From Candidatus Scalindua japonica (GTDB lineage Bacteria; Planctomycetota; Brocadiia; Brocadiales; Scalinduaceae): DNA of 64,000 nt. The position numbers and the translations under genes are program-made. Of this stretch, positions 1-64,000 are shown piece after piece. Each line of letters begins with the position of its first letter. Within the stretch, counting starts at the first letter, position 1. The notes under the pieces are model-generated. The model made no database searches and was not told the DNA's origin. It saw nothing but the letters and a program-made list of their open reading frames with translations. Where the stretch lies: NCBI RefSeq assembly GCF_002443295.1, contig NZ_BAOS01000013.1, forward strand, positions 124,001 through 188,000. Direction: 5' to 3'.

Positions 1-179
1 TTTCCGATACAGATGGCGATGGCGGTGAACTGGTTTTCGGTGCATTTGACAACTTTACGTATAGCCATAGCGCCATGAGTGTTCCGGAGCCAGGCATTAA
101 GCTACTGTTTGGCATCAGTCTCTTAGGGTTGGTTGGCGTAAGGGCAGCGTGTAAGATTAAAAAGATGAAAAGTTGCTAA
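1..179 (+). CDS. PEP-CTERM protein, C-terminal end (partial)
   Basis: The reading frame enters from the left edge (codons from position 3) and ends at TAA 177-179. It encodes a Gly/Asp-rich stretch followed by a PEP-CTERM sorting tail: a VPEP motif, a hydrophobic segment (LLFGISLLGLVGV) and a short basic tail (KIKKMK). In known systems an exosortase recognises this tail and processes exported proteins destined for the surface or exopolysaccharide. The tail closely matches that of the second PEP-CTERM protein at 6298-7353, so the two are likely paralogues. Only the last 58 residues are visible, so the function of the main domain is unknown. Confidence 0.8.
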   Translation, partial: SDTDGDGGELVFGAFDNFTYSHSAMSVPEPGIKLLFGISLLGLVGVRAACKIKKMKSC

Positions 180-232
180 TAGCTAAGTAAATACTTACCA
201 ATATTACTTCATTATACAAGCACCTGCATTCA

Positions 233-944
233 TTATTCACAAATAAAATATGGGTCAGAAGTGGCCATGGTCAAATTTCCGCTTGACTGCATGTCTCCCT
301 TAACATGTATTTTTCTATTTTTCTTCACTCTCTCTTTCAATCGAAAATTACTTGAGGCTATCGTTTTGTATGATTTAATCTTATATTTTTTTGCAATTTC
401 GGTAAAACTCAATCCTGACATCTCACATGACAATGATATTGCAAATAATCGAGGTACATTCACCACACCTCTCCTCGTTTGATAAAGCATATTTTCTTCT
501 ATATTAAATTCGTCACATATTGTTTCATTGATTATTTTTGCTTTTAATGGATTTTTATGAACGTATTTTACCATATGAGCCAGGTACTCCTCTGCCTGGA
601 TAAGTATGGCTTTAAAACGTCCTCGAAACAAAGTTCCATCTCTTTTATGTTTTGTATTATATCGTTGAGTGTAAACTCCGGTTACATGCCTCACGCATCT
701 GGAGAAATTCCCTTCTGGAGTGTGAATAACCAGGTGATAATATTATGTGAAGCTTCACATAAATAATGAGTACTCATAAGACAATAAGCGGAATGTACAC
801 ATAGAATAGGTCACACGCTTCTTTAAGCGCCTTTATGAAAAGCTCGTAATCGTCAGATTCAGAAAAACGCTGATTACGGTTTACTGTCCGATTCATTACA
901 TGATACCATGCACCCGGATATTCAATTCGTAGAGGCAGTGCCAT
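233..944 (-). pseudogene. Decayed REP-associated tyrosine transposase (RAYT)
   Basis: The start is ATG at 944 (MALPLRIEYPGAWYHVMNR, the usual RAYT N-terminus). The frame is lost at about 800-805 by a one-base deletion, within what should read IPAYCLMSTHYH. A second break is a 26-bp insertion that splits the HYH (HUH) metal-binding motif. Reading then continues in frame from position 694 down to 233 (GTLFRGRFKAIL, then YVHKNPLKAKI, which holds the candidate catalytic Tyr, then a helix-turn-helix-like tail). It differs clearly from the three RAYT copies further right. It lies directly behind the PEP-CTERM fragment and appears to interrupt that gene's 3' stem-loop region. It is inactive as read. 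Confidence 0.8.
743..762. repeat. 20-bp perfect palindrome inserted in the RAYT active site
   Basis: TTATGTGAAGCTTCACATAA equals its own reverse complement. It is the core of a 26-bp segment that separates the two halves of the RAYT HYH codons; removing the 26 bp restores HYHLVIHTPEG. It is therefore a real insertion relative to the family. Confidence 0.75.
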
Positions 945-1064
945 GAAAAGTATTATAAAGCATTAGAAACGTGCAGTCCTATGCCCCGTTGAGTTTTGAT
1001 TTATGACATGGTTTTAGACAAAAGTAAAGATTTGTCAGGTGTTTGATTAAAGGAAAAAATGATC

Positions 1065-3395
1065 TTAATTGCAATTGGATGTAGCACTCTCAAAATAATG
1101 TTCATTTATATCCTTCTGGTCTATCCTGAAATTGGTAAGTTCATTTGTAGTCTTAAATTGGTAATCAGGATATTGAAATATCGGCATTCTCGATTCAGTT
1201 TCGCTTGCTGAATAGCCCCAGATGGTTTTGTAGGTATTTCGATCTTCACCAAAGTTCTCCATTTGATTCAAATAGGCATTTATCGATTTGGACTCAATGA
1301 TAACAACGTTTCCCATCGAGTCGATAATTGGACTATGAGTACGGGTTTGGTCATGTTCAAATTTAAGAATGCGTCGTCCATCATTTGTAATCCCGATTGT
1401 TCTGTATGAAAGACTCTTGCCAACTCCCGGCATATTTAGAACAGACCTGTCAGTAGCAATAAAAGGGATGTCTTTATTTTTTCTGAATTCTTTAAGCGAG
1501 TTGATCATATCTTCAGCATTGTCGGGCAATCCTTTGATGTAATATAAATCTTTTTTCGAAATATTGCCTACATATTTTTCTTCTACTCTTTCTTGTGCTG
1601 CCCTTTCATTGGTAGCGAAATTATGGTAGTTTTCCATAAATCCTTTGACCGAAAATGTATAGTAAGGAACTACGCCAATATCATTCAGAACCTTTCTCAG
1701 TTTTGCCGTGTGGCCGCGTCGCGAGGAGGCCGCAGTAAATACCATTTGGTTGGTAACGATCCATCCCGCATCGATTATTCTTTTAATACCGTCCCTTGCT
1801 TCGGGCGTTATTTCCATAGCCGACTGAATATGCGTTTGAATTACAAATTGTTTAACGCCAATTTCAGATGCCTTTTCCTTAAACTCGGCAAGTATTTGAA
1901 TAAGTTCAGGAGTTATTCTTTGAGGTAGGAAAACTGGTAATCTTGTACCCAATCTAACACGCAAAAGCTCGGCATATTTTTCTCCTGCCGGACGGTAATG
2001 GTTAGCATTTTTCTTACTTAATGCCATTTGATATACTCCTTCGAGAATTTGCCGAAGTGATGAATCGGTATTCATAAAAGCGTCTCCACCTGTAATCAGA
2101 ATATCTCTTAACTGGGTGTCCTTTTCCCAATATTCTAACAATAATTTCATTTTCTCAGGCCAACTTGTTTTGGGCACAAGTTTATCAAGATCGAAATTAA
2201 ATCTACCGCTCTGGAAATCGTACATGCGCTGGCAGGAAACACACAGTCCGCCACAGGCTCTTCCAGCGGTGTCAGGGATAAAAATGGCTACCTCAGGATA
2301 GCGTCGATGCACGTTAAAATAGGGTGGAAGGATCCAGCCTGCCGCATTAGGTTCGCCAGGCTGAATGATATCCTCTTTTTCCCAGGCATGAATATGACCA
2401 AACTCAGATATCAATTCCTTGCTGGGAAAGATATAATCTCTCATAGGTAGATCGGCACCAGTTTTACCAGGAGTTATTTCCACACTTATCAGTGAAAGAT
2501 AGTAAGGGTTAACGAAGATGGGAATACCTTTATTCTTCGCTTTTTTAATGGCCCTCAAGGTTTCTTCTCTTAAGGAAGAACTCATCATTTCGTTTAAAAG
2601 TCCAGGATTTTTGATGGCAAATACAAGGTGGAATCGATGATCTTCCCACCATTCCAATGCCTTATGGTACTTTTCTTCGTCAGACATCCCGTTGGTAAAT
2701 TGAAATCGTTGACTTTTTAGTGTACCTGAACTAATCTTTTTTACCAACTTTTTAATAATGTGCTTTTTGTTGGCGCGTCTTATTGCAACAACATCCTCAT
2801 CGAGTCCAGTAGGATGGTTTTCCATCCATACTTCAACTTGTTTTTTAGTAGGTGTTTTTCGCGAAAGTTGACCATTGATTTGACGAAACAAAAACAACAT
2901 ATCCAGAAAAAAATCTTCTTCCGCTGAGCCTTTACCCAGATTTATTGCTAGCCATAAATTTTTGATGGGTTGACTAATTAATTCCTTATTCTTTCTGTTT
3001 GGATCAATAAAAGCCCTTCCTTCATAATCAAGATAATCCATTAATCTTATTGCTGCGTAATCTCTAAAAGCGATTCTTTTTAAGGCAGGATGACCGGTGG
3101 CTTTTTGTAAATAATAATTTTTTGTGTGTGGATTTTTATCGAGATATCTCATCACCCACTCCCTGAGTTTCATCCGCGCTTCAAGTGGTGTTTCTGACCC
3201 TTCAAAAATAACTTTGATATCAGGGTTCTCATCTAAAATAGTTTTAACAATTTTAAGCGTCTTAACATGAAGACTTATTTTTTCTTTATTATTTATTCTA
3301 CCCATTTTTTTCTCGTTATGAATTAATGCTAAATAGCTGTCTTGTAATAGTATATACTTTTTCGGCAAGGGAGGCAAAGTTGAAGTTTGATGCAC
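1065..3395 (-). CDS. KamA-family radical SAM protein (lysine 2,3-aminomutase-like)
   Basis: The 776-residue protein has the radical SAM cluster motif CGGLCVSC (Cys381, Cys385, Cys388). Further family landmarks are ILITGGDAFM, TRLPVFLPQRITPEL and a PGVGK motif that corresponds to the PLP-binding PGGGGK lysine of lysine 2,3-aminomutases. The expected chemistry is SAM- and PLP-dependent 1,2-amino migration, for example L-lysine to beta-lysine. Residues 1 to about 330 form a long N-terminal extension that ordinary KamA proteins (about 400-470 residues) lack; I do not recognise it. Substrate specificity cannot be read from the sequence. The gene is monocistronic, facing the RAYT relic. Confidence 0.8.
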   Translation of the reverse strand: MHQTSTLPPLPKKYILLQDSYLALIHNEKKMGRINNKEKISLHVKTLKIVKTILDENPDIKVIFEGSETPLEARMKLREWVMRYLDKNPHTKNYYLQKATGHPALKRIAFRDYAAIRLMDYLDYEGRAFIDPNRKNKELISQPIKNLWLAINLGKGSAEEDFFLDMLFLFRQINGQLSRKTPTKKQVEVWMENHPTGLDEDVVAIRRANKKHIIKKLVKKISSGTLKSQRFQFTNGMSDEEKYHKALEWWEDHRFHLVFAIKNPGLLNEMMSSSLREETLRAIKKAKNKGIPIFVNPYYLSLISVEITPGKTGADLPMRDYIFPSKELISEFGHIHAWEKEDIIQPGEPNAAGWILPPYFNVHRRYPEVAIFIPDTAGRACGGLCVSCQRMYDFQSGRFNFDLDKLVPKTSWPEKMKLLLEYWEKDTQLRDILITGGDAFMNTDSSLRQILEGVYQMALSKKNANHYRPAGEKYAELLRVRLGTRLPVFLPQRITPELIQILAEFKEKASEIGVKQFVIQTHIQSAMEITPEARDGIKRIIDAGWIVTNQMVFTAASSRRGHTAKLRKVLNDIGVVPYYTFSVKGFMENYHNFATNERAAQERVEEKYVGNISKKDLYYIKGLPDNAEDMINSLKEFRKNKDIPFIATDRSVLNMPGVGKSLSYRTIGITNDGRRILKFEHDQTRTHSPIIDSMGNVVIIESKSINAYLNQMENFGEDRNTYKTIWGYSASETESRMPIFQYPDYQFKTTNELTNFRIDQKDINEHYFESATSNCN

Positions 3396-3556
3396 AAATG
3401 AATATCATTCAAAAAATTGGTGGTGATTACGGCGATTAGCTTTCGTTTTATTATACACAAACTGCAACCTGAAGCCACTACGCCTGCTCTCTACTCTACC
3501 TTATACCATTGTGAATCAGAGTCTGTGTACGTTTACAATTTTACGACAGCTTAAAA

Positions 3557-3572
3557 GCGTTAGAATGCTAAC
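3557..3572. repeat. GCGTTAG-type palindrome, copy 1
   Basis: GCGTTAGAATGCTAAC contains the inverted repeat GTTAG(N4)CTAAC. Related copies lie at 4008 and 15302, and a degenerate copy lies on the other strand near 15131. The role is unknown; it may be an operator or a small hairpin. Confidence 0.5.
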
Positions 3573-3761
3573 ATTAACTGTAAACTTGCTGATAATCAAA
3601 TAAGTATCTACCCCACAACAAGTTATCCAAGCAAATTGATCTAAACTAGACAAATCGATGTTACCATGTTAACACCAGTCTCTTACTTCTTTCATTACTG
3701 TTTTGTAGATAAGTCGTTGATTGTTAGCAAATTAGAGTGTATTTCAAAATAATAAATTTTC

Positions 3762-3777
3762 TGGCATAATTTTTGCC
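3762..3777 (+). promoter_or_regulatory. Putative sigma-54 (-24/-12) promoter
   Basis: TGGCATAATTTTTGCC matches the sigma-54 consensus TGGCAC-N5-TTGC, with GG and GC exactly 12 nt apart. Transcription would begin near 3788, about 410 bp before the signal-peptide ORF at 4198. PEP-CTERM genes of other bacteria are known to be sigma-54 dependent (PrsK/PrsR), which fits this location. The long leader is unusual. Confidence 0.5.
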
Positions 3778-4007
3778 AAATAATCAGACTTGAAATATGA
3801 ATGATGTCGTTTGTTTAAAGGCAGAATGAGAAGACGCACCAAGGCTCTTTAATAATTATCTTATAGGTATCCGGTTGACGGAAGCTGCCCCTGTGTTAAC
3901 AAAAAGCTTACTGGACAGTTCTGATATACACTGATTATACCTATTTTATTATTGACTATTTGAGTTACATAAAGTACATTGCAACGCATCAGGCTCAACG
4001 GGTACAA

Positions 4008-4030
4008 GCGTTAGAAAGCTAACGATTGAA
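4008..4030. repeat. GCGTTAG-type palindrome, copy 2
   Basis: GCGTTAGAAAGCTAAC followed by GATTGAA. It differs at one position from the 23-bp copy at 15302, although the surrounding DNA is unrelated. Confidence 0.5.
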
Positions 4031-4197
4031 TTGCTTTTACTCCTTTGGTTTCTTGAAGAAAAAACACTTGACTAAGGAGCAGGTTAGATATGTCTTCTGC
4101 TATCGATACGAAAAATAAAATGTGAAGATTATAGAATATGTAATATAAAATGAATGGATATTTTAGAATTATAACAATCTAGGGAAAGGACTAAGAC

Positions 4198-4374
4198 ATG
4201 AAAATGTATATGTTTAAAAAGTTCAGGACATTTGCAACACTAAGCGTGTTCATTTGTTTACTCGGGTATTCTTATGGAGTTTTTGCTGGCCCTATTCAAG
4301 ATGGCGCTGACCACATATTGACTATAGAGCAGACGCATAAACTTACAAAGATGTTGATAGTAAAAGAGTTATAA
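4198..4374 (+). pseudogene. Severed 5' end of an exported (probably PEP-CTERM) protein
   Basis: A 58-codon ORF starts at ATG 4198 behind a GGGAAAGGA ribosome binding site. It encodes a clean Sec signal peptide (hydrophobic run about residues 11-26, cleavage after VFA) followed by GPIQDGADHI and then unrelated residues to TAA. A DDE transposase sits immediately downstream. Beyond that lies a PEP-CTERM protein with no signal peptide. The simplest reading is that this is the detached head of that protein or of a close paralogue. Against a clean split, both pieces carry a similar I(E/Q)(Q/N)T segment, so two broken paralogues is the alternative. Confidence 0.55.
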
Positions 4375-4438
4375 AAAGAGTTAGAGGCAATATTTTGTAA
4401 AAGGAGCGACAAGAATAATGTGCCAACGAGCCAGTAAG

Positions 4439-4501
4439 CCGTATTTTAAAGGGTTTTGTGAAATAATTTACAAAATCCAATAGTAGAATTACAAAATACG
4501 G
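4439..4501. repeat. Nested inverted repeats upstream of the transposase
   Basis: The outer arms are CCGTATTTT and AAAATACGG. The inner arms are GGGTTTTGT and ACAAAATCC (one mismatch), giving a potential stem with an interior stem-loop. It lies in the left part of the insertion sequence, upstream of the transposase start, and could be a transposase-binding region or a hairpin limiting read-in transcription. Confidence 0.5.
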
Positions 4502-4567
4502 TGCCCAACTTGTATAATAGAAGTCACACAATAACACAAACTACTATACAAGAAAGGACACGCTAGA

Positions 4568-5917
4568 ATGCTACCAATATCACAAATTCAAATCAACCAA
4601 AAACCGCTACTAATTCACACTGTTCACGAAGATGACAAAGTACTGCTTAATACACCAGATGCGGAATGGTTTCGGGCTTTATATTATTTTCCCTGGGAGA
4701 AACACCGTAATTTCGGTGCTGAGTACTACGATGCACTTTATGAATTTAATAAACGAGAAGAGAGAAAGAGGCTGAAAAATCAACCCCAAAAGCAAGTAGT
4801 ATTATCTCAGAGCAAAGAAGATGCAAGACAGGAGCTTTTGTTTAATAGAGCAACAATGCAAGTTGACAAGGAGAAGAGAGGTGATGTGCTTTATGAAGTA
4901 GCGGCTGAATCAAAGCAGCGGATGGTAAGTCCCCTGAGTATATCTCCCGGGGTAGTGCCATTTCGATTGGGAGGTAAGAGGCCAAAATGTTTTTTTGCGT
5001 TGTTAAAAAGTTTTTTGGGTACAGCTCTAATGGGATTTCCGTGCGAGCCGGAAAAAGTGTCCATGTTATTGAAGAGTAATCCGAGTTTTGTGCGAGTATG
5101 TGGATTTGCACCGAAGGGGGAAAGGGATGAGTATTGTAGCAGGCATATACCAAGTGAGCGTAAACTGCAGCAATTTGACCAGATCATGAGTGAGTGGGGG
5201 CTATGGGATAAGATGAAGATTGCGCTGGTAACTGAGAACATAGAGACAGGTGCGATTAAAATAGAAAAGGAAGTAGTAGGAGATACAACTCACTATTATG
5301 CATATTCAGGGTTTGAGACAGTAAAGTATAAGGACGAAGATGGTAAGGAGCAGAAGAAGTCGCAATCAAAGCTGACTAAGAGGTGTCGCTGTCAGGACAG
5401 AGACAAGTGTGAACATGACTGGGTATTGGCAGATGAAGGAGCGGGGACAATCGTGAAATCCATAACAAAGATGTATTGGGGGCACAAAGCAAGTATTGTA
5501 GGTTTTCCACGTCAAGGCGTGCCTCTGGATGCAAGAGCAGTGTTGGATGGACCGACACATGATGGAGAGACATATTTTCCACATGTAGAAAAGGTATTTG
5601 ATACATATCCGGTGATTGAAGAATCGGTTAAAAGAGCGTTGTATGATAGCGCGTGTGATAGCAGAGATTTGAAAGATAAGTTTATGGACAAACTCGGCTT
5701 AGAATTAAAGGCATCTTTAAATCCAAGGCGCAAGAATGGAATAACAGATGGTTTGCCGCGTGGCATGGAGAAGATAACGCCGTATGGTGTGGTAATATGC
5801 AATGGTGGCCATGAGATGGATTACAAAGGAATGCGTTATGAAAAAGAAAATTCATTTACCATGCGCCAACGGATACAGATGGTGAACCGGTGTGTTCAAC
5901 ATGCTTGCATCACGTAG
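4568..5917 (+). CDS. DDE transposase, N-terminal and catalytic part (frameshifted)
   Basis: 449 residues as read. Candidate acidic catalytic residues lie in WVLADEGAG and LYDSACDSRD, and the matching Glu (PSVERMIKRLK) is in the downstream frame. The family is not certain; it looks like a large IS4/IS1182-type DDE enzyme. The frame is lost around 5839-5850 in an A-rich run (GAAAAAGAAAATTC). One lost base there would restore the reading FIYHAPTDTDGEPVCSTCLHH into frame 1. The last 23 residues of this ORF are therefore artefactual. No canonical A6G slippery site is positioned correctly, so mutation is more likely than programmed frameshifting. Confidence 0.75.
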   Translation: MLPISQIQINQKPLLIHTVHEDDKVLLNTPDAEWFRALYYFPWEKHRNFGAEYYDALYEFNKREERKRLKNQPQKQVVLSQSKEDARQELLFNRATMQVDKEKRGDVLYEVAAESKQRMVSPLSISPGVVPFRLGGKRPKCFFALLKSFLGTALMGFPCEPEKVSMLLKSNPSFVRVCGFAPKGERDEYCSRHIPSERKLQQFDQIMSEWGLWDKMKIALVTENIETGAIKIEKEVVGDTTHYYAYSGFETVKYKDEDGKEQKKSQSKLTKRCRCQDRDKCEHDWVLADEGAGTIVKSITKMYWGHKASIVGFPRQGVPLDARAVLDGPTHDGETYFPHVEKVFDTYPVIEESVKRALYDSACDSRDLKDKFMDKLGLELKASLNPRRKNGITDGLPRGMEKITPYGVVICNGGHEMDYKGMRYEKENSFTMRQRIQMVNRCVQHACIT

Positions 5918-6171
5918 AGTGTTGTCCCAATTCGTTAACTGGCAGGATGATTAATATATCATTTGGGTTATTACCCCACATAGACACGGAAGATCCTCCA
6001 ATGGCAAAGAGATTCAAGGCAATAATGACACGTCGTCCTTCAGTTGAGCGGATGATAAAGCGCTTGAAGTGTGATATTGGTGATGATCGTTTAAGCAAGA
6101 GAGGGAATCTTGCGTTTCAGGCATACCTGGACAAGACGATGATTGCTTTTCATCTGTTGTTACAGAATTAA
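5851..6171 (+). CDS. DDE transposase, C-terminal part (second frame)
   Basis: The continuation of the transposase in frame 1 reads from about 5851: HAPTDTDGEPVC, a CxxC pair (CSTC), then the catalytic-Glu region PSVERMIKRLKCDIG and the terminal AYLDKTMIAFHLLLQN. There is no independent start or ribosome binding site. It was one gene with the upstream frame before the indel. Confidence 0.7.
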   Translation, partial: FIYHAPTDTDGEPVCSTCLHHVECCPNSLTGRMINISFGLLPHIDTEDPPMAKRFKAIMTRRPSVERMIKRLKCDIGDDRLSKRGNLAFQAYLDKTMIAFHLLLQN

Positions 6172-6297
6172 ATTGGTGATTTTTAAAGTAAAAAACAAAA
6201 AACCGTAGGAGAGGTGTTTTCAAATTTGCAAATTATCTCCATTGTTGGTGCTGTGCAGTTTTATACTGTCTTCTTTTAACGTAATTTTGAAGTACGA

Positions 6298-7353
6298 TTG
6301 AAAAAAATTTTTGCATCAAGCGCTTTTCGTGCGAGTTTATGCGGAGGCTCTATACAGAATACGGATGGTTCATTTACCTGGGAACATGGCCCTAGTGATA
6401 GCGCACCCGGGCACGCGAATATCACTGGCCCAATCGGCATGGGCTTAGTAAGCGCATACGGTGACACGGGTGATTCAGATCACCTTACAGGAGCAACTAA
6501 GGCTGCAGATTATTTAGTATCAAAAACGTCAGCTTGGGTCGGCACTTATAATCCGTTTTTTTTGTTAAAGACTTACGATGCTACGGGCACCACAGCTTAC
6601 AAAGACAAAGCTACTGAGTTTTTTACTCAATTAGACGCTAGTACATATGTAGGAAGCAGTGGTACGTATAATACTGCAGGATATATTTCGGCGATTGAAA
6701 GTGGGAGAGCAGGAGTTTGGAACAATCTACGTCCCTGGGAGTTTGCACCTCTTGCATATGCCGCACAACGAGAAGGCACTGCTGCTCAAACTACTGCATT
6801 TACAACAGCTTTGACAGATGGTATTGAAGCACTGAACAGCTCTAATCCAAGTTCTTACTACAGCGACATACTTGGATTAAGTGGAGGTGTATTTGGCCTC
6901 GGAATTACAGGTACAGAGTTTGATCCAACGGCTGGTTCTTTTGCCTCAGCTGGCAGTACCAGCGATCTGGCAGATGAACTTGCCAGTCTTCAAAATGCAA
7001 ACGGCTCATGGTACTGGCATTCTAATTTAACTTCACCGGGTACCGGTGATGAGGATAGTCAAACAACTGCCTATGCAATGCTCGCCCTGATGAGCGTAAA
7101 CACATCCGGGCAATACGATAGTGAAATAGTCGCAGGAAGAAATTACCTTTTAGGGGCTCAACTCGGAAGTGGTGGTTTTCCAAGTTATCCAGGTGGACCT
7201 GAAAACATAGAAGTAGAAGGTGAAGTGGTCTGGGCACTTTCCGCTTCAGTCCCAGAACCATCCCTTGATCTCCTCATAGGCATCAGCCTTGTAGGACTGG
7301 TAGGTGTTGGTGCAGCGAGAAAGATTAAACGGAAAACAGTTGCAAACAGTTAG
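6298..7353 (+). CDS. PEP-CTERM surface protein lacking its signal peptide
   Basis: The open frame encodes QNTDGSFTW and QNANGSWYW motifs like those of prenyltransferase/squalene-cyclase-type alpha-alpha repeat proteins. It ends in a PEP-CTERM tail (VPEPSLDLLIGI, a hydrophobic run, then RKIKRK). PEP-CTERM proteins need a Sec signal peptide, yet the only available start is TTG at 6298 with no ribosome binding site and no signal sequence. The true 5' end is therefore missing, probably removed by the insertion sequence just upstream (see 4198-4374). The gene is likely not expressed as a functional surface protein. An exosortase is not present in this window. Confidence 0.75.
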   Translation: MKKIFASSAFRASLCGGSIQNTDGSFTWEHGPSDSAPGHANITGPIGMGLVSAYGDTGDSDHLTGATKAADYLVSKTSAWVGTYNPFFLLKTYDATGTTAYKDKATEFFTQLDASTYVGSSGTYNTAGYISAIESGRAGVWNNLRPWEFAPLAYAAQREGTAAQTTAFTTALTDGIEALNSSNPSSYYSDILGLSGGVFGLGITGTEFDPTAGSFASAGSTSDLADELASLQNANGSWYWHSNLTSPGTGDEDSQTTAYAMLALMSVNTSGQYDSEIVAGRNYLLGAQLGSGGFPSYPGGPENIEVEGEVVWALSASVPEPSLDLLIGISLVGLVGVGAARKIKRKTVANS

Positions 7354-7386
7354 ATAAAATTATCCAATTATAATTTCATTATCCAG

Positions 7387-7423
7387 GCGCCTGCATTATT
7401 CATGCACTGAGGGATGCAGGCGC
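7387..7423. terminator. Stem-loop after the PEP-CTERM gene
   Basis: GCGCCTGCAT and ATGCAGGCGC form a perfect 10-bp stem with a 17-nt loop, 34 bp after the stop codon. No long U-run follows, so it may be an RNA-stabilising hairpin rather than an intrinsic terminator. The first arm is recognisable (CACCTGCATT) behind the PEP-CTERM fragment at 1-179, where the second arm is missing. Confidence 0.55.
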
Positions 7424-7491
7424 TATATATCAGCCCATTTTCCTCTATACCCCAATCCACACAAACTTGACAGCACACACTTCAACCCTTG

Positions 7492-7644
7492 ATGAATGGT
7501 AGTTTACGTATTGTTGTAGCAGTAAACTGGAAAAGCGTTATACATTCTAGTCGCTTTGGTTCTGGCGATGCTTATGATCCGAATATTATAGAAATGAATA
7601 ATGGTGAAAACTTGTTAACACAAACGGGAGATTTATTACTTTGA
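7492..7644 (+). CDS. Small ORF overlapping the TPR gene start
   Basis: A 50-residue ORF, ATG 7492 to TGA 7644, overlaps the TTG start of the large TPR gene by 4 nt. The content (SRFGSGDAYDPNII, LLTQTGDLLL) looks like the end of a Gly/Asn-rich exported protein, so it may be a gene remnant. It could serve as a translational lead-in. The function is unknown. Confidence 0.3.
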   Translation: MNGSLRIVVAVNWKSVIHSSRFGSGDAYDPNIIEMNNGENLLTQTGDLLL

Positions 7645-10600
7645 CTGTTTCTCAAAAATTTAAAGGTAGCAAAGGTAAAAGATGGAAATTCAGGCTCATA
7701 TTTATTGCTGCTCCAATCCTGGTAATTATATGTATTCTTTTTACTGTTTTTTACGTGTATATAGCTAAGGATGTCTGGAAAAAACGAGGGATCGAACAGG
7801 GACTTATTTTCGCGCAAGTACAGAGGAACAGAGAAGCTCTAGAGATATTTAAAAAGGAGCTATCCAAGACCCCGGAAGACCCTAAGATCCACTATTACAT
7901 GGGTGTATCATATGCCAATTTAAAGGAATATGATAAGGCAATAGCAAAGCTTGAGGCAGCACTCAAGATCAAACCTGATTTATCAGATGCACATATTAAA
8001 CTTGCAATGATAAGTTTGACAAAAGCACTGGAATTACGAATGCACGGTAAGGCAGAACCACTGGTTCTGGAAAAACTGTTGGAGGCAGAAGGTATATGCA
8101 GGGCTGAAATCGAAAGAAATCCCAATAATAAGAATGCGCATACTTGCCTGGGTGCAATTCACACTGCGCAAGGCTTGCTTGAAGATGCAATAATTGACTA
8201 TGAAAATGCACTGAAACTTGATAGTAAATTATTAAGCGCACGTATGGCAATTGCCAGGTTGTACGCCCAGAGAAATAAAATTGTCCTGGCAGAAGAACAC
8301 TGTAATGTTGTTTTGACAGAAATTGATCATGACAATTATGAAGCACGGATGCTTTTGTCACTGATTTATGAGCAACAGGGTGAATTTCAAAAGGCTGTTG
8401 AATGTTTGAAAAACATTTTAAAGGAAAAACCTGAAGATTTAGCTGTTCACATACAACTTGGACTTTTCTACTTGAAAATGTCAAAGTATGATGAGGCATC
8501 TAAAGTGGTCGAACTGGTACATAAAATAAATCCAGTAATTTTACCTCCTCTCATTGATTATATTGAAGGCTGTGTGCTGTTTCAAAGAAAAGATTATGAA
8601 AATGCTATTGTTTTGTTAAAGAAAGTAACTGAAAAGATATCAGATTATGTACAGTCTCATTATGTTCTGGCCATTGCCTTAGCTGAAAAAGGAAAAATAG
8701 AAGAGGCCAAAGCAGAATTTAGAACTACAATAGACCTTGCTCCAGGATTCATTACTGCTCAAATAAGACTTATAAGGCTTTTGGAAAAAGATGGTGATTA
8801 TAATGAAATGGTCAGATTGAGTAAAGATGTACTTACAATTGAACCTGAAAACCTGGATGCGATGCAGATACTTGGGAATGCGTATATAAAGTTAAGAGAC
8901 TTTACGAGTGCCGAAATTGTATTTCAGGAGATTACCGAGTTAAAACCATCGATGGGAGATATAAACATGGCTCGTTTGAGTTTGGCAAGAGGCCAATTAG
9001 GCAAGTGTGTACGCCAATGTGAACAGATTATTAAGTCAAATCCTGAAGAGGCAGGAGCATATGGTATCCTTGGCCTTGCTTATTTAAAACAGGGGAACTT
9101 TAACAAGGCTATTGAACAGTTTGTAAAGGCTATTGAAAAAAAACAGCGTATAGTAGATACGCACCTGAATCTTACCCTGGCATATGTACTAACCGGAAGG
9201 AACAAGGAGGCAATAAATACACTTGAAAACTTTTTATCCTTTGACCCGAATAATCTGCAGGCAAACACGATACTTGCAAATTTATATGAAAAGGGAGGTA
9301 ATATTGATAAAGCTATTAACATCCTTGTGAATTTGATAACTATAGACCCTGAATACCTTCCGGGTTATAAATTGACCAGTCTATATTTATTACAGGACAG
9401 GGTAGATGATGCCATAGATATATGTAACAGGGCACTTAAACTTGCACCGGAGGATACTAAGTTTTACATTAATCTTGCAGTCGCCCATCAGCAGAAGGGA
9501 GACCCCTCCGCGTCAATATCATCCTGCCGGAAGGCAGGCACACTAAAGCCGGGAATACCTTCCATCAATATACTCATGACAAACTTACATACCGCAAATG
9601 GCGACTTTGATAAGGCTGCCGATTGTTTTTTAAAAGGCAACGAACTGTTTCAGAGAAAAGATTATACAAATGCTGTCACTTTGTTAAGGGAAATGATCAA
9701 TAGGTTACCAGGGTCAGCACAGGCTCACTATATCCTGGCGCTTGCCCTGATGGAGAGCGGTAGTATAAAAGAAGCCATGACAGAATTCAAGACTACATTA
9801 GAGCTCTCCCCCGGATTCATTCCAGCCCAAATAGGTCTGGGAAGATTATATTTTAGAAGTGGAAGGTATTACGAAACAATCAAGTTGGGCAAAGACATTA
9901 TTGACTTCGAGTTCGTTAATCTGGATGCCAGGATCCTCATCGGTAAATCATATATGAAATTACAGGACTTTCAGAATGCCGAATTGATATTTAAAGAGAT
10001 TATTAAGCTGAATCCTTTAATTGGGAAGATCAATATGGCACATTTAAGTCTTGTGAGAGGTCAGATTAGCAAGTGTATACGCCAATGCGAACAGATTATT
10101 GAAACAGATCCGGAAGAGTCAAAGGTGCGCGATATACTGGGCCTTGCTTATGTAAAGCAAGGAGACTTTGATAAGGGTATTGAACAGTTTGCAAAGGCCA
10201 TTAGGAGAATCGAACGTAAGGCAGACACACATTTGAACCTTGCAAAGGCATATGTGGTAACAGGGAAGAGCATAGAGGCACAAAAGACACTTAATGACTT
10301 GCTCTCCTATAACACGAAGAACCTGCAGGCAAATACGATCCTGGCTGACCAGTTCTTAAATGAGGGTGATTTTGATAAAGCCGCGAATTTACTTGAGAAG
10401 GTGTTGGAGATTGATCCTGGCTATCTTCCCGGTTACAAATTAGCATGTTTACGTTTATGGCAGGGCAGGACAGATGAGGCTATAGACTTATGTAACAGGG
10501 CGCTTAAGCTGGCTCCGGAAGATGCCATGTTGCACGTCAACCTTGCTATTGCCTATCAACAAAAGGAGAAATATCCTGAATCAATATCATCATTCAAGAA

Positions 10601-13600
10601 GGCAGGAGGGTTTAGGACCCCAAAGAGATTTTCCGATATACTTATATCAAATACATATATATCCAATGGTGACTTTTATAAGGCACGTAAACATGTAGAA
10701 TCATCATTGATGTTTAACGACAAAGAGAAAAAAAAGTATCTGGAATTTGTTGATCTGTGCAAGAGTCATAAAAAATACGCAAGGCAAGTAACATTAAGTC
10801 TTAACAAGGCATTAGCCGCAAAGCAAATGGGTATCTTTAATCTGGCGAGCAGTGAACGCGAAAAGTCATCAAAGATATTACAACAGGGTCTCATACCTGA
10901 GATATTCTTTGAAAACAAGCAGGATGAAGCAATATCAATATATCAGAATCTGACAGGCTCGGATAGTGAATCTGTATCGATACGATTGGCCATCGCTAAC
11001 CAACTCCTTAAAAAAGGTACAGTAAACGAAGCCGTAAAAATTACCGAAGAAGTTATGGAACTATATCCAGAAAATTTTTCATCCTATAATTTATTAAGAG
11101 AACTGTTCATTCGAGATACTGAGGATACAAGGCATGACGATTCCGCAATGGATTTACTAAAAATGCCTCAACTGAATAATGATTCCATAGAAGGGTATCA
11201 TGATATGGTCAGGCTGAAATTTATGGGTGAACAGGTGGAATCAATCTCAATGTTTAATGATGAAGAGAAAAAGGAGTATCTGGAATTAATAAAACTATGT
11301 AAAAATAATGAAAAAAATGGCAAGCAGGTAATGCTATCTATTAATAAGTATATAGTAGCAATACAAAATGGTTATTTTGACCTGGCAATCAGTGAGTGCA
11401 AAAAAGCGGTAAATGTTCTTCCGGAGAACCTAATACCTAAAATTCTTCTTGCGAATACTTATCTTTCAACTAATAAAAAAGAGGAGGCTATCAAGGTATA
11501 TAATGAAATCATAGAGTATAAACCAGAATATGTATCACAAGATATGGGCAAAGCGTTTATAGTGGCCCAAAAAGAGGGAGACGCTATTTCAACGTATCAG
11601 AATTTAGTTGATCTTGATGACAATTCCGTTTCTACACGACTAATTCTTGCGGAAATGCTTTTCAAAAAAAATTCTGTAGAGGAGGCCGTGAAATTGGTTA
11701 GTGAGGCTATACAACTCTCCCCGGAAAACCTGGCTGCTCATAATCTATTGGGTGAACTTAATTTAAAAAGTACAAGGTATGATAATGCGGAAATGGTATT
11801 CTCAAAGATGCTGCAATTGAATGGGAATATCTTTGAAGGACATTACAATATGGCCAGGTTAAAATTTATACAAAATGAGTTTGATGAATGTATAAGGTAC
11901 TGCAAGAGAGGTCTGGAAATTAAACCCGAAGAAATACATACACTCAATATCCTTGGAGACGCTTATTTAAAAAAAAACATGTTAAACAACGCGGTACTGG
12001 TATTTAATAAAATATTAGACATAGATTCTAATTTTGTTCCAGCTCTTCTAAACATTGCCAATATAAGGTTGCAGCTTAATCAGCCCGCAATCGCAGTGCA
12101 TCATTACAAATCAGTACAAAAGATTGATCCACAAAATATTGCTGCTCATTCAGGTTTGGGAAATGCTTACGCCTTGATGGGAAAGCACACAGACGCAATA
12201 ACTGAATTTGAAACTCTGAAAAAAGCAGAACCAGAAAATGTGTATACATATTTTCCCATGGTAAGAAGTTATCTGGCTCTGGATGAAGATAAAAAGGCAC
12301 ATGAATTACTCAAGAAGGTTTTAGAGTTGGATCCTGAAAACCAGAATGCTCGTTCGCTCATTGCAAAGATATATGCGAAAAATGACAAATTATCAAAGGC
12401 TATAGAACAGTTGAATCACATATTACATGATAATCCAAAATCTGCAGAAGCGTACGGACTTGGTATATTTTATTTTGATAAGGGGGAATACGACAATGCA
12501 ATCTCGATTTATAAACAGGGAATAGAGAATTTTCCGAACAATGTTATGCTGTTATGTAATCTTTCGGTAACATATCTTATGAATGGAGACTATAAACGAG
12601 CAAAAGATACATGCTCAAGGACAATAAACATTCAACCGGAAGGTATCATCCCAAATCTATGCATGGTAAACATATTTTTGTCTAAAGGTGAACTTGAAGG
12701 TGCATTAAGCCATCTCAGTAATGAGGCCTTAAGTCTTAATAATATGCAAAAAGATAGTCTTCTGGGTTTAATCAATTATTGTAGAAAAAATAAACTGGCT
12801 TCAAAGATAGGATATCATTTGGGGAAATCTATAGCATATGCAAATAGTCAATGGCTTGAGCGTGTCTTAAGGGAGCATGATGAAATATCAAAGATAGCTA
12901 TTCCGGATCCAAGCTTGTACCAGGCACAGGCAGACATCCTGATCAGGTCTGGTGGAAATGATGAGGCCATAGAAACCTACAAAAGAGCTTTGGAAATGAC
13001 GCCAGAGTCTCCATACGTATATTATCAACTTGCAGATATTTATAAACGTAATGCAAGATATGATGATGCAGAGACATTCTATAAGAAGGTAATAGCCATC
13101 GACCCTGATAACGCCATCACCCACATGAATTTGGGGATAGTACTTCGTTCTAAAGGTTTAATAGATGAAGCTATTGAGGAGTATGAACAAGCAATTGAAT
13201 CAGAACCGTCAACCATAATTGCGATCAATAACCTTGCGTATTTATATGCAACGAAAATTCAGGGCAAAACGGATTATGCCCTGAAGCTGGCACAAGATGC
13301 CAGGGCGCTTGACCCAAACAATGCTGATGTATTAGATACATATGGATGGATTTGTTACTTAAACGGAAAGTTCGAAGAGTCAATATCAAAACTGAAGGCT
13401 GCTGCAATGATTGCACCACAGAATCCGATAATACGCTACCACCTCGGGGCGGCTTATTACAAAAAAGACTTAAAATTACTAGCATTAAAAGAACTGGAGT
13501 ATGCGCTCAAGTTAAGTAGTACTTTTCCCGGGGCTAAAGAGACTGGCCAATTAATAGAAAAAATTAGTTTTTACACAGAAAGTAATGTATTAGGTTTATA

Positions 13601-13601
13601 G
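7641..13601 (+). CDS. Giant membrane-anchored TPR-repeat protein
   Basis: 1986 residues: a short basic N-terminus, one transmembrane helix (about residues 18-42, LIFIAAPILVIICILFTVFY), then tetratricopeptide repeats to the end. TPR signatures such as AHYNLG, NAYIKLRDF and EYDKAIAKLEAALKIKP recur throughout, so the protein is probably a periplasmic or extracytoplasmic interaction scaffold. It resembles the large TPR proteins of PEP-CTERM/exosortase loci (PrsT type), which fits its position next to PEP-CTERM genes; the match to PrsT is inference. It contains at least one internal duplication of 356 residues (about 313-668 and 669-1024). The TTG start has GGGAG 10 nt upstream. Confidence 0.8.
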   Translation: MTVSQKFKGSKGKRWKFRLIFIAAPILVIICILFTVFYVYIAKDVWKKRGIEQGLIFAQVQRNREALEIFKKELSKTPEDPKIHYYMGVSYANLKEYDKAIAKLEAALKIKPDLSDAHIKLAMISLTKALELRMHGKAEPLVLEKLLEAEGICRAEIERNPNNKNAHTCLGAIHTAQGLLEDAIIDYENALKLDSKLLSARMAIARLYAQRNKIVLAEEHCNVVLTEIDHDNYEARMLLSLIYEQQGEFQKAVECLKNILKEKPEDLAVHIQLGLFYLKMSKYDEASKVVELVHKINPVILPPLIDYIEGCVLFQRKDYENAIVLLKKVTEKISDYVQSHYVLAIALAEKGKIEEAKAEFRTTIDLAPGFITAQIRLIRLLEKDGDYNEMVRLSKDVLTIEPENLDAMQILGNAYIKLRDFTSAEIVFQEITELKPSMGDINMARLSLARGQLGKCVRQCEQIIKSNPEEAGAYGILGLAYLKQGNFNKAIEQFVKAIEKKQRIVDTHLNLTLAYVLTGRNKEAINTLENFLSFDPNNLQANTILANLYEKGGNIDKAINILVNLITIDPEYLPGYKLTSLYLLQDRVDDAIDICNRALKLAPEDTKFYINLAVAHQQKGDPSASISSCRKAGTLKPGIPSINILMTNLHTANGDFDKAADCFLKGNELFQRKDYTNAVTLLREMINRLPGSAQAHYILALALMESGSIKEAMTEFKTTLELSPGFIPAQIGLGRLYFRSGRYYETIKLGKDIIDFEFVNLDARILIGKSYMKLQDFQNAELIFKEIIKLNPLIGKINMAHLSLVRGQISKCIRQCEQIIETDPEESKVRDILGLAYVKQGDFDKGIEQFAKAIRRIERKADTHLNLAKAYVVTGKSIEAQKTLNDLLSYNTKNLQANTILADQFLNEGDFDKAANLLEKVLEIDPGYLPGYKLACLRLWQGRTDEAIDLCNRALKLAPEDAMLHVNLAIAYQQKEKYPESISSFKKAGGFRTPKRFSDILISNTYISNGDFYKARKHVESSLMFNDKEKKKYLEFVDLCKSHKKYARQVTLSLNKALAAKQMGIFNLASSEREKSSKILQQGLIPEIFFENKQDEAISIYQNLTGSDSESVSIRLAIANQLLKKGTVNEAVKITEEVMELYPENFSSYNLLRELFIRDTEDTRHDDSAMDLLKMPQLNNDSIEGYHDMVRLKFMGEQVESISMFNDEEKKEYLELIKLCKNNEKNGKQVMLSINKYIVAIQNGYFDLAISECKKAVNVLPENLIPKILLANTYLSTNKKEEAIKVYNEIIEYKPEYVSQDMGKAFIVAQKEGDAISTYQNLVDLDDNSVSTRLILAEMLFKKNSVEEAVKLVSEAIQLSPENLAAHNLLGELNLKSTRYDNAEMVFSKMLQLNGNIFEGHYNMARLKFIQNEFDECIRYCKRGLEIKPEEIHTLNILGDAYLKKNMLNNAVLVFNKILDIDSNFVPALLNIANIRLQLNQPAIAVHHYKSVQKIDPQNIAAHSGLGNAYALMGKHTDAITEFETLKKAEPENVYTYFPMVRSYLALDEDKKAHELLKKVLELDPENQNARSLIAKIYAKNDKLSKAIEQLNHILHDNPKSAEAYGLGIFYFDKGEYDNAISIYKQGIENFPNNVMLLCNLSVTYLMNGDYKRAKDTCSRTINIQPEGIIPNLCMVNIFLSKGELEGALSHLSNEALSLNNMQKDSLLGLINYCRKNKLASKIGYHLGKSIAYANSQWLERVLREHDEISKIAIPDPSLYQAQADILIRSGGNDEAIETYKRALEMTPESPYVYYQLADIYKRNARYDDAETFYKKVIAIDPDNAITHMNLGIVLRSKGLIDEAIEEYEQAIESEPSTIIAINNLAYLYATKIQGKTDYALKLAQDARALDPNNADVLDTYGWICYLNGKFEESISKLKAAAMIAPQNPIIRYHLGAAYYKKDLKLLALKELEYALKLSSTFPGAKETGQLIEKISFYTESNVLGL

Positions 13602-13627
13602 TCACCAGCCATTTGAAGCTGGGGGGT

Positions 13628-14738
13628 GGGGTCACATCTTTGATGTTTGATATTAGTTTTAATTGTTAAAATCTATCATATCAGATTCTAATTGCCTGAC
13701 CAGTTTCTTAAAGGTTTTGTCTGTTTTTAACCGATCCTTAACCCTTCTACTTCCCAAACTCACTGCCGAAGGCCTGATACCTCCAAAGTGCTCACCTATT
13801 TCATCACACGTGCTTCTAGCATACTTTCTCGACAAATATATCGCCATATCCCGGTCTTCATTTCCTTTACGTCCCTTTACGCACATCTCCTCCTTTGAAA
13901 CATCATACGCTTCGCATACAACTTTACAAATTTCATTAATTCCTGGACCTGGCCGCGCATAAATCATACCTGAAATCTCAGCATCACTCTTCTCAGACTT
14001 TCTGTTTCTCAATTTCTCCCTCATTCGTTTTACAAACTGTGCTGTTCCTAATATTGCCCCAAAACTCATTTCTTTTAAAGGATTTCCCTCGTCTCCCATT
14101 ATTACAAAGCGTCGGTATTCCTTTCTCTGCTCCTTCTCAGACACACCAAACATTTCAAGTGTTTGTTTCACATCAAGCCACTTCGGACATTGTCGTATTC
14201 CTAGATAATCCCGATAACTAGACCATCTATACTCCTCGGGCCTCCTCACAATACCCGCACGTACAGGATTCATGTGTATGTAACGTGATAAAACATGCAA
14301 ATGTTCATCTGCTTCTACGAGCACACTCTTAAACCTGCCCTGAAACAGATGTCCCACTCTCTTGTACTCCTTATTTACATAACCGGCATAAACATGATTC
14401 AACCATTGCAAGGGCCTACTCAATTCACCACCTGGAGTTTCCAACTCCAGATGATAGTGATTTGTCATCAGAGAATATCCATGGAATATTATTCCCCACT
14501 TCTCATGCAGGTCTCCCAGCTTTTCTAAAAACACCTTTCTATCGTAATCCTTAAAAAATATATTCTGTCTCCCAACACCTCTGGTAGTAATATGATAAAA
14601 AGCACCGGGATATTCTATGCGTAAGGGCCTTGCCATAATTAACAGACACATTCCTAAAACTTAAATTTTAATAATAAAAAAATTAATCTTATCTAAATTT
14701 ATACATACGTCAATATCAAATTTCAAAGATGTGACCCC
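13628..14738 (-). mobile_element. RAYT element, full-length copy 1
   Basis: A 1111-bp unit bounded by imperfect inverted ends: GGGGTCACATCTTTGA plus TTTGATATT at the left, and the same motif inverted at the right. It contains one RAYT transposase gene. Copy 3 (20731-21841) has exactly the same length and ends. Confidence 0.8.
13659..14636 (-). CDS. REP-associated tyrosine transposase (Y1/HUH), copy 1
   Basis: An IS200-like single-strand HUH nuclease. The N-terminus MARPLRIEYPGAFYHITTRG is typical, with the HUH motif in LMTNHYHLELETP and the catalytic Tyr in SRYIHMNPVRAGI. The C-terminal third resembles a DnaA-type helix-turn-helix (RDMAIYLSRKYARSTCDEIGEHFG). RAYTs bind and mobilise palindromic REP sequences. 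I prefer the start at 14636 (MARP), the conserved family start; an upstream in-frame ATG at 14651 adds five residues. The gene is intact, about 325 residues. It is the least damaged copy in the window and the likely active source. Confidence 0.88.
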   Translation of the reverse strand: MARPLRIEYPGAFYHITTRGVGRQNIFFKDYDRKVFLEKLGDLHEKWGIIFHGYSLMTNHYHLELETPGGELSRPLQWLNHVYAGYVNKEYKRVGHLFQGRFKSVLVEADEHLHVLSRYIHMNPVRAGIVRRPEEYRWSSYRDYLGIRQCPKWLDVKQTLEMFGVSEKEQRKEYRRFVIMGDEGNPLKEMSFGAILGTAQFVKRMREKLRNRKSEKSDAEISGMIYARPGPGINEICKVVCEAYDVSKEEMCVKGRKGNEDRDMAIYLSRKYARSTCDEIGEHFGGIRPSAVSLGSRRVKDRLKTDKTFKKLVRQLESDMIDFNN

Positions 14739-14884
14739 TACGATGTGTACGATGTGCGTTAAGCGGGAGAGGTCTATTTGGTGCAAGATTCAGGTAATAA
14801 ATCATTGTCTGTTAATGTGATAGCGACATAACAGACACTAAATCAGGCAGTTATGAAATTTGTAAAAAATGCCGTGCCCTCATT

Positions 14885-14925
14885 CGACAAGCAAGGGGTC
14901 ACTGGTTCGAGTCCAGTATCGCCCA
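14885..14925 (+). tRNA. 3' half of a tRNA gene (att-like fragment, probably Val-GAC)
   Basis: The sequence reads anticodon-stem 3' strand GCAAG, variable loop GGGTC, perfect T-arm ACTGG-TTCGAGT-CCAGT, acceptor 3' strand ATCGCCC and discriminator A, without CCA. No matching 5' half precedes it, so it is not functional. A 3' tRNA fragment alone is the usual scar of an element that integrates at a tRNA gene. The loop remains (GACAA) suggest anticodon GAC, but the 5' side of the loop is not canonical. Confidence 0.7.
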
Positions 14926-15301
14926 TATTGTCATACAAGGAGTTAGGACAAGTGGTAGGTAAAGCAATCCTGAAAGGTGACCATTTTGTGACCAAAATTA
15001 TTGAGGGGTATTGGTAATCAAGAAAAATAACCATGCCATTTTTTTCTTCTTCTTCGTTCCAACTACATATAAAAGTTGCACATATCCAGCGTAATCAGGT
15101 GGTGAAGCTGAGGTGTTACACTGTTCAGGTTTTAACATTCTAACACATCCTATGTGTATTCTCCGCACTACCATGAAACAGGCTTAATGTTTTTATATTA
15201 GAACGTCAAAACGCTACCTTTGCTGTAGATTTTTTGACATATGGTAATGTCTGATATACCAACAAGTTACACAAAACCAAGCTTATGCATTTCAGCTATA
15301 G

Positions 15302-15324
15302 GCGTTAGAAAACTAACGATTGAA
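15302..15324. repeat. GCGTTAG-type palindrome, copy 3
   Basis: GCGTTAGAAAACTAAC followed by GATTGAA. It matches copy 2 (4008-4030) at 22 of 23 positions, 11 kb away. It lies 440 bp upstream of the LptC-like gene. Confidence 0.5.
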
Positions 15325-15767
15325 CAAGTTTTTGCTTAAGACACTCCAATTAACATTCCAACATAAGTCTTTGTACATCAGCGCATAAGATATATTTTTA
15401 TTGTAAGTTCTGTTATTGGTATGAATTCTGCTATTAAAGATCGAGTCCATAATTCAATTGTTTGGTTTTTATGATATTATTATTAAGTAAGGCAATTATG
15501 GTTAATGATAAATTATTTAAAATGCCAAAATGATGCTGCTTTGTCCGGTTAGGTTTTTGCGTAACAAAATTTTTTTTCTGTTTTTTGGTATTACTTTGGT
15601 CCTCTCCTGCTCCATGGGCAAAGAAATCAAAGTTGGACAATTCGTTCTTGAATTTAATCCTCAATTCTCTGACTCTTTATGATAGATACTTTTTCGTTAA
15701 AAGCATTGCGACAATAAATGGTTATGAGCAGATACGTAATTAGTAATAAATAACTCATTTTGTAAAT

Positions 15768-16526
15768 GTGAAAATAATAATGATATTAAAAAACCGACAA
15801 TTTGTTAAATATTGTGTTTTTGGTGTTTTGATTATTTTTGTAATTTTGGTCTGTATCCTGTCCACAACAAAAGTTGATCAGGAAAAAGAGGAAAAACCAA
15901 CCTCTAAGCTTCCTGATGACATATCAATGGTTGGCCAAACTATCAATCAGTACCACCATAATAAAGTGCTCTATACAATCAAGATCGGAAATTTTCGGAT
16001 ATGTCATAAAAAGATAGGTTTTCTAAAAATAGGTTTTCTAAAAATAGCACAGATAAATAATTTAGTAATTGATATTTTTTTGGACTGCTACAATCATAAC
16101 AGCACAAAAACGTCATTAAACAATATGGCTAAAGTTGATAATAAAACAGTCTTCAGTTATATAGAAAAAAACTCCAGATTGGAAGCAATGATTCGTAAAC
16201 ATAAAATAAAAGGATTTGAAATTGAAGGTATAGAGCTAAATGTTTATAGAGGAAAGAATGTAGTGTGTTCAATTTTGAGTCAGAGTGCCAACTTAGATTA
16301 TAAAAATAGAGAGGTTGTCTTAAAAGGTAATACAACAATTGCAGTAGAAAATAAAACCTTAAGATCGCATAGGGCTAATTGGCAAACTAAGGATAAGAAA
16401 TTCTTTATTAATGGGGGGTATGAGTTAATTAACGGAAATACGGTAAAGAGAGGAAAAGGTCTTATAACCGATTATTTATTAGAGGAAATTGAGTTCTGTG
16501 GTCAAAACCTAAAAAAAGAAGCATAA
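15768..16526 (+). CDS. LptC-like (LPS-export/YrbK family) membrane-anchored protein
   Basis: About 250 residues: an N-terminal transmembrane helix (YCVFGVLIIFVILVCIL), then an extracytoplasmic region. The C-terminal third (REVVLKGNTTIAVENKTLRS, GYELINGNTVKRGKG, LEEIEF) is the beta-jellyroll pattern of LptC, the periplasmic adaptor between LptB2FG and LptA in lipopolysaccharide export. No other lpt gene is nearby, so it may act elsewhere. A 15-bp tandem duplication gives the repeat GFLKIGFLKI at about residue 84. The start is GTG 15768 or ATG 15780; neither has a clear ribosome binding site. Confidence 0.6.
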   Translation: MKIIMILKNRQFVKYCVFGVLIIFVILVCILSTTKVDQEKEEKPTSKLPDDISMVGQTINQYHHNKVLYTIKIGNFRICHKKIGFLKIGFLKIAQINNLVIDIFLDCYNHNSTKTSLNNMAKVDNKTVFSYIEKNSRLEAMIRKHKIKGFEIEGIELNVYRGKNVVCSILSQSANLDYKNREVVLKGNTTIAVENKTLRSHRANWQTKDKKFFINGGYELINGNTVKRGKGLITDYLLEEIEFCGQNLKKEA

Positions 16527-16600
16527 TTAGAAAATTGTACATATCTTTACGATAACATTTACTGAAATTTTGATTTTTTTAAAACGAAATAGAGGGTGAG

Positions 16601-18745
16601 ATGGGAAAGCAGATCAAATTAATAGTTAGAGTTTTACTTCTTTCGGGTATATTGTTTTTATTATCCTGGGGAGAAGATGTCCTGGCAAACCATGGTAACC
16701 TAAATGAACATGTGACGAATGGTAAGGATTTTCTAAAAGTATTTGACTTTGTAAACTCAAATTCAGAGTTTGAAGCAGCATTGGTAGTTGATCCCAACCA
16801 TGAAGAAGCCAATTTTTATTATTCGTTTACAAGGATTGCAGTACTTCTTAGCTCAACCGAATTAAACAATCTGCTTGATGGATTTGGTGTAGATCCTCAA
16901 GGTAGAGATATTCAAAACTGGACGGCTGATTTCCAACGTGATATAGATGGAAAAATAGTGCTCCCTGCAAATTCACCTACGGGTGATTTGGTGGTAAATT
17001 ATCTGGAGACCATTCTCCTGCTACAGGTAGAAGGTGCGTTGGTGAATTTAAGTAAAGTGGGAAATAATTTTTCGTCAAGTTTCTCATTTGGCGATGGTAT
17101 TATAGATTTTGATTATGGTGATGCCGCCTTTTACAATGCCTTCCTGTTATTTTCAAAACTCGTAATGGGCTTGGTTATGTCTTATGATTTTGGTGTGGAT
17201 ATTGATGATATTGTATCGAATTTTAATTATACTCACTGTTTTACTATAATTGAAGTTTTGAACACATACGTCAATTTACTGGAGCTTTTACCTGTAAATT
17301 ATTTGAGCCAGTCTGGCACAGCGCTATACAATGCAGTCGAAATGTATAAGGCTGCATCAACTTATGTTATAAATGAAACGGATAATCAATCAGATGATTT
17401 CATTGTAATAGATAATGAAGATCTTGAGTCCGAAGATTATTTTCGCAATATTTTGGTAGAAATACAGAGTTCGCTGTCGGGCCCTACATTGATTAATTTG
17501 GGGAAAAAACAATCATGGGTGCTACAGGATGATTTTTTATTTGGTGGTGGAGAGATGCGGGTATCTCTAAACAAGAATGGTAACCAGATAGAAGATGGGG
17601 AATATACAAAAAATAATTATAATTGGCCATCACCTTTGGGAGTTCCATGTTATGGTGATGTTAGAAATTTCCATATTATAGGCAATTCAATATCATTTGA
17701 CATTATAAATGAAGACGTTGGGTTTGATTGCCCTTGTGACATACAATTTACGGGTACGTTGAATAATGCATTGGATCAGATTATCAGTGGCACATATAAT
17801 GGTGTTAATAATAGTGGTGTTATATCCGGTTCGTTTACTGGATTATTGTCGGATAATGACATCTATAGGTATAACGTTGACTTGGGGAGTCTCTTTTTTA
17901 CTAATTACAATTTAAAAAACTACATACCTATAATTAGTAAAGATGTAGATTGTAATGTTGATATTGTAAGCTATCCGGACGATACGTTTGGAGGCGTTTT
18001 ACCGGATGGCATTCCTAACGAACCAAATATTTCTGTTTTACCTCTAAACCATAACTTTGGTTGCGTAAATGTTGGCAACACTTCAACTGTTCAAACCTTC
18101 ACTATATCCAATACAGGTACAAACGACCTGGTGATAGGCGTTGTTGGTCTTACCGGGGCAACTCCCCTCCAATTCAATATAAAGAACAACAACTGTTCAA
18201 TGCTAACAATACCTCCATCTGGAAATTGCTCGATTGATATAGTGTTTTCGCCAACATCAACAGGCTCTAAAAGTGCAAACCTTTCTATACCATCCAATGA
18301 CCCAGATATCCCAACAATGGATATTTCAATAAGCGGAACATCTAAAACAGAACTATGCCCATGTGCAATAGTTTTGCAAGATAATCCATCTGATCTGAAG
18401 CTTCTACAGCGTTATCGGGATGAGTCCTTATCAAAGACAAACATCGGTAAACTATTAACGAAGTTATTCTATATGGTCTCAGCTAAGGCAGTAGAGACAC
18501 TAAATGATAATCCTGAATTAATTGCAGAAGCAAGGTCACTCATAGACAAAAATCGAAAAGATGTTTCTGATGTACTGGACGGAAGAGATGGAGTTATATA
18601 CAACACAGATGAGATTGTTTCCTTCCTCAGCAATTATGCCAATGACTCACCACCTCTCTTAAAGGTGATATTAAATGTCATTAAGAAAGATATGCTTCAG
18701 AAGAAAAAGCGTGGAGAGCTGTTCTTTGGATTCAAGTTGGAATAG
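16601..18745 (+). CDS. Exported choice-of-anchor-D (ASH-domain) protein
   Basis: 714 residues with a Sec signal peptide (about residues 7-29, cleavage near VLA|NHG) and a GAGGGTGAG ribosome binding site. The middle is unrecognised. Residues about 475-590 form an ASPM/SPD-2/Hydin-type immunoglobulin domain (NISVLPLNHNFGCVNVGNTS, ISNTGTNDLVI, FSPTSTGSKSANLSIPSNDP), usually annotated choice-of-anchor D. The C-terminus (CPCAIVLQDN, LKLLQRYRDESLSKTNIGK) resembles a degenerate CFI-box-CTERM domain, a putative protein-sorting domain normally beginning CFIATAAYGS. It is probably surface-exposed. No enzymatic motif is seen. Confidence 0.65.
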   Translation: MGKQIKLIVRVLLLSGILFLLSWGEDVLANHGNLNEHVTNGKDFLKVFDFVNSNSEFEAALVVDPNHEEANFYYSFTRIAVLLSSTELNNLLDGFGVDPQGRDIQNWTADFQRDIDGKIVLPANSPTGDLVVNYLETILLLQVEGALVNLSKVGNNFSSSFSFGDGIIDFDYGDAAFYNAFLLFSKLVMGLVMSYDFGVDIDDIVSNFNYTHCFTIIEVLNTYVNLLELLPVNYLSQSGTALYNAVEMYKAASTYVINETDNQSDDFIVIDNEDLESEDYFRNILVEIQSSLSGPTLINLGKKQSWVLQDDFLFGGGEMRVSLNKNGNQIEDGEYTKNNYNWPSPLGVPCYGDVRNFHIIGNSISFDIINEDVGFDCPCDIQFTGTLNNALDQIISGTYNGVNNSGVISGSFTGLLSDNDIYRYNVDLGSLFFTNYNLKNYIPIISKDVDCNVDIVSYPDDTFGGVLPDGIPNEPNISVLPLNHNFGCVNVGNTSTVQTFTISNTGTNDLVIGVVGLTGATPLQFNIKNNNCSMLTIPPSGNCSIDIVFSPTSTGSKSANLSIPSNDPDIPTMDISISGTSKTELCPCAIVLQDNPSDLKLLQRYRDESLSKTNIGKLLTKLFYMVSAKAVETLNDNPELIAEARSLIDKNRKDVSDVLDGRDGVIYNTDEIVSFLSNYANDSPPLLKVILNVIKKDMLQKKKRGELFFGFKLE

Positions 18746-18800
18746 GGTGTTTTTATGTGGGTATGTCCTCTATCAGAGAAGGGGGTGGGGGTCAGGGGTG

Positions 18801-19631
18801 GGGGTCACATCTTTGATGTTTGATATTAGTTTTAATTGTTAAAATCTATCACATCAGATTCTAATTGCCTGACCAGTTTCTTAAAGGTTTTGTCTGTTTT
18901 TAACCGATCCTTAACCCTTCTACTTCCCAAACTCACTGCCGAAGGCCTGATACCTCCAAAGTGTTCACCTATTTCATAACACGTACTTCTAGCATACTTT
19001 CTCGACAAATATATCGCCATATATCGCCATATCCCGGCCTTCATTTCCTTTACGTCCCTTTACGCACATCTCCTCCTTTGAAACATCATACGCTTCGCAT
19101 ACAACTTTACAAATTTCATTAATTCCTGGACCTGGCCGCGCATAAATCATACCTGAAATCTCAGCATCACTCTTCTCAGACTTTCTGTTTCTCAATTTCT
19201 CCCTCATTCGTTTTACAAACTGTGCTGTTCCTAATATTGCCCCAAAACTCATTCTTGTACTCCTTATTTAAATAACCGGCATATACATGATTCAACCATT
19301 GCAAGGGCCTACTCAATTCACCACCTGGAGTTTCCAACTCCAGATGATAGTGATTTGTCATTAGACAATATCCATGGAATATTATTCCCCACTTCTCATG
19401 CAGGTCTCCCAGCTTTTCTAAAAACACCTTTCTATCGTAATCCTTAAAAAATATATTCTGTCTCCCAACACCTCTGGTAGTAATATGATAAAAAGCACCG
19501 GGATATTCTATGCGTAAGGGCCTTGCCATAATTAACAGACACATTCCTAAAACTTAAATTTTAATAATAAAAAAATTAATCTTATCTACATTTATACATA
19601 CGTCAATATCAAAGTTCAAAGACGTGTCCCC
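18801..19631 (-). mobile_element. RAYT element, internally deleted copy 2
   Basis: It has the same terminal sequences as copies 1 and 3 (GGGGTCACATC at the left, ACGTGTCCCC at the right) but is only 831 bp long. About 290 bp of the centre is missing, with a TCTT microhomology at the junction. It also has a 10-bp duplication (ATATCGCCAT twice near 19011-19030). It cannot encode a transposase but keeps both ends, so it could be mobilised by the intact copies. Confidence 0.8.
18832..19529 (-). pseudogene. RAYT transposase pseudogene, copy 2
   Basis: The N-terminus up to AGYLNKEYK, including the HUH motif HYH, is intact and then jumps to the segment NEFWGNIR in another frame. The catalytic-Tyr segment (SRYIHMNPVRAG in copy 1) is deleted. 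The 10-bp duplication shifts the frame again within RDMAIY. Residual ORFs at 18832-19044 and 18989-19252 are pieces of the same gene. Confidence 0.85.
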
Positions 19632-19753
19632 TATTCTTTCAAAAAATAGCCAAATTGTAAATACTCTTATTTCAAGGACTTAAAAAATCGGATGCCAATT
19701 GCTTCTTAGTATCAAGTCTAAGGCTCATTCTCGAAAACAGGACAAAATGAAAC

Positions 19754-19808
19754 CAAAAAAACCAGTGTTTTCGTGCGCTTGGTGGGCATACTCAACACTG
19801 GTTTTTTT
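19754..19808. terminator. Rho-independent terminator-like hairpin
   Basis: AAAAAACCAGTGTT and AACACTGGTTTTTTT form a stem with a 24-nt loop, with an A-run before and a U-run after, so it could terminate in both directions. It separates the deleted RAYT copy from the PIN-domain pair. Confidence 0.65.
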
Positions 19809-19977
19809 AGTTGATATATTTAATTTATTAACTAACCTATAGAAGTTATTCTTTTTCATTGGTGAATGGGAATAATGAACCGGAGGACATAAGTTGCCGC
19901 TTATGTCTTTCTTTTTTTTGTAATAATAAAATTAAAAACTACTTTGGAAAAAACTATCTTTCGGCTTTCAAGTTACA

Positions 19978-20454
19978 ATGAAACAAAAAATATATATTGA
20001 AACAAGTGTAATAAGCTATCTGGTCGCAAATACATCAAAAGATTTAGTGATTGCGGCTCATCAAGCCTCTACAGTTGACATGTGGAATCAGATTGATGAA
20101 TTTGATGTTTTTATTTCAGACATGGTCATTCAAGAGTCATCGAGAGGAGATAAAAAGCAATCTTGTGATCGTCTAAATAAATTGAAAAACATTCCAGCAT
20201 TGAAAATTGATGATGAAGCAAAGAAGTTAGCAAAGGCATTGCTTGACGGAAAAGCAATACCTGAAAAATGTCCTGAAGATGCTTTACATATTTCGGTTGC
20301 AGCAATAAACGGTATTGATGTTATTATTACATGGAATTTTAAGCACATCAATAATCCATTTACAAGAAAAATGATAAGAACTATAATTGAGAGCAAAGGA
20401 ATTGTATGTCCTGAAATATGTTCACCGGAGGAATTAATAGGAGAAAACTTATGA
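19978..20454 (+). CDS. PIN-domain ribonuclease, VapC-like toxin
   Basis: 158 residues. It starts KIYIETSVISYLV (first PIN acidic residue within ETS), followed by a conserved Glu in VIQESSRG and the late acidic cluster PEDALHISVAAINGIDVIITWNFKHI. These are hallmarks of PIN-fold Mg-dependent RNases such as VapC toxins. Its stop codon overlaps the start of a 65-residue partner by 4 nt (ATGA), the usual coupling of toxin-antitoxin pairs, here with the toxin first. It sits between two RAYT copies, in accessory DNA. Confidence 0.8.
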   Translation: MKQKIYIETSVISYLVANTSKDLVIAAHQASTVDMWNQIDEFDVFISDMVIQESSRGDKKQSCDRLNKLKNIPALKIDDEAKKLAKALLDGKAIPEKCPEDALHISVAAINGIDVIITWNFKHINNPFTRKMIRTIIESKGIVCPEICSPEELIGENL

Positions 20455-20648
20455 ACGATCCAATTGTAGAAGAAATACGCGGATTTCGTAATGATCATGC
20501 AAAAAAGTTTAATTACGATTTAGATGCTATATGTGAAGATTTCAAAAGCCACCAGGCAAATTGTGGTCATGAAATTATACGATTGAAACCTAAAAAATTA
20601 GAAAAGAAGTTAATTCAGCAGATGCTAAGAAGTAGTGCGGCAGATTAG
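20451..20648 (+). CDS. Small partner of the PIN toxin (putative antitoxin)
   Basis: 65 residues starting at ATG 20451, 9-10 nt after an AGGAG site, overlapping the PIN gene by ATGA. The sequence MNDPIVEEIRGFRNDHAKKFNYDLDAICEDFK is a recurrent small family found next to PIN-domain genes. It is mostly helical and charged, without a recognisable DNA-binding motif. An antitoxin role is inferred from size and coupling only. A longer in-frame extension to 20418 would overlap the PIN gene further and lacks a ribosome binding site. Confidence 0.7.
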   Translation: MNDPIVEEIRGFRNDHAKKFNYDLDAICEDFKSHQANCGHEIIRLKPKKLEKKLIQQMLRSSAAD

Positions 20649-20730
20649 TATCGCTACCTTAATTCAAAAATATCGATTAAGTACTGTATGCTCCTTTTTC
20701 TATTGACCTTAAGCGATGTGAGGGATGTGA

Positions 20731-21841
20731 GGGGTCACATCTTTGATGTTTGATATTAGTTTTAATTGTTAAAATCTATCACATCAGATTCTAATTGCCT
20801 GACCAGTTTCTTAAAGGGTTTGTCTGTTTTTAACCGATCCTTAACCCTTCTACTTCCCAAACTCACTGCCGAAGGCCTGATACCTCCAAAGTGCTCACCT
20901 ATTTCATCACACGTGCTTCTAGCATACTTTCTCGACAAATATATCGCCATATCCCGGCCTTCATTTCCTTTACGTCCCTTTACGCACATCTCCTCCTTTG
21001 AAAAATCATACGCTTCGCATACAACTTTACAAATTTCATTAATTCCTGGACCTGGCCGCGCATAAATCATACCTGAAATCTCAGCATCACTCTTCTCAGT
21101 CTTTCTGTTTCTCAATTTCTCCCTCATTCGTTTTACAAACTGTGCTGTTCCTAATATTGCCCCAAAACTCATTTCTTTTAAAGGATTTCCCTCATCTCCC
21201 ATTATTACAAAGCGCTGGTATTCCTTTCTCTGCTCCTTCTCAGACACACCAAACATTTCAAGTGTTTGCTTCACATCAAGCCACTTCGGACATTGTCGTG
21301 TTCCTAGATAATCCCGATAACTAGACCATCTATACTCCTCAGGCCTCCTCACAATACCGGCACGTACAGGATTCATGTGTATGTAACATGACAAAACATG
21401 CAAATGTTCATCTGCTTCTACGAGCACACTCTTAAACCTGCCCTGAAACAGATGTCCCACTCTCTTGTACTCCTTATTTACATAACCGGCATATACATGA
21501 TTCAACCATTGCAAGGGCCTACTCAATCCACCACCTGGAGTTTCCAACTCCAGATGATAGTGAATTGTCATCAGACAATATCCATGGAATATTATTCCCC
21601 ACTTCTCATGCAGGTCTCCCAGCTTTTCTAAAAACACCTTTCTATCGTAATCCTTAAAAAATATATTCTGTCTCCCAACACCTATGGTAGTAATATGATA
21701 AAAAGCACTGGGATATTCTATGCGTAAGGGCCTTGCCATAATTAACAGACACATTCCTAAAACTTAAATTATAATAATAAAAAAATTAATCTTTTCTATA
21801 TTTATACATACGTCAATATCAAAGTTCAAAGATGTGACCCC
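20731..21841 (-). mobile_element. RAYT element, full-length copy 3
   Basis: 1111 bp, the same length and terminal inverted sequence as copy 1, with scattered point differences. The left flank carries the short repeat GATGTGAGG(G/-)GATGTGA. No target duplication is seen, as expected for HUH single-strand transposition. Confidence 0.8.
20762..21739 (-). CDS. REP-associated tyrosine transposase, copy 3
   Basis: The full-length frame is about 97% identical to copy 1 by eye. The HUH histidines (TIHYHLE) and the catalytic-Tyr segment (SCYIHMNPVRAG) are kept. Substitutions fall in otherwise conserved positions (ITTIGVG for ITTRGVG, TIHYH for TNHYH), so activity may be reduced. Start at 21739 (MARP), as in copy 1. 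Confidence 0.85.
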   Translation of the reverse strand: MARPLRIEYPSAFYHITTIGVGRQNIFFKDYDRKVFLEKLGDLHEKWGIIFHGYCLMTIHYHLELETPGGGLSRPLQWLNHVYAGYVNKEYKRVGHLFQGRFKSVLVEADEHLHVLSCYIHMNPVRAGIVRRPEEYRWSSYRDYLGTRQCPKWLDVKQTLEMFGVSEKEQRKEYQRFVIMGDEGNPLKEMSFGAILGTAQFVKRMREKLRNRKTEKSDAEISGMIYARPGPGINEICKVVCEAYDFSKEEMCVKGRKGNEGRDMAIYLSRKYARSTCDEIGEHFGGIRPSAVSLGSRRVKDRLKTDKPFKKLVRQLESDVIDFNN

Positions 21842-21933
21842 TATCCCCTCCAAAATAATGCTACCAAATCTGTTGTTTTCCTTCCAACAATTGAAAAACC
21901 TGATAAGGATAATAAACGTGAAAAACTTTGTGC

Positions 21934-22338
21934 TTAGGAACCAATTGGTGAGCAAAGATACGCTTGTAAAAAAACCTCGTTTATTTTAGGTCTAACCACA
22001 TTGAATATAGAACATAGCATCGAATCAAACTGTATGTAAATAAAATGCCATACCCTGTTAAACCCTATAAATAATAGCAAAAGAAGCCCGTATACCATAT
22101 TATAGTAGCCCAAGGCTGGTTCACTGCTGGGTGACTTATAAAACTTATCAAATATCTCCTGAAATCTTATCAGATCAAAAAATTTTACCAGCCCAAGAAG
22201 CCCGCCAAATGGGCTTCGCCTTTCACTGCAATAACCATACGGGGTGGTAGCCCCAATTTTACCAGCCTTAGCGGTGTATCCTGTTTCTCCTTGATTTGTA
22301 ATGACTTTCGCGTTACTCTTATTTCGTCTTTTAACCAT
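21934..22338 (-). pseudogene. Truncated DDE transposase, N-terminal fragment
   Basis: 134 residues beginning MVKRRNKSNAKV with a GGAGGT ribosome binding site. The segment FGGLLGLVKFFDLIRFQEIF and the hydrophobic YGLLLLLFIGFNRVWHFIYI resemble the N-terminal domain of IS1380/IS4-type transposases, which then continue for about 300 residues. Here homology ends near SIFNV and the catalytic core is absent, so the gene was cut at its 3' side close to the RAYT copy 3 insertion. Family assignment is tentative. Confidence 0.55.
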
Positions 22339-22465
22339 TCGGGTTACCTCCTTTTTTTATAGGTAGTTGTTGTCAAATCCTATTATTTAGGGGGAACCCA
22401 AATGTTTTCATGCTTTTTTACGACTTCTTGTGCAAGATTCAGGTGATAAATTGGTAAGCACCCAG

Positions 22466-22840
22466 TTAATCACGTCTAGCGAGTTGCTCCAGTTCCTTGG
22501 AATCGACATTCCAAGGCAGTAAATCATTTACTGGTTTTCGATCTCGTAAATACATTGGCATCTCTTCGAAAACCTTTCGAAGATACCAGTAAGGCTCTAA
22601 TCCATTAGCCCTTGCAGTTTCAACCAGCGAATACCAAGTTGCAGTTGCCCTTGCACCGGCCTCGCTTTGTGCAAACAACCACACCTTTCTACCCGTCGCA
22701 ATAGGCCGGATATGACGTTCCGCATTGTTGTTGTCCAGTTGCAGGCGTCCGTCTTCCACGAAAACTGTTAGTTTTGACCATTGGTTGTTAATGTAGGTAA
22801 ATGCATTCGACAGCAAACCTCCATAGCTAAACGCCTGCAC
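22466..22840 (-). CDS. IS66 transposase, C-terminal part (second frame)
   Basis: The frame carries the classic IS66 end: AFSYGGLLSNAFTYINNQW, then DNNNAERHIRPIATGRKVWLF (the catalytic-Glu region), SLVETARANGLEPYWYL and the terminal LLPWNV segment. It lost its link to the N-terminal frame by an indel at about 22845 (the text AATAGAAATCAG, where one base is missing). It has no start of its own. Confidence 0.85.
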   Translation of the reverse strand: MQAFSYGGLLSNAFTYINNQWSKLTVFVEDGRLQLDNNNAERHIRPIATGRKVWLFAQSEAGARATATWYSLVETARANGLEPYWYLRKVFEEMPMYLRDRKPVNDLLPWNVDSKELEQLARRD

Positions 22841-22845
22841 TGATT

Positions 22846-24024
22846 TCTATTAATCCAGGAACGGATCTTATCCAAGCAAGACTTAACTACCTCTTGTCTA
22901 TATCTCTTTCGTTGATCCGGTGGTTTCTCTTTTTCTTGATTGTCAAGGTAGTAGAGTTCTCTGATCAACTCCATGCCTTGCCGGGCAATATTGGCAGCGC
23001 CTGGCGAACTGGCTTTTCTTGCAACATCAAACTTACGACGAACATGTGCCCAGCATCCCAACTGGATAACATTAGGACGCGAGGCTGATGCCCCATAACC
23101 AGCGTAACCATCGGTTTGCAAAAAACCACTGAACCCTTCCAACAGTTTGCTGGCTACAGCTCCTGCACGGCTGGGACTGTAGTGCATAAGTACAATCGGG
23201 GTATCGTTACCGCCAGTAACACGACACCAGATATAGGACTTCTGTTTAGCAGTTCGTCCTTCTTCGCTCAGAACCTGAAGGGTGGTTTCATCAATGTGAA
23301 GATAGTCATGTCCATCAAGCGCATTTTCCATGGTAGCTACCAGAGGAGAAATAATTTGCTCTGCACCTTTGATCATCCAGTCTGCCAATGTGGTACTGGT
23401 GAACGGTACGCCAAAACGTTTTCCAGCAATAGAAGCTATACGGTTTAGCGGAAGACCATCAGCAAATTTGCTCGAACCAACCCAGGCAAGAACACCTGGT
23501 GATGCTTGGGTTCGAGGCAAAGGAGCCGGTGGACTTTGTTGTGCAGTTATTGGCGGTTGCTTGCACTTGGAGTTAGAGCAACTGTACTTGAACTTAATGT
23601 TCTCTATTACTTGAAACCTGGCGGGAATCACGTCGTACTGAAATGAAACCTCTTCTCCTATTCGATTCAGGCAAGAACCACAGGAACACTGTTTCTCTTC
23701 TTCCAGCAGATCATGCTCCACGCGAACACGCGGAAGATGCTGGGGAGGGACACGTCGACCACCAGTCTTTCTGGTGTGCTCAGGTACCTTAGTTTCGGTT
23801 GCAGGTTCAACCTCACAAGCAGCATCCTCGTTACCGAACAGCAATTGCTGGCGCTTATCAAAACGCTCAGACTTTGAACTGAAACGATGATAAAGGAGGT
23901 AGTTGATCTTTTCTTCGAGTAGCATGATCTGGTGGTCTCTAGATTCGAGTTTACAACGCAACTCATCGTTCTGCGCAAGCACATTTTCAATACTAAAATC
24001 TGTTATTTCAACCACCGCTTCCAT
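22846..24024 (-). CDS. IS66 transposase, N-terminal and central part (frameshifted)
   Basis: It begins MEAVVEITDFSIENVLAQNDELRC with a coiled coil and helix-turn-helix (QIMLLEEKINYLLYHRFSSKSERFD). A zinc-finger-like cysteine set (CSCGSCLNR) and the IS66 catalytic domain (YLHIDETTLQVL, QTDGYAGYG, CWAHVRRKFDVA) follow. The ORF runs on to 22768 in the wrong frame, so residues after SWINRN are not genuine. It belongs with 22466-22840 and is inactive unless the frameshift is a sequencing error. Confidence 0.85.
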
Positions 24025-24132
24025 GACCTAAATCATACCATATTTCCTATTCATTCGATAGCTTATACTGCAATTATTACTGGTTTTTTTACCAAACTTT
24101 AAAGGGTGTTAACTTGGTGCTTACATAAATTG

Positions 24133-24488
24133 TTAACTTGCAGATGCCTGCTATATGATTATCAAGTATCTTCTTGGCTGCATGTTGCCTGTAGAATAGT
24201 AAACCCCCTTTGTAGCCTCCCTAACTGCTTCCGAAGAAGTCATATAATAACTCGTTTTTTGAGTCCGGATTACCGCTTTTGATACCTCCTCACAGATTAC
24301 ATATTCATCTAAACATTCTTACAGAGTAGGTGTGCTGGTGTTAGAGTAAAAAAACATATACTTTTTGTTAAAACTTCTTTATATGGTTGGATTAAAAAAC
24401 AGGAAAAATATTTGTAACTAAGCCACAAAGAGTAAAAATAAGCTGTATGAATTGTAGTTTTATTTGGATATAATTAATTTTTTATTAT
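24133..24488. other. Intergenic interval, possible gene remnant
   Basis: No complete gene. On the minus strand about 24,165-24,325 an open stretch without a start reads CLDEYVICEEVSKAVIRTQ and MTSSEAVREATKGVYYSTG and ends at a stop; it looks protein-like but is too short to identify. The rest is AT-rich leader of the yyaL-like operon. Confidence 0.3.
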
Positions 24489-24533
24489 TTGAACATAAAA
24501 ATAATTATTATTCTAAGCATAGAAAGGCAATAC

Positions 24534-24956
24534 ATGAATAGAGCATTATCATCACTATTACCTTGTATTATCTTAATAACACTATTTACAGGGAATCTGA
24601 AGACCTTATCTTCAGATACTGAGGTAAAAACCATGAAACATAAATCTACAAGCAATATAAAAAAATATTCTAACAGACTCAAACTTGAAAAGAGCCCTTA
24701 CCTGCTTCAACATGCAGATAACCCTGTAGACTGGTATGCGTGGGGGCCTGATGCTTTTGAAAAAGCAAGACAGGAGAATAAACCTATTTTTCTTTCCATT
24801 GGTTATTCAACATGCCATTGGTGCCATGTAATGGCACATGAATCATTCGAAGACCCTGAAGTTGCCAGGTTAATGAATGAAGTCTTTATATGTATTAAAG
24901 TCGACAGGGAAGAGAGGCAGGACATAGACAATATCTATATGCGTGTCTCCAGATGA
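24534..24956 (+). CDS. YyaL-like thioredoxin-domain protein (DUF255), N-terminal part
   Basis: Start ATG 24534 with AGAAAGG upstream. Residues 1-25 look like a signal peptide. The DUF255 thioredoxin-like domain is recognisable: [21 protein letters not shown], then [21 protein letters not shown] with a CxxC pair, then [15 protein letters not shown]. Family members run straight into the segment [16 protein letters not shown] found in the next frame. A single missing base at about 24947 (expected GTCTGCCAG, seen GTCTCCAG) creates the stop at 24956. Biochemical function is unknown for the family. Confidence 0.8.
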
Positions 24957-26758
24957 TGACGAGTAGCGGTGGATGGCCGTTAACCATTATTATGACTCCT
25001 GATAAGAAACCGTTTTTTGCCGCTACATATATTCCAAGGGAGAATCACCACGGACGGATGGGTATGCTAGACTTAATACCCCGTATCAAAGAGATATGGG
25101 AAACACAACATGACGAAATTCTGAAATCTGCAGACCAGATTACGGAAAAACTAAATATGATTGCTCAGAACACTGCCGGAGAAGAGCTTGGCAAATCAAC
25201 GTTACAGAGTGCGTATGAACAGCTCAGTGGACGATACAGTGAACAGTATGGCGGCTTTGGCAATGCGCCAAAATTCCCAAGCCCTCAGAACCTTCTCTTT
25301 TTACTGCGCTATTGGCAGAGTACGAAGGAAGAGAAGGCGTTAAGGATGGTTGTAAAGACTCTTCAATCCATGCAGAACGGCGGTATTTATGATCATATCG
25401 GATTTGGATTCCACAGGTACTCGACAGATTCTCACTGGCTTGTACCTCACTTTGAAAAGATGCTTTACGATCAGGCGATGCTTGCAATGGCATATATAGA
25501 GGCATTTCAGGCTACGGGCATTAAAGAGTTTGAAGTGACGGCAAAGGAGATTTTCACTTACGTCCTGCGTGATATGACAGACCCCAAAGGTGGATTTTAT
25601 TCAGCGGAGGATGCTGACAGTGAGGGAGTAGAGGGAAAGTTTTATGTCTGGACAGAGGATGAAATTCGTCAGGTCCTGAAAGAGGAAGAGGCTGATCTGA
25701 TTATAAATATGTATAGCATTGACAAGACCGGTAATTTCAGAGATGAGGCGTCCGGTGAGAATACCGGAACTAATATTCTTCATCTGGAAAAAACTTTAAC
25801 AGAGGCTGCATTTAAGAATAAGGAATCATTGGATGTACTTCAAATGCGCGTTGAAACAGCCAGACAGAAATTATTTGCTTATCGGAATAAAAGAGTCCAT
25901 CCCCATAAAGATGACAAAATATTGACGGATTGGAACGGCTTAATGATAGCCGCTTTGGCAAAAGGAGCACAGGTTTTTGATGAGCCAAAGTATGCGGAAG
26001 CAGCAAAGCGCGCTGCAGATTTCATTTTTACTGATATGCGCAGGGAAGATGGACGCATTCTGCACCGTTACCGTGAAGGGCATGCGGCTATACTGGCCAA
26101 TGTTGATGATTATTCCTTCCTTATCTGGGGTTTGCTGGAACTCTATGAAACACTCTTTGATGTGCATTACCTTCAGATGGCCCTTGATCTGAACAGTGAA
26201 ATGATAAAGTATTTCTGGGATGAAAAGGATGGCGGTTTTTATTTTACTGCGGATGACGCGGAAGAACTTATAGTCCGGCAGAAGGAAATTTACGACGGCG
26301 CCATACCATCAGGAAATTCGGTGGCCGTCTCAAATCTGTTCAGACTTTCGCGTATCACTGCAGATACCGGTTTAGAAAAGAAAGCAGATAAGATCATGCT
26401 CGCCTTTTCCAAAGATGTGGAAAGTGCACCTTCCGGTTATACACAGATGATGGTTGGACTTGGTTTTGGAATAGGCCCTTCTTATGAAATCGTCATAGTT
26501 GGTGACCCTGAGGCGGAGGACACAAGAAACATGTTAAATTCACTCAGGAAACACTTTATTCCCAACAAGGTGGTACTCTTGAAGCCTGATGACCAGGAAA
26601 CTCCGGATATTACCCGTATAGCAGAATATACAGAGTACCACTCAAGTATTGAGGGTAAAGCAACCGCGTACATCTGTCTTGATTTTGCATGTAAGATGCC
26701 TGTGACAGATACGGAGGAGATGTTGAAACTACTAAATGTGACCGGGAGAACGAAATGA
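24953..26758 (+). CDS. YyaL-like protein, C-terminal (alpha/alpha-barrel) part
   Basis: 601 residues continuing the DUF255 protein: [23 protein letters not shown], then a six-hairpin-like barrel ([79 protein letters not shown]). The ORF starts with ATG 24953 overlapping the previous stop (ATGATGA). The two halves could therefore still be made by coupled reinitiation, but family members are single chains of about 680-700 residues. Its own stop overlaps the next gene by ATGA. Confidence 0.8.
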
Positions 26759-27642
26759 AGATTGAAGGAGTTTTCCCACCCGTCACGACTCCTTTCGATG
26801 ATAATGGCTGCGTAGCGCATAACCAGCTTGAAGAGAACATTAACCGATGGAACGATACTGACGTTGCCGGATATCTGATATTGGGTTCTAACAGTGAATC
26901 TGTTTTCTTAACCGAAGAGGAGAAGCTTGAAGTAGTCAAAACTGCAAGAAAATCAATTCCGCCATCAAAGATAATGCTGGCAGGTACCGGTCTCGAATCT
27001 ACCGAAAATACAATTGAGTTTACTAAAAAAGCTGCTGATTGTGGAGCTGATGTAGCGGTAATTATCACACCACACTTTTTCAAAAGTAATATGTCGCATG
27101 ACGCATTCATGAAGCATTACCTTATGATTGCAGATATCTCTCACATTCCGGTTTTACTCTATAATGTACCTGCATTTACCAGTCTTAATATGGGAGCCAG
27201 GACTGCATCTGCACTTTCATCACATGAAAACATAATCGGGATTAAGGATAGTTCGGGAAATGTTGAACAACTTTCTGAGATTATCAGTTTGACCGCAGAG
27301 GAAGAGTTTTGTGTCCTTACCGGCAGCAGCATTGCTCTTTATCCATCCCTATGCATTGGCGCTTCAGGTGGTATCATGGCAATTGCCTGTGCAATACCAG
27401 AAAAATGTTCCGGAATAATCAGATTATATAAAGAAGGTAATCATACGGAAGCAAAGGAGTTGCAATTACGGCTGATTGGGCCGTCTATTGCCGTAACCTC
27501 CTTGTATGGCGTTCCGGGGTTAAAGGCGGCCATGGATCTATTCGGATACCACGGTGGACTTCCCAGGTTACCGCTTCTGCCTGTTACAGAGAGAGAAATC
27601 AATACGATAAAAGATACTTTTATGAATGCCGGTTTTCTATGA
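26755..27642 (+). CDS. DapA-family class I aldolase (4-hydroxy-2-oxoglutarate aldolase-like)
   Basis: 295 residues, a TIM-barrel of the dihydrodipicolinate synthase/N-acetylneuraminate lyase superfamily. The Schiff-base lysine is in GIKDSSGN and the catalytic Tyr in LLYNVPAFT. The substrate loop reads GSNSES, closer to the GSNGE of 4-hydroxy-2-oxoglutarate aldolases than to the GTTGE of DapA, so a 2-oxo-acid aldolase is more likely than lysine biosynthesis. It is translationally coupled on both sides (ATGA overlaps) with the YyaL-like gene and ribD. Confidence 0.75.
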   Translation: MKIEGVFPPVTTPFDDNGCVAHNQLEENINRWNDTDVAGYLILGSNSESVFLTEEEKLEVVKTARKSIPPSKIMLAGTGLESTENTIEFTKKAADCGADVAVIITPHFFKSNMSHDAFMKHYLMIADISHIPVLLYNVPAFTSLNMGARTASALSSHENIIGIKDSSGNVEQLSEIISLTAEEEFCVLTGSSIALYPSLCIGASGGIMAIACAIPEKCSGIIRLYKEGNHTEAKELQLRLIGPSIAVTSLYGVPGLKAAMDLFGYHGGLPRLPLLPVTEREINTIKDTFMNAGFL

Positions 27643-28739
27643 AGAAAGATACTTTCGATGATAATTATTATATGAGAATGGCTATCCGTCTTGCCAGGAA
27701 GGGTATTGGCAAGACCAGTCCAAATCCGATGGTTGGTGCTGTAATTGTTGCTAAAGGAGAGGTCATTGGACAAGGCTACCACAAACGATGCGGTGATCAC
27801 CATGCCGAAATTAATGCCATAAACAGTGCGAAACAAAATATCAATGGTTCAACCTTCTACATTACATTAGAACCTTGCAGCCACTATGGGAGAACACCGC
27901 CCTGTGTAGACGCGTTAATAAAAGAGACTCCCGGAAGAGTAGTAGTCGGCTCTCTCGACCCAAACCCCGAAGTAAATGGCAAGGGTATTAAAATCCTGAG
28001 ATCAAAAGGTATAAAGGTTGACGTTGGGATACTAGAACATGAATGCATGAGGTTAAATAAATATTACTTTAAATTTGTTAAAACAGGGATGCCTTACATA
28101 ACTGTTAAGTATGCCCAGACGCTGGATGGAAGAATCGCTACCAGGGGTGGAGATTCACAATGGATAAGTTCTGAAGCATCACGCAAGTATGTCCATCGCC
28201 TACGTAGCATTAATGGGGGCATTATGGTTGGCGCAGGCACCGTTACTGCCGATAATCCACAATTAACAGTAAGACATGTGAAAGGGAAGAACCCCTTTCG
28301 TATAATAGTTGACAGCAGACTTCGAATACCCATAAAATCATCTGTACTGACAGATGCCAATTCTCATCTGACTATTATTGCCACAACTTCCAGTGCTCCT
28401 GCCGTGAAAATAGCTGCAGTTGAAAAACTGGGAGTTGAAGTATGGGTAGTGAAAAAAGAGAGAAACGGCAGAGTCAGCCTCAGAGATCTCTTGAGAAAAC
28501 TCGGCAAAAGAGAGATTATGTCAGTACTGGTAGAGGGAGGATCTGAAATAGTTACCTCACTACTCAAAGCAGGTCTTGTTGATAAGATGATAATACCAAT
28601 AGCTCCCAAGATTGTAGGAAAGGGACTGGAATCCATAGGAGATCTTAATATAAATAAGATAAACAACTCCATCAAGTTTTCATCGTTTAAGACAATGAAA
28701 AAAGGTGATGACATTGTCTTTGAGGGAACGATAAAATAA
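27639..28739 (+). CDS. ribD: Bifunctional riboflavin deaminase/reductase RibD
   Basis: 366 residues. The N-terminal CMP/dCMP-deaminase domain carries the zinc ligands HAE (HHAEINAIN) and PCSHYGRTPPC, and GKTSPNPMVGAVIV. The C-terminal reductase domain has AQTLDGRIAT, WISSEASRKYVHRLR and VLVEGGSEI. It converts 2,5-diamino-6-ribosylamino-4(3H)-pyrimidinone 5'-phosphate to 5-amino-6-(5-phosphoribitylamino)uracil in flavin synthesis. It is the last gene of a coupled operon; other rib genes are not nearby. Confidence 0.95.
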   Translation: MKKDTFDDNYYMRMAIRLARKGIGKTSPNPMVGAVIVAKGEVIGQGYHKRCGDHHAEINAINSAKQNINGSTFYITLEPCSHYGRTPPCVDALIKETPGRVVVGSLDPNPEVNGKGIKILRSKGIKVDVGILEHECMRLNKYYFKFVKTGMPYITVKYAQTLDGRIATRGGDSQWISSEASRKYVHRLRSINGGIMVGAGTVTADNPQLTVRHVKGKNPFRIIVDSRLRIPIKSSVLTDANSHLTIIATTSSAPAVKIAAVEKLGVEVWVVKKERNGRVSLRDLLRKLGKREIMSVLVEGGSEIVTSLLKAGLVDKMIIPIAPKIVGKGLESIGDLNINKINNSIKFSSFKTMKKGDDIVFEGTIK

Positions 28740-28916
28740 TTTACGATTTACTATTCTTAGTCTGTCTGTTCTACCGCCGAACAGAGAAGTTTTTATGAAA
28801 AAGCTCAAAGTTCCTAAAGTGAGAAAAAAATCCACAACTTTAGCTCACTTCAAACTTTAGGCACTTTAGTTCACTTAGTAATATTTCTAGATAAGAAAAT
28901 TAAGGAGGTATTAAAA

Positions 28917-29390
28917 ATGAGAAAGAGTGCTATCGTTTTTATAATTCTATTTCTTTTTCCTTTCTGTTTATTTGCTGATGATGCAGGCCTTTCGCGATTT
29001 TATCAGGAGTATTCAGAAGTCAGCCATGCATTAATGAGTGACCAGGGGTGTGTAAATGAGTTGACGGAACTTCATTCACTTGATGTAGATGCTGCTGACA
29101 AAATCGCAGATTTCTGGCTGTATAAATCAAGAAGAGAGTGTCACGACTTTGTAGAAAAAATTAAGGCAGGTATCGATTTCAGAGATTTATATAAAGAGAT
29201 TGATTTTTATATAGATAAAAAAACTACTCCAGTCTCCGGTGGAAAATATGAAGAAGTTGAGAAAAAAGCACAAAAAGAGGCGGAACAATGCCGTTATTGT
29301 ATCTACTATGAAAATTGGGACGCGATTAATAAAATGATTTCAGACAAACTTAAGGTGGTAAAAGAAGGAAATAAGAAGAAAGAAAAATAA
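28917..29390 (+). CDS. Secreted hypothetical protein
   Basis: 157 residues with a strong ribosome binding site (AAGGAGG, 10 nt upstream) and a clear signal peptide (IVFIILFLFPFCLFA|DD). The mature part is helical and lysine-rich, with a CRYC pair near residue 129 and single cysteines at about 46 and 77. I do not recognise the family. Confidence 0.65.
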   Translation: MRKSAIVFIILFLFPFCLFADDAGLSRFYQEYSEVSHALMSDQGCVNELTELHSLDVDAADKIADFWLYKSRRECHDFVEKIKAGIDFRDLYKEIDFYIDKKTTPVSGGKYEEVEKKAQKEAEQCRYCIYYENWDAINKMISDKLKVVKEGNKKKEK

Positions 29391-29408
29391 AAAAACTATG
29401 AGTAACGG

Positions 29409-29509
29409 CCCTGTTGATTTAGTAGGTTTTCATTAAATGACCGGTTTCCCATTCCTGTCATTGAATGACCCACAACAATAATTTTACAAGCCGGTTTAAA
29501 TCAACAGGG
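29409..29509. repeat. MITE-like 101-bp element with perfect 13-bp inverted ends
   Basis: The arms CCCTGTTGATTTA and TAAATCAACAGGG are exact inverted repeats, and ACCGG/CCGGT pair again inside them. The interior also has a direct repeat, CATT(A/G)AATGACC. No coding capacity. The shape suits a miniature inverted-repeat element or a long hairpin between the secreted protein and the PilZ gene. Confidence 0.55.
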
Positions 29510-29698
29510 TGAGTATTTGAACTTGACAAATAACGACAAGAGTATAGAATGAATTTTGTTTACAAAGACAAACATGATGGCCTATAAGAGTAAACATATA
29601 AAAGAGGTTTTTGCTCTATAACAAATCTGCGAAATCTGTGGTTTCTTTGCATTTTCAATGATTAGTTTTGATGCAGTTAAACTGAGGAGAAAGATGAC

Positions 29699-30055
29699 AT
29701 GCTGTCAAAAGTAATATACCCTAACAGGAGACGAAGGCAGAGAATTAATGGAGAATTTGAAGTATCTTTTCCAGATCAAATAAAAGGCAGAACAAAAAAT
29801 GTAAGCGCCCATGGCGCTTCCTTTGAAGTAATAACTGATAATCCGGATACATTTTCTCCGGGAGCAGTAATCACTCTTGAAATAGCAACACCTAACACAA
29901 CACTTGATTCTAAGATGAGAAAACTCCGTCTTAGCGGAAAAGGAGTAATTATCAGTAGAGAGGTAATCGAGAAAACCACGGGTTGTCGCGTTAAATTAAA
30001 CATAGCTGTCCAGTTCAAGGAGAAGCTCAATTTCTGGGTACCTTCCAATAATTAG
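29699..30055 (+). CDS. PilZ-domain protein (cyclic di-GMP receptor)
   Basis: 118 residues forming a single PilZ domain. The c-di-GMP-binding motifs are present: an Arg cluster (NRRRRQRINGEFEV, the RxxxR motif) and NVSAHGASFEV (the D/NxSxxG motif). A stand-alone PilZ adaptor senses cyclic di-GMP and acts on a partner protein, typically in motility or exopolysaccharide control. The start ATG 29699 has GAGGAGA upstream. No target gene is adjacent. Confidence 0.85.
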   Translation: MLSKVIYPNRRRRQRINGEFEVSFPDQIKGRTKNVSAHGASFEVITDNPDTFSPGAVITLEIATPNTTLDSKMRKLRLSGKGVIISREVIEKTTGCRVKLNIAVQFKEKLNFWVPSNN

Positions 30056-30278
30056 TTTCTTAGAAAATTATTTTTACCAAAATCAGTAAAAAAAAATTCT
30101 CATCAGTAAACCTGTGAATTTTAGTAAGATAAATATATCTCTTCGAACAGATTCTTCCCCGGCTGACTACGTCTTTCGGTCAAGAGTCGTTTCTCCTGGA
30201 GAATAATATATTGGTGAGCAAAATTTGCACGAAGGATACTTAAATTTAAGGATAGTATTATAGCTTTTAATTTGCCAA

Positions 30279-30680
30279 ATGATTAAATGGGACGACAAAT
30301 ATAGTGTGGGTCTATCATGTATTGATGAAGAACACAAGAAATTCATTGATATTATTAATAAAGTTATCCATGCTAAACAACGTATTGACAACTCAAAGGA
30401 GCTAACTTCGATATTAAACGAAATGAATAGTTATGTTCTTACCCATTTTGCAAATGAAGAGGCTAACATGATAAAGTCCAATTATCCGGATTATGAAAAT
30501 CACAAAAAAGAACATCAGGGATTTTATATGCAGCTAATGGCATTGCACGACAGTGTGTCAAAAAGCGGTCCTCAACTTGCGTGTGAAATACTGGAACATT
30601 TGAAAAACTGGTTAGTTAACCACATAGAAGGTACAGACAGAAAATACATCAAATGTTTTAAGGAACATGGCCTCAAATAA
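30279..30680 (+). CDS. Bacteriohemerythrin
   Basis: 133 residues, a single hemerythrin domain. All expected di-iron ligands are visible: His19 (DEEH), His56 and Glu60 (HFANE), His75 and His79 (ENHKKEH), His115 and Asp120 (HIEGTD). It reversibly binds O2 and probably serves oxygen sensing, storage or delivery in the cytoplasm, plausible for a microaerophilic or anaerobic cell. It is monocistronic. Confidence 0.9.
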   Translation: MIKWDDKYSVGLSCIDEEHKKFIDIINKVIHAKQRIDNSKELTSILNEMNSYVLTHFANEEANMIKSNYPDYENHKKEHQGFYMQLMALHDSVSKSGPQLACEILEHLKNWLVNHIEGTDRKYIKCFKEHGLK

Positions 30681-30956
30681 TTGTTAAAATAGTATGCTTT
30701 CATTCTTTTACAATAGAAAAGATATAGCGGGAACAGCCATTAAACCTCTACTTGTCAGCCAATTTAATGGAAGATTTGAGACATATGAAAAGTTGTTATC
30801 TTCCTGACGTAAGCCTACATACAATTGGCCTCCGATTGCGGTGGGAAAAGATAATATGGTTTGTATTCAGAGGGAGAGAGGCTTGTAGCATGATTCGTTT
30901 AGTAAATTTTCAAAAGAATGATAGCTGGTGTTTACTGTACAGATGAATTAAAGTAA

Positions 30957-32231
30957 TTATTCAGTGCCGGTTTTTTTCTTCAAATCGGACATAAAGTCTG
31001 GTTCGGTTATGTATCCCAGTTCCTCAGCTCGTGTCGCGTGTTTTATCGCCAAAGCAAACTGTTCGGTTTTATAATAAGACTCGGCCAACCGATATTGTGT
31101 TTCCGGGTCCATAGGGTTTATCAACATAGCGTTGTTGTACGCGGTTATTGCCTCTTTATATTGGAGATTCAAGGCGTATGCTTCGCCAAGGTGGAAGTAG
31201 AGGAATGCATCATCCGGATTAGCACTTGCGGCTTGTTTGCATAAGGTGATTGCATCATCTATTAAATCCATATCTAAATATAGCGTACTCAGATTCAGGT
31301 ATGCATCTACATATTCAGGATTGTTATCTATTGCTTTTTTATACATCGTTATGGCCTCATCAAACATTCCCTTATCCGCATAGGCATTGCCAAGGTTATA
31401 TTGAGCTTCCGGCTCCTCAGGGTCAATTGTGAGCACCTTTTTAAATGCATCAATTGCCTTTTCAATCATACCTTCATCATAAAACGATGCGCCTTTTCTC
31501 AATAGTTTTTCAATTGAAGCTTCCTGTGCGATCTTTTCTGACTCTGTCAGGTCTGGTGCTTTATCGATTTTGTCCTTACCTTCAAACATATCTATTTTTG
31601 GAGACGAGTCTTCTGGTTTGCCTGCAGATCTTTTTTGTTGATGGACCTGTCCAAGTTTATTAAAAATATCGTTACGGGGCTTAATATCGATGGCGTTCTG
31701 GTATTCGACAATAGCTTCATCAAGTCTGCCTTCTTTAAAATATTTGTCACCGAGAGCAATAACCTTTTCAATATTCTCCGATTTAGGGTTTTCCGGGATT
31801 TCTATATATTCACCTTCCTGCTTCAATAATTTATCAAAAAGCGCAAATTCTTTTTCTGCAAGTTCACTGTCTCCCTCTTCTCGATAAGCAAAACCCAGAT
31901 TATAATGCGCATTGGCATTATCAGGATTGATGTCCAGCGCTTTATTACAGGCGGTAATTGCGGCTTTGTGTGTACCCTTCCAGTTATATGCATTTGCGAG
32001 AGCCACGTAAATGTCAACCTTCAGTTGAAGTTGATCTTCTTTGAGTAGTGGTATGGCCTTTTTTAGTTCAACTATTGCATCGGGAATGAGTTTTCTGGTA
32101 AGAAATGCATCACCTCTTTTAAAATGTTCTTCAGCTGTTTTTAAATGCTCTTTATCTGTTTGCGCTAAACATGAATAGGAAAACAAAAAACTCACTACTA
32201 TAAGAAGTATTACTTTTTTCATTATATTCAT
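30957..32231 (-). CDS. Exported TPR-repeat protein
   Basis: 424 residues: a Sec signal peptide (VILLIVVSFLFSYSCLA) then about eight TPR units (AIVELKKAIPLL, ALDINPDNANAHYNLGFAY, AIVEYQNAIDIKP, NPEYVDAYLNLSTLY, NPMDPETQYRLAESY). It is probably a periplasmic scaffold. Its start ATG overlaps the stop of the upstream NnrS-like gene by 4 nt, so both are in one transcript and the protein may assist that membrane protein. Confidence 0.85.
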   Translation of the reverse strand: MNIMKKVILLIVVSFLFSYSCLAQTDKEHLKTAEEHFKRGDAFLTRKLIPDAIVELKKAIPLLKEDQLQLKVDIYVALANAYNWKGTHKAAITACNKALDINPDNANAHYNLGFAYREEGDSELAEKEFALFDKLLKQEGEYIEIPENPKSENIEKVIALGDKYFKEGRLDEAIVEYQNAIDIKPRNDIFNKLGQVHQQKRSAGKPEDSSPKIDMFEGKDKIDKAPDLTESEKIAQEASIEKLLRKGASFYDEGMIEKAIDAFKKVLTIDPEEPEAQYNLGNAYADKGMFDEAITMYKKAIDNNPEYVDAYLNLSTLYLDMDLIDDAITLCKQAASANPDDAFLYFHLGEAYALNLQYKEAITAYNNAMLINPMDPETQYRLAESYYKTEQFALAIKHATRAEELGYITEPDFMSDLKKKTGTE

Positions 32232-33274
32232 TTATTAATTCTTTCATTTAAAGCTTTTAGCAGGGTATCTATGTTGACAGGATGTATTTTTGTCGCCTGT
32301 TTGATTGTAAACATTTTTGCCACTGTCTTCCGTGCAGCAGGACTTGCAAGTTGTTTGAACCCAAATTCCAGGAACACTTCCAGTATCTCCGGATAATGAT
32401 CGATTGCCTGAGCGATATTTGTATCTCCTGTTATTTCAGTTAACCTTTCCTCTGGTTCGTCAACATCCTCATCCTCCGCATTCATTGTCTTCCATACGTT
32501 GTAACCGAAGATGCCGATCGCTGTCAATTCTATCCAGCCTGAAAATCCTATGAGAGAGTAGTAAAAATTTTCCGAGTGTGAAAGCCCGATCATTATCTGA
32601 GTATAAACACGGAGGAAACACCCGATGTTTAATAGATAAAACGAAAAATTTGCAAGCTTTATGCTGTGCATTCCCACACCCTTAAAAGTGGGGACCATCT
32701 TTGAGGCGTATCCTATTATCATCAACGTTATAAACCCGACTGTCAGAGCGTGATTGGCCGCACCATGGAACAGATATTGGGCTTCTGAAAATGGCGCAAA
32801 GAGCGGTTTTGCCCCAAGAATAAGCACACCAATAATTAACCAGACATAAGCGGTCCTGATAGTTTTAGAATAGCTTCTATCCATTACAACATCATCGAGT
32901 TCCCGTGTGGATTTCTCAAATATCCTTATACCATAAACGAAGAGTAAAATACTGAATGCAACCAGATAAATGGTAACATTCGAAATTTTTATCAAAAACG
33001 GGAATTTATAACTTAATGAATGAGCTAAAAAATATAAAGGTATAGTAATATTTATGATCCAGAATGTTGTGTTTATAGCACCGGTCCTGGCAGTACCTAC
33101 ATCAAGGAAGGCGTATACAGTTCTTATATTTACGGCAAATATGAACATGAAAACAAATCCCATGAGAAATACATGAACAAACGGACTGTAAAATGTCTGT
33201 GGGATATCGTTTGTACCTGCTATAAGCATATATCCGTCCATAAACAAGTTCATTACACTACAGAGCAGAACCAT
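32228..33274 (-). CDS. NnrS-like membrane protein, C-terminal part with DUF1858 tail
   Basis: 348 residues with about seven transmembrane helices (FLMGFVFMFIFAVNIRTVY, HGAANHALTVGFITLMIIGYASKMVP and others), as in NnrS, a heme- and copper-containing protein linked to nitric-oxide stress. A soluble C-terminal DUF1858-like domain follows (TNIAQAIDHYPEILEVFLEFGF). The natural reading joins it to the upstream frame: FCSVV then MNLFMDGYML. Two extra bases (or one missing) around 33251-33262 separate them. The annotated start overlaps the upstream ORF by 22 bp and has no good ribosome binding site, so a split or frameshifted gene is likely. Confidence 0.75.
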   Translation of the reverse strand: MVLLCSVMNLFMDGYMLIAGTNDIPQTFYSPFVHVFLMGFVFMFIFAVNIRTVYAFLDVGTARTGAINTTFWIINITIPLYFLAHSLSYKFPFLIKISNVTIYLVAFSILLFVYGIRIFEKSTRELDDVVMDRSYSKTIRTAYVWLIIGVLILGAKPLFAPFSEAQYLFHGAANHALTVGFITLMIIGYASKMVPTFKGVGMHSIKLANFSFYLLNIGCFLRVYTQIMIGLSHSENFYYSLIGFSGWIELTAIGIFGYNVWKTMNAEDEDVDEPEERLTEITGDTNIAQAIDHYPEILEVFLEFGFKQLASPAARKTVAKMFTIKQATKIHPVNIDTLLKALNERINK

Positions 33275-33963
33275 AATACTCCTGCCATGATAAATTTATC
33301 GTATGCCTCCCTCTTTTCTTTACTGGCCAGGACAGTACTGAAAATAATGAATGCAAATATTGCAACTGCCAGGAACTCCAGCAGGCCTGATATTGGCAGA
33401 AGGAAACTGATAAATTTATTGGCGTACGGCTGAACCAGTATTCTTAAAACAGTCCCTGAGACCATTAGCCCAAAGCATACGGTTGTCAGTTCACGGTATT
33501 TGAGCTCAACGTTTTTAACTCGGGGGACAATGTAATACGCAAAACCTATTATACAAAGGCCCACCCATCCAAACAATTGAGCATGGCCATGCGTCTGTAC
33601 CAGAGAATGAACTGCAGAATGAAAGTTATGCTTTGAACCCATATAGGTTAACATAATTGCGCCAACTGCCACCCCTATGGTCAACGCCATTAAAATAGCT
33701 GTTTTGAAGAATTTCGCGTAAACTTTGTCTTCTACTAACGCTACCTTTTCAGTGTCTTCGTCTACACCTTTTTCTATGGCAGCTTTTAATTCCTCAACAA
33801 TTTCGTCGTAAACGACTTCATGTGCTTTCGCAAAAAATGCCAGTGGTTCATTTGGTCCTCTTACACCTCCTGCAACGACAAGATTGTATTTTCTGAAGAC
33901 CGCCATAGTTTGTGGATATTTCTTGACCAGATCTTTGATTATTGTATTTCTATTAATTTCCAT
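33253..33963 (-). CDS. NnrS-like membrane protein, N-terminal part with DUF1858 domain
   Basis: 236 residues. Residues 1-65 form a DUF1858-type domain (NTIIKDLVKKYPQTMAVFRKYNL). About five transmembrane helices follow, including the His-rich stretch HNFHSAVHSLVQTHGHAQLFGWVG, likely metal or heme ligands, as in NnrS and heme-copper oxidase relatives. It ends prematurely at FCSVV. With 32228-33274 it would make one protein of about 580 residues carrying a DUF1858 domain at each end. Nitric oxide is central to anammox metabolism, which makes an NnrS homologue relevant here. Confidence 0.75.
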   Translation of the reverse strand: MEINRNTIIKDLVKKYPQTMAVFRKYNLVVAGGVRGPNEPLAFFAKAHEVVYDEIVEELKAAIEKGVDEDTEKVALVEDKVYAKFFKTAILMALTIGVAVGAIMLTYMGSKHNFHSAVHSLVQTHGHAQLFGWVGLCIIGFAYYIVPRVKNVELKYRELTTVCFGLMVSGTVLRILVQPYANKFISFLLPISGLLEFLAVAIFAFIIFSTVLASKEKREAYDKFIMAGVLWFCSVV

Positions 33964-34095
33964 AACATGTTAGTATGTGAAGCTATCTTATTAAATAAAA
34001 GTAAAATTTTATTTGCTGTAAAAACTGTTATATGTTAACCGATTTATTGTGTTTTATAAATTGTTTTTTATATCAATTTTTTCAGTCGTGAAAAA

Positions 34096-35172
34096 TTACA
34101 GATTATTGCTATAACCTTTTTCTTTTAAGAGTTCTGTCAGTTTTTTTATATCTTCAGCACTGTTTTTGTTACAAACCATTGTAACATCCTTAGTATTTAC
34201 TATAATCATATCAGAAACATTTATTGTTGTTATTAGATGTTTATCATCTCCGATAACTATATTTCCCCGTGCGTTATAACCACAATATTTGCCTAATACC
34301 GTATTATTATTTTGATCTGATTTGTTCAATCTTTCTATGGCCAGCCATGAACCAACATCGTCCCATCTGAAATCGGCTTCAATTATCTTTACATTTGATG
34401 CCTTTTCCATTATGCCATAATCAATAGAAAGATTTTCAAACTTCTCATATTCATGACAGATAACACTTGACTCATCAGGTTTATCTATAGATGCTCCGAT
34501 TCTTTCAAGGCCCTGAGACAGGTCAGGCATAAGGACATTTATATTCTCTAATATTGTATTTACCGACCAGACGAATATGCCGCTGTTCCAGTAATATTTA
34601 CCGCTTTTCAAAAATTTTTCTGCTGTAATACGGTCCGGTTTTTCCGTAAAACATTTTACATCGTAAATCGAAAAATCCTGCAGGTTCATTACGTCTTCAC
34701 CTCTTTGAATATATCCGTAATTTACTGATGGTCCTGTCGGTTTAATCCCAAATGTAATAAGCGCGTCTTCTGCTGATGCAAGCCCTTCCGCGCATTTTAA
34801 TAATTTTACAAATAAATCAGGAGGCTCAATTATATGGTCTGCTGTCATTACGGCCATAATAGCGTTGGAATCTCTCTTAGAAATTATAGTTGCCGCAAGG
34901 CCAATACATGCAGCCGTATTCCTACCAAAAGGTTCTGAAATAATATTTTTTGCCGGTATTTCTGGCAACTCCTCTTTTATACTCTCGGCCAGGGTTGAGG
35001 TCGTTACGACATAAATATTTTCTGAAGGAATCTCGCCAATAATACGATCAACGGTTTGTGCAATCATCGTCTCTTGCCCTGTAATCTTCAAGAGTTGTTT
35101 CGGTGTTTTTTTTCTGCTCCATGGCCAAAATCTGGTACCTGACCCCCCTGCCATGATTATTGCGTATAACAT
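34096..35172 (-). CDS. manC: Mannose-1-phosphate guanylyltransferase
   Basis: About 358 residues with the nucleotidyltransferase signature MAGGSGTRFWPWSRKKTPKQLL, then MTADHIIEP, FTEKPDRITAEKFL and YYWNSGIFVWS. It makes GDP-mannose from mannose-1-phosphate and GTP for glycan synthesis. It is the short (single-domain) form without the phosphomannose isomerase domain. The start at 35172 (MLYAIIMAGG) is preferred over 35184 because it places the motif at the usual distance. It supplies precursor for the polysaccharide genes found elsewhere in the window. Confidence 0.9.
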   Translation of the reverse strand: MLYAIIMAGGSGTRFWPWSRKKTPKQLLKITGQETMIAQTVDRIIGEIPSENIYVVTTSTLAESIKEELPEIPAKNIISEPFGRNTAACIGLAATIISKRDSNAIMAVMTADHIIEPPDLFVKLLKCAEGLASAEDALITFGIKPTGPSVNYGYIQRGEDVMNLQDFSIYDVKCFTEKPDRITAEKFLKSGKYYWNSGIFVWSVNTILENINVLMPDLSQGLERIGASIDKPDESSVICHEYEKFENLSIDYGIMEKASNVKIIEADFRWDDVGSWLAIERLNKSDQNNNTVLGKYCGYNARGNIVIGDDKHLITTINVSDMIIVNTKDVTMVCNKNSAEDIKKLTELLKEKGYSNNL

Positions 35173-35207
35173 AAATAACCTCAATTAAGTTTAAAGTAAA
35201 TGTAAAC

Positions 35208-35936
35208 TTATGATAAATAGTGATAGGAAAGGATTGCTGCAATCGCAATAGCAGCCGTTTCAACCCGAAGAATGCGTTGTCCCAAGCTGACAAACTTGCA
35301 ACCTTTTTGCTTTGCCATTTCTATTTCATTTGATGTAAATCCTCCTTCGGGACCTATAAAACTTATTATATTATTTGGTTTTGAATGCTCTTGCAATGTG
35401 TTGTTCAGCTTATTTGAATCATATTGGCTACAGGCGAAGATGGAAAGGTCGTAACTGCCTGGAGCATTGAGGAAATATTCAAAATCAACAACTTCTCCAA
35501 TCGCCGTAATCGTGTTACGACCACACTGCTTTGAGGCCTCGATCGCAATTTTCTGCCACTTCTCAATCTTCACGGAACAGTCGTCCTTAAGCTTTACTAC
35601 ACTTCGCGCATAATTTGTTGGTATCAGTTTACGTACTCCCAACTCAGTACATTTCTGGATAAGGAAGTTAGATCGTTTTCCCTTTGGGACAGCAAATGCT
35701 ATGTCTATTCCGATACTGTTTTCTTTGCTGATAATTTTCTGGTGATTGATCTTTATTCTCACTCTGCGATCTTTGATCTCTTCAATTTCCGCATCAAATT
35801 CATCTCCCATACCATTAAACACGACAATATTATCACCGATTTTCAGTCTTTTAACATGTATAATATGATGGCTTTCTGAACTGTCAATCCATATATCATT
35901 CAAACCGGCTTGAAACGGAACATAAAAACGGTTCAT
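35208..35936 (-). CDS. rsmE: 16S rRNA m3U1498 methyltransferase RsmE
   Basis: 242 residues: an N-terminal PUA-like region (MNRFYVPFQAG, ESHHIIHVKRLKIGDNIVVFNG) and a C-terminal SPOUT knot (SFIGPEGGFTSNEIEMAKQKG, SLGQRILRVETAAIAI), the SAM-binding trefoil. It methylates N3 of U1498 in 16S rRNA. It lies 36 bp upstream of manC on the same strand. Confidence 0.93.
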   Translation of the reverse strand: MNRFYVPFQAGLNDIWIDSSESHHIIHVKRLKIGDNIVVFNGMGDEFDAEIEEIKDRRVRIKINHQKIISKENSIGIDIAFAVPKGKRSNFLIQKCTELGVRKLIPTNYARSVVKLKDDCSVKIEKWQKIAIEASKQCGRNTITAIGEVVDFEYFLNAPGSYDLSIFACSQYDSNKLNNTLQEHSKPNNIISFIGPEGGFTSNEIEMAKQKGCKFVSLGQRILRVETAAIAIAAILSYHYLS

Positions 35937-35987
35937 ACTAACCCCTGGACCCTTTTAATGCAAAAAATTTAATCTTTTCCAGAAATA

Positions 35988-36029
35988 TCCGGTTAGGTTT
36001 AAGCGAATACCGCTTTTGTCATACCCGCC
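35988..36029. repeat. Interspersed repeat, copy 1 (intact context)
   Basis: It starts TCCGGTTAGGTTTAAGCGAA and continues to GTCATACCCGCC. It matches 46555-46596 with three mismatches, and the first 13 nt also match 15544. Downstream, 36163-36190 (CCAGAATGACATTGTCGGGC) preserves the uninterrupted target of the IS1182 insertion at 46678. Confidence 0.75.
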
Positions 36030-36329
36030 CGCCTGTACCTATTCGGGCAGGAATTCCTTTATCGGGTATCCAGATGGTTCATTCAATCTGAAACCACTCT
36101 TAAGCTTGTCCTCGCATGCTTTAAACGTGGAACATGCCTGTCAGAATAGATACCCGTCCCCGCCAGAATGACATTGTCGGGCTGGCGAACGGATTGCCGG
36201 ACCGGCAGGAATGACAGTTCTGGAGAACTAACTTGTAATATACAAAAACCTGACTGGATGCTTCTGCTCTTTTTGTGTAATTTTCTTTAAAATAAGGTAA
36301 TAACAACAAACATCCTAAAGAACGAATTC

Positions 36330-36365
36330 GGCTGGTTAAGGCTTTTTTATGTAGCCTTAACCAGC
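36330..36365. repeat. Perfect 13-bp hairpin
   Basis: GGCTGGTTAAGGC and GCCTTAACCAGCC pair exactly around a 10-nt loop. It lies downstream of ilvB (minus strand) and could mark its transcript end, although no U-run follows on that strand. Confidence 0.55.
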
Positions 36366-36546
36366 CCGATACAGACAACAAGAAGAATTGGATTTCCGAA
36401 TTCGAAGCTGGTTAAAAGGCGTATAATCGGTGAGAGCTTGAGGCATATAATTGGGATGAAAAAAAGAAAACCGTTTAAAGTCCGTTTTATATCTCCTGCT
36501 ACACACATATCCGGAACATTAAGAAGGTAGAATCATAGTAAACACA

Positions 36547-38226
36547 TCAAATCAGTTCAATGCCCTTAACCTGACTAATGGCTTGTCCCGCAGGAATCAT
36601 TGGAAATACATTCTCTTCCGGGTCTACTCTAAAATCTATTACGACCGGCCCTTTTATTGAAATTGACTTTTCAATTACAGGTCTTACGTCTTCCTTTTTT
36701 GTAACCAGGAAGCCTTCAGCCCCATAGGCTTTTGCTACCTGCACAAAATCAGGATTGCCATCGAGTAGAGTGTGCGCGTATCTTTTATCATAAAAGAGCT
36801 CTTGCCACTGCCTTACCATCCCAAGAAAACCGTTATTCAGGATAGCAACCTTAACCGGTAATTTATATTTAACGGCAGTACTAAGTTCCTGAATATTCAT
36901 TTGAAAACTGCCATCACCGGCAATTGCAATAACAGTTTTGTCCGGAAACCCAAGCTGAGCGCCTAACGCGGCAGGGAAACCGAAACCCATGGTACCTAAA
37001 CCTCCGGAAGACAAGAAGCTTCTGGGATAGGTATAGGTATAATATTGAGCAGCCCACATCTGATTCTGGCCAACTTCAGTGGTAATAATTGCATCTCCTT
37101 TGGTTGCTTCACAGATTTGTTCAACTACGTATTGTGGCTTTACCACATCACTTGTGTTGTCATATGAGACGTGATATTTCTCTTTCCATTCCGCAATTTT
37201 TTCAAACCACTCTTTTCTTTCTACATAAATTACATGTTTTATCAGTTCAGTAAGAATATTATTTGCATCTCCAACAACCGGGATGTCAACCTTTATATTT
37301 TTACTTATAGAAGTTGGATCTATATCTATATGAATAATCTGTGCCTTGGGAGCAAATTCATCTATCTTGCCGGTAATTCTATCGTCAAATCTTGCACCAA
37401 CTGCAATTAAAAGATCAGATTCATGAACAGCATAGTTTGCAGGAACAGTCCCATGCATACCCAGCATACCCAGCGCTTTTTCATTGTTTTCCGGAAATAC
37501 TCCCAGCGCTAACAGAGTCGTGTTTACCGGCAAATTGGCCTTTTCAGCCAGTTCGGCAAGCTCTTTTGAACTATTTGAAGAGATAACTCCACCGCCCGCA
37601 TAAATCACAGGTCTTTTTGATCTGTTTATCGCCTCTGCTGCTATTTTTATCTGCCGTATGTTGCCTTCGTATGACGGCTTATATCCTGGTAGATTTACTT
37701 TTTCGGGAATCGGGCCATCCCATGTATCTGTTGTTACATCCACAGGAAGGTCAATAACAACAGGACCCGGTCTGCCTGAAGAAGCGATATAAAATGCCTC
37801 TTTTACTATCATTCCCAGCTCTTTTATATCTTTAACCAGGTAATTATGTTTGGAAATAGGACGGGTAATACCGGTAACGTCTGCTTCCTGGAAGGCATCA
37901 CTGCCTATAAGATGTGTTTTCACCTGACCGGTTATGGCAACCATTGGTATGGAGTCCATGTATGCAGTCGCAATAGCAGTTGTTAAATTGGTTGCTCCTG
38001 GACCGGATGTAACAATACATACTCCTACTTTCCCTGTAGCCCTGGCATACCCATCGGCCGCATGACCTGCTGCCTGTTCGTGGCGCGTCAATATGAATTT
38101 TATTTCACTTTCCTCAAATAAAGTATCGAAAAGTGGTATGACGACACCGCCAGGCAGGCCAAAAATATATTCCACATTTTCTCTTTTTAAGGCATTAATC
38201 AATATTTGTGAACCCGTTTTATACAT
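36547..38226 (-). CDS. ilvB: Acetolactate synthase, large (catalytic) subunit
   Basis: 559 residues, biosynthetic type. The thiamine-diphosphate enzyme has the catalytic Glu in [17 protein letters not shown]. Other landmarks are [23 protein letters not shown], a FAD-site region [14 protein letters not shown] and the TPP/Mg motif [16 protein letters not shown] followed by [14 protein letters not shown]. It condenses two pyruvates to acetolactate (or pyruvate with 2-oxobutyrate) for valine, leucine and isoleucine synthesis. The regulatory subunit ilvN and ilvC are not adjacent. Confidence 0.95.
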
Positions 38227-38584
38227 TTTTATCTGTTTGTTGAGAAATTAAATAAATTATTAATCATTCCGTATGTAAATTTTATTTTACCCGCTTACGT
38301 TTCAAGAAGGGATACCATTGTCATCCTGAATCTTCCTGAAACTCAGAATATCAGATAACAATGCCAATTGATTTTACACATTTAATTCTTTGGTAGTTCC
38401 TCCCTCAGAATTAAATGTTGTTGGCTTTCTGCAAAAAAAGTCTGCAAAAGGCACTAATTAAAGAATATTGTCTTTAGAAAATAAGTATAGCGCGTGACCA
38501 AGAAGTTTTCAATTACTGACTGTCAATTGAATTGGTATAAAGGAGTGTTATATACTCCCCTTTTACGATGGATGCTATTATCCT
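38227..38584. other. Upstream region of ilvB with a hairpin
   Basis: There is no gene in 358 bp. The main feature is an 11-bp perfect inverted repeat (38379-38417), about 150 bp upstream of ilvB on its transcribed strand. Confidence 0.5.
38379..38417 (-). promoter_or_regulatory. Hairpin in the ilvB leader
   Basis: CATTTAATTCT and AGAATTAAATG form an 11-bp stem. The 17-nt loop on the ilvB strand contains GAGGGAGGAACTACC, which is purine-rich. It could be a leader-RNA structure or merely a terminator for spoVG, which ends at 38585 and reads in the same direction. No clear U-run is present. Confidence 0.35.
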
Positions 38585-39043
38585 TTAACTGTTTGTATTG
38601 TCCTCGTCATAGTCTATATCCGGCACATCCATTACGGGAGGTTTATATCCTGGTTGTTTTGCTTTTTCAGTTTCTTCTTTGTATGCAGCAAGTACCTTTT
38701 GCTCAATTTCATCTCGGCATTTGGAATTTATTGGATGAGCAGTGTCCGCGTACAATTTGAATTTCCCTTTGGATTCGTCTCTAGACTCACCCAAAGCACG
38801 TTTGTCATCAAGTTTAGCCCCACAATCATTACAAAACCGTGAACGAAGGTGATTTTTAGAATTACATTTTGGACATTTGTCAGCGAGCTTTCTGCTTGGC
38901 ATGGCAACAAAAGCCCCTTTATACCCTTCTATAATCTTCAAATCTCTTACTACAAAGTCGTTATCAATTGTTATGCTGCAAAAAGCCTGTAAACGATTCT
39001 TTTTTGCCTCGGTTAGTTTCACTCTGACTTCGGTAATATTCAC
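38585..39043 (-). CDS. spoVG: SpoVG-family protein with inserted zinc ribbon
   Basis: 152 residues. The N-terminus ([50 protein letters not shown]) is SpoVG, a small site-specific DNA/RNA-binding regulator. Unlike the 95-residue Bacillus protein, a four-cysteine zinc ribbon ([19 protein letters not shown], about residues 57-75) is inserted before the conserved [20 protein letters not shown] segment. The C-terminal tail is acidic and proline-rich. It follows ispE by 38 bp, a gene order also seen around spoVG in other bacteria. Confidence 0.9.
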
Positions 39044-39081
39044 AGTAATAACTCCTCCTTCCGGTCTCGTTGTCTATGGTG

Positions 39082-39954
39082 TTAAACACTTGTAACCACA
39101 AATACATTTCCTGTTCCGCTAAACTCAACTTTACTCTTGATAACTTCCGCCTGGTGCCTGTCGTTGCAAAGACCGAAGAAGGCTGATCCACTGCCGGAAA
39201 TTGATAAACCACAAAAATCAAAAACTTCTAAAGACTCTTTCACCTGCAGCAAATCAGGGTATATCGTAAAAATTGCTTCTTCCAATCGGTTAAACAGCAA
39301 CTTACCGATATCTGAAACCTCAGAATATTTCAGTGCATTTGAAAAAAAGCTAACATCTTTTCTTTTTTTTGTCAAGTCAATTTTGAGGTTTTTGTATATC
39401 GTTTCTGTGCTGATATGGACATGTGGAAAGAGGATAATATAATCCATTTTACTCCTCACTTCAACCGGAGAAACCTTCTCACCTCTTCCACTGCATAATG
39501 AGGTTTTTCCTTTTATAAAAAAAGGAATGTCTGATCCCAGTTTTGCCGCAAATTCAATTAGCTCTTCATCACTGAGCCCTACTTTCCAGAGCAAATTTAA
39601 TGCTTTCAACGTTGCCGCCGCGTCACTACTCCCTCCTCCTAATCCTGCACCCACCGGTATTTTTTTTTCTAAATTAATCAATACTCCCTTTTTGACACCG
39701 CACTCTTTAAGGAAGAGATTTGCGGCTTTACACACAAGGTTGTCATGGTCTGAAGGAATATTATTATCATTACACTCAAGCTTTACTCCCTCCTGGATTT
39801 CTTCAAAACGAAGGCTGTCAACAAGATCAATTTCCTGCATTATGGTTTCAATTTCGTGATAACCATCATCTCTTTTGCCAAGAATTTCCAGGAAAAGATT
39901 TACCTTGGCAGGAGCCTCAATGCTTATTATATTTTTATTATTTTCCTTTTTCAT
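39082..39954 (-). CDS. ispE: 4-diphosphocytidyl-2-C-methyl-D-erythritol kinase IspE
   Basis: 290 residues, a GHMP kinase. The N-terminal substrate motif is APAKVNLFLEILGKRDDGYHEIETIMQ, the glycine-rich ATP loop is PVGAGLGGGSSDAAATLKALN and the C-terminal GHMP motif is GLSISGSGSAFFGL. It phosphorylates CDP-ME in the non-mevalonate (MEP) isoprenoid pathway, which feeds hopanoid, quinone and lipid synthesis. Normal length. Confidence 0.95.
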   Translation of the reverse strand: MKKENNKNIISIEAPAKVNLFLEILGKRDDGYHEIETIMQEIDLVDSLRFEEIQEGVKLECNDNNIPSDHDNLVCKAANLFLKECGVKKGVLINLEKKIPVGAGLGGGSSDAAATLKALNLLWKVGLSDEELIEFAAKLGSDIPFFIKGKTSLCSGRGEKVSPVEVRSKMDYIILFPHVHISTETIYKNLKIDLTKKRKDVSFFSNALKYSEVSDIGKLLFNRLEEAIFTIYPDLLQVKESLEVFDFCGLSISGSGSAFFGLCNDRHQAEVIKSKVEFSGTGNVFVVTSV

Positions 39955-40123
39955 ATTTATTGTAAGTGTTATCCAATATCAATAGAATTTGAACACTACC
40001 CCTTTATGGAGAAGTTTATATTAGGACTTTGAGGCAACTGTCGTGAAAAACATACGGTGCTCTTTATCTGAAGGAGCAGAGTTGTCGACTAAATCGTGTA
40101 TTGTTCCATCCGACATCAGGCAA

Positions 40124-40732
40124 TCATGATTTATAAATTACAGAACCTTCGGTTACGTTTACTTTGAGGAAAGTAAGCTGCGTATTACTATACTGTCTAT
40201 CGTCAATTACATTCAATTGTTTGAAACATTCCTGGTTAATTTTCTGCTTTTTATGATGCTGAAGGACAATAATTCCTTTTTCGCTAATGACTTGTTTTGA
40301 AACAAACGCTTCTATAAGAGATAAGATCCTTTTCCTATCCCCATAATCTATATCCAATAATTTATACGGAGGAGCAACCAGAATAATGTCGAACTTTATA
40401 TCCTTATTTTTTATAAAATCTAATAGTCTAAATACGTTTATTTTTAAAACAACCGTCCTTTTTAAAAGATTAGCGTCCCGGAGATTTTTTTTTATCACCT
40501 TAATTGCATTTGTACTATTATCAACAAATAAACATCTTTTTGCTCCTCGACTGAGGGCTTCTGCTCCCAATGAGCCGGTACCTGCAAATAAATCCAGAAC
40601 AACACTATCCTGTACCGCATCTCCCAGGATACTGAACAAAGATTCCTTGGCTCTGTCTAAAATCGGCCTGGTCTTTTTACTGCTTAATGCGGAAAGCCGT
40701 ACGCCTTTTGCTTTGCCTGAAATAATACGCAT
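40124..40732 (-). CDS. rsmD: 16S rRNA (guanine-N2)-methyltransferase RsmD
   Basis: 202 residues: MRIISGKAKGVRLSALSSKKTRPILDRAKESLFSIL, then the SAM site VLDLFAGTGSLGAEALSRGA. The catalytic (D/N)PPY motif appears here as VAPPYKL, so the usual acidic or Asn residue is Ala. It methylates G966 of 16S rRNA in characterised homologues. The Ala in the catalytic motif is unusual. The gene lies 6 bp from the upstream rmlA-like gene. Confidence 0.88.
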   Translation of the reverse strand: MRIISGKAKGVRLSALSSKKTRPILDRAKESLFSILGDAVQDSVVLDLFAGTGSLGAEALSRGAKRCLFVDNSTNAIKVIKKNLRDANLLKRTVVLKINVFRLLDFIKNKDIKFDIILVAPPYKLLDIDYGDRKRILSLIEAFVSKQVISEKGIIVLQHHKKQKINQECFKQLNVIDDRQYSNTQLTFLKVNVTEGSVIYKS

Positions 40733-40738
40733 AGAACT

Positions 40739-41473
40739 TTAAGTTAAATTATTAACGCCTGTTTTGATAACCAACTGCGTTGCCTCAGCCAGATTTTCCG
40801 GTGAACTTCCCGCGTCAATCCACCAACCATCTAAAACCGAACTTGTCATTGTTCCATTTTTAATGTAAGCATTATTGACATCAGTGATTTCTAATTCACC
40901 CCTATCCGATCTATCAAGTGTACTGATAATGTCAAATACATGGCTATCATACATGTATATGCCTATGACGGCATAGTCTGTTTTAGGTTGTTCCGGCTTT
41001 TCTTCAATACCAACCACTTTCTCCCCTACAAGTTCTGGTACACCGAAACTAGATGGATTTGGCACTTTTTTTATTAATATCTTGCCGCCTTCCTTCTGTT
41101 TCTCAAATTCTTCCTTTTCTCTGATTATGTTTTTTTCAATAATATTGTCTCCCAGGATAATAATAGTCTTTTCACCATCTGCAAAATTTCTAGCAAGATC
41201 TAAGGCCTCTGCAATGCCTCCTTCACCTTCCTGGTATGTATAGTTTATATCCTTCAAACCAAATTCTTTTCCGTTACCTAAAAGTCGCAGGAAATCACCC
41301 GCATTATTACCACCGGTAACAATCATAATATCCTCAATCCCGGCACTGATTAATGTTTGCAGGGGGTAGTATATCATTGGTTTGTCAAAAATAGGTAACA
41401 AATGCTTATTGGTAATTTTTGTTAAAGGTAACAGCCTTGTACCAAGACCACCGGCAAGAACAACACCTTTCAT
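40739..41473 (-). CDS. RmlA-like sugar nucleotidyltransferase
   Basis: 244 residues. The signature GGLGTRLLPLTKITNKHLLPIFDKPMIYYPLQTL is that of glucose-1-phosphate thymidylyltransferases. ILGDNIIEKNI, GIEEKPEQPKTDYAVIGIYMYD and DGWWIDAGSSPENLAEA follow. It would make an activated sugar (dTDP-glucose in the best-known members) for surface glycans. It is shorter than RmlA (about 290 residues) and belongs to the short form, whose nucleotide preference varies. Confidence 0.8.
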   Translation of the reverse strand: MKGVVLAGGLGTRLLPLTKITNKHLLPIFDKPMIYYPLQTLISAGIEDIMIVTGGNNAGDFLRLLGNGKEFGLKDINYTYQEGEGGIAEALDLARNFADGEKTIIILGDNIIEKNIIREKEEFEKQKEGGKILIKKVPNPSSFGVPELVGEKVVGIEEKPEQPKTDYAVIGIYMYDSHVFDIISTLDRSDRGELEITDVNNAYIKNGTMTSSVLDGWWIDAGSSPENLAEATQLVIKTGVNNLT

Positions 41474-41853
41474 TATTATTTTTCCTTTCTATATTAATAG
41501 TGATGTATTTGTAATATGTTTGTCCCAAAATCAAATTTTATGAATAATACAGTATACAAATAAAGAACTAGAAGATACTATCATATAGACACTTACAACG
41601 CAAGTGGTTTTAAAACAACCCAGCCTGTTCAAACAAGAACTGATAAAGAGAGTGCTGTCTAGGCTAATCAGAGTGTTTCTCAGAGATTGAATTTAAAATA
41701 TACTAATCATTTATAATAAAAAAGATTGCAAAATATAGCACTTGAAACTAAACTGGAGGACTTATATAAGTTAGCTAAGGATTTTTATGTTTAACGATTC
41801 GGTGGTTTGGCAGATCCCGAAACAGTTAAGAGTATCTTTAGTGCACCTTGTGA
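41474..41853. other. Intergenic region before the tRNA pair
   Basis: About 380 bp, AT-rich. I see no gene or strong structure. Promoters for the tRNA genes must lie here but cannot be assigned with confidence. Confidence 0.5.
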
Positions 41854-41938
41854 GCGAGGGTGGCGGAACTGGCAGACGCGCTAGACTTAGGATCTAGTAC
41901 CGCAAGGTGTGGGGGTTCGACTCCCCCCTCTCGCACCA
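41854..41938 (+). tRNA. tRNA-Leu (anticodon UAG)
   Basis: The acceptor GCGAGGG pairs with CCTCTCGC. The D-arm is present, the anticodon arm is CTAGA-CTTAGGA-TCTAG (anticodon TAG), the long class II variable arm is TACCGCAAGGTGT and the T-arm is GGGGG-TTCGACT-CCCCC. CCA is encoded. 85 nt. It was probably co-transcribed with the tRNA-Gly that follows 50 bp later. Confidence 0.97.
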
Positions 41939-41988
41939 GATAAAAATATATTGTAAATCTATATCGGTTAATTATAATTAGTTGAATT

Positions 41989-42063
41989 GCGGGTGTAGCT
42001 CAGCGGTAGAGCATCACGTTGCCAACGTGAATGTCGTGGGTTCGAATCCCATCACCCGCTCCA
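41989..42063 (+). tRNA. tRNA-Gly (anticodon GCC)
   Basis: Acceptor GCGGGTG with CACCCGC, D-arm GCTCAGCGGTAGAGC, anticodon arm TCACG-TTGCCAA-CGTGA (anticodon GCC), T-arm GTGGG-TTCGAAT-CCCAT and an encoded CCA end (TCCA). 75 nt. Confidence 0.97.
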
Positions 42064-42149
42064 TTTCTTCAGACTTGCTGTCTACAATAACCTGTAAATA
42101 GACAGAAAATCGTAAAAAGTTAACAAAAATATTTTAATTTAAAAAAATA

Positions 42150-43469
42150 ATGAATATAGAAATAGAAGAAGTCGGGCCATGTAAAAAGTTACTTAAGTTC
42201 GAGGTATCAAAGGAAGCAATTGAAGACGAGTGGCAAAAACAGTTAAAAGAGATTTCCAGAATGGCAAATTTGCCTGGATTCAGGAAAGGGAAAGCCCCCA
42301 GAAAGCTACTTGAGAGAAACTATGGTGACAAAATTAAAGAAGAAGTAAAGCGGGCGGTTATCAGCGATTCATACAAAGAGGCAATCGAGAATAACAAATT
42401 GTCACCCATAGGTGATCCTGACGTTGGCGACATTGATCTTGAATTGGGCAAACCGTTAAAATTTGAGGTCACCCTGGAGGTATTGCCCACATTTGAGCTG
42501 GGAGAATACAAGGGTATGCAGCTTAAGAGAAAGCCTGTAACTGTTACTGATGAGGATATAGATAAAGCGCTAGAGACTTTAAGCAGACAGAGGTCTCAAT
42601 TAACTGTTGTTAAGAGTGGTAAAGCAAAAGATGAAGACGTTATTATATGTGATTGTGAAGTTAGAGTTGACGATGAGATTGTCTGGTCGGACGAAGAGTT
42701 GGAGGTTATGGTTTCCGGTTCTCATATTGTTGATATTAATGTACCGGACCTGAAAGATAATCTTGTTGGCTCGAAATCCGGTGATAAAGTTACGATAGAT
42801 ATAGAATTAGGAGATAACTTTTCCGTGGAACAACATAGAAACAAATCTGCTAAAATGGAAATATCGATAAATGAGATTAAAAGACCTAAAAGTCCTGAAA
42901 TAGATGATGAGTTGGCAAAACAAGTCGGTTATGATACCGTTGGTGAGTTAAAGGAGTTTATGTCAAAGAGACTGGAGATGGAAAAGAAGAGGATGACTGA
43001 AGGTGAAATGCAGGAACAAATTTCCAGCAAACTTTTAGAAATGGCTGACTTTGATATGCCGGAAGACATGGTTGCTCATCATACAAATGAGAGACTCCAT
43101 AAATACCAGCTCGACCTACTGAATAAAGGCACTCCTCAAGAGGAGATAGAAAAGAATATGGAAGATTTAAAGAGTGCTTCTGAAGAATCTGTAGTCAGAG
43201 ATTTTAAGATGTCACTTGTACTTGAACACATAGCAGAAAAAGAGAGAATATTTGTTACAGAAGATGATGTCAATCGAAGAATCAGCGAGATGGCAGGCAT
43301 GTATGGGCTTGAACCTTCCGATATGAGAAAACAACTTGAAAAGATGAATAGTATTTCAAACTTAAGACATCAGTTGAGAGAAAATAAAACGCTTAGCTTG
43401 TTAATGAAAGAAGCAAATATAGAAGAGATTAAAGATGAAGTTAAGCAAAAAAAAGATAAAGAAAAATAA
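42150..43469 (+). CDS. tig: Trigger factor (ribosome-associated chaperone)
   Basis: 439 residues. The N-terminal ribosome-binding domain contains the signature GFRKGKAP (FRKGKAPRKLLERNYG, about residues 45-60). The FKBP-type prolyl isomerase domain (about 150-245) and the helical C-terminal substrate-binding arms follow. It binds the ribosomal exit tunnel and protects nascent chains. No clear ribosome binding site precedes the ATG. It is followed 17 bp later by clpP, the conserved tig-clpP order; clpX is not in the window. Confidence 0.95.
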   Translation: MNIEIEEVGPCKKLLKFEVSKEAIEDEWQKQLKEISRMANLPGFRKGKAPRKLLERNYGDKIKEEVKRAVISDSYKEAIENNKLSPIGDPDVGDIDLELGKPLKFEVTLEVLPTFELGEYKGMQLKRKPVTVTDEDIDKALETLSRQRSQLTVVKSGKAKDEDVIICDCEVRVDDEIVWSDEELEVMVSGSHIVDINVPDLKDNLVGSKSGDKVTIDIELGDNFSVEQHRNKSAKMEISINEIKRPKSPEIDDELAKQVGYDTVGELKEFMSKRLEMEKKRMTEGEMQEQISSKLLEMADFDMPEDMVAHHTNERLHKYQLDLLNKGTPQEEIEKNMEDLKSASEESVVRDFKMSLVLEHIAEKERIFVTEDDVNRRISEMAGMYGLEPSDMRKQLEKMNSISNLRHQLRENKTLSLLMKEANIEEIKDEVKQKKDKEK

Positions 43470-43486
43470 ACAGCAAGGAGGATTAG

Positions 43487-44113
43487 GTGACTAAGGATAA
43501 TAACAATTATGGAAACGTTTATGTACCATATGTAGTGGAAAAAACAGGATATGGAGAGCGGCATTATGACATTTTCTCTCGTTTGCTTAAAGATCGGATA
43601 ATATTCATTGGCAGTCCGATAGATGATAACGTTTCAAACATAGTAATAGCTCAAATGCTATTTTTACAAAATGACAATAAGAACCAGGATATAAATATCT
43701 ATATAAACTCTCCGGGTGGCTCTATCACGGCAGGTCTTGCAATCTATGATACAATGCAGTTTGTGCATTGCGACGTAGCTACGTTTTGTATTGGTTCTGC
43801 TTACAGTATGGGTGCGATACTTATGGCAGCAGGAACTAAAGGCAAAAGATACAGTTTACCACATACAAGGATAATGTTACATCAGCCATGGGGAGGCACA
43901 ACAGGAACGGCAACTGATATAAGCATTCAGGCAGAAGAGATAATGTTTATGAAGAAAAATCTTAATGAAATACTGGTAAAACACAGCGGCCAGCCAATTG
44001 AGAAGATAGAAAAGGACTTTGATCGGGATTTCTATATGTCTTCACAGGAAGCCAAGGACTACGGAATTGTTGATGAAGTCATTAAATCATTAGATGATAA
44101 AAAGAAAGATTAG
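43487..44113 (+). CDS. clpP: ATP-dependent Clp protease proteolytic subunit
   Basis: 208 residues with a GTG start and an AAGGAGG site. Serine protease motifs: catalytic Ser in [14 protein letters not shown], His in [10 protein letters not shown], Asp in the [15 protein letters not shown] region. [20 protein letters not shown] is the oligomerisation and oxyanion-loop region. It forms the tetradecameric chamber that degrades proteins delivered by ClpX or ClpA. Confidence 0.96.
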
Positions 44114-44303
44114 GGCTGAGACAATTCCTTATCAATTGCCTCAAGGGATTGGTTTACATTTATCGGCGTTGTAATATATAATCTCTTAATCCAGAAGTCT
44201 TTCCTCTTTCAATATCATCAGGCATAGCATTCTCCCGCAGGGTAATTACGGTGATTCCTTTTGTCTGGTCATCTCTTTTCAAACACTTCAAAGCTTCATA
44301 ACC
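44110..44303 (-). pseudogene. Relic of a response-regulator receiver domain
   Basis: The minus strand from 44303 reads GYEALKCLKRDD, GITVITLRENAMPDDIERGK and SGLRDYI. After a two-base (AT) insertion it continues [20 protein letters not shown] and stops. This is the C-terminal half of a CheY-type receiver, with the conserved Lys of the xKP motif changed to Thr. The N-terminal half with the phospho-acceptor Asp is gone. It overlaps the clpP stop by 3 bp. Confidence 0.65.
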
Positions 44304-44421
44304 GTACAAATATCAACATCAGTGAATTAAGATATAACGCCTGTCTGCCGGTAGGCAAGTTTGCGTAATAACGCCTTTTTCTTTCTTTGAATATAATCAG
44401 TGTAATCTGTGTTTCCCCTCT

Positions 44422-44946
44422 TCAATTTGACTGTTTGTTTTCTACTGTAATAATTTCATTTACTATATCTTCACAGGAAACGTAAGATGTATTTATCGTG
44501 TAATCAGCCGCATTACTGTAAGCATGTTCTCGTATCGCAATCAAATGTCTGATTTCATCCAGAGGTGTCTTATCCGTTAAAGAAGGTCTTTGCTGTGTTG
44601 TTTTTTCATCTTGTGAAATACGTTTATAAATAATTTCCGGAGTTGCTTCCAGAAGAACAAGAAATCCTTTCTCTTTCAAGTTTCTTACATTCTCTTCTTT
44701 AAGGACAACTCCCCCCCCTGCTGATATTACCTTATTGTCTACTTTACTTAATTCTGCAATGGTATCTGCCTCAATCTTACGAAAACCTTCCTCCCCATCG
44801 TCTTCGAATATACTCTTAATAGTTTTCCCTGTAATACTTTCAATATATTGGTCTGAATCAATAAAATCTCTTTCCAGGCGTTTTGACAGAAGTTTACCAA
44901 CCGTGCTTTTTCCAGTACCTCTGAAACCGATTAAGACTATGTTCAT
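44422..44946 (-). CDS. aroK: Shikimate kinase
   Basis: 174 residues: Walker A GFRGTGKST, substrate residues DSDQYIESITGKTI and SAGGGVVLKEENV, and the lid region ISQDEKTTQQRPSL. It phosphorylates shikimate in the chorismate pathway. Its start overlaps the stop of the aroDE gene by 4 nt, so the two are translationally coupled and catalyse three of the central pathway steps. Confidence 0.95.
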   Translation of the reverse strand: MNIVLIGFRGTGKSTVGKLLSKRLERDFIDSDQYIESITGKTIKSIFEDDGEEGFRKIEADTIAELSKVDNKVISAGGGVVLKEENVRNLKEKGFLVLLEATPEIIYKRISQDEKTTQQRPSLTDKTPLDEIRHLIAIREHAYSNAADYTINTSYVSCEDIVNEIITVENKQSN

Positions 44947-46409
44947 AACCTTTCCTTTACTACATTGGTCATTAATTCTACCGGTGGGTCAATATCTGTC
45001 CAGAGCCTGAATTGTTCTGCCGCTTGATTAATAAACATTGAAAGTCCGTTAACCGTATGACATTCTTTTTCCTTTGCGTCACGGAGAAGCCTGGTTTCTA
45101 TGGGGTTGTAAACGGCGTCAAAAACTATCATACCTTCCTTTAGTACATCTTTTGTGACTGGTGTTTGATCAACATCAGGAAACATACCGATAGATGTGGT
45201 ATTGATGAGGATATCAGTTTCAAGTTTGTAAATTTCTTCAAAACTACCAAATCTACATTTGACGTCCAGTGACAGTTTTTCCGCACGTTCAATGGTACGA
45301 TTGAATATGGTTATATCACAACCTATTTCTTTTAAGCCAAAGGCGATCGCGCGTGCCGCACCCCCTGCTCCTATAATAGATACCTTTTTATTATTTAATG
45401 TGCCATTGACTACCTTCAGGCTACATTCCAATCCCATTATTGCGCCCATACAGTCAGTATTGTAGCCCTTTAATTTCCCATTCCGGTTCACTATAGTATT
45501 TATAGCACCAATTTTCCCGGCAGTCGGATCAATGTCATCCAGAAACGGTAAAACACTCTCTTTATGTGGGATAGTAACGCTGAAACCTTGAAAATCTATT
45601 TTTCTACACTCTTTCATGAAAGTACCAATATTTTCTATTTTCAGTGGTACATATGCGTTATTAAGACCTTTTTCAATAAAGGCGGCATTATGGATGGCCG
45701 GGCTCATACTGTGAGAAATCGGATTTCCAATAATACCATAAAGCTTGGTCTCGTTGTTTATATCTTTAAAGTGATATACTTTGTGGAGCTCATTTACCGT
45801 CAATTGCCCCGGTGCTGATTCTTTGCCTCGTTCGAGAGAGGCAAATGTCAGAAACCCTCCAAACTTACCTGTAAGTATCCGGCTTATATACCCTAACTCT
45901 CCCATACAAAGAGATATGGTAGGTACTTTAGCAGATTGTAAAAGTTCAAATATCCTGATATTATCGGTGATATCATTGGCATATGTTACAATCTTTACTA
46001 TATCGGGCTTGTGCTGGCAAATATCACTATATATTTTGCTTAAGTTGCAAGGGGTCTCTTCAAAATTATGGTGTGAAATAATTATTTTACTGCTGCCTTG
46101 TCTGGTAATTTGTCTGATAGAATCATGTTCAACGTCAACGTAATCTGCTCCCAGTTCGATTGCCTTCTGCAACAGCTGTAATCTTTCCTGTTCGCTTCCA
46201 TTAAATTTGCCACCTTCTCTTACAGGCCTGTTTGTAATAATTACCGGTTTAGTCTTGCTCTTTAGCGCCTCTTCAACGCATGTTTCCGCATTTTGTATCT
46301 CCGGTATGTAATCTATACGTAATTCAACTATATCAGCATATCTGGAAGCCGATTCCATTTCCGAAATTGTGTCCTCAACATTTCCTGCTGTAATTGGAAT
46401 GCAAATCAT
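44943..46409 (-). CDS. aroDE: Fused 3-dehydroquinate dehydratase / shikimate dehydrogenase
   Basis: 488 residues. Residues 1 to about 215 are a type I dehydroquinase (ADIVELRIDYI, the catalytic His pair in IIISHHNFEETP, and the Schiff-base Lys in KPDIVKIVTYAND). Residues about 225-488 are shikimate dehydrogenase (LYGIIGNPISHSMSPAIHNAAF, the catalytic Lys in VTIPHKESVLPF, YNTDCMGAI and the NADP fold IIGAGGAARAIAFGLKEIG). The fusion catalyses consecutive steps, as in planctomycetes, chlamydiae and plants. Confidence 0.95.
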   Translation of the reverse strand: MICIPITAGNVEDTISEMESASRYADIVELRIDYIPEIQNAETCVEEALKSKTKPVIITNRPVREGGKFNGSEQERLQLLQKAIELGADYVDVEHDSIRQITRQGSSKIIISHHNFEETPCNLSKIYSDICQHKPDIVKIVTYANDITDNIRIFELLQSAKVPTISLCMGELGYISRILTGKFGGFLTFASLERGKESAPGQLTVNELHKVYHFKDINNETKLYGIIGNPISHSMSPAIHNAAFIEKGLNNAYVPLKIENIGTFMKECRKIDFQGFSVTIPHKESVLPFLDDIDPTAGKIGAINTIVNRNGKLKGYNTDCMGAIMGLECSLKVVNGTLNNKKVSIIGAGGAARAIAFGLKEIGCDITIFNRTIERAEKLSLDVKCRFGSFEEIYKLETDILINTTSIGMFPDVDQTPVTKDVLKEGMIVFDAVYNPIETRLLRDAKEKECHTVNGLSMFINQAAEQFRLWTDIDPPVELMTNVVKERL

Positions 46410-46677
46410 ATTTTTATAAAATGTTTGTACTAAGAATTAGTTGATTATTATATTGCATACTTTAAAATAGTCAATCTTATGTATTTCAATTTATGTTGTA
46501 CAAATACCTTACCGTACATATAAAGTGGCAAAATTCTACTAAAAGACAGCGTCATCCGGTTAGGTTTTTGCGTATACCGCTTTTGTCATACCCGCCAGCC
46601 TGCCCGCCCGGCTCAACCGTTCACCTGCCCGAATAGGTAGCCGTCCCCACCAGAATGACACCCGCCAGAATGACATT
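46410..46677. other. Intergenic region with interspersed repeat
   Basis: No gene. It carries the second copy of the CCGGTTAGG repeat (46555-46596) and its CCCGCC-rich continuation up to the IS1182 left end. Confidence 0.6.
46555..46596. repeat. Interspersed repeat, copy 2 (interrupted by IS1182)
   Basis: TCCGGTTAGGTTTTTGCGTA and onwards matches 35988-36029 with three mismatches. Further along, the repeat text AGAATGACATT stops at 46677 and resumes as TTGTCGGGCTGG at 48367, on the far side of the insertion sequence. Confidence 0.75.
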
Positions 46678-48365
46678 CAGGCTGTGTCATAATATAGCCA
46701 CAAAACAATTTAGAACTTTAATATGAAGGAGTTTGTTGAATCAGACAAGCAGAAATCTTTATTTAATTTATTTATCCTGAAAATTAGATAATTAGAATGA
46801 TAAAACAAAGCTCCTTTTCCTTCTAACTGGTAAGTTTTTCAATCAATCCAGGTATCCCTAATATGGTAATCATTCTTGCCATATTAAAACACGTCCCTAA
46901 GAGTGACATCTCCGCTCTTGCACCATCTCTACCTCTCATGAGAAAAGCATTTACTTTTAGATTTCGCTTTATATGTCCAAATGGAAGTTCTACCTTCTGT
47001 TGCCGGAGCTTATAAATTGCTTGAGATTCCGGTTCTTCATATTGTAATCTGAGCCTCTCTCTATCCTCTTCATTAATCAGACGTGAAATCCTCCTCCCAC
47101 GCTTACTCGTTGTACAAACAGTAAAGTGTTGACAGCTCATACATAAAGAACTGTCAGTGATTTGATATGTCTTACTCTTCCTCACCGTATCCACTGTTCT
47201 ATAACTTAATACATGGCCTTCAGGGCAAATATAGCAATTTTTTCCCGAATCATATCGAAACTTATCTTTATCAAATGATGCATCTTTTTTATTTGAAGTA
47301 TGTTTCTGCTGAGGCACAATCACTTTAATATCCTGGCCATCAATCCTTTTTAATTCATCGGTATTATCATATCCCGCATCTGCACAGGCAACAGAACCGT
47401 TCTTCTCCAATATATCATTGGCTTGATTAATTTGCTCAGCAAATTGATTGCTGTCATTACTCTCACTAACTACATCAGTATGAACAATTAAACCGTGCTT
47501 TTCATCAACAATGCTTTGTACATTGTAACCTGCATGAGTACCTTGGCGTCCTTTAACCCTGGCACATTCTTCATCGGTAGTATTTACTGACTTTTGCCCT
47601 TCTTCATCAAGTTTCTTAAGAATTTTTTCCACCTTAAACCTTAGAACCTTTTTATCCTGAAGTTCTTCTCTCATTGTAACCACTGACGGAAGTTCCTGTT
47701 CCTGTCTGTCTACTTTCTCACTTTCAGAAAGTATGGCTTCTATTCGAGCATCTATCCTTTGTAGAGATTTTTCACATCTTTTCTGTGTCCACATATGGTT
47801 AATTCCTGCATTTGCACGAACCTTACTTCCGTCTACAAACAGAGTGTTGCCTTCTATCAAATCAAGGTCTATACATAAACGGGCACATTGCCTGAGAACA
47901 TTTGTGATTGCTTTCTTATTCTTTCTCCTGAATTCTGCTATTGTCTTATGGTCTGGTTTTAAATCACCCATAAGCCAGATGAAGGATAGATTATGATAAA
48001 CCGCACGTTCTAATTTACGGGAACTTCTAAATCCGTATGAATAACCATACAACGAAAGCTTTAACATCGCTTTGGGATTATATCCAGGATCCCCAACCTT
48101 CTTGGGATTAATAATAATTCCGCATTTGCTAAAATCTAATGCTTCGACAAAAGCATCAAATGCTCGAACCGGATCGTCAGAACCAACATAGTCTTCAATG
48201 CTTTGTGGTAATAACATCATTTGTTCTCTATTACCAATACGATATGCCATTTAAACTCCCTCATTATTGATTTATCAAAGGAGTATGATAACATATCAGT
48301 GTTCGTAATTAAAATTCTTAGCATATAATTTACAAAAATACATCTTTTAATTGTGACACAGCCTG
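46678..48365 (-). mobile_element. IS1182-family insertion sequence
   Basis: About 1.69 kb with terminal inverted repeats CAGGCTGTGTCATAAT (left) and CAGGCTGTGTCACAAT (right, inverted). It encodes one intact transposase. Comparison with the uninterrupted repeat at 36163-36190 shows it entered between GACATT and TTGTCGG, with at most a 2-bp TT duplication. Confidence 0.85.
46823..48250 (-). CDS. IS1182-family transposase
   Basis: 475 residues, intact. N-terminal domain FDAFVEALDFSKCG and YNPKAMLKLSLYGYSYGFRSSRKLERA, then the DDE core (LFVDGSKVRANAG; GHAGYNVQSIVDEKHGLIVHTDV; CADAGYDNTDELK) and a zinc-finger-like cysteine region (CYICPEGHVL, CMSCQHFTVC). The end is ELPFGHIKRNLKVNAFLMRG, with the catalytic Glu preceding GHIK. 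It is the only full-length, unbroken DDE transposase in the window, so the element may be active. Confidence 0.92.
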   Translation of the reverse strand: MAYRIGNREQMMLLPQSIEDYVGSDDPVRAFDAFVEALDFSKCGIIINPKKVGDPGYNPKAMLKLSLYGYSYGFRSSRKLERAVYHNLSFIWLMGDLKPDHKTIAEFRRKNKKAITNVLRQCARLCIDLDLIEGNTLFVDGSKVRANAGINHMWTQKRCEKSLQRIDARIEAILSESEKVDRQEQELPSVVTMREELQDKKVLRFKVEKILKKLDEEGQKSVNTTDEECARVKGRQGTHAGYNVQSIVDEKHGLIVHTDVVSESNDSNQFAEQINQANDILEKNGSVACADAGYDNTDELKRIDGQDIKVIVPQQKHTSNKKDASFDKDKFRYDSGKNCYICPEGHVLSYRTVDTVRKSKTYQITDSSLCMSCQHFTVCTTSKRGRRISRLINEEDRERLRLQYEEPESQAIYKLRQQKVELPFGHIKRNLKVNAFLMRGRDGARAEMSLLGTCFNMARMITILGIPGLIEKLTS

Positions 48366-48462
48366 GTTGTCGGGCTGGCCGGGCAAGAAGAACGGATAGA
48401 AAAAATACGAAAAATAAAATTGCCAAATATAAAACAAAAGATAATCATAGTCGCTGTACGGT

Positions 48463-48623
48463 GGGCACTGCCCACCAAAAACATTCTACATCCGGAAACA
48501 AAATTCGTAGGGTGCGTTTTACGCACCAGAAACACGCCAGCATAATCAAGTATTTGTTTAATAGATAACACCATTGCCGTATCCAACGTTGTTAGCGGTG
48601 CATGGAATGCACCCTACTTGTCT
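48463..48623. repeat. 161-bp palindrome-rich repeat, copy A
   Basis: It contains three hairpins: GGGCA-CT-TGCCC type at the left end, GGTGCGT-TTT-ACGCACC in the middle and GGTGCAT-GGA-ATGCACC at the right. Copy B (49319-49479) has the same length with only about three or four mismatches. It abuts the truncated 5' end of the DruA-like gene. Confidence 0.85.
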
Positions 48624-48628
48624 GATTT

Positions 48629-49297
48629 ACGCTACCTCCTGCACTGAGACGAAATGGTAACGGTAAACAGTACAAAAATTGCAATAGACTGAAAGAAGGG
48701 GAACCGTCCATCAATCTACCAGCCGGAAAGATTCAAGGACTGAGTCTGGATATAGTAAGAACCCAGAAACAATCTCAAATATGGAATGAGATGGTTCATC
48801 GTTGGCATTATTTAGTATACAAAAAGTTAGTTGGCTCTCAACTTCGCTATCTGATAAATAGCAACTATGGTACCCTCGGAGCATTAGGATTTAGCGCCTC
48901 CGCCTGGAACGTTCAAGCGAGGGAAAAATTTATCGGTTGGAGTCGTCAGGTTCGAGAACAAAGACTTCATTTGATAGTAAATAATTCGAGGTTTTTAATT
49001 TTACCATGGATAAAATCTAAGAACCTTGCGTCCAAGATATTGTCTTTCGTTATTAAGAAACTTCCCGATGATTGGGAGCAACATTACAAGTATAGGCCCG
49101 TGATGTTGGAAACGTTTGTAGAGACAAAACGTTTTTGTGGCACTTGCTATAAAGCAGCAAATTGGATTTACGTAGGAGAAACTAAAGGAAGGGGAAAGTT
49201 GGGAGACCATTCCAAGCTTTACGAAAATATCAAGCTGATAATGGTATATCCCCTATGTAGTAAATTCCGTTCGATATTACAACATTCGCCAATATAA
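48629..49297 (+). pseudogene. 5'-truncated DruA/DUF4338 protein
   Basis: The frame is open, without a start, from just after repeat copy A: LPPALRRNGNGKQYKN, then RLKEGEPSINLPAG, QIWNEMVHRWHYLVYKKLVG, SQLRYLI, FIGWSRQVREQRLHLIVNN, RFLILPWI, KLPDDWEQHYKYRPVMLETF, FCGTCYKAANWIYVGETKGRG. These are the conserved blocks of DUF4338, the DruA protein of Druantia anti-phage systems, also common as orphan genes. About 100 N-terminal residues are missing, cut at the repeat boundary. The first ATG (48791) lies well inside the domain. No druB-E genes accompany it, so a defence role is not supported here. Confidence 0.8.
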
Positions 49298-49318
49298 ATT
49301 TTTAGGTTGATGCGTATG

Positions 49319-49479
49319 GGGCACTGCCCACCAAAAAGATTCTACATCCGGAAACAAAATTCGTAGGGTGCGTTTTACGCACCAGAAACACGCCAGCATA
49401 ATAAAGTATTTGTTTAACAGATAACACCATTGCCGTATCCAACGTTGTTAGCGGTGCATGGAATGCACCCTACTTGTCT
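49319..49479. repeat. 161-bp palindrome-rich repeat, copy B
   Basis: A direct repeat of 48463-48623 at a constant offset of 856 bp, carrying the same three palindromes. It starts 21 bp after the DruA-like stop codon. Confidence 0.85.
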
Positions 49480-49860
49480 TATCAGATTTTTCGATGTAAC
49501 GAATCAGGTAATCTCACCGTAATCGAACTCACATCTTATTCTCTTTTTTTTGTCAGGAAGGTCACAAAAAACGGGTGATATCCCGCCTTTTTCTCCAGCT
49601 CGAAATAAAAAACTTTTTCTTAAAAAAATGTTATTATTTACACAGGGACAATGTATAATTTACACGAATATAGTTTCCACTTTAACCGCATATTTCGAAA
49701 GAAGATACCCCCTTTGTCATTTTTATCTGCCGGTATTTGTGGCAGGCGAAACCCTTCGCCTTCTATCATCTTCTGAACGAAGGGAAGAATCTAAGGTTCC
49801 AGCTCAGGCTTGTCCTTGAGCGAAGCAAAGGAACAAATTCATGTATAGGGGAGAGTTGTA
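49480..49860. other. Intergenic region before the nitroreductase
   Basis: About 380 bp. I see no convincing gene. It contains a stretch (GCTTGTCCTTGAGCGAAGCA, about 49808) similar to a piece of the interspersed repeat near 36103. Confidence 0.45.
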
Positions 49861-50490
49861 ATGGATGTAAGCGAATCAATAATTAAGCGAAGGAGTATAA
49901 GGAAATTTAAACCGGACCCGATACCGGAAGATAAAATCAAACTTTTACTTGAAAGCGCCAGATTAGCACCATCAGGAACGAATACTCAGCCATGGCGGTT
50001 TATAGTAGTCAGGGATAATGCTACTAAAACAGAATTGCAAAAGGCGGCGCATAATCAAAGGCACGTTAAACGTGCTCCCATAATAATAGTCTGCTGTGCC
50101 GATCTAAAGGCGTTTAAGGAGTTTCCAGAGAGGGTGGATGAACTCATAGAATCTGGTGCGCTTCCTGAGAGAACACGGAAAGTTTTTATTCCGTACATTA
50201 AAAAGGGTATGAGTACTGTAACGAAAGATGCTCTTATGGTTGCCGCTGCGGCAAATGTAGCTATAGCCGTTGAACATATTGTTTTGCAGGCAGTTGAGAT
50301 TGGCTTGGGTACCTGCTGGGTAAGATGGTATAAAGATAAAAGGGTGAAAGAGGTCCTTGAAATCCCTGATCATATTGAAGTAATGGCACTCTTGGCGGTT
50401 GGAATTCCGGATGAGGACCCATCTCCCAGACCGAGGTTAAGCCTGGACCAGATAGTATTCACTGAGAAGTATGGAAGAAAGTATATTTAA
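49861..50490 (+). CDS. Nitroreductase-family flavoprotein
   Basis: 209 residues. FMN-binding hallmarks: SIIKRRSIRKFKPDPIPEDKI, RLAPSGTNTQPWRFIVV, AAAANVAIAVEHIVLQAVEIGLGTCWVRW and MALLAVGIPDEDP. It uses NAD(P)H and FMN to reduce small substrates; the natural substrate cannot be told. The start ATG 49861 has GGGGAGAG upstream. It precedes the polysaccharide gene set by 130 bp and is probably independent. Confidence 0.85.
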   Translation: MDVSESIIKRRSIRKFKPDPIPEDKIKLLLESARLAPSGTNTQPWRFIVVRDNATKTELQKAAHNQRHVKRAPIIIVCCADLKAFKEFPERVDELIESGALPERTRKVFIPYIKKGMSTVTKDALMVAAAANVAIAVEHIVLQAVEIGLGTCWVRWYKDKRVKEVLEIPDHIEVMALLAVGIPDEDPSPRPRLSLDQIVFTEKYGRKYI

Positions 50491-50619
50491 TCGTCCAGGA
50501 ATGTAAAGTTGTTTTTTTCTTGAGCCCTGACTGCTTATATTGTATATGTGTAAAAATTTAACTTATAATAGATGTGATCAATTGCCGATTTTGATATTAT
50601 TCTGTAAAAGAGGATTTGG

Positions 50620-51591
50620 ATGAATATAGACATTGAAAATGAGATAATCAAAGTCATTGGCATTGAAATAGATGGCCTTTCTCAATTAAAGGCTTGTATA
50701 AACGCGTCAGTTACAGAAGCAGTTGAAACTATTTTCAATTGTAATGGAAAAATCATACTTACTGGTATGGGAAAATCCGGTTTGGTTGCAAAGAAGATTG
50801 CATCGACCATGTCAAGTGTTGGCACGCCTGCAATGTTCATGCACCCTGCTGAAGGAATGCACGGCGATTTAGGAATCATTTCCGCTGAAGATGTTGTTAT
50901 AGCAATTGGAAAGAGCGGAGAAAGTTTTGAACTTAACGGTGTCCTTCCTTCAATAAAGGACGCCGGTGCAAAAATAATCGGTATAATGGGGAACGCGACT
51001 TCCACATTAGCGAGTTATTCCAATATAGTCATTAATATAGGTGATATAGAAGAAGCTTGTCCGTTTAACATGGCCCCTACAACAAGCTCAACAGTTACTA
51101 TGGTATTAGGAGATGCCATGGCAGTCGCGTTAATGAAGATGAGGGAATTTGGTTTATCTGATTATGCGCGACTTCATCCCGGTGGACAGATCGGTAAGAG
51201 ATTAACTATGATGGTTTCTGATGTCATGTTAAAGGGTAGTAATAATCCAATAATCAATGTATCTGATAGTGTAAAAAATTGTCTATCAGAAATATCCGGA
51301 AAGCAGGCAGGCGCAGTTTCAGTTGTTGATAGTAACGGTAAGATGGTTGGGCTGGTTACTGATTATGATATTAGAAAACATATTGAGAAAGAAGAAAATA
51401 TTTTTTCAATGGAAATTAAAGATATAATGAATCCGGATCCCATATTTGTTTATGAGGACGAAAAAGCCTTTGCCGCTTTAAATATTATGCAGGAAAGAGA
51501 GAAACCAATTACCATTTTATCTGTCTTAAACAGAAAAAATATTGTTGTCGGTATGTTAAGAATGCATGATCTGGTGAAAGAGGGATTATAG
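50620..51591 (+). CDS. kdsD: Arabinose-5-phosphate isomerase (KdsD/KpsF family)
   Basis: 323 residues: an SIS domain (LTGMGKSGLVAKKIASTMSSVGTPAMFMHPAEGMHGDLGII, then AIGKSGESFELN) and a pair of CBS domains (about 205-320, with VSDVMLKG and IKDIMNPDPIFVYEDE). It interconverts ribulose-5-phosphate and arabinose-5-phosphate, the first committed step towards Kdo for lipopolysaccharide or capsule. It is followed closely by glycan assembly genes. Confidence 0.93.
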   Translation: MNIDIENEIIKVIGIEIDGLSQLKACINASVTEAVETIFNCNGKIILTGMGKSGLVAKKIASTMSSVGTPAMFMHPAEGMHGDLGIISAEDVVIAIGKSGESFELNGVLPSIKDAGAKIIGIMGNATSTLASYSNIVINIGDIEEACPFNMAPTTSSTVTMVLGDAMAVALMKMREFGLSDYARLHPGGQIGKRLTMMVSDVMLKGSNNPIINVSDSVKNCLSEISGKQAGAVSVVDSNGKMVGLVTDYDIRKHIEKEENIFSMEIKDIMNPDPIFVYEDEKAFAALNIMQEREKPITILSVLNRKNIVVGMLRMHDLVKEGL

Positions 51592-51626
51592 CACTTGCCG
51601 CAAAAAGGCCCATAGTACACAAAAAA

Positions 51627-52784
51627 ATGAAAGTCGCACTTGTTCATGATTGGCTCACAGGTATGCGTGGTGGGGAAAAAGTCCTGGAAGTATTCTGTGA
51701 GCTTTTTCCGGATGCCCATCTGTATACTCTATTGCATAATAAGGGCAGCCTCTGTAATACCATAGAAAGGATGGACATCAGGACATCTTTTATTCAGAAG
51801 CTACCTCTTATTAAGAAAAAATACCGCCATCTCCTGCCAATATTTCCAACTGCTATTGAACGTTTTGACTTACGAGGATATGACCTTGTCCTGTCAAGCA
51901 GTCATTGTGTTGCGAAAGGTGTAGTTACAAGCGCTGATACATTGCACATATGCTATTGCTTTACGCCAATGAGATATATCTGGGATTTGTACAATCTCTA
52001 TTTCGGTAAGGAAAGGGCAAGCATGATGACAAGGTTAGCCACCTCTCTTGTTTTAAATTATTTACGGAAGTGGGATGTAACAAACTGCAAACGTGTTGAC
52101 AGATTTGTTGGTATTTCTAAATACATTGTCGAAAGGATAAAGAGAAACTATAACAGGGATGCTGATCTGATATATCCGCCGGTCGACTGTTCTTATTTTA
52201 AACCGGGGTTATCAAATGAAGGTTTTTATCTAATGGTTTCACCTCTCGCACCCAATAAACGCGTTGATATTGCCGTGGAAGCATTCAATAAGATAAATCT
52301 GCCACTTATAGTAATCGGTTCCGGACAGGATGAAAAAAAACTGGAAAAGATGGCCGGCAAAAATATCAAACTGATGGGATGGCAATCAGATGAGGTGGTT
52401 AGAGAACACTATGTTAACTGTAAAGCTCTGATATTTCCCGGTGTTGAAGATTTTGGTATTGTCCCTTTAGAGGCTCAGGCTTGTGGAAAGCCAGTGATTG
52501 CATATGGAGTGGGTGGCGCTTTGGAAACAATTGTTCCTCTGGATGAAAATATGAATGACGAGACGGAACGATCAAGCCATGCTACCGGTATGTTCTTTTA
52601 CGAGCAAACCCCGGAATCTCTGTCACAAACTGTAATCCGTTTTGAGGAAGTACTGGATTTGTTTAACTGGCAGGTAATCAGAAAGAATGCCGAGTCTTTT
52701 GACAGGACAATATTTAAAGAAAAGATTAAAAAATATATTGAAAAGGAATTTAATAAATTTAAATCTGGAAACGGAGCAAGCTGA
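51627..52784 (+). CDS. GT4-family glycosyltransferase
   Basis: 385 residues, GT-B fold. N-terminus MKVALVHDWLTGMRGGEKVLEVF, as in WbaZ/mannosyltransferase-like enzymes. C-terminal domain VSPLAPNKRVDIAVEAFNK, VIGSGQDEKKLEKMAG, LMGWQSDEVVREHY and the nucleotide-sugar E(x7)E region FPGVEDFGIVPLEAQACGKPVIAYGVGG. It transfers an activated sugar, plausibly mannose from GDP-mannose (manC is in the window), onto a lipid-linked glycan. It lies 35 bp after kdsD and 6 bp before the sugar transferase. Confidence 0.9.
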   Translation: MKVALVHDWLTGMRGGEKVLEVFCELFPDAHLYTLLHNKGSLCNTIERMDIRTSFIQKLPLIKKKYRHLLPIFPTAIERFDLRGYDLVLSSSHCVAKGVVTSADTLHICYCFTPMRYIWDLYNLYFGKERASMMTRLATSLVLNYLRKWDVTNCKRVDRFVGISKYIVERIKRNYNRDADLIYPPVDCSYFKPGLSNEGFYLMVSPLAPNKRVDIAVEAFNKINLPLIVIGSGQDEKKLEKMAGKNIKLMGWQSDEVVREHYVNCKALIFPGVEDFGIVPLEAQACGKPVIAYGVGGALETIVPLDENMNDETERSSHATGMFFYEQTPESLSQTVIRFEEVLDLFNWQVIRKNAESFDRTIFKEKIKKYIEKEFNKFKSGNGAS

Positions 52785-52790
52785 TATACT

Positions 52791-54194
52791 ATGTTAAAAA
52801 GACACAGTACATTCTTTGAAACACTGGTCCTCTTTTTTGACTGGATAGCGCTGTCCTGTTCCTGGATACTAGCGTATTATTTACGTTTTTATCTCCCTTT
52901 TATTCCTGTATCTAAAGGGGTGCCCTCATTCCTTACCTACCTTTCGTTTCTTACCATTATGCTTCCACTCTGGTATATTGTGTTTAAGGCATTTGGATTG
53001 TACAGGCCAAGAAGGATTTCGTCGAGATTTGCAGAGGTAATAGACATCGCAAAGGGAACTTCAATCGCTATCTTGTTTTTTCTTTCTCTGACATTTTTTG
53101 TCAGAAAATATGAATTTTCAAGGCTTACTTTTCTATACTTCTGGGTAATATGTGTGATTACCTTGACTATTGAAAGAATTCTTTTTCGTGAGCTTTTAAG
53201 GTTTATTAGAAAAAAGGGATATAACTTGAGATACGCTTTAATCGTAGGAACTGGGAACCTGGCGCTGGATGTTACCGACAGATTACATAATCATCCGGAA
53301 CTTGGAATCAAGATCAGGGGCTTTTTAAGTGATAATAAAACGCAGATTGGTAACGAACTTAAAGGTTTTAAGGTGCTTGATACTTGCAGCAATATTCGAA
53401 GTATTGTAATGAACCAGAAGATTGACATGGTTTTGATTACTATCCCTTTAAGTGCCCATGAAAGGCTAAAGAGGATCCTTGACGATATAGGTGACGAGAC
53501 TGTATCAATCATGCTCATTCCTGATTTAATTGAGCTTGCTACATTACGAGGGGGCATTGGCGAGTTTGAAGGCATGCCTATAATCAGCTTAAGGGACACT
53601 CCTCTATATGGTTGGAACCTCGTAATTAAAAGGGTTACAGATGTAGTTCTGTCAATTGCCATATTATTAGCCGTATCTCCTTTAATGTTAGTTATATCCG
53701 TTTTAGTAAAAGTATCTTCAAAAGGACCTGTTTTCTACAGTCAGGAACGTATGGGTATGGATGGAAATATTTTCAGCATGCTGAAGTTCAGGACAATGGA
53801 AACTCAGGCGGAAAAAGATACTGGCCCCGTATGGGCGACAAAGGGTGATTCCCGCAAAACACCAATTGGCGCATTCTTGAGAAAGACAAGCATGGATGAG
53901 CTCCCTCAGTTCTTTAATGTACTTAAAGGGGACATGAGTATTGTCGGGCCAAGACCAGAGAGAGAATTTTTTATACAACAGTTTAGAAATAAAATCCCGA
54001 AGTATATGTTGAGACACAAAATGAAGGCCGGTATCACCGGTTGGGCACAAATCAGTGGATGGAGAGGAAATACTTCGTTGGAGAAAAGAATTGAGTATGA
54101 TCTCTATTACATCGAGAACTGGAGCCTCAGATTTGATATAGAAATAATGTGGCTGACTATCTGGAGGGGACTTGTAAATAAACATGCATACTAA
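52791..54194 (+). CDS. Polyprenyl-phosphate sugar-1-phosphate transferase (WcaJ type)
   Basis: 467 residues. There are four or five N-terminal transmembrane helices and a Rossmann-like CoA-binding-type domain (YALIVGTGNLALDVTDRLHNH). One more helix (DVVLSIAILLAVSPLMLVISVLVK) leads into the catalytic domain: GPVFYSQERMGMDGNIFSMLKFRTM, LRKTSMDELPQFFNVLKGDMSIVGPRPE, AGITGWAQISGWRGNT. It initiates exopolysaccharide or O-antigen repeat units by linking a sugar phosphate to undecaprenyl phosphate. Confidence 0.93.
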   Translation: MLKRHSTFFETLVLFFDWIALSCSWILAYYLRFYLPFIPVSKGVPSFLTYLSFLTIMLPLWYIVFKAFGLYRPRRISSRFAEVIDIAKGTSIAILFFLSLTFFVRKYEFSRLTFLYFWVICVITLTIERILFRELLRFIRKKGYNLRYALIVGTGNLALDVTDRLHNHPELGIKIRGFLSDNKTQIGNELKGFKVLDTCSNIRSIVMNQKIDMVLITIPLSAHERLKRILDDIGDETVSIMLIPDLIELATLRGGIGEFEGMPIISLRDTPLYGWNLVIKRVTDVVLSIAILLAVSPLMLVISVLVKVSSKGPVFYSQERMGMDGNIFSMLKFRTMETQAEKDTGPVWATKGDSRKTPIGAFLRKTSMDELPQFFNVLKGDMSIVGPRPEREFFIQQFRNKIPKYMLRHKMKAGITGWAQISGWRGNTSLEKRIEYDLYYIENWSLRFDIEIMWLTIWRGLVNKHAY

Positions 54195-54215
54195 AACTAC
54201 TGGTAATAAACTTAA

Positions 54216-55082
54216 ATGAGCTGGTTTGTTTACGCATTCATTTGTGCGTTAAGTCTGGCAACGGCTGATGCATTGAGTAAAAAAGCATTGAATGATAATA
54301 TTGATCCATCTATTGTTGCTTGGATCAGGACAGGTTACACCGTCCCATTTATGGTTTTAATCATACCCTTTATTGAAAAACCTGAACTTGATGGAACTTT
54401 CTATAGGGCGCTGTTTTCGGCTATACCGCTTGATATAATAGCGCTGCTACTCTATATGAAGGCAATAAAGATATCACCGCTTTCCCTGACACTCCCGTTC
54501 TTATCCTTAACCCCAGTCTTTTTGATTGGAACATCATATATTATTCTGGGAGAGAGGCCTGATGGATCCGGCTTGATTGGCATTGTTTTAGTCGTAATAG
54601 GCGCTTATTTGCTGAACGTTCATACAATCAGTCGAGGTTTACTTCAACCATTTAAGGCGATAGCTAAAGAACATGGATCTTTGTTAATGATTATTGTTGC
54701 CTTTACATTCAGTATAGGTGCTTGTATTGGTAAGATAGCAGTGCAACATTCAGATCCGGTTTTTTTCAGTGTTATTTACTCATTTTTACTATCATTTTTT
54801 CTATTCCTGGTCATCAGCTTCAGGAACAGACAGTTTTTCTCGAAAGTAACTTTAAGACCTGTACTTTTTCTTCTTATTGGTATACTGATAACGATAATGA
54901 TAATTACACATGTAAAAGCAATTAGTCTTGTAGAAGTTGCTTATATGGTTTCAGTAAAACGGTTGAGTATTCTTTTCGGTGTTATTTACGGTGTTATGTT
55001 CTTCAAGGAAAAAAATATTAAAGAGAGATTATTAGGAGCAACGGTTATGGTTTCCGGTATAATAACAATCACCGTTTTTTAG
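54216..55082 (+). CDS. EamA/DMT-superfamily transporter
   Basis: 288 residues, about ten transmembrane helices in two EamA repeats (MSWFVYAFICALSLATADALSKKAL and SLLMIIVAFTFSIGACIGKIAV). It carries the typical end-of-repeat motifs TPVFLIGTSYIILGERP and VKRLSILFGVIYGVMFFKEKN. This family moves small metabolites or lipid-linked sugars. Its position directly behind the sugar transferase suggests export or flipping of a glycan precursor, but this is inference. Confidence 0.85.
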   Translation: MSWFVYAFICALSLATADALSKKALNDNIDPSIVAWIRTGYTVPFMVLIIPFIEKPELDGTFYRALFSAIPLDIIALLLYMKAIKISPLSLTLPFLSLTPVFLIGTSYIILGERPDGSGLIGIVLVVIGAYLLNVHTISRGLLQPFKAIAKEHGSLLMIIVAFTFSIGACIGKIAVQHSDPVFFSVIYSFLLSFFLFLVISFRNRQFFSKVTLRPVLFLLIGILITIMIITHVKAISLVEVAYMVSVKRLSILFGVIYGVMFFKEKNIKERLLGATVMVSGIITITVF

Positions 55083-55271
55083 AATATTATACATGAATTT
55101 TAATGTATATATTGTTTGAAAGATTGAGAACAGTTAACAGGGGTAGCCTTGATACTATTGTTAATGGGGGCAGAACATGTGCAGGGTGAACTGAATATGG
55201 GGGAGAATAAAATAGTTGCTGGACAGCATACATATCCATTCGTTTTTAAACTTGAAACCAAGTAAAATCCG

Positions 55272-55306
55272 CCTCCTCTTTCGGCTCCGCCATTTGAAAG
55301 GGGAGG
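55272..55306 (-). terminator. Hairpin between convergent eamA and metF
   Basis: CCTCCTCTTTC and GAAAGGGGAGG form an 11-bp stem (one G-U pair) with a 13-nt loop. It lies 20 bp beyond the metF stop, in the gap between two converging genes, so transcript-end formation is its probable role. The U-run is short. Confidence 0.45.
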
Positions 55307-55325
55307 ATTCCGGAAATTGGGTAGT

Positions 55326-56279
55326 TTATGGTGTCGGCCTTGGGAGTAACCCGGCTCTTTCTGTAATTTCAGGTACTATTTCTTCCCACTCCACTGCCAT
55401 AATGTGCACGCCTGAAACTCCTTCGATTTTCCTTACTCTCTCAATTACTTCAAGACAGATATTTATACCTTCAGCTTTTTTCTTCTCTGCCCCTTCCAGA
55501 CGCGTTATTATCTCATCAGGTACATCCATACCGGGAACATTTTTCTTCATGTACTTCGCCATGCCGAGAGATCTGATGGGTGTGACACCGGCCAGGATAA
55601 ATACCTTCTTATGCAATCCCATGTTTCTGACCATACTCATCCACTTCTCAAATTTTTCAACATTGTAGATAATTTGAGTCTGAATAAAGTCTGCACCCGC
55701 CTTTACTTTCTTAGCAAGACGAGCAGCACGATATTGGAAAGGGTCAGAAAAAGGATTCTCCGCAGCGCCTAAAAAAAGTTTTGGCTCTTCTGTCTTTAAT
55801 TCTTCGCCGGACTGAAACTTCTTCTCATCTCTCATTTGTCTGAACATATCAAGCTGGTTAATAGAATCCAGATCAAAAACACCTTTGGCCTCAGGATGGT
55901 CGCCAAAACACTGATGATCACCGGTCAGGCAAAGAAGGTTTTTCATGCCCAACGCTGCGGCGCCAAGTATATCACTCTGCATTGCTATTCTATTCCTGTC
56001 TCTACAAGTCAACTGCACAACCGGTTCCATTCCCATGTTCAAGAGTATGGCCCCGCTTGCGATACTGGAAAGACGTACCATTGCTGTCTGGCAGTCAGTT
56101 AAATTGAACGCGTCAGCATAACCTTTTAAAAACTTTGCTTTCTCTTCAACTGCTTCCCGACTGGCCCCTCTGGGAGGGCCCAATTCTGATGTAACAACAA
56201 ACTCGCCTTTCTTGAGAAGCTTCTCTAAATTACTTCCTGATTTTAAATTATTATTGTTTGTGTCGTGTTCTTCGCTCAT
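55326..56279 (-). CDS. metF: Methylenetetrahydrofolate reductase
   Basis: 317 residues, a TIM barrel: FVVTSELGPPRGASREAV, AFNLTDCQTAMVRLSSIASG, QLTCRDRNRIAMQSDILGAAALGMKNLLCLTGDH, ADFIQTQIIYNVEKFEKWM, FILAGVTPIRS. It reduces 5,10-methylene-THF to 5-methyl-THF, for methionine synthesis or the methyl branch of the Wood-Ljungdahl pathway. It lies 15 bp behind a large iron-sulfur flavoprotein with an MvhD-type domain, which argues for the latter role and for ferredoxin- or heterodisulfide-reductase-type electron supply. Confidence 0.93.
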   Translation of the reverse strand: MSEEHDTNNNNLKSGSNLEKLLKKGEFVVTSELGPPRGASREAVEEKAKFLKGYADAFNLTDCQTAMVRLSSIASGAILLNMGMEPVVQLTCRDRNRIAMQSDILGAAALGMKNLLCLTGDHQCFGDHPEAKGVFDLDSINQLDMFRQMRDEKKFQSGEELKTEEPKLFLGAAENPFSDPFQYRAARLAKKVKAGADFIQTQIIYNVEKFEKWMSMVRNMGLHKKVFILAGVTPIRSLGMAKYMKKNVPGMDVPDEIITRLEGAEKKKAEGINICLEVIERVRKIEGVSGVHIMAVEWEEIVPEITERAGLLPRPTP

Positions 56280-56294
56280 AGTGATATTAAATGG

Positions 56295-58370
56295 TTATAA
56301 ATGCTTTATCTCGTCAATCAATTGATTTGCTGTTTGTAAAAAGCCGTTACCGTCCTGGTCAGGGAGCGCATGGTGTTTTATTCTCTCCTTTTCAATGCCG
56401 ATTGAAACCAGGAAATCCATCGCGGTTTCAGCCCTCTGTTCTGCCCAGGCATGACATGAATCACCAAAATGGCACATATCGTCACATGATGTAATTAAAA
56501 CTCCATCAGCACCCTTCTCAAACGCGTCTAGTATTAATCCGGGACTTAACTTTCCTAAACTGAGCAGATTAATCTGCCTGATATTTTCAGGCAACTCTTC
56601 TTTGGAGAGCGCCAGATCGAGATTATAACTGCAATAGAAGTTTATTATCAACGGTTCAGAAGTTTTTGCCTCTTTAAAAGCATCATTTAACTGGTCTTTG
56701 CCCATATCCTCATACTGACCCTTAAACTCTATTGCCTTTGCAGGGCATTCCACAACACACATCCCACACGATTGGCAATCATTTCCTATATGAGCAAAAT
56801 TTTCATCTTCTTTTATCTTTGGTATTTCAAAAGGGCAGACCCTGACACATGTCAGACATGCAATGCAGAGCTCGGATGACACTGTGGCTCCGTTTCCACA
56901 GTTCATGCACCGCATTGCTTCACGTACCGCAATCTCTTCCGTGAAGCCCAGCTCAACCTCATCCCAATTCCCTGTCCTTGTATTTGGATCGAGGACCGGC
57001 ATTTCATCCCTCTCTTCTGTTTTTATTTTCTCAACCCTTGTTTCCGTCTTTGACAGTTCATCAATAGGTTTAACGTCTCTGAATTTATGATCAGTCCTGG
57101 ACGTTTTTCTGAGGTAATTATGTATTGATAACGCGGCTTTTTTACCATGCCCCAGCCCCATAGTAAGAGTTCCTCTGCCTAATACCACATCACCACCTGC
57201 GAAAACACCCGGCATACCAGTGCTTAAAGTATCAGCCTCTGCAGCTATTGTACCCCCTCCGGTAACTCCTATCTCTTCATGCCCTTCAAGAAACGACAAA
57301 TCTGAAGCCTGGCCAATTGCCAGAATGATTGTATCTGCGTTTATTATAGACTCACTGCCTTGATGAAATGAGGGGTTAAACCTTCCCTCGCTGTCAAAAA
57401 CAGATTTGACCTTGAGCGTTTCCAGACCAGCAACCTTGCCTCCCTCTCCTATAATTCGTTTTGGGCCTACTGAAGTGTGAAGAATCGCTTTTTCCTGCAG
57501 TGTTTCTTCTATTTCGTAATCGGATGTTGGCATCTCGTTTCTATGCTCCAGGCATACTATGTTAACTTCCTTCGGCCCAAGCCTCAAAGCAGTTCTCGCG
57601 CAATCCATTGCAACCGCGCCTCCTCCAATAACAAGAACGCTGTTTCCAACCTTTGCACTGTGATGGCAGTTTGCGCTCTTTAGAAATGATATGGCATCCT
57701 GCACCCCATCTAAATCTGTACCTTCGATGGGCAGACGTCTTGTTATGGGTAAACCCACAGCTAAAAATGTAATAGCAAAATCATTCTTTAAATCGTCAAA
57801 GGATATATCCTCACCTACAGTCATATTATATTTAATTTCTACACCAAGATCTGCTATCAAACCGATGTCTTTATCCAGAAACTCTCTTGGCAGACGGTAT
57901 GTCGGCACGCCCATACGGAGCATACCTCCGGGACCGGAGTGGGCCTCAAAGATAGTACATTGATATCCAAGGAGTGCGAGATCTTTTGCGGCGGCAAGTC
58001 CTGCCGGCCCCGCTCCAATGATTGCAATCCTTTCAGAATACTTGATTTCTGCCTGTCTCTCTATACCTTTTGTTTTGTCATTGAGAAAGCCATCAGCAAG
58101 AAAACGTTTAAGCCATGCAATTGCGATAGGCTTATCTATAACATTCCTTCGGCATTCTGTCTCACACGGATGAGTGCATATGCGCCCACATGCGGACGGT
58201 AACGCGTTTCTTTCCGCGACGACCTGTATTGCTTCAGAAAACCGGCCCCTTGCGATCAATTGTATATAATCCCGCGCATCCTGTCGGATTGGACAGGCAA
58301 CAATACATGGCGCCTCTTCGTCAACAATGTATCTGTTTATCTTTGACTTGTCCCCAAAAACATCAATCAT
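56295..58370 (-). CDS. GltD-like FAD/NAD oxidoreductase fused to ferredoxin and MvhD-type domains
   Basis: 691 residues. Domain order: an N-terminal 4Fe-4S domain of the GltD type (CIVACPIRQDARDYIQ, CGRICTHPCETECRRN); FAD and NAD folds (IIGAGPAGLAAAKDLALLGY, VLVIGGGAVAMDCARTALRLG, GVFAGGDVVLGRGTL). A double ferredoxin (CMNCGN, CIACLTCVRVCPF, CQSCGMCVVECP, about residues 495-555) follows. Last is an MvhD-type domain (FYCSYNLDLALS, GADGVLITSCDDMCHFGDSCHAW), which in methanogens links hydrogenase to heterodisulfide reductase. It probably passes electrons from NAD(P)H and/or ferredoxin to MetF, encoded directly downstream. Bifurcation is a hypothesis. Confidence 0.88.
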   Translation of the reverse strand: MIDVFGDKSKINRYIVDEEAPCIVACPIRQDARDYIQLIARGRFSEAIQVVAERNALPSACGRICTHPCETECRRNVIDKPIAIAWLKRFLADGFLNDKTKGIERQAEIKYSERIAIIGAGPAGLAAAKDLALLGYQCTIFEAHSGPGGMLRMGVPTYRLPREFLDKDIGLIADLGVEIKYNMTVGEDISFDDLKNDFAITFLAVGLPITRRLPIEGTDLDGVQDAISFLKSANCHHSAKVGNSVLVIGGGAVAMDCARTALRLGPKEVNIVCLEHRNEMPTSDYEIEETLQEKAILHTSVGPKRIIGEGGKVAGLETLKVKSVFDSEGRFNPSFHQGSESIINADTIILAIGQASDLSFLEGHEEIGVTGGGTIAAEADTLSTGMPGVFAGGDVVLGRGTLTMGLGHGKKAALSIHNYLRKTSRTDHKFRDVKPIDELSKTETRVEKIKTEERDEMPVLDPNTRTGNWDEVELGFTEEIAVREAMRCMNCGNGATVSSELCIACLTCVRVCPFEIPKIKEDENFAHIGNDCQSCGMCVVECPAKAIEFKGQYEDMGKDQLNDAFKEAKTSEPLIINFYCSYNLDLALSKEELPENIRQINLLSLGKLSPGLILDAFEKGADGVLITSCDDMCHFGDSCHAWAEQRAETAMDFLVSIGIEKERIKHHALPDQDGNGFLQTANQLIDEIKHL

Positions 58371-58459
58371 ATATCTTTAATCTTATATTTAATAGTAGAA
58401 TACTGAACAAATTGCTGATTTATAAGAATTGAATATTCTATTTTGATAATGACATTATG

Positions 58460-58726
58460 TCAAGTGAAATTGGATTCATAGTGTTGTTTGGTTTTGACAA
58501 GATCAAAATCTACAATTTGAGACTGAAACCCTGATAGGGAACCCCATCTCTGATATCTTACAAAAATAGTGTTTCCTTTAAAAATTAAATTTGATGTATC
58601 GGTCATGGTGAAAATCGGAGGTATTCTGACAATCAGTAGTTTGTCACTCTCAGTAACAATCAGTTCGGTTTCCAGCTGGGCCTTGTTACCTTTTATTTGG
58701 ATTTTTAATGACATCCCATTTATCAT
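58460..58726 (-). CDS. Small protein resembling the N-terminal domain of PilZ/YcgR-type proteins
   Basis: 88 residues with a GGGATC-type weak ribosome binding site. The pattern LKIQIKGNKAQLETELIV, ESDKLLIVRIPP, NLIFKGNTIFVRYQRWGS and LSGFQSQIVDF looks like the N-terminal beta-barrel that precedes PilZ in flagellar-brake proteins. The PilZ half itself is absent (the frame ends soon after QIVDF), so it is a fragment or a stand-alone barrel. The assignment is by pattern only. Confidence 0.4.
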   Translation of the reverse strand: MINGMSLKIQIKGNKAQLETELIVTESDKLLIVRIPPIFTMTDTSNLIFKGNTIFVRYQRWGSLSGFQSQIVDFDLVKTKQHYESNFT

Positions 58727-59059
58727 CCATAGATCCCTTTCTAAATTGGTAGCAACAGTTAAGCTGTGGTGTAACCACTATCCCCCATCATGCTTCACAA
58801 ATTCAACCACATTGTATAACAATCCAAACATATTGACTTGAAAAAATACTTGATTTCTACTCATCGTTGTTCTATCCTTAATTTTGTTCCTATAAAGCAA
58901 TCCCATATCATCTATGGTTGAAATAAGCTTTTACGGAATAGACACAAAAAATAATCTGTTTTTTATAATTTCTAGATTAAAAATAAGCATGTTACTTCAG
59001 GCGTTGTTTTAATCTGGAAGATGTTTTCTTTCCTGTGAAATTATAGGGTAGGTTTTACG
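58727..59059. other. Intergenic region
   Basis: About 330 bp, AT-rich. I see no convincing gene or strong structure. Confidence 0.4.
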
Positions 59060-59482
59060 ATGGATATTAAAGATTTAATTTTCACAAACAAAGAAATACG
59101 TTTTAAGAAAAATGAGATTATATTTAAAGAGAAGGAAGAAGGTAAGGAGATATATTTTATAGTTTCCGGCATGGTCAAGATTGTGAAAAGAGTATTAGAT
59201 AAAGAAGTAGCATTAGCAATCATTGAACCAGGTGAGTTTTTTGGGGACATGTCTTTAATAACGGGAAATAGACGTGTTGCATCAGCAAAAGCTAACACAA
59301 ACTGTGAGTTGAATACTATGGATAAGAAAACATTTGAATTAAATCTATCAAATAATAAAAGGTTTATGAAAAGTATTGTTGAGTCACTTGCTTTTCGCCT
59401 TGAAGAAACGGATTTGACTCTTAAACATTATCTCCAGAAAACCTTGGTTACTTTACCAGGAAAATCAATTTCTATCTTCTAA
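59060..59482 (+). CDS. Stand-alone cyclic-nucleotide-binding domain protein
   Basis: 140 residues, one CRP-type cNMP-binding beta-barrel: IIFKEKEEGKEIYFIVSGMVKIV, then FFGDMSLITGNRRVASAKANTNCELNTMDKKTFE, the phosphate-binding cassette with its Arg. It ends after the C-helix (SLAFRLEETDLTLKHYLQKTL) with no helix-turn-helix, so it is not a transcription factor by itself. It lies on the same strand upstream of the PAS/GAF sensor and the receiver-CHAT gene and may sense a ligand for that pathway. Confidence 0.85.
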   Translation: MDIKDLIFTNKEIRFKKNEIIFKEKEEGKEIYFIVSGMVKIVKRVLDKEVALAIIEPGEFFGDMSLITGNRRVASAKANTNCELNTMDKKTFELNLSNNKRFMKSIVESLAFRLEETDLTLKHYLQKTLVTLPGKSISIF

Positions 59483-59853
59483 AGAGGTGTCTAAATTGAA
59501 TAAATGGCATAACATACACAACCGCCATTTTTTATAATATAAACTACGTATACCAAGTAGATTATTACTATTCCTAAATCATAATAAGCTTATAATGTTG
59601 AGAGAAAATAGCGTTTTGCCTATTCTAATCCTCATTCATTATAGTGAGGCATGCAATATCTTTCTCTCGCAGACATTTGTGAAGAGTTTTCTGAAAGGAA
59701 ATAGATATTGTTATGCTTCTATAACAAATCATTGTGTTAAATTTACCTGTTTCATTTATCTCTTTTTAATTTCAGTCCCTGGAAATTCGCTATTGTAATT
59801 ATTATTTGATATTTCAATAGCAAATTAATATTTCAGTTTTTTTTAGTTGAAGT
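59483..59853. other. Intergenic region before the sensor gene
   Basis: About 370 bp, very AT-rich. I see no convincing gene. It probably contains the promoter of the sensor/CHAT pair. Confidence 0.4.
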
Positions 59854-59907
59854 ATGATAGAGAAACTCTCAAGGGTCAATAGATGGTTTAAAAAGGAGGT
59901 TGGTTTA

Positions 59908-62900
59908 ATGAAAACTCACAATCAAAACGAATCAACAGACTTAAATCCCAAAATCACAAAGTACATTGAACTGAAAAGGACTGAAATCTTCGATAGCTGG
60001 CTAGACGCTTTAAGGCAGAAATGGAACGATAAAGCAGACCAGAAAATATTTTTAATTAAAAAAAATCAAGAAGAAAGAAAAGGGTTGTTCTCTTTGCTGT
60101 TAAAGTTATTATTGTCATGCAATATCGGATTAGAGGACTCAGATTTAGAAAGAATTTTATACAAGATCAGAAAAGAAGAGTATTCGATTTCAGATTTCTA
60201 TTTTGAAGTAAGGTCTCTTGAGGAAACTATTGAAAAGGTGTTACAACGTTCACACGATATAAAAGCCATAGAACTTATAGATTGTAGAAACCTGACTCGA
60301 ATGAAGCTTTCAAACGTATTCGAAGCCGTTCTTAGAGAAACATCAGAGGTTTATGAATACGTCTGTGAATTGGGTAGCAGGGGATTTTGTCAGTTTGATA
60401 TAAATGGAAAAATAATCTATGCCAATAAAGAAATGCATGTACTCATGGACTCAAAAGCTATTATTGGTAAACAATTTGAATCTCTATTTATAGATGATGA
60501 TCAAGAAGTTAAACAAATGGCGATTTCCGGTAGTCCAGGTGAGAAACCAATAATACAACAGTTGCAATTAATAGTCAATAACAGTAGAACAAAAACAGTC
60601 AAAGCAGAGATCGCTCCTATCTTTATAGATGGCAATAAAATAGGGGGATATGCCAGTATTACAGATATTGAGACGGAGATGACTATCTTTAAGCACTCAC
60701 CTGTAGGAATAGCCAAAGCAAATACTAAAGGAATAATAACTTATGCAAACAAAACGATGTGTGAAGAAATCTGCCAGTCAGATAAATTACAAGGAAAGCT
60801 TGTAAGTGATATATTTGATACAAAAAACTATGAAATTGTTAAAAACCAGCTTAAGAAGCGAATGGAAGATGGATTGAGTAATGAGTATGAGGTTGAAATA
60901 ACCCGCGCCGATGGAAAACAGATTCCAGTTATGATCACTGGCATGTCCGAAAAAAATTCCCTGGGGAAATCAATTGGAACACTGGCAATATTCCGGAATA
61001 TTGAATTGGATAAAGCGGCTAAGGAAATGCATAAACATATTGAAACTATCCATGACGAGCAACAACTTCTTCAAAATGCAGCGAGAATAACAAACGTACT
61101 TGTTCCCTTTGAACTATTCACAGTTTTTGTATATAGTTCTGATATGAACCATGAACGTATACTTTTTTCCTATCCACAAAGAGATGAACAAGAGAGTGAA
61201 AAGGTCCGGTGGCGAGAGCTACCCTCTAATATGGCAAACATTGTAAAAAAGAAGACCGTTTTTACTACGAATGATTTACCTCAACTATCAGAACAGTTCA
61301 TGTTTCAGGGCTTCCGTTCCTTAATCGGATATAATGTCATAAGAGAAGGTAATACGGTAGCATCCTTTTTCCTTCTAAGCAGAAAAGAAGATACTTTCAA
61401 TAAAAAAGATGAAATAAAAAAGCACAAAGATTGTTTTGAATATAAAAAACTACCCTTAGATGAAGCTGTGCTTACCGCTATGTCTTTTGAAAAGGAAAAG
61501 GAATTAACATTTCGACTTAATCTTATTAAAGATATTTCGTCTGCATCTAATAATATTAAGAAGATAGCAGTTGTGATTGTCAAAAGACTCAGTGAACACT
61601 ATAACTGGCAACATGTTTCTATCTTCCAGGTGAATGAAGGACAAAAGAAAATACGACTACTGTGCCAGAAATCCAGTTCTAAAGCATTTTCTTTGTTTAA
61701 AGGTTATGAACAACCTATAAATGCTGGTATCCTTGGCCATGTCTACGCCAACAAAAAAATTGTAAATACGGGAGATGTGCGCGGAGATAGCAAATATAAA
61801 GATAAATATCTGGAAGGTTTTCAAAATACGACTTCTGAACTCTGCCTGCCCATTATCATGGAAGGCGATGTTGTTTGGTTACTCAACATAGAAGATTCAC
61901 AAAAGAATGCTATTTCAAAAAATGAAGAAGATGCTTTAAAGGTAATAATCAACGAAATACAATCATTAGTGGAAAAATCCAATATCCAATATTTTCTCAA
62001 TTCTACATTAGAATTTGCCTCAGATATGGTAATTGTCACCGACAGTAAGGGGAAGATAGAGAGGGTAAATCCAGCATCTTTGAAGTTACTTGGCTATTTA
62101 GAAAAAGAGATGAAAAACAGGTATTTCAAGGAATTTATTAATAATGAGGATGTTACCAAGGATATATTAGATGCTGATAATATTCCCAGTGATGAAGTTG
62201 TTTTGCTGAGTAAGTCTAACAAAGAAGTGAATGTGCTCCTGTCTGTGGTTCGATTACCAGAAGAATTTGCTAAAAAAGTTTTTATTGCCAAAGATTTGAC
62301 ACAACATAAACGATTAGAAAAGATGGCTTTACTGGATAAAATGTACCAAGAGATAGCAACACAGACGAAAACACCTCTTTCACTGGTTTTTAGATGGTTG
62401 AAAAAAATAAAGAGTAAAAACGAGCTTGATTTAGAGATGTTGGAAAAAGCCATCAGGCAGTTGCATAAGGTTGAACTTACCTATGACAGGCTTGCTCTTT
62501 ATAATTATGATGAAAAAAAAGGTGGGTTTTCTCATGATAAAATACGCATAGAGATCTCGGAAGTGATTGATATCGTTATGGATGAGCTTCCTGTGGCAGA
62601 AAAAAATTTAATTAAGTATGAAAAAAAACAAATGCCGTCGATGTACGGTGACATCTTCCAACTTTCTTTTTGTCTCAAAACAATTCTTTCTTATTTGTTA
62701 AGATACGTCCCGGAAGATGAAAAGATACTTGTGAACATATTCAATAAAAATAATATGATTAAATTGCATATAAACGGTTTTTACCCAGAACTATCTAATG
62801 CAGAATATTCGCGAACGTTGGCTGAAATGGCTCTTGGTGAAGAGATTGTGAAAGATTTTATAAAACAACATGACGGAGAATACAAACAAGAGAAAAGCAG

Positions 62901-62958
62901 TGGAAGAATAGAGTTCCACATTGATTTACCTATTGACTTGAGAGAGGAACGAAAATGA
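59908..62958 (+). CDS. PAS/GAF multi-sensor protein with degenerate histidine-kinase core
   Basis: 1016 residues from ATG 59908, which has AAGGAGG at the right distance; the frame is open to ATG 59854. Domains: an N-terminal helical sensor-like region (1-150), PAS (about 155-260, GFCQFDINGKIIYANK), PAS (261-375, HSPVGIAKANTKGIITYANK), a GAF-like domain (375-525), GAF (540-690), PAS (697-810) and a kinase-like core. The core is degenerate. HEIRTPLSL is replaced by TQTKTPLSL (Thr about 818), the N-box Asn is missing (KTILSYLLRY), and the G1/G2 glycine motifs are absent although the tail EEIVKDFIKQHDGEY aligns. It probably signals by protein contact, not phosphotransfer. Its stop overlaps the next start by ATGA. 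Confidence 0.85.
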   Translation: MKTHNQNESTDLNPKITKYIELKRTEIFDSWLDALRQKWNDKADQKIFLIKKNQEERKGLFSLLLKLLLSCNIGLEDSDLERILYKIRKEEYSISDFYFEVRSLEETIEKVLQRSHDIKAIELIDCRNLTRMKLSNVFEAVLRETSEVYEYVCELGSRGFCQFDINGKIIYANKEMHVLMDSKAIIGKQFESLFIDDDQEVKQMAISGSPGEKPIIQQLQLIVNNSRTKTVKAEIAPIFIDGNKIGGYASITDIETEMTIFKHSPVGIAKANTKGIITYANKTMCEEICQSDKLQGKLVSDIFDTKNYEIVKNQLKKRMEDGLSNEYEVEITRADGKQIPVMITGMSEKNSLGKSIGTLAIFRNIELDKAAKEMHKHIETIHDEQQLLQNAARITNVLVPFELFTVFVYSSDMNHERILFSYPQRDEQESEKVRWRELPSNMANIVKKKTVFTTNDLPQLSEQFMFQGFRSLIGYNVIREGNTVASFFLLSRKEDTFNKKDEIKKHKDCFEYKKLPLDEAVLTAMSFEKEKELTFRLNLIKDISSASNNIKKIAVVIVKRLSEHYNWQHVSIFQVNEGQKKIRLLCQKSSSKAFSLFKGYEQPINAGILGHVYANKKIVNTGDVRGDSKYKDKYLEGFQNTTSELCLPIIMEGDVVWLLNIEDSQKNAISKNEEDALKVIINEIQSLVEKSNIQYFLNSTLEFASDMVIVTDSKGKIERVNPASLKLLGYLEKEMKNRYFKEFINNEDVTKDILDADNIPSDEVVLLSKSNKEVNVLLSVVRLPEEFAKKVFIAKDLTQHKRLEKMALLDKMYQEIATQTKTPLSLVFRWLKKIKSKNELDLEMLEKAIRQLHKVELTYDRLALYNYDEKKGGFSHDKIRIEISEVIDIVMDELPVAEKNLIKYEKKQMPSMYGDIFQLSFCLKTILSYLLRYVPEDEKILVNIFNKNNMIKLHINGFYPELSNAEYSRTLAEMALGEEIVKDFIKQHDGEYKQEKSSGRIEFHIDLPIDLREERK

Positions 62959-64000
62959 ATATTAACGTTCTCATCGTTATTCATGATCCGGAACAGAGAG
63001 AGGTAATTGAGGACATAATAAGGAAAGGGCTTTCAGAAGACGGTCATAACGTAGACATACGAAATGCTATTAGTGAAGCGAAAGCAAAGAAAGTGATAAT
63101 AGAAGACCTGAAGTATGATTGTGGATTGGTCATTACCCACTTAAATATTCCCATAGACAATAAAAGCCCTCTTAACGAAGACGAAAAAAGGGGCTTTGTC
63201 TTTTTGAAATGGCTGGAAAATGAAAAACATAATATTCCAAGTATACTTATCTCAGATGCATCCAACCCTGAATTATACAATGCTGCACAGAAAATTGCCG
63301 GCTGCAAGTTGGTGCCGACAAGTGAGAAAATGGAAGATGATCTACTTGAATTCGCCAAAAAAGAGTTGGGTACACAGGAAGAAAAAAAAGAAAAAAGAAA
63401 AATTGTAAACCTTGATATCAATTTAAATTTTGATCAAAATGCGGGTAGTTATGTTCTGAAAGGAGTAGGATTTCCTTATGAAGATCATGGTAATCTCAAA
63501 ATTGATTTAGAAATGATGGAAGATCTAGTAAAACGTTCACGAAATATTGAAGATATCAGAAAATCTAGATGGGAGGAAGAACTTCAAGCCGTTGGAAAAA
63601 TATTAATAAAAGAAATTTTTGTAAAGAATAGAACTTTGCACGAACATTTTTATGCTCAAATTGGTAAGGGAATAGGGATTGAAAATGCAAAGATAAGGTT
63701 TTTAATTGAAAAAGGAGCTAACCCTATTTTTCTTGAAGCTTTATATAGTGCAGATGAAATATCCAATAACTATTGGATGCTTGAAACTCCAATCACTCGT
63801 AGATTACAAAATGTTGAAACCTTAGGATACCCTCTTTTTCATGATGATGAGACAAATGAAGGGCCTATTAATTGCCTTATCATCGAGGCAGATAGCCATG
63901 GATTTGTAGGTATGAAAGATGAAGAGGGAGAGGATATGGTACTGCCTGAACTTAAAAATATAGAATATGAAGCTGATTTTCTTCACGAATTTTTCTGTAA
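62955..64000 (+). CDS. Pseudo-receiver protein with putative CHAT protease domain (partial)
   Basis: 348 codons to the window edge, translationally coupled (ATGA) to the sensor. Residues 1-135 have a receiver-like fold (NVLIVIHDPEQREVIEDII, CGLVITHLNIP, IPSILISDAS), but His62 stands where the phospho-accepting Asp belongs and the late Lys is not evident. A linker and helical segment follow. The stretch from about residue 245 (IRFLIEKGANPIFLEALYS, NYWMLETPITRRL, then INCLIIEADSHGF at 305 and LPELKNIEYEADFLHEFF) matches the start of CHAT (caspase/HetF-associated) domains. The catalytic His-Cys would lie beyond the edge and cannot be checked. Confidence 0.65.
   Translation, partial: MNINVLIVIHDPEQREVIEDIIRKGLSEDGHNVDIRNAISEAKAKKVIIEDLKYDCGLVITHLNIPIDNKSPLNEDEKRGFVFLKWLENEKHNIPSILISDASNPELYNAAQKIAGCKLVPTSEKMEDDLLEFAKKELGTQEEKKEKRKIVNLDINLNFDQNAGSYVLKGVGFPYEDHGNLKIDLEMMEDLVKRSRNIEDIRKSRWEEELQAVGKILIKEIFVKNRTLHEHFYAQIGKGIGIENAKIRFLIEKGANPIFLEALYSADEISNNYWMLETPITRRLQNVETLGYPLFHDDETNEGPINCLIIEADSHGFVGMKDEEGEDMVLPELKNIEYEADFLHEFFC

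What the first reader, a model, noticed from the sequence alone, without database searches (positions are those of the whole stretch)
59060..64000. Sensor-to-protease cassette: pseudokinase coupled to pseudo-receiver-CHAT protein
A PAS/GAF protein whose kinase core lacks the phospho-acceptor His, the N-box Asn and the glycine boxes is coupled by ATGA to a protein with a receiver lacking its Asp (His62), followed by an apparent CHAT protease domain. Both partners of a two-component pair have lost phosphotransfer together, yet remain long and unbroken. This suggests a repurposed contact-based signalling module that controls a caspase-like protease. A cNMP-binding protein sits upstream. CHAT proteases are known effectors in bacterial immunity (TPR-CHAT with gRAMP, gasdermin activation), so the cassette could be a stress- or phage-triggered protease system. 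I know of no described system with this architecture.
Basis: partly seen in the sequence, partly recalled or inferred. Interest (0 to 1): 0.8.

Follow-up and report, generated by a model that had tools for sequence, protein, structure and literature searches.

The report
Phosphotransfer-dead sensor pair controlling a protease
A bacterial sensor and its partner have both lost the chemistry that normally passes a signal between them, yet evolution has kept them together with a caspase-like protease and a recurring third protein, so the signal is probably passed by direct contact; this could show how such "dead" signalling proteins work.

Summary
Read past 64,000, the CHAT domain is complete and keeps its His-Cys dyad (HFAGH413, SSC458). 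The pair is the core of a conserved three-gene cassette: pseudo-histidine kinase, pseudo-receiver-CHAT protease, and an unannotated ~430-aa protein "P". I found 13 loci in several phyla, and none in 199 sampled planctomycetes or 59 relatives. Across the 13, the kinase His is lost in 12 and the receiver Asp in 11, while every readable protease dyad is intact. Both dead parts are under purifying selection (omega ~0.17-0.18), so this is not decay. A sister branch has the same receiver-CHAT protein with an intact receiver behind an intact histidine kinase, and lacks P. The cassette therefore looks like a two-component protease system that dropped phosphotransfer. P also occurs beside caspase, papain and trypsin-type proteases, which suggests a protease substrate/effector or inhibitor. 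The cNMP gene is not part of the conserved unit. A defence role is possible but unsupported. I found no description of this architecture in the papers searched.

The parts
59060..59482 (+). Stand-alone cyclic-nucleotide-binding domain (140 aa, no DNA-binding part). Probably a neighbour, not a cassette member
   Evidence: PF00027 E 8e-22; 371 bp before the next gene; no homologue among the ORFs of the fetched cassette loci
59854..62958 (+). Pseudo-histidine kinase S, 1034 aa: PAS-PAS-GAF-GAF-PAS sensor plus degenerate DHp/HATPase core
   Evidence: Pfam and NCBIfam; motif alignment; homologues in 12 other cassettes
62359..62361 (+). Codon of Thr836, at the phospho-acceptor His position (H-box IATQTKTPL)
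62692..62694 (+). Codon of Tyr947, at the N-box Asn position (ILSYLLRYV)
62955..64000 (+). Pseudo-receiver-CHAT protease C, first 348 of 538 aa. It continues past the window to window-equivalent 64571; the catalytic His413 and Cys458 lie at window-equivalent 64191-64328. Protein P follows at 64593-65891 and an aromatic amino acid lyase at 65915-67597 (L003:6594-7892 and 7916-9598), all outside the window
   Evidence: structural match of a homologue
63138..63140 (+). Codon of His62, at the receiver phospho-acceptor Asp position

Best explanation
The cassette is a two-component system that has dropped phosphotransfer and works by contact. The PAS/GAF protein S senses a signal. Through its DHp-like core, and perhaps the remnant ATPase fold, it binds the receiver-like domain of C across the interface inherited from an active ancestor. 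A signal-driven change in S shifts the pseudo-receiver and opens the attached CHAT protease. The protease then cuts P, the partner made from the next gene, most likely in the flexible linker between the constant N-domain and the variable helical tail (an Arg-Gly motif sits there in all ten complete CHAT-linked P). Cutting frees or activates one half of P. SHOWN by sequence, models or comparison: the losses, the intact dyad, the receiver and separase-like folds, conserved gene order, purifying selection, the phosphotransfer-competent sister branch, and recurrence of P beside unrelated proteases. INFERRED: S-C binding, contact gating, P as the substrate, the cut site, and the biological output (stress response or controlled cell damage).
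For: Thirteen loci carry S and C adjacent, in several with the same ATGA overlap. Kinase His lost in 12/13 and N-box Asn in 12/13; no D-x-G-x-G box in any and no intact G2 glycine box; receiver Asp lost in 11/13, and the two with Asp lack the acidic pair and Lys; protease His and Cys present in all readable members. omega (L039 vs L040): pseudo-kinase core 0.18, pseudo-receiver 0.17, CHAT 0.09, P N-domain 0.08, P tail 0.38. Sister branch: intact DD/Asp/Lys receiver-CHAT directly after HisKA plus HATPase_c kinases in L043, L046, L048, L050; tree split 100/97. AlphaFold model of a homologue of C (pLDDT 82.6): receiver Z 17.9 to ArcA; CHAT Z 21.2 to Craspase TPR-CHAT and 20.1 to separase. P is in 9/10 pseudo-type genomes and 0/9 intact-type genomes (Fisher p 1e-4, not corrected for relatedness). 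P beside caspase C14 (L031), papain C1 (L033) and trypsin (L072). Arg-Gly in the linker in 10/10. Precedent: Csx29 CHAT cleaves its neighbour-encoded partner Csx30 in a flexible loop (PMC10028731).
Against: No binding, cleavage or activation was measured. Azospirillum (L029) and L038 lack P next to C. The P model is poor (pLDDT 56), so its two-domain picture is tentative. Arg-Gly is a short motif (16-47% by chance per linker) in related sequences. The shared loss is evidence for contact signalling only by elimination; the pseudo-receiver could instead bind a ligand or another protein.
Confidence: 0.5

Rival explanations
1. P is not the substrate but a dedicated inhibitor or chaperone of the protease, as securin is for separase. 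S and the pseudo-receiver release it, and the real substrates lie elsewhere.
For: P sits next to proteases of several unrelated folds, which fits a protease-binding domain as well as a substrate. Its N-domain is as constrained as the protease itself (omega 0.08). Shorter P without a long tail exist (L031 362 aa, L073 333 aa).
Against: The fast-evolving tail (omega 0.38), the linker motif in 10/10 CHAT-linked P, and the L072 form in which the P domain is fused to a ~650-aa extension with SGNH-like and lysozyme-like motifs fit a payload better.
Confidence: 0.25
2. The pseudo-receiver is gated by a small ligand or a separate protein, and S is only a scaffold or a separate sensor.
For: Receiver domains can bind ligands, and a receiver-containing CRISPR effector, Cam2, is proposed to do so (PMC11229360). 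How pseudo-receivers are switched is stated to be unknown (PMC12632262).
Against: S and C stay adjacent, often translationally overlapping, in distant genomes, both lack phosphotransfer, and both descend from a kinase-receiver pair with the same gene order.
Confidence: 0.2
3. An ordinary decaying two-component system, or an orphan served by another kinase.
For: Two receivers and one kinase keep a single phospho-acceptor residue (L034, L042, L038).
Against: omega of 0.17-0.18 in both dead domains; long intact frames in distant genomes; the acidic pair and Lys are missing too, so a foreign kinase could hardly phosphorylate most members.
Confidence: 0.05

Closest known systems
Craspase Csx29 (TPR-CHAT) with Csx30
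   Same: Best structural match of the protease part (Z 21). There a CHAT protease is switched by an attached sensor complex without phosphorylation and cuts a partner protein in a flexible loop (PMC10028731).
   Different: No TPR, no CRISPR effector and no RNA. The regulator is a pseudo-receiver plus a pseudo-kinase. P gave no sequence or fold match to Csx30.
Classical two-component systems (HisKA kinase and response regulator)
   Same: Fold, gene order and direct ancestry: the sister branch has intact kinase plus intact receiver-CHAT.
   Different: Phosphotransfer residues are gone on both sides, and the output is a protease rather than DNA binding.
Pseudo-receivers and pseudo-histidine kinases such as DivL
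   Same: Loss of acceptor or catalytic residues with retained fold.
   Different: [quoted passage not shown] Here both partners are dead and genetically coupled, with an enzymatic output.
Bacterial gasdermin and protease operons; VMAP-type conflict systems
   Same: A protease gene next to a dedicated partner protein. The Pseudanabaena P gene sits in a MoxR plus caspase cluster like those in PMC7159879.
   Different: P has no detected homology to gasdermins or to named VMAP components. No switch NTPase in the CHAT cassettes.

Membership tests
CHAT proteases (PF12770, clan CD) | CHAT fold with catalytic His and Cys | tested here: met
   PF12770 E 1.5e-17; HFAGH413 and SSC458 in the full protein; homologue model Z 21.2 to TPR-CHAT
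CHAT proteases (PF12770, clan CD) | Proteolytic activity | not testable with these tools
   needs a bench assay
Response regulator (phosphorylatable) | Receiver fold | tested here: met
   homologue model Z 17.9, rmsd 1.8 A over 121 residues
Response regulator (phosphorylatable) | Acidic pair, acceptor Asp, Lys | tested here: not met
   all absent in the window protein; Asp absent in 11/13 members
Histidine kinase | Acceptor His, N-box Asn, G1 and G2 glycine boxes | tested here: not met
   all absent in the window protein
Craspase-type III-E systems | TPR-CHAT with Cas7-11 and crRNA | tested here: not met
   no TPR match in C by Pfam and no Cas7-11-like gene among the neighbouring ORFs by inspection
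Gasdermin | Gasdermin fold in P | tested here: inconclusive
   P model too poor (pLDDT 56); weak C2-like hits only, Z 5-6
Known anti-phage systems (PADLOC) | Match to a defence-system model | tested here: inconclusive
   no hit for S, C or P; the cNMP protein hits the cNMP-binding parts of Pycsar-type models only

The most novel reading that the evidence does not exclude
A class of two-component systems that signals entirely without phosphoryl transfer: a pseudo-kinase gates a pseudo-receiver by contact, the pseudo-receiver gates a CHAT protease, and the protease activates P, the founding member of an undescribed family of protease-coupled effector proteins that also pairs with caspase, papain and trypsin-type proteases.
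Probability: 0.4. Interest if true: 0.87.

Novelty: new variant of a known kind. Interest (0 to 1): 0.72.

Why it matters
How pseudo-receivers are switched on and off is called a mystery in a 2025 review (PMC12632262). This cassette offers a natural comparison: the same receiver-CHAT protein exists in a phosphotransfer-competent and a phosphotransfer-dead form, each with its own kinase-like partner and a measurable protease output. It also points to an unannotated protein family that recurs next to several unrelated protease types, a pattern typical of protease-activated effectors or protease inhibitors.

Tried and rejected
The cNMP gene as a cassette member: rejected, because it has no counterpart near other cassettes. 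The downstream ammonia-lyase as a cassette member: rejected, found only in this genome. Conservation among planctomycetes: not found in 199 planctomycetes or 59 relatives. A first genome scan with the single CHAT protein found nothing; an alignment with two plasmid homologues was needed. The viral scan with the alignment found nothing, the phage scan with P found nothing, and a viral scan with P could not be run. A search of 382 genomes with the whole receiver-CHAT profile was uninformative because ordinary receivers matched everywhere. P fold: low-confidence model, only weak C2-like beta-sandwich matches at Z 5-6, so no fold is claimed. Profile search of P against PDB gave nothing, Csx30 included. 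The trypsin-like genes beside P in L073 and L074 rest on H..D..GDSG motifs only; a profile comparison with the L072 trypsins was not significant. The SGNH-like and lysozyme-like reading of the L072 fusion is by eye; Pfam, NCBIfam and PDB searches gave nothing.

Full report
OBSERVATION. The window is contig C13:124001-188000 of its genome. The cNMP-binding ORF is at 59060-59482. The 1034-aa PAS/GAF protein S is at 59854-62958. It overlaps by ATGA the protein C starting at 62955. I read the contig beyond the window. C is 538 aa, ends at window-equivalent 64571, and carries a CHAT domain (PF12770, E 1.5e-17) with HFAGH413 and SSC458. A 432-aa protein P follows after 21 bp with no family match, then an aromatic amino acid lyase, then a PEP-CTERM-type protein on the other strand.

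THE CASSETTE IS CONSERVED. tblastn against plasmids found C and P homologues. Azospirillum brasilense and Rhizobium sp. TH2 have S and C in the same order with the same ATGA overlap. An alignment-driven scan of 84,980 species genomes gave 23 loci. ORF comparison shows S-C in 13 loci: this planctomycete-like genome, Desulfobacca, Desulfobacterium, proteobacterial MAGs, Rhodospirillales, Azospirillum, Arenibaculum and several Rhizobiales. P follows C in 11 of the 13. In Azospirillum the third slot holds a pentapeptide-repeat protein followed by SLATT/DUF4231 and TIR genes. L038 has no P in its genome. The cassette is absent from 199 sampled planctomycetes and from 59 relatives, so it is accessory and probably moves horizontally.

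PHOSPHOTRANSFER LOSS IS SHARED AND SELECTED. At the kinase acceptor site the 13 members read T, A, T, G, N, M, H, A, A, A, A, G, A (order). Only L038 has His, and L038 alone keeps the N-box Asn. No member has a D-x-G-x-G box, and none has an intact G2 glycine box. At the receiver site Asp occurs only in L034 and L042, which lack the acidic pair and Lys. The protease His and Cys are present in all readable members. Nei-Gojobori estimates for L039 against L040 give omega 0.18 for the pseudo-kinase core, 0.17 for the pseudo-receiver, 0.09 for CHAT, 0.08 for the P N-domain and 0.38 for the P tail. dS is about 1 to 1.7, so these are approximate, but they speak clearly against relaxed decay.

AN ACTIVE SISTER BRANCH. 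The same scan found receiver-CHAT proteins with intact DD, Asp and Lys (L043, L046, L048, L050 and Chloroflexi L044, L047, L049, L052). In L043, L046, L048 and L050 the gene just upstream is a kinase with HisKA and HATPase_c above Pfam cut-offs and His, N-box and glycine boxes present. The tree of the protease part separates the two branches at 100/97 (midpoint root, so direction is by parsimony). P is in none of the nine sister-branch genomes and in nine of ten pseudo-type genomes (Fisher p 1e-4, not corrected for relatedness). The simplest reading is a kinase / receiver-protease pair that later lost phosphotransfer and gained P.

STRUCTURE. An AlphaFold model of the L034 homologue (pLDDT 82.6) matches receiver domains (Z 17.9, rmsd 1.8 A, 121 residues) and the protease part of Craspase TPR-CHAT (Z 21.2) and separase (Z 20.1). 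The P model is poor (pLDDT 56); weak C2-like matches (Z 5-6) are only a hint.

PROTEIN P. Searches that used P alone found it beside other proteases: caspase C14 on both sides in Pseudanabaena (L031), papain C1 in Sporomusa (L033), and trypsin in an alphaproteobacterial genome (L072). Two more (L073, L074) sit beside proteins with trypsin motifs that did not pass a profile test. Of eight P loci found without any protease query, four have a Pfam-supported protease gene directly adjacent, two a motif-level one, and two (L032, L071) none recognised. In L072 the P domain is fused to a long extension with SGNH-like and lysozyme-like motifs (by eye only). In CHAT-linked P an Arg-Gly lies in the linker before the tail in ten of ten, against 16-47% by shuffling each linker. 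Csx30 is cut by Csx29 in a small flexible loop (PMC10028731), and HetF, a cyanobacterial protein whose profile weakly matches a homologue of C, cuts PatU3 (PMC12288457). P as substrate is therefore my favoured reading, with inhibitor as the main rival.

MECHANISM. Shown: anatomy, losses, intact protease, conservation, selection, sister branch, P-protease association. Inferred: S binds C by the inherited DHp-receiver interface, a conformational signal opens the protease, and P is cut in the linker. The physiological output is unknown. Defence is possible, given the SLATT/TIR neighbours in Azospirillum and the plasmid locations, but PADLOC gives no hit for S, C or P.

KNOWN OR NEW. Full-text searches for CHAT with two-component terms gave no described system of this kind; the library is open-access only and holds no preprints. 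A 2025 review says pseudo-receiver switching is a mystery and that nearly all characterised atypical response regulators are orphans (PMC12632262). The parts are known kinds; the combination, the active/dead sister pair and protein P are new as far as I can tell.

Noticed in passing
L072:5607-9494 (strand -): P domain fused to a ~650-aa extension with SGNH-hydrolase-like and lysozyme-like motifs, immediately followed by a trypsin-like gene, with an EAD1-trypsin gene further on: looks like a protease-released wall- or lipid-degrading effector.
   Followed up: partly
L031:3117-10307: Pseudanabaena plasmid cluster: MoxR ATPase, a caspase-AAA protein, P, and a second caspase; resembles MoxR conflict systems with P as an extra component.
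   Followed up: partly
L047:7061-9483 and L049:7029-9459: Chloroflexi loci in which a receiver-Schlafen/AlbA_2 protein directly precedes an intact receiver-CHAT protease: neighbouring two-component outputs of two different kinds.
   Followed up: no
L045:7702-9756: Desulfonema magnum protein combining a TIR domain with a CHAT domain.
   Followed up: no
L003:7916-9598 (window-equivalent 65915-67597): Aromatic amino acid lyase with intact ASG motif, 23 bp after P and found only in this genome among the cassettes; higher G+C (0.435) than the cassette (0.33-0.36).
   Followed up: partly
L004:7785-10751 (G000:C22): The only other CHAT protein found in this genome: a secreted-looking TPR-like CHAT protein of the common type.
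   Followed up: no
L038:9353-11530: A second, divergent CHAT-like gene sits convergently next to the one cassette that keeps the kinase His and lacks P.
   Followed up: no
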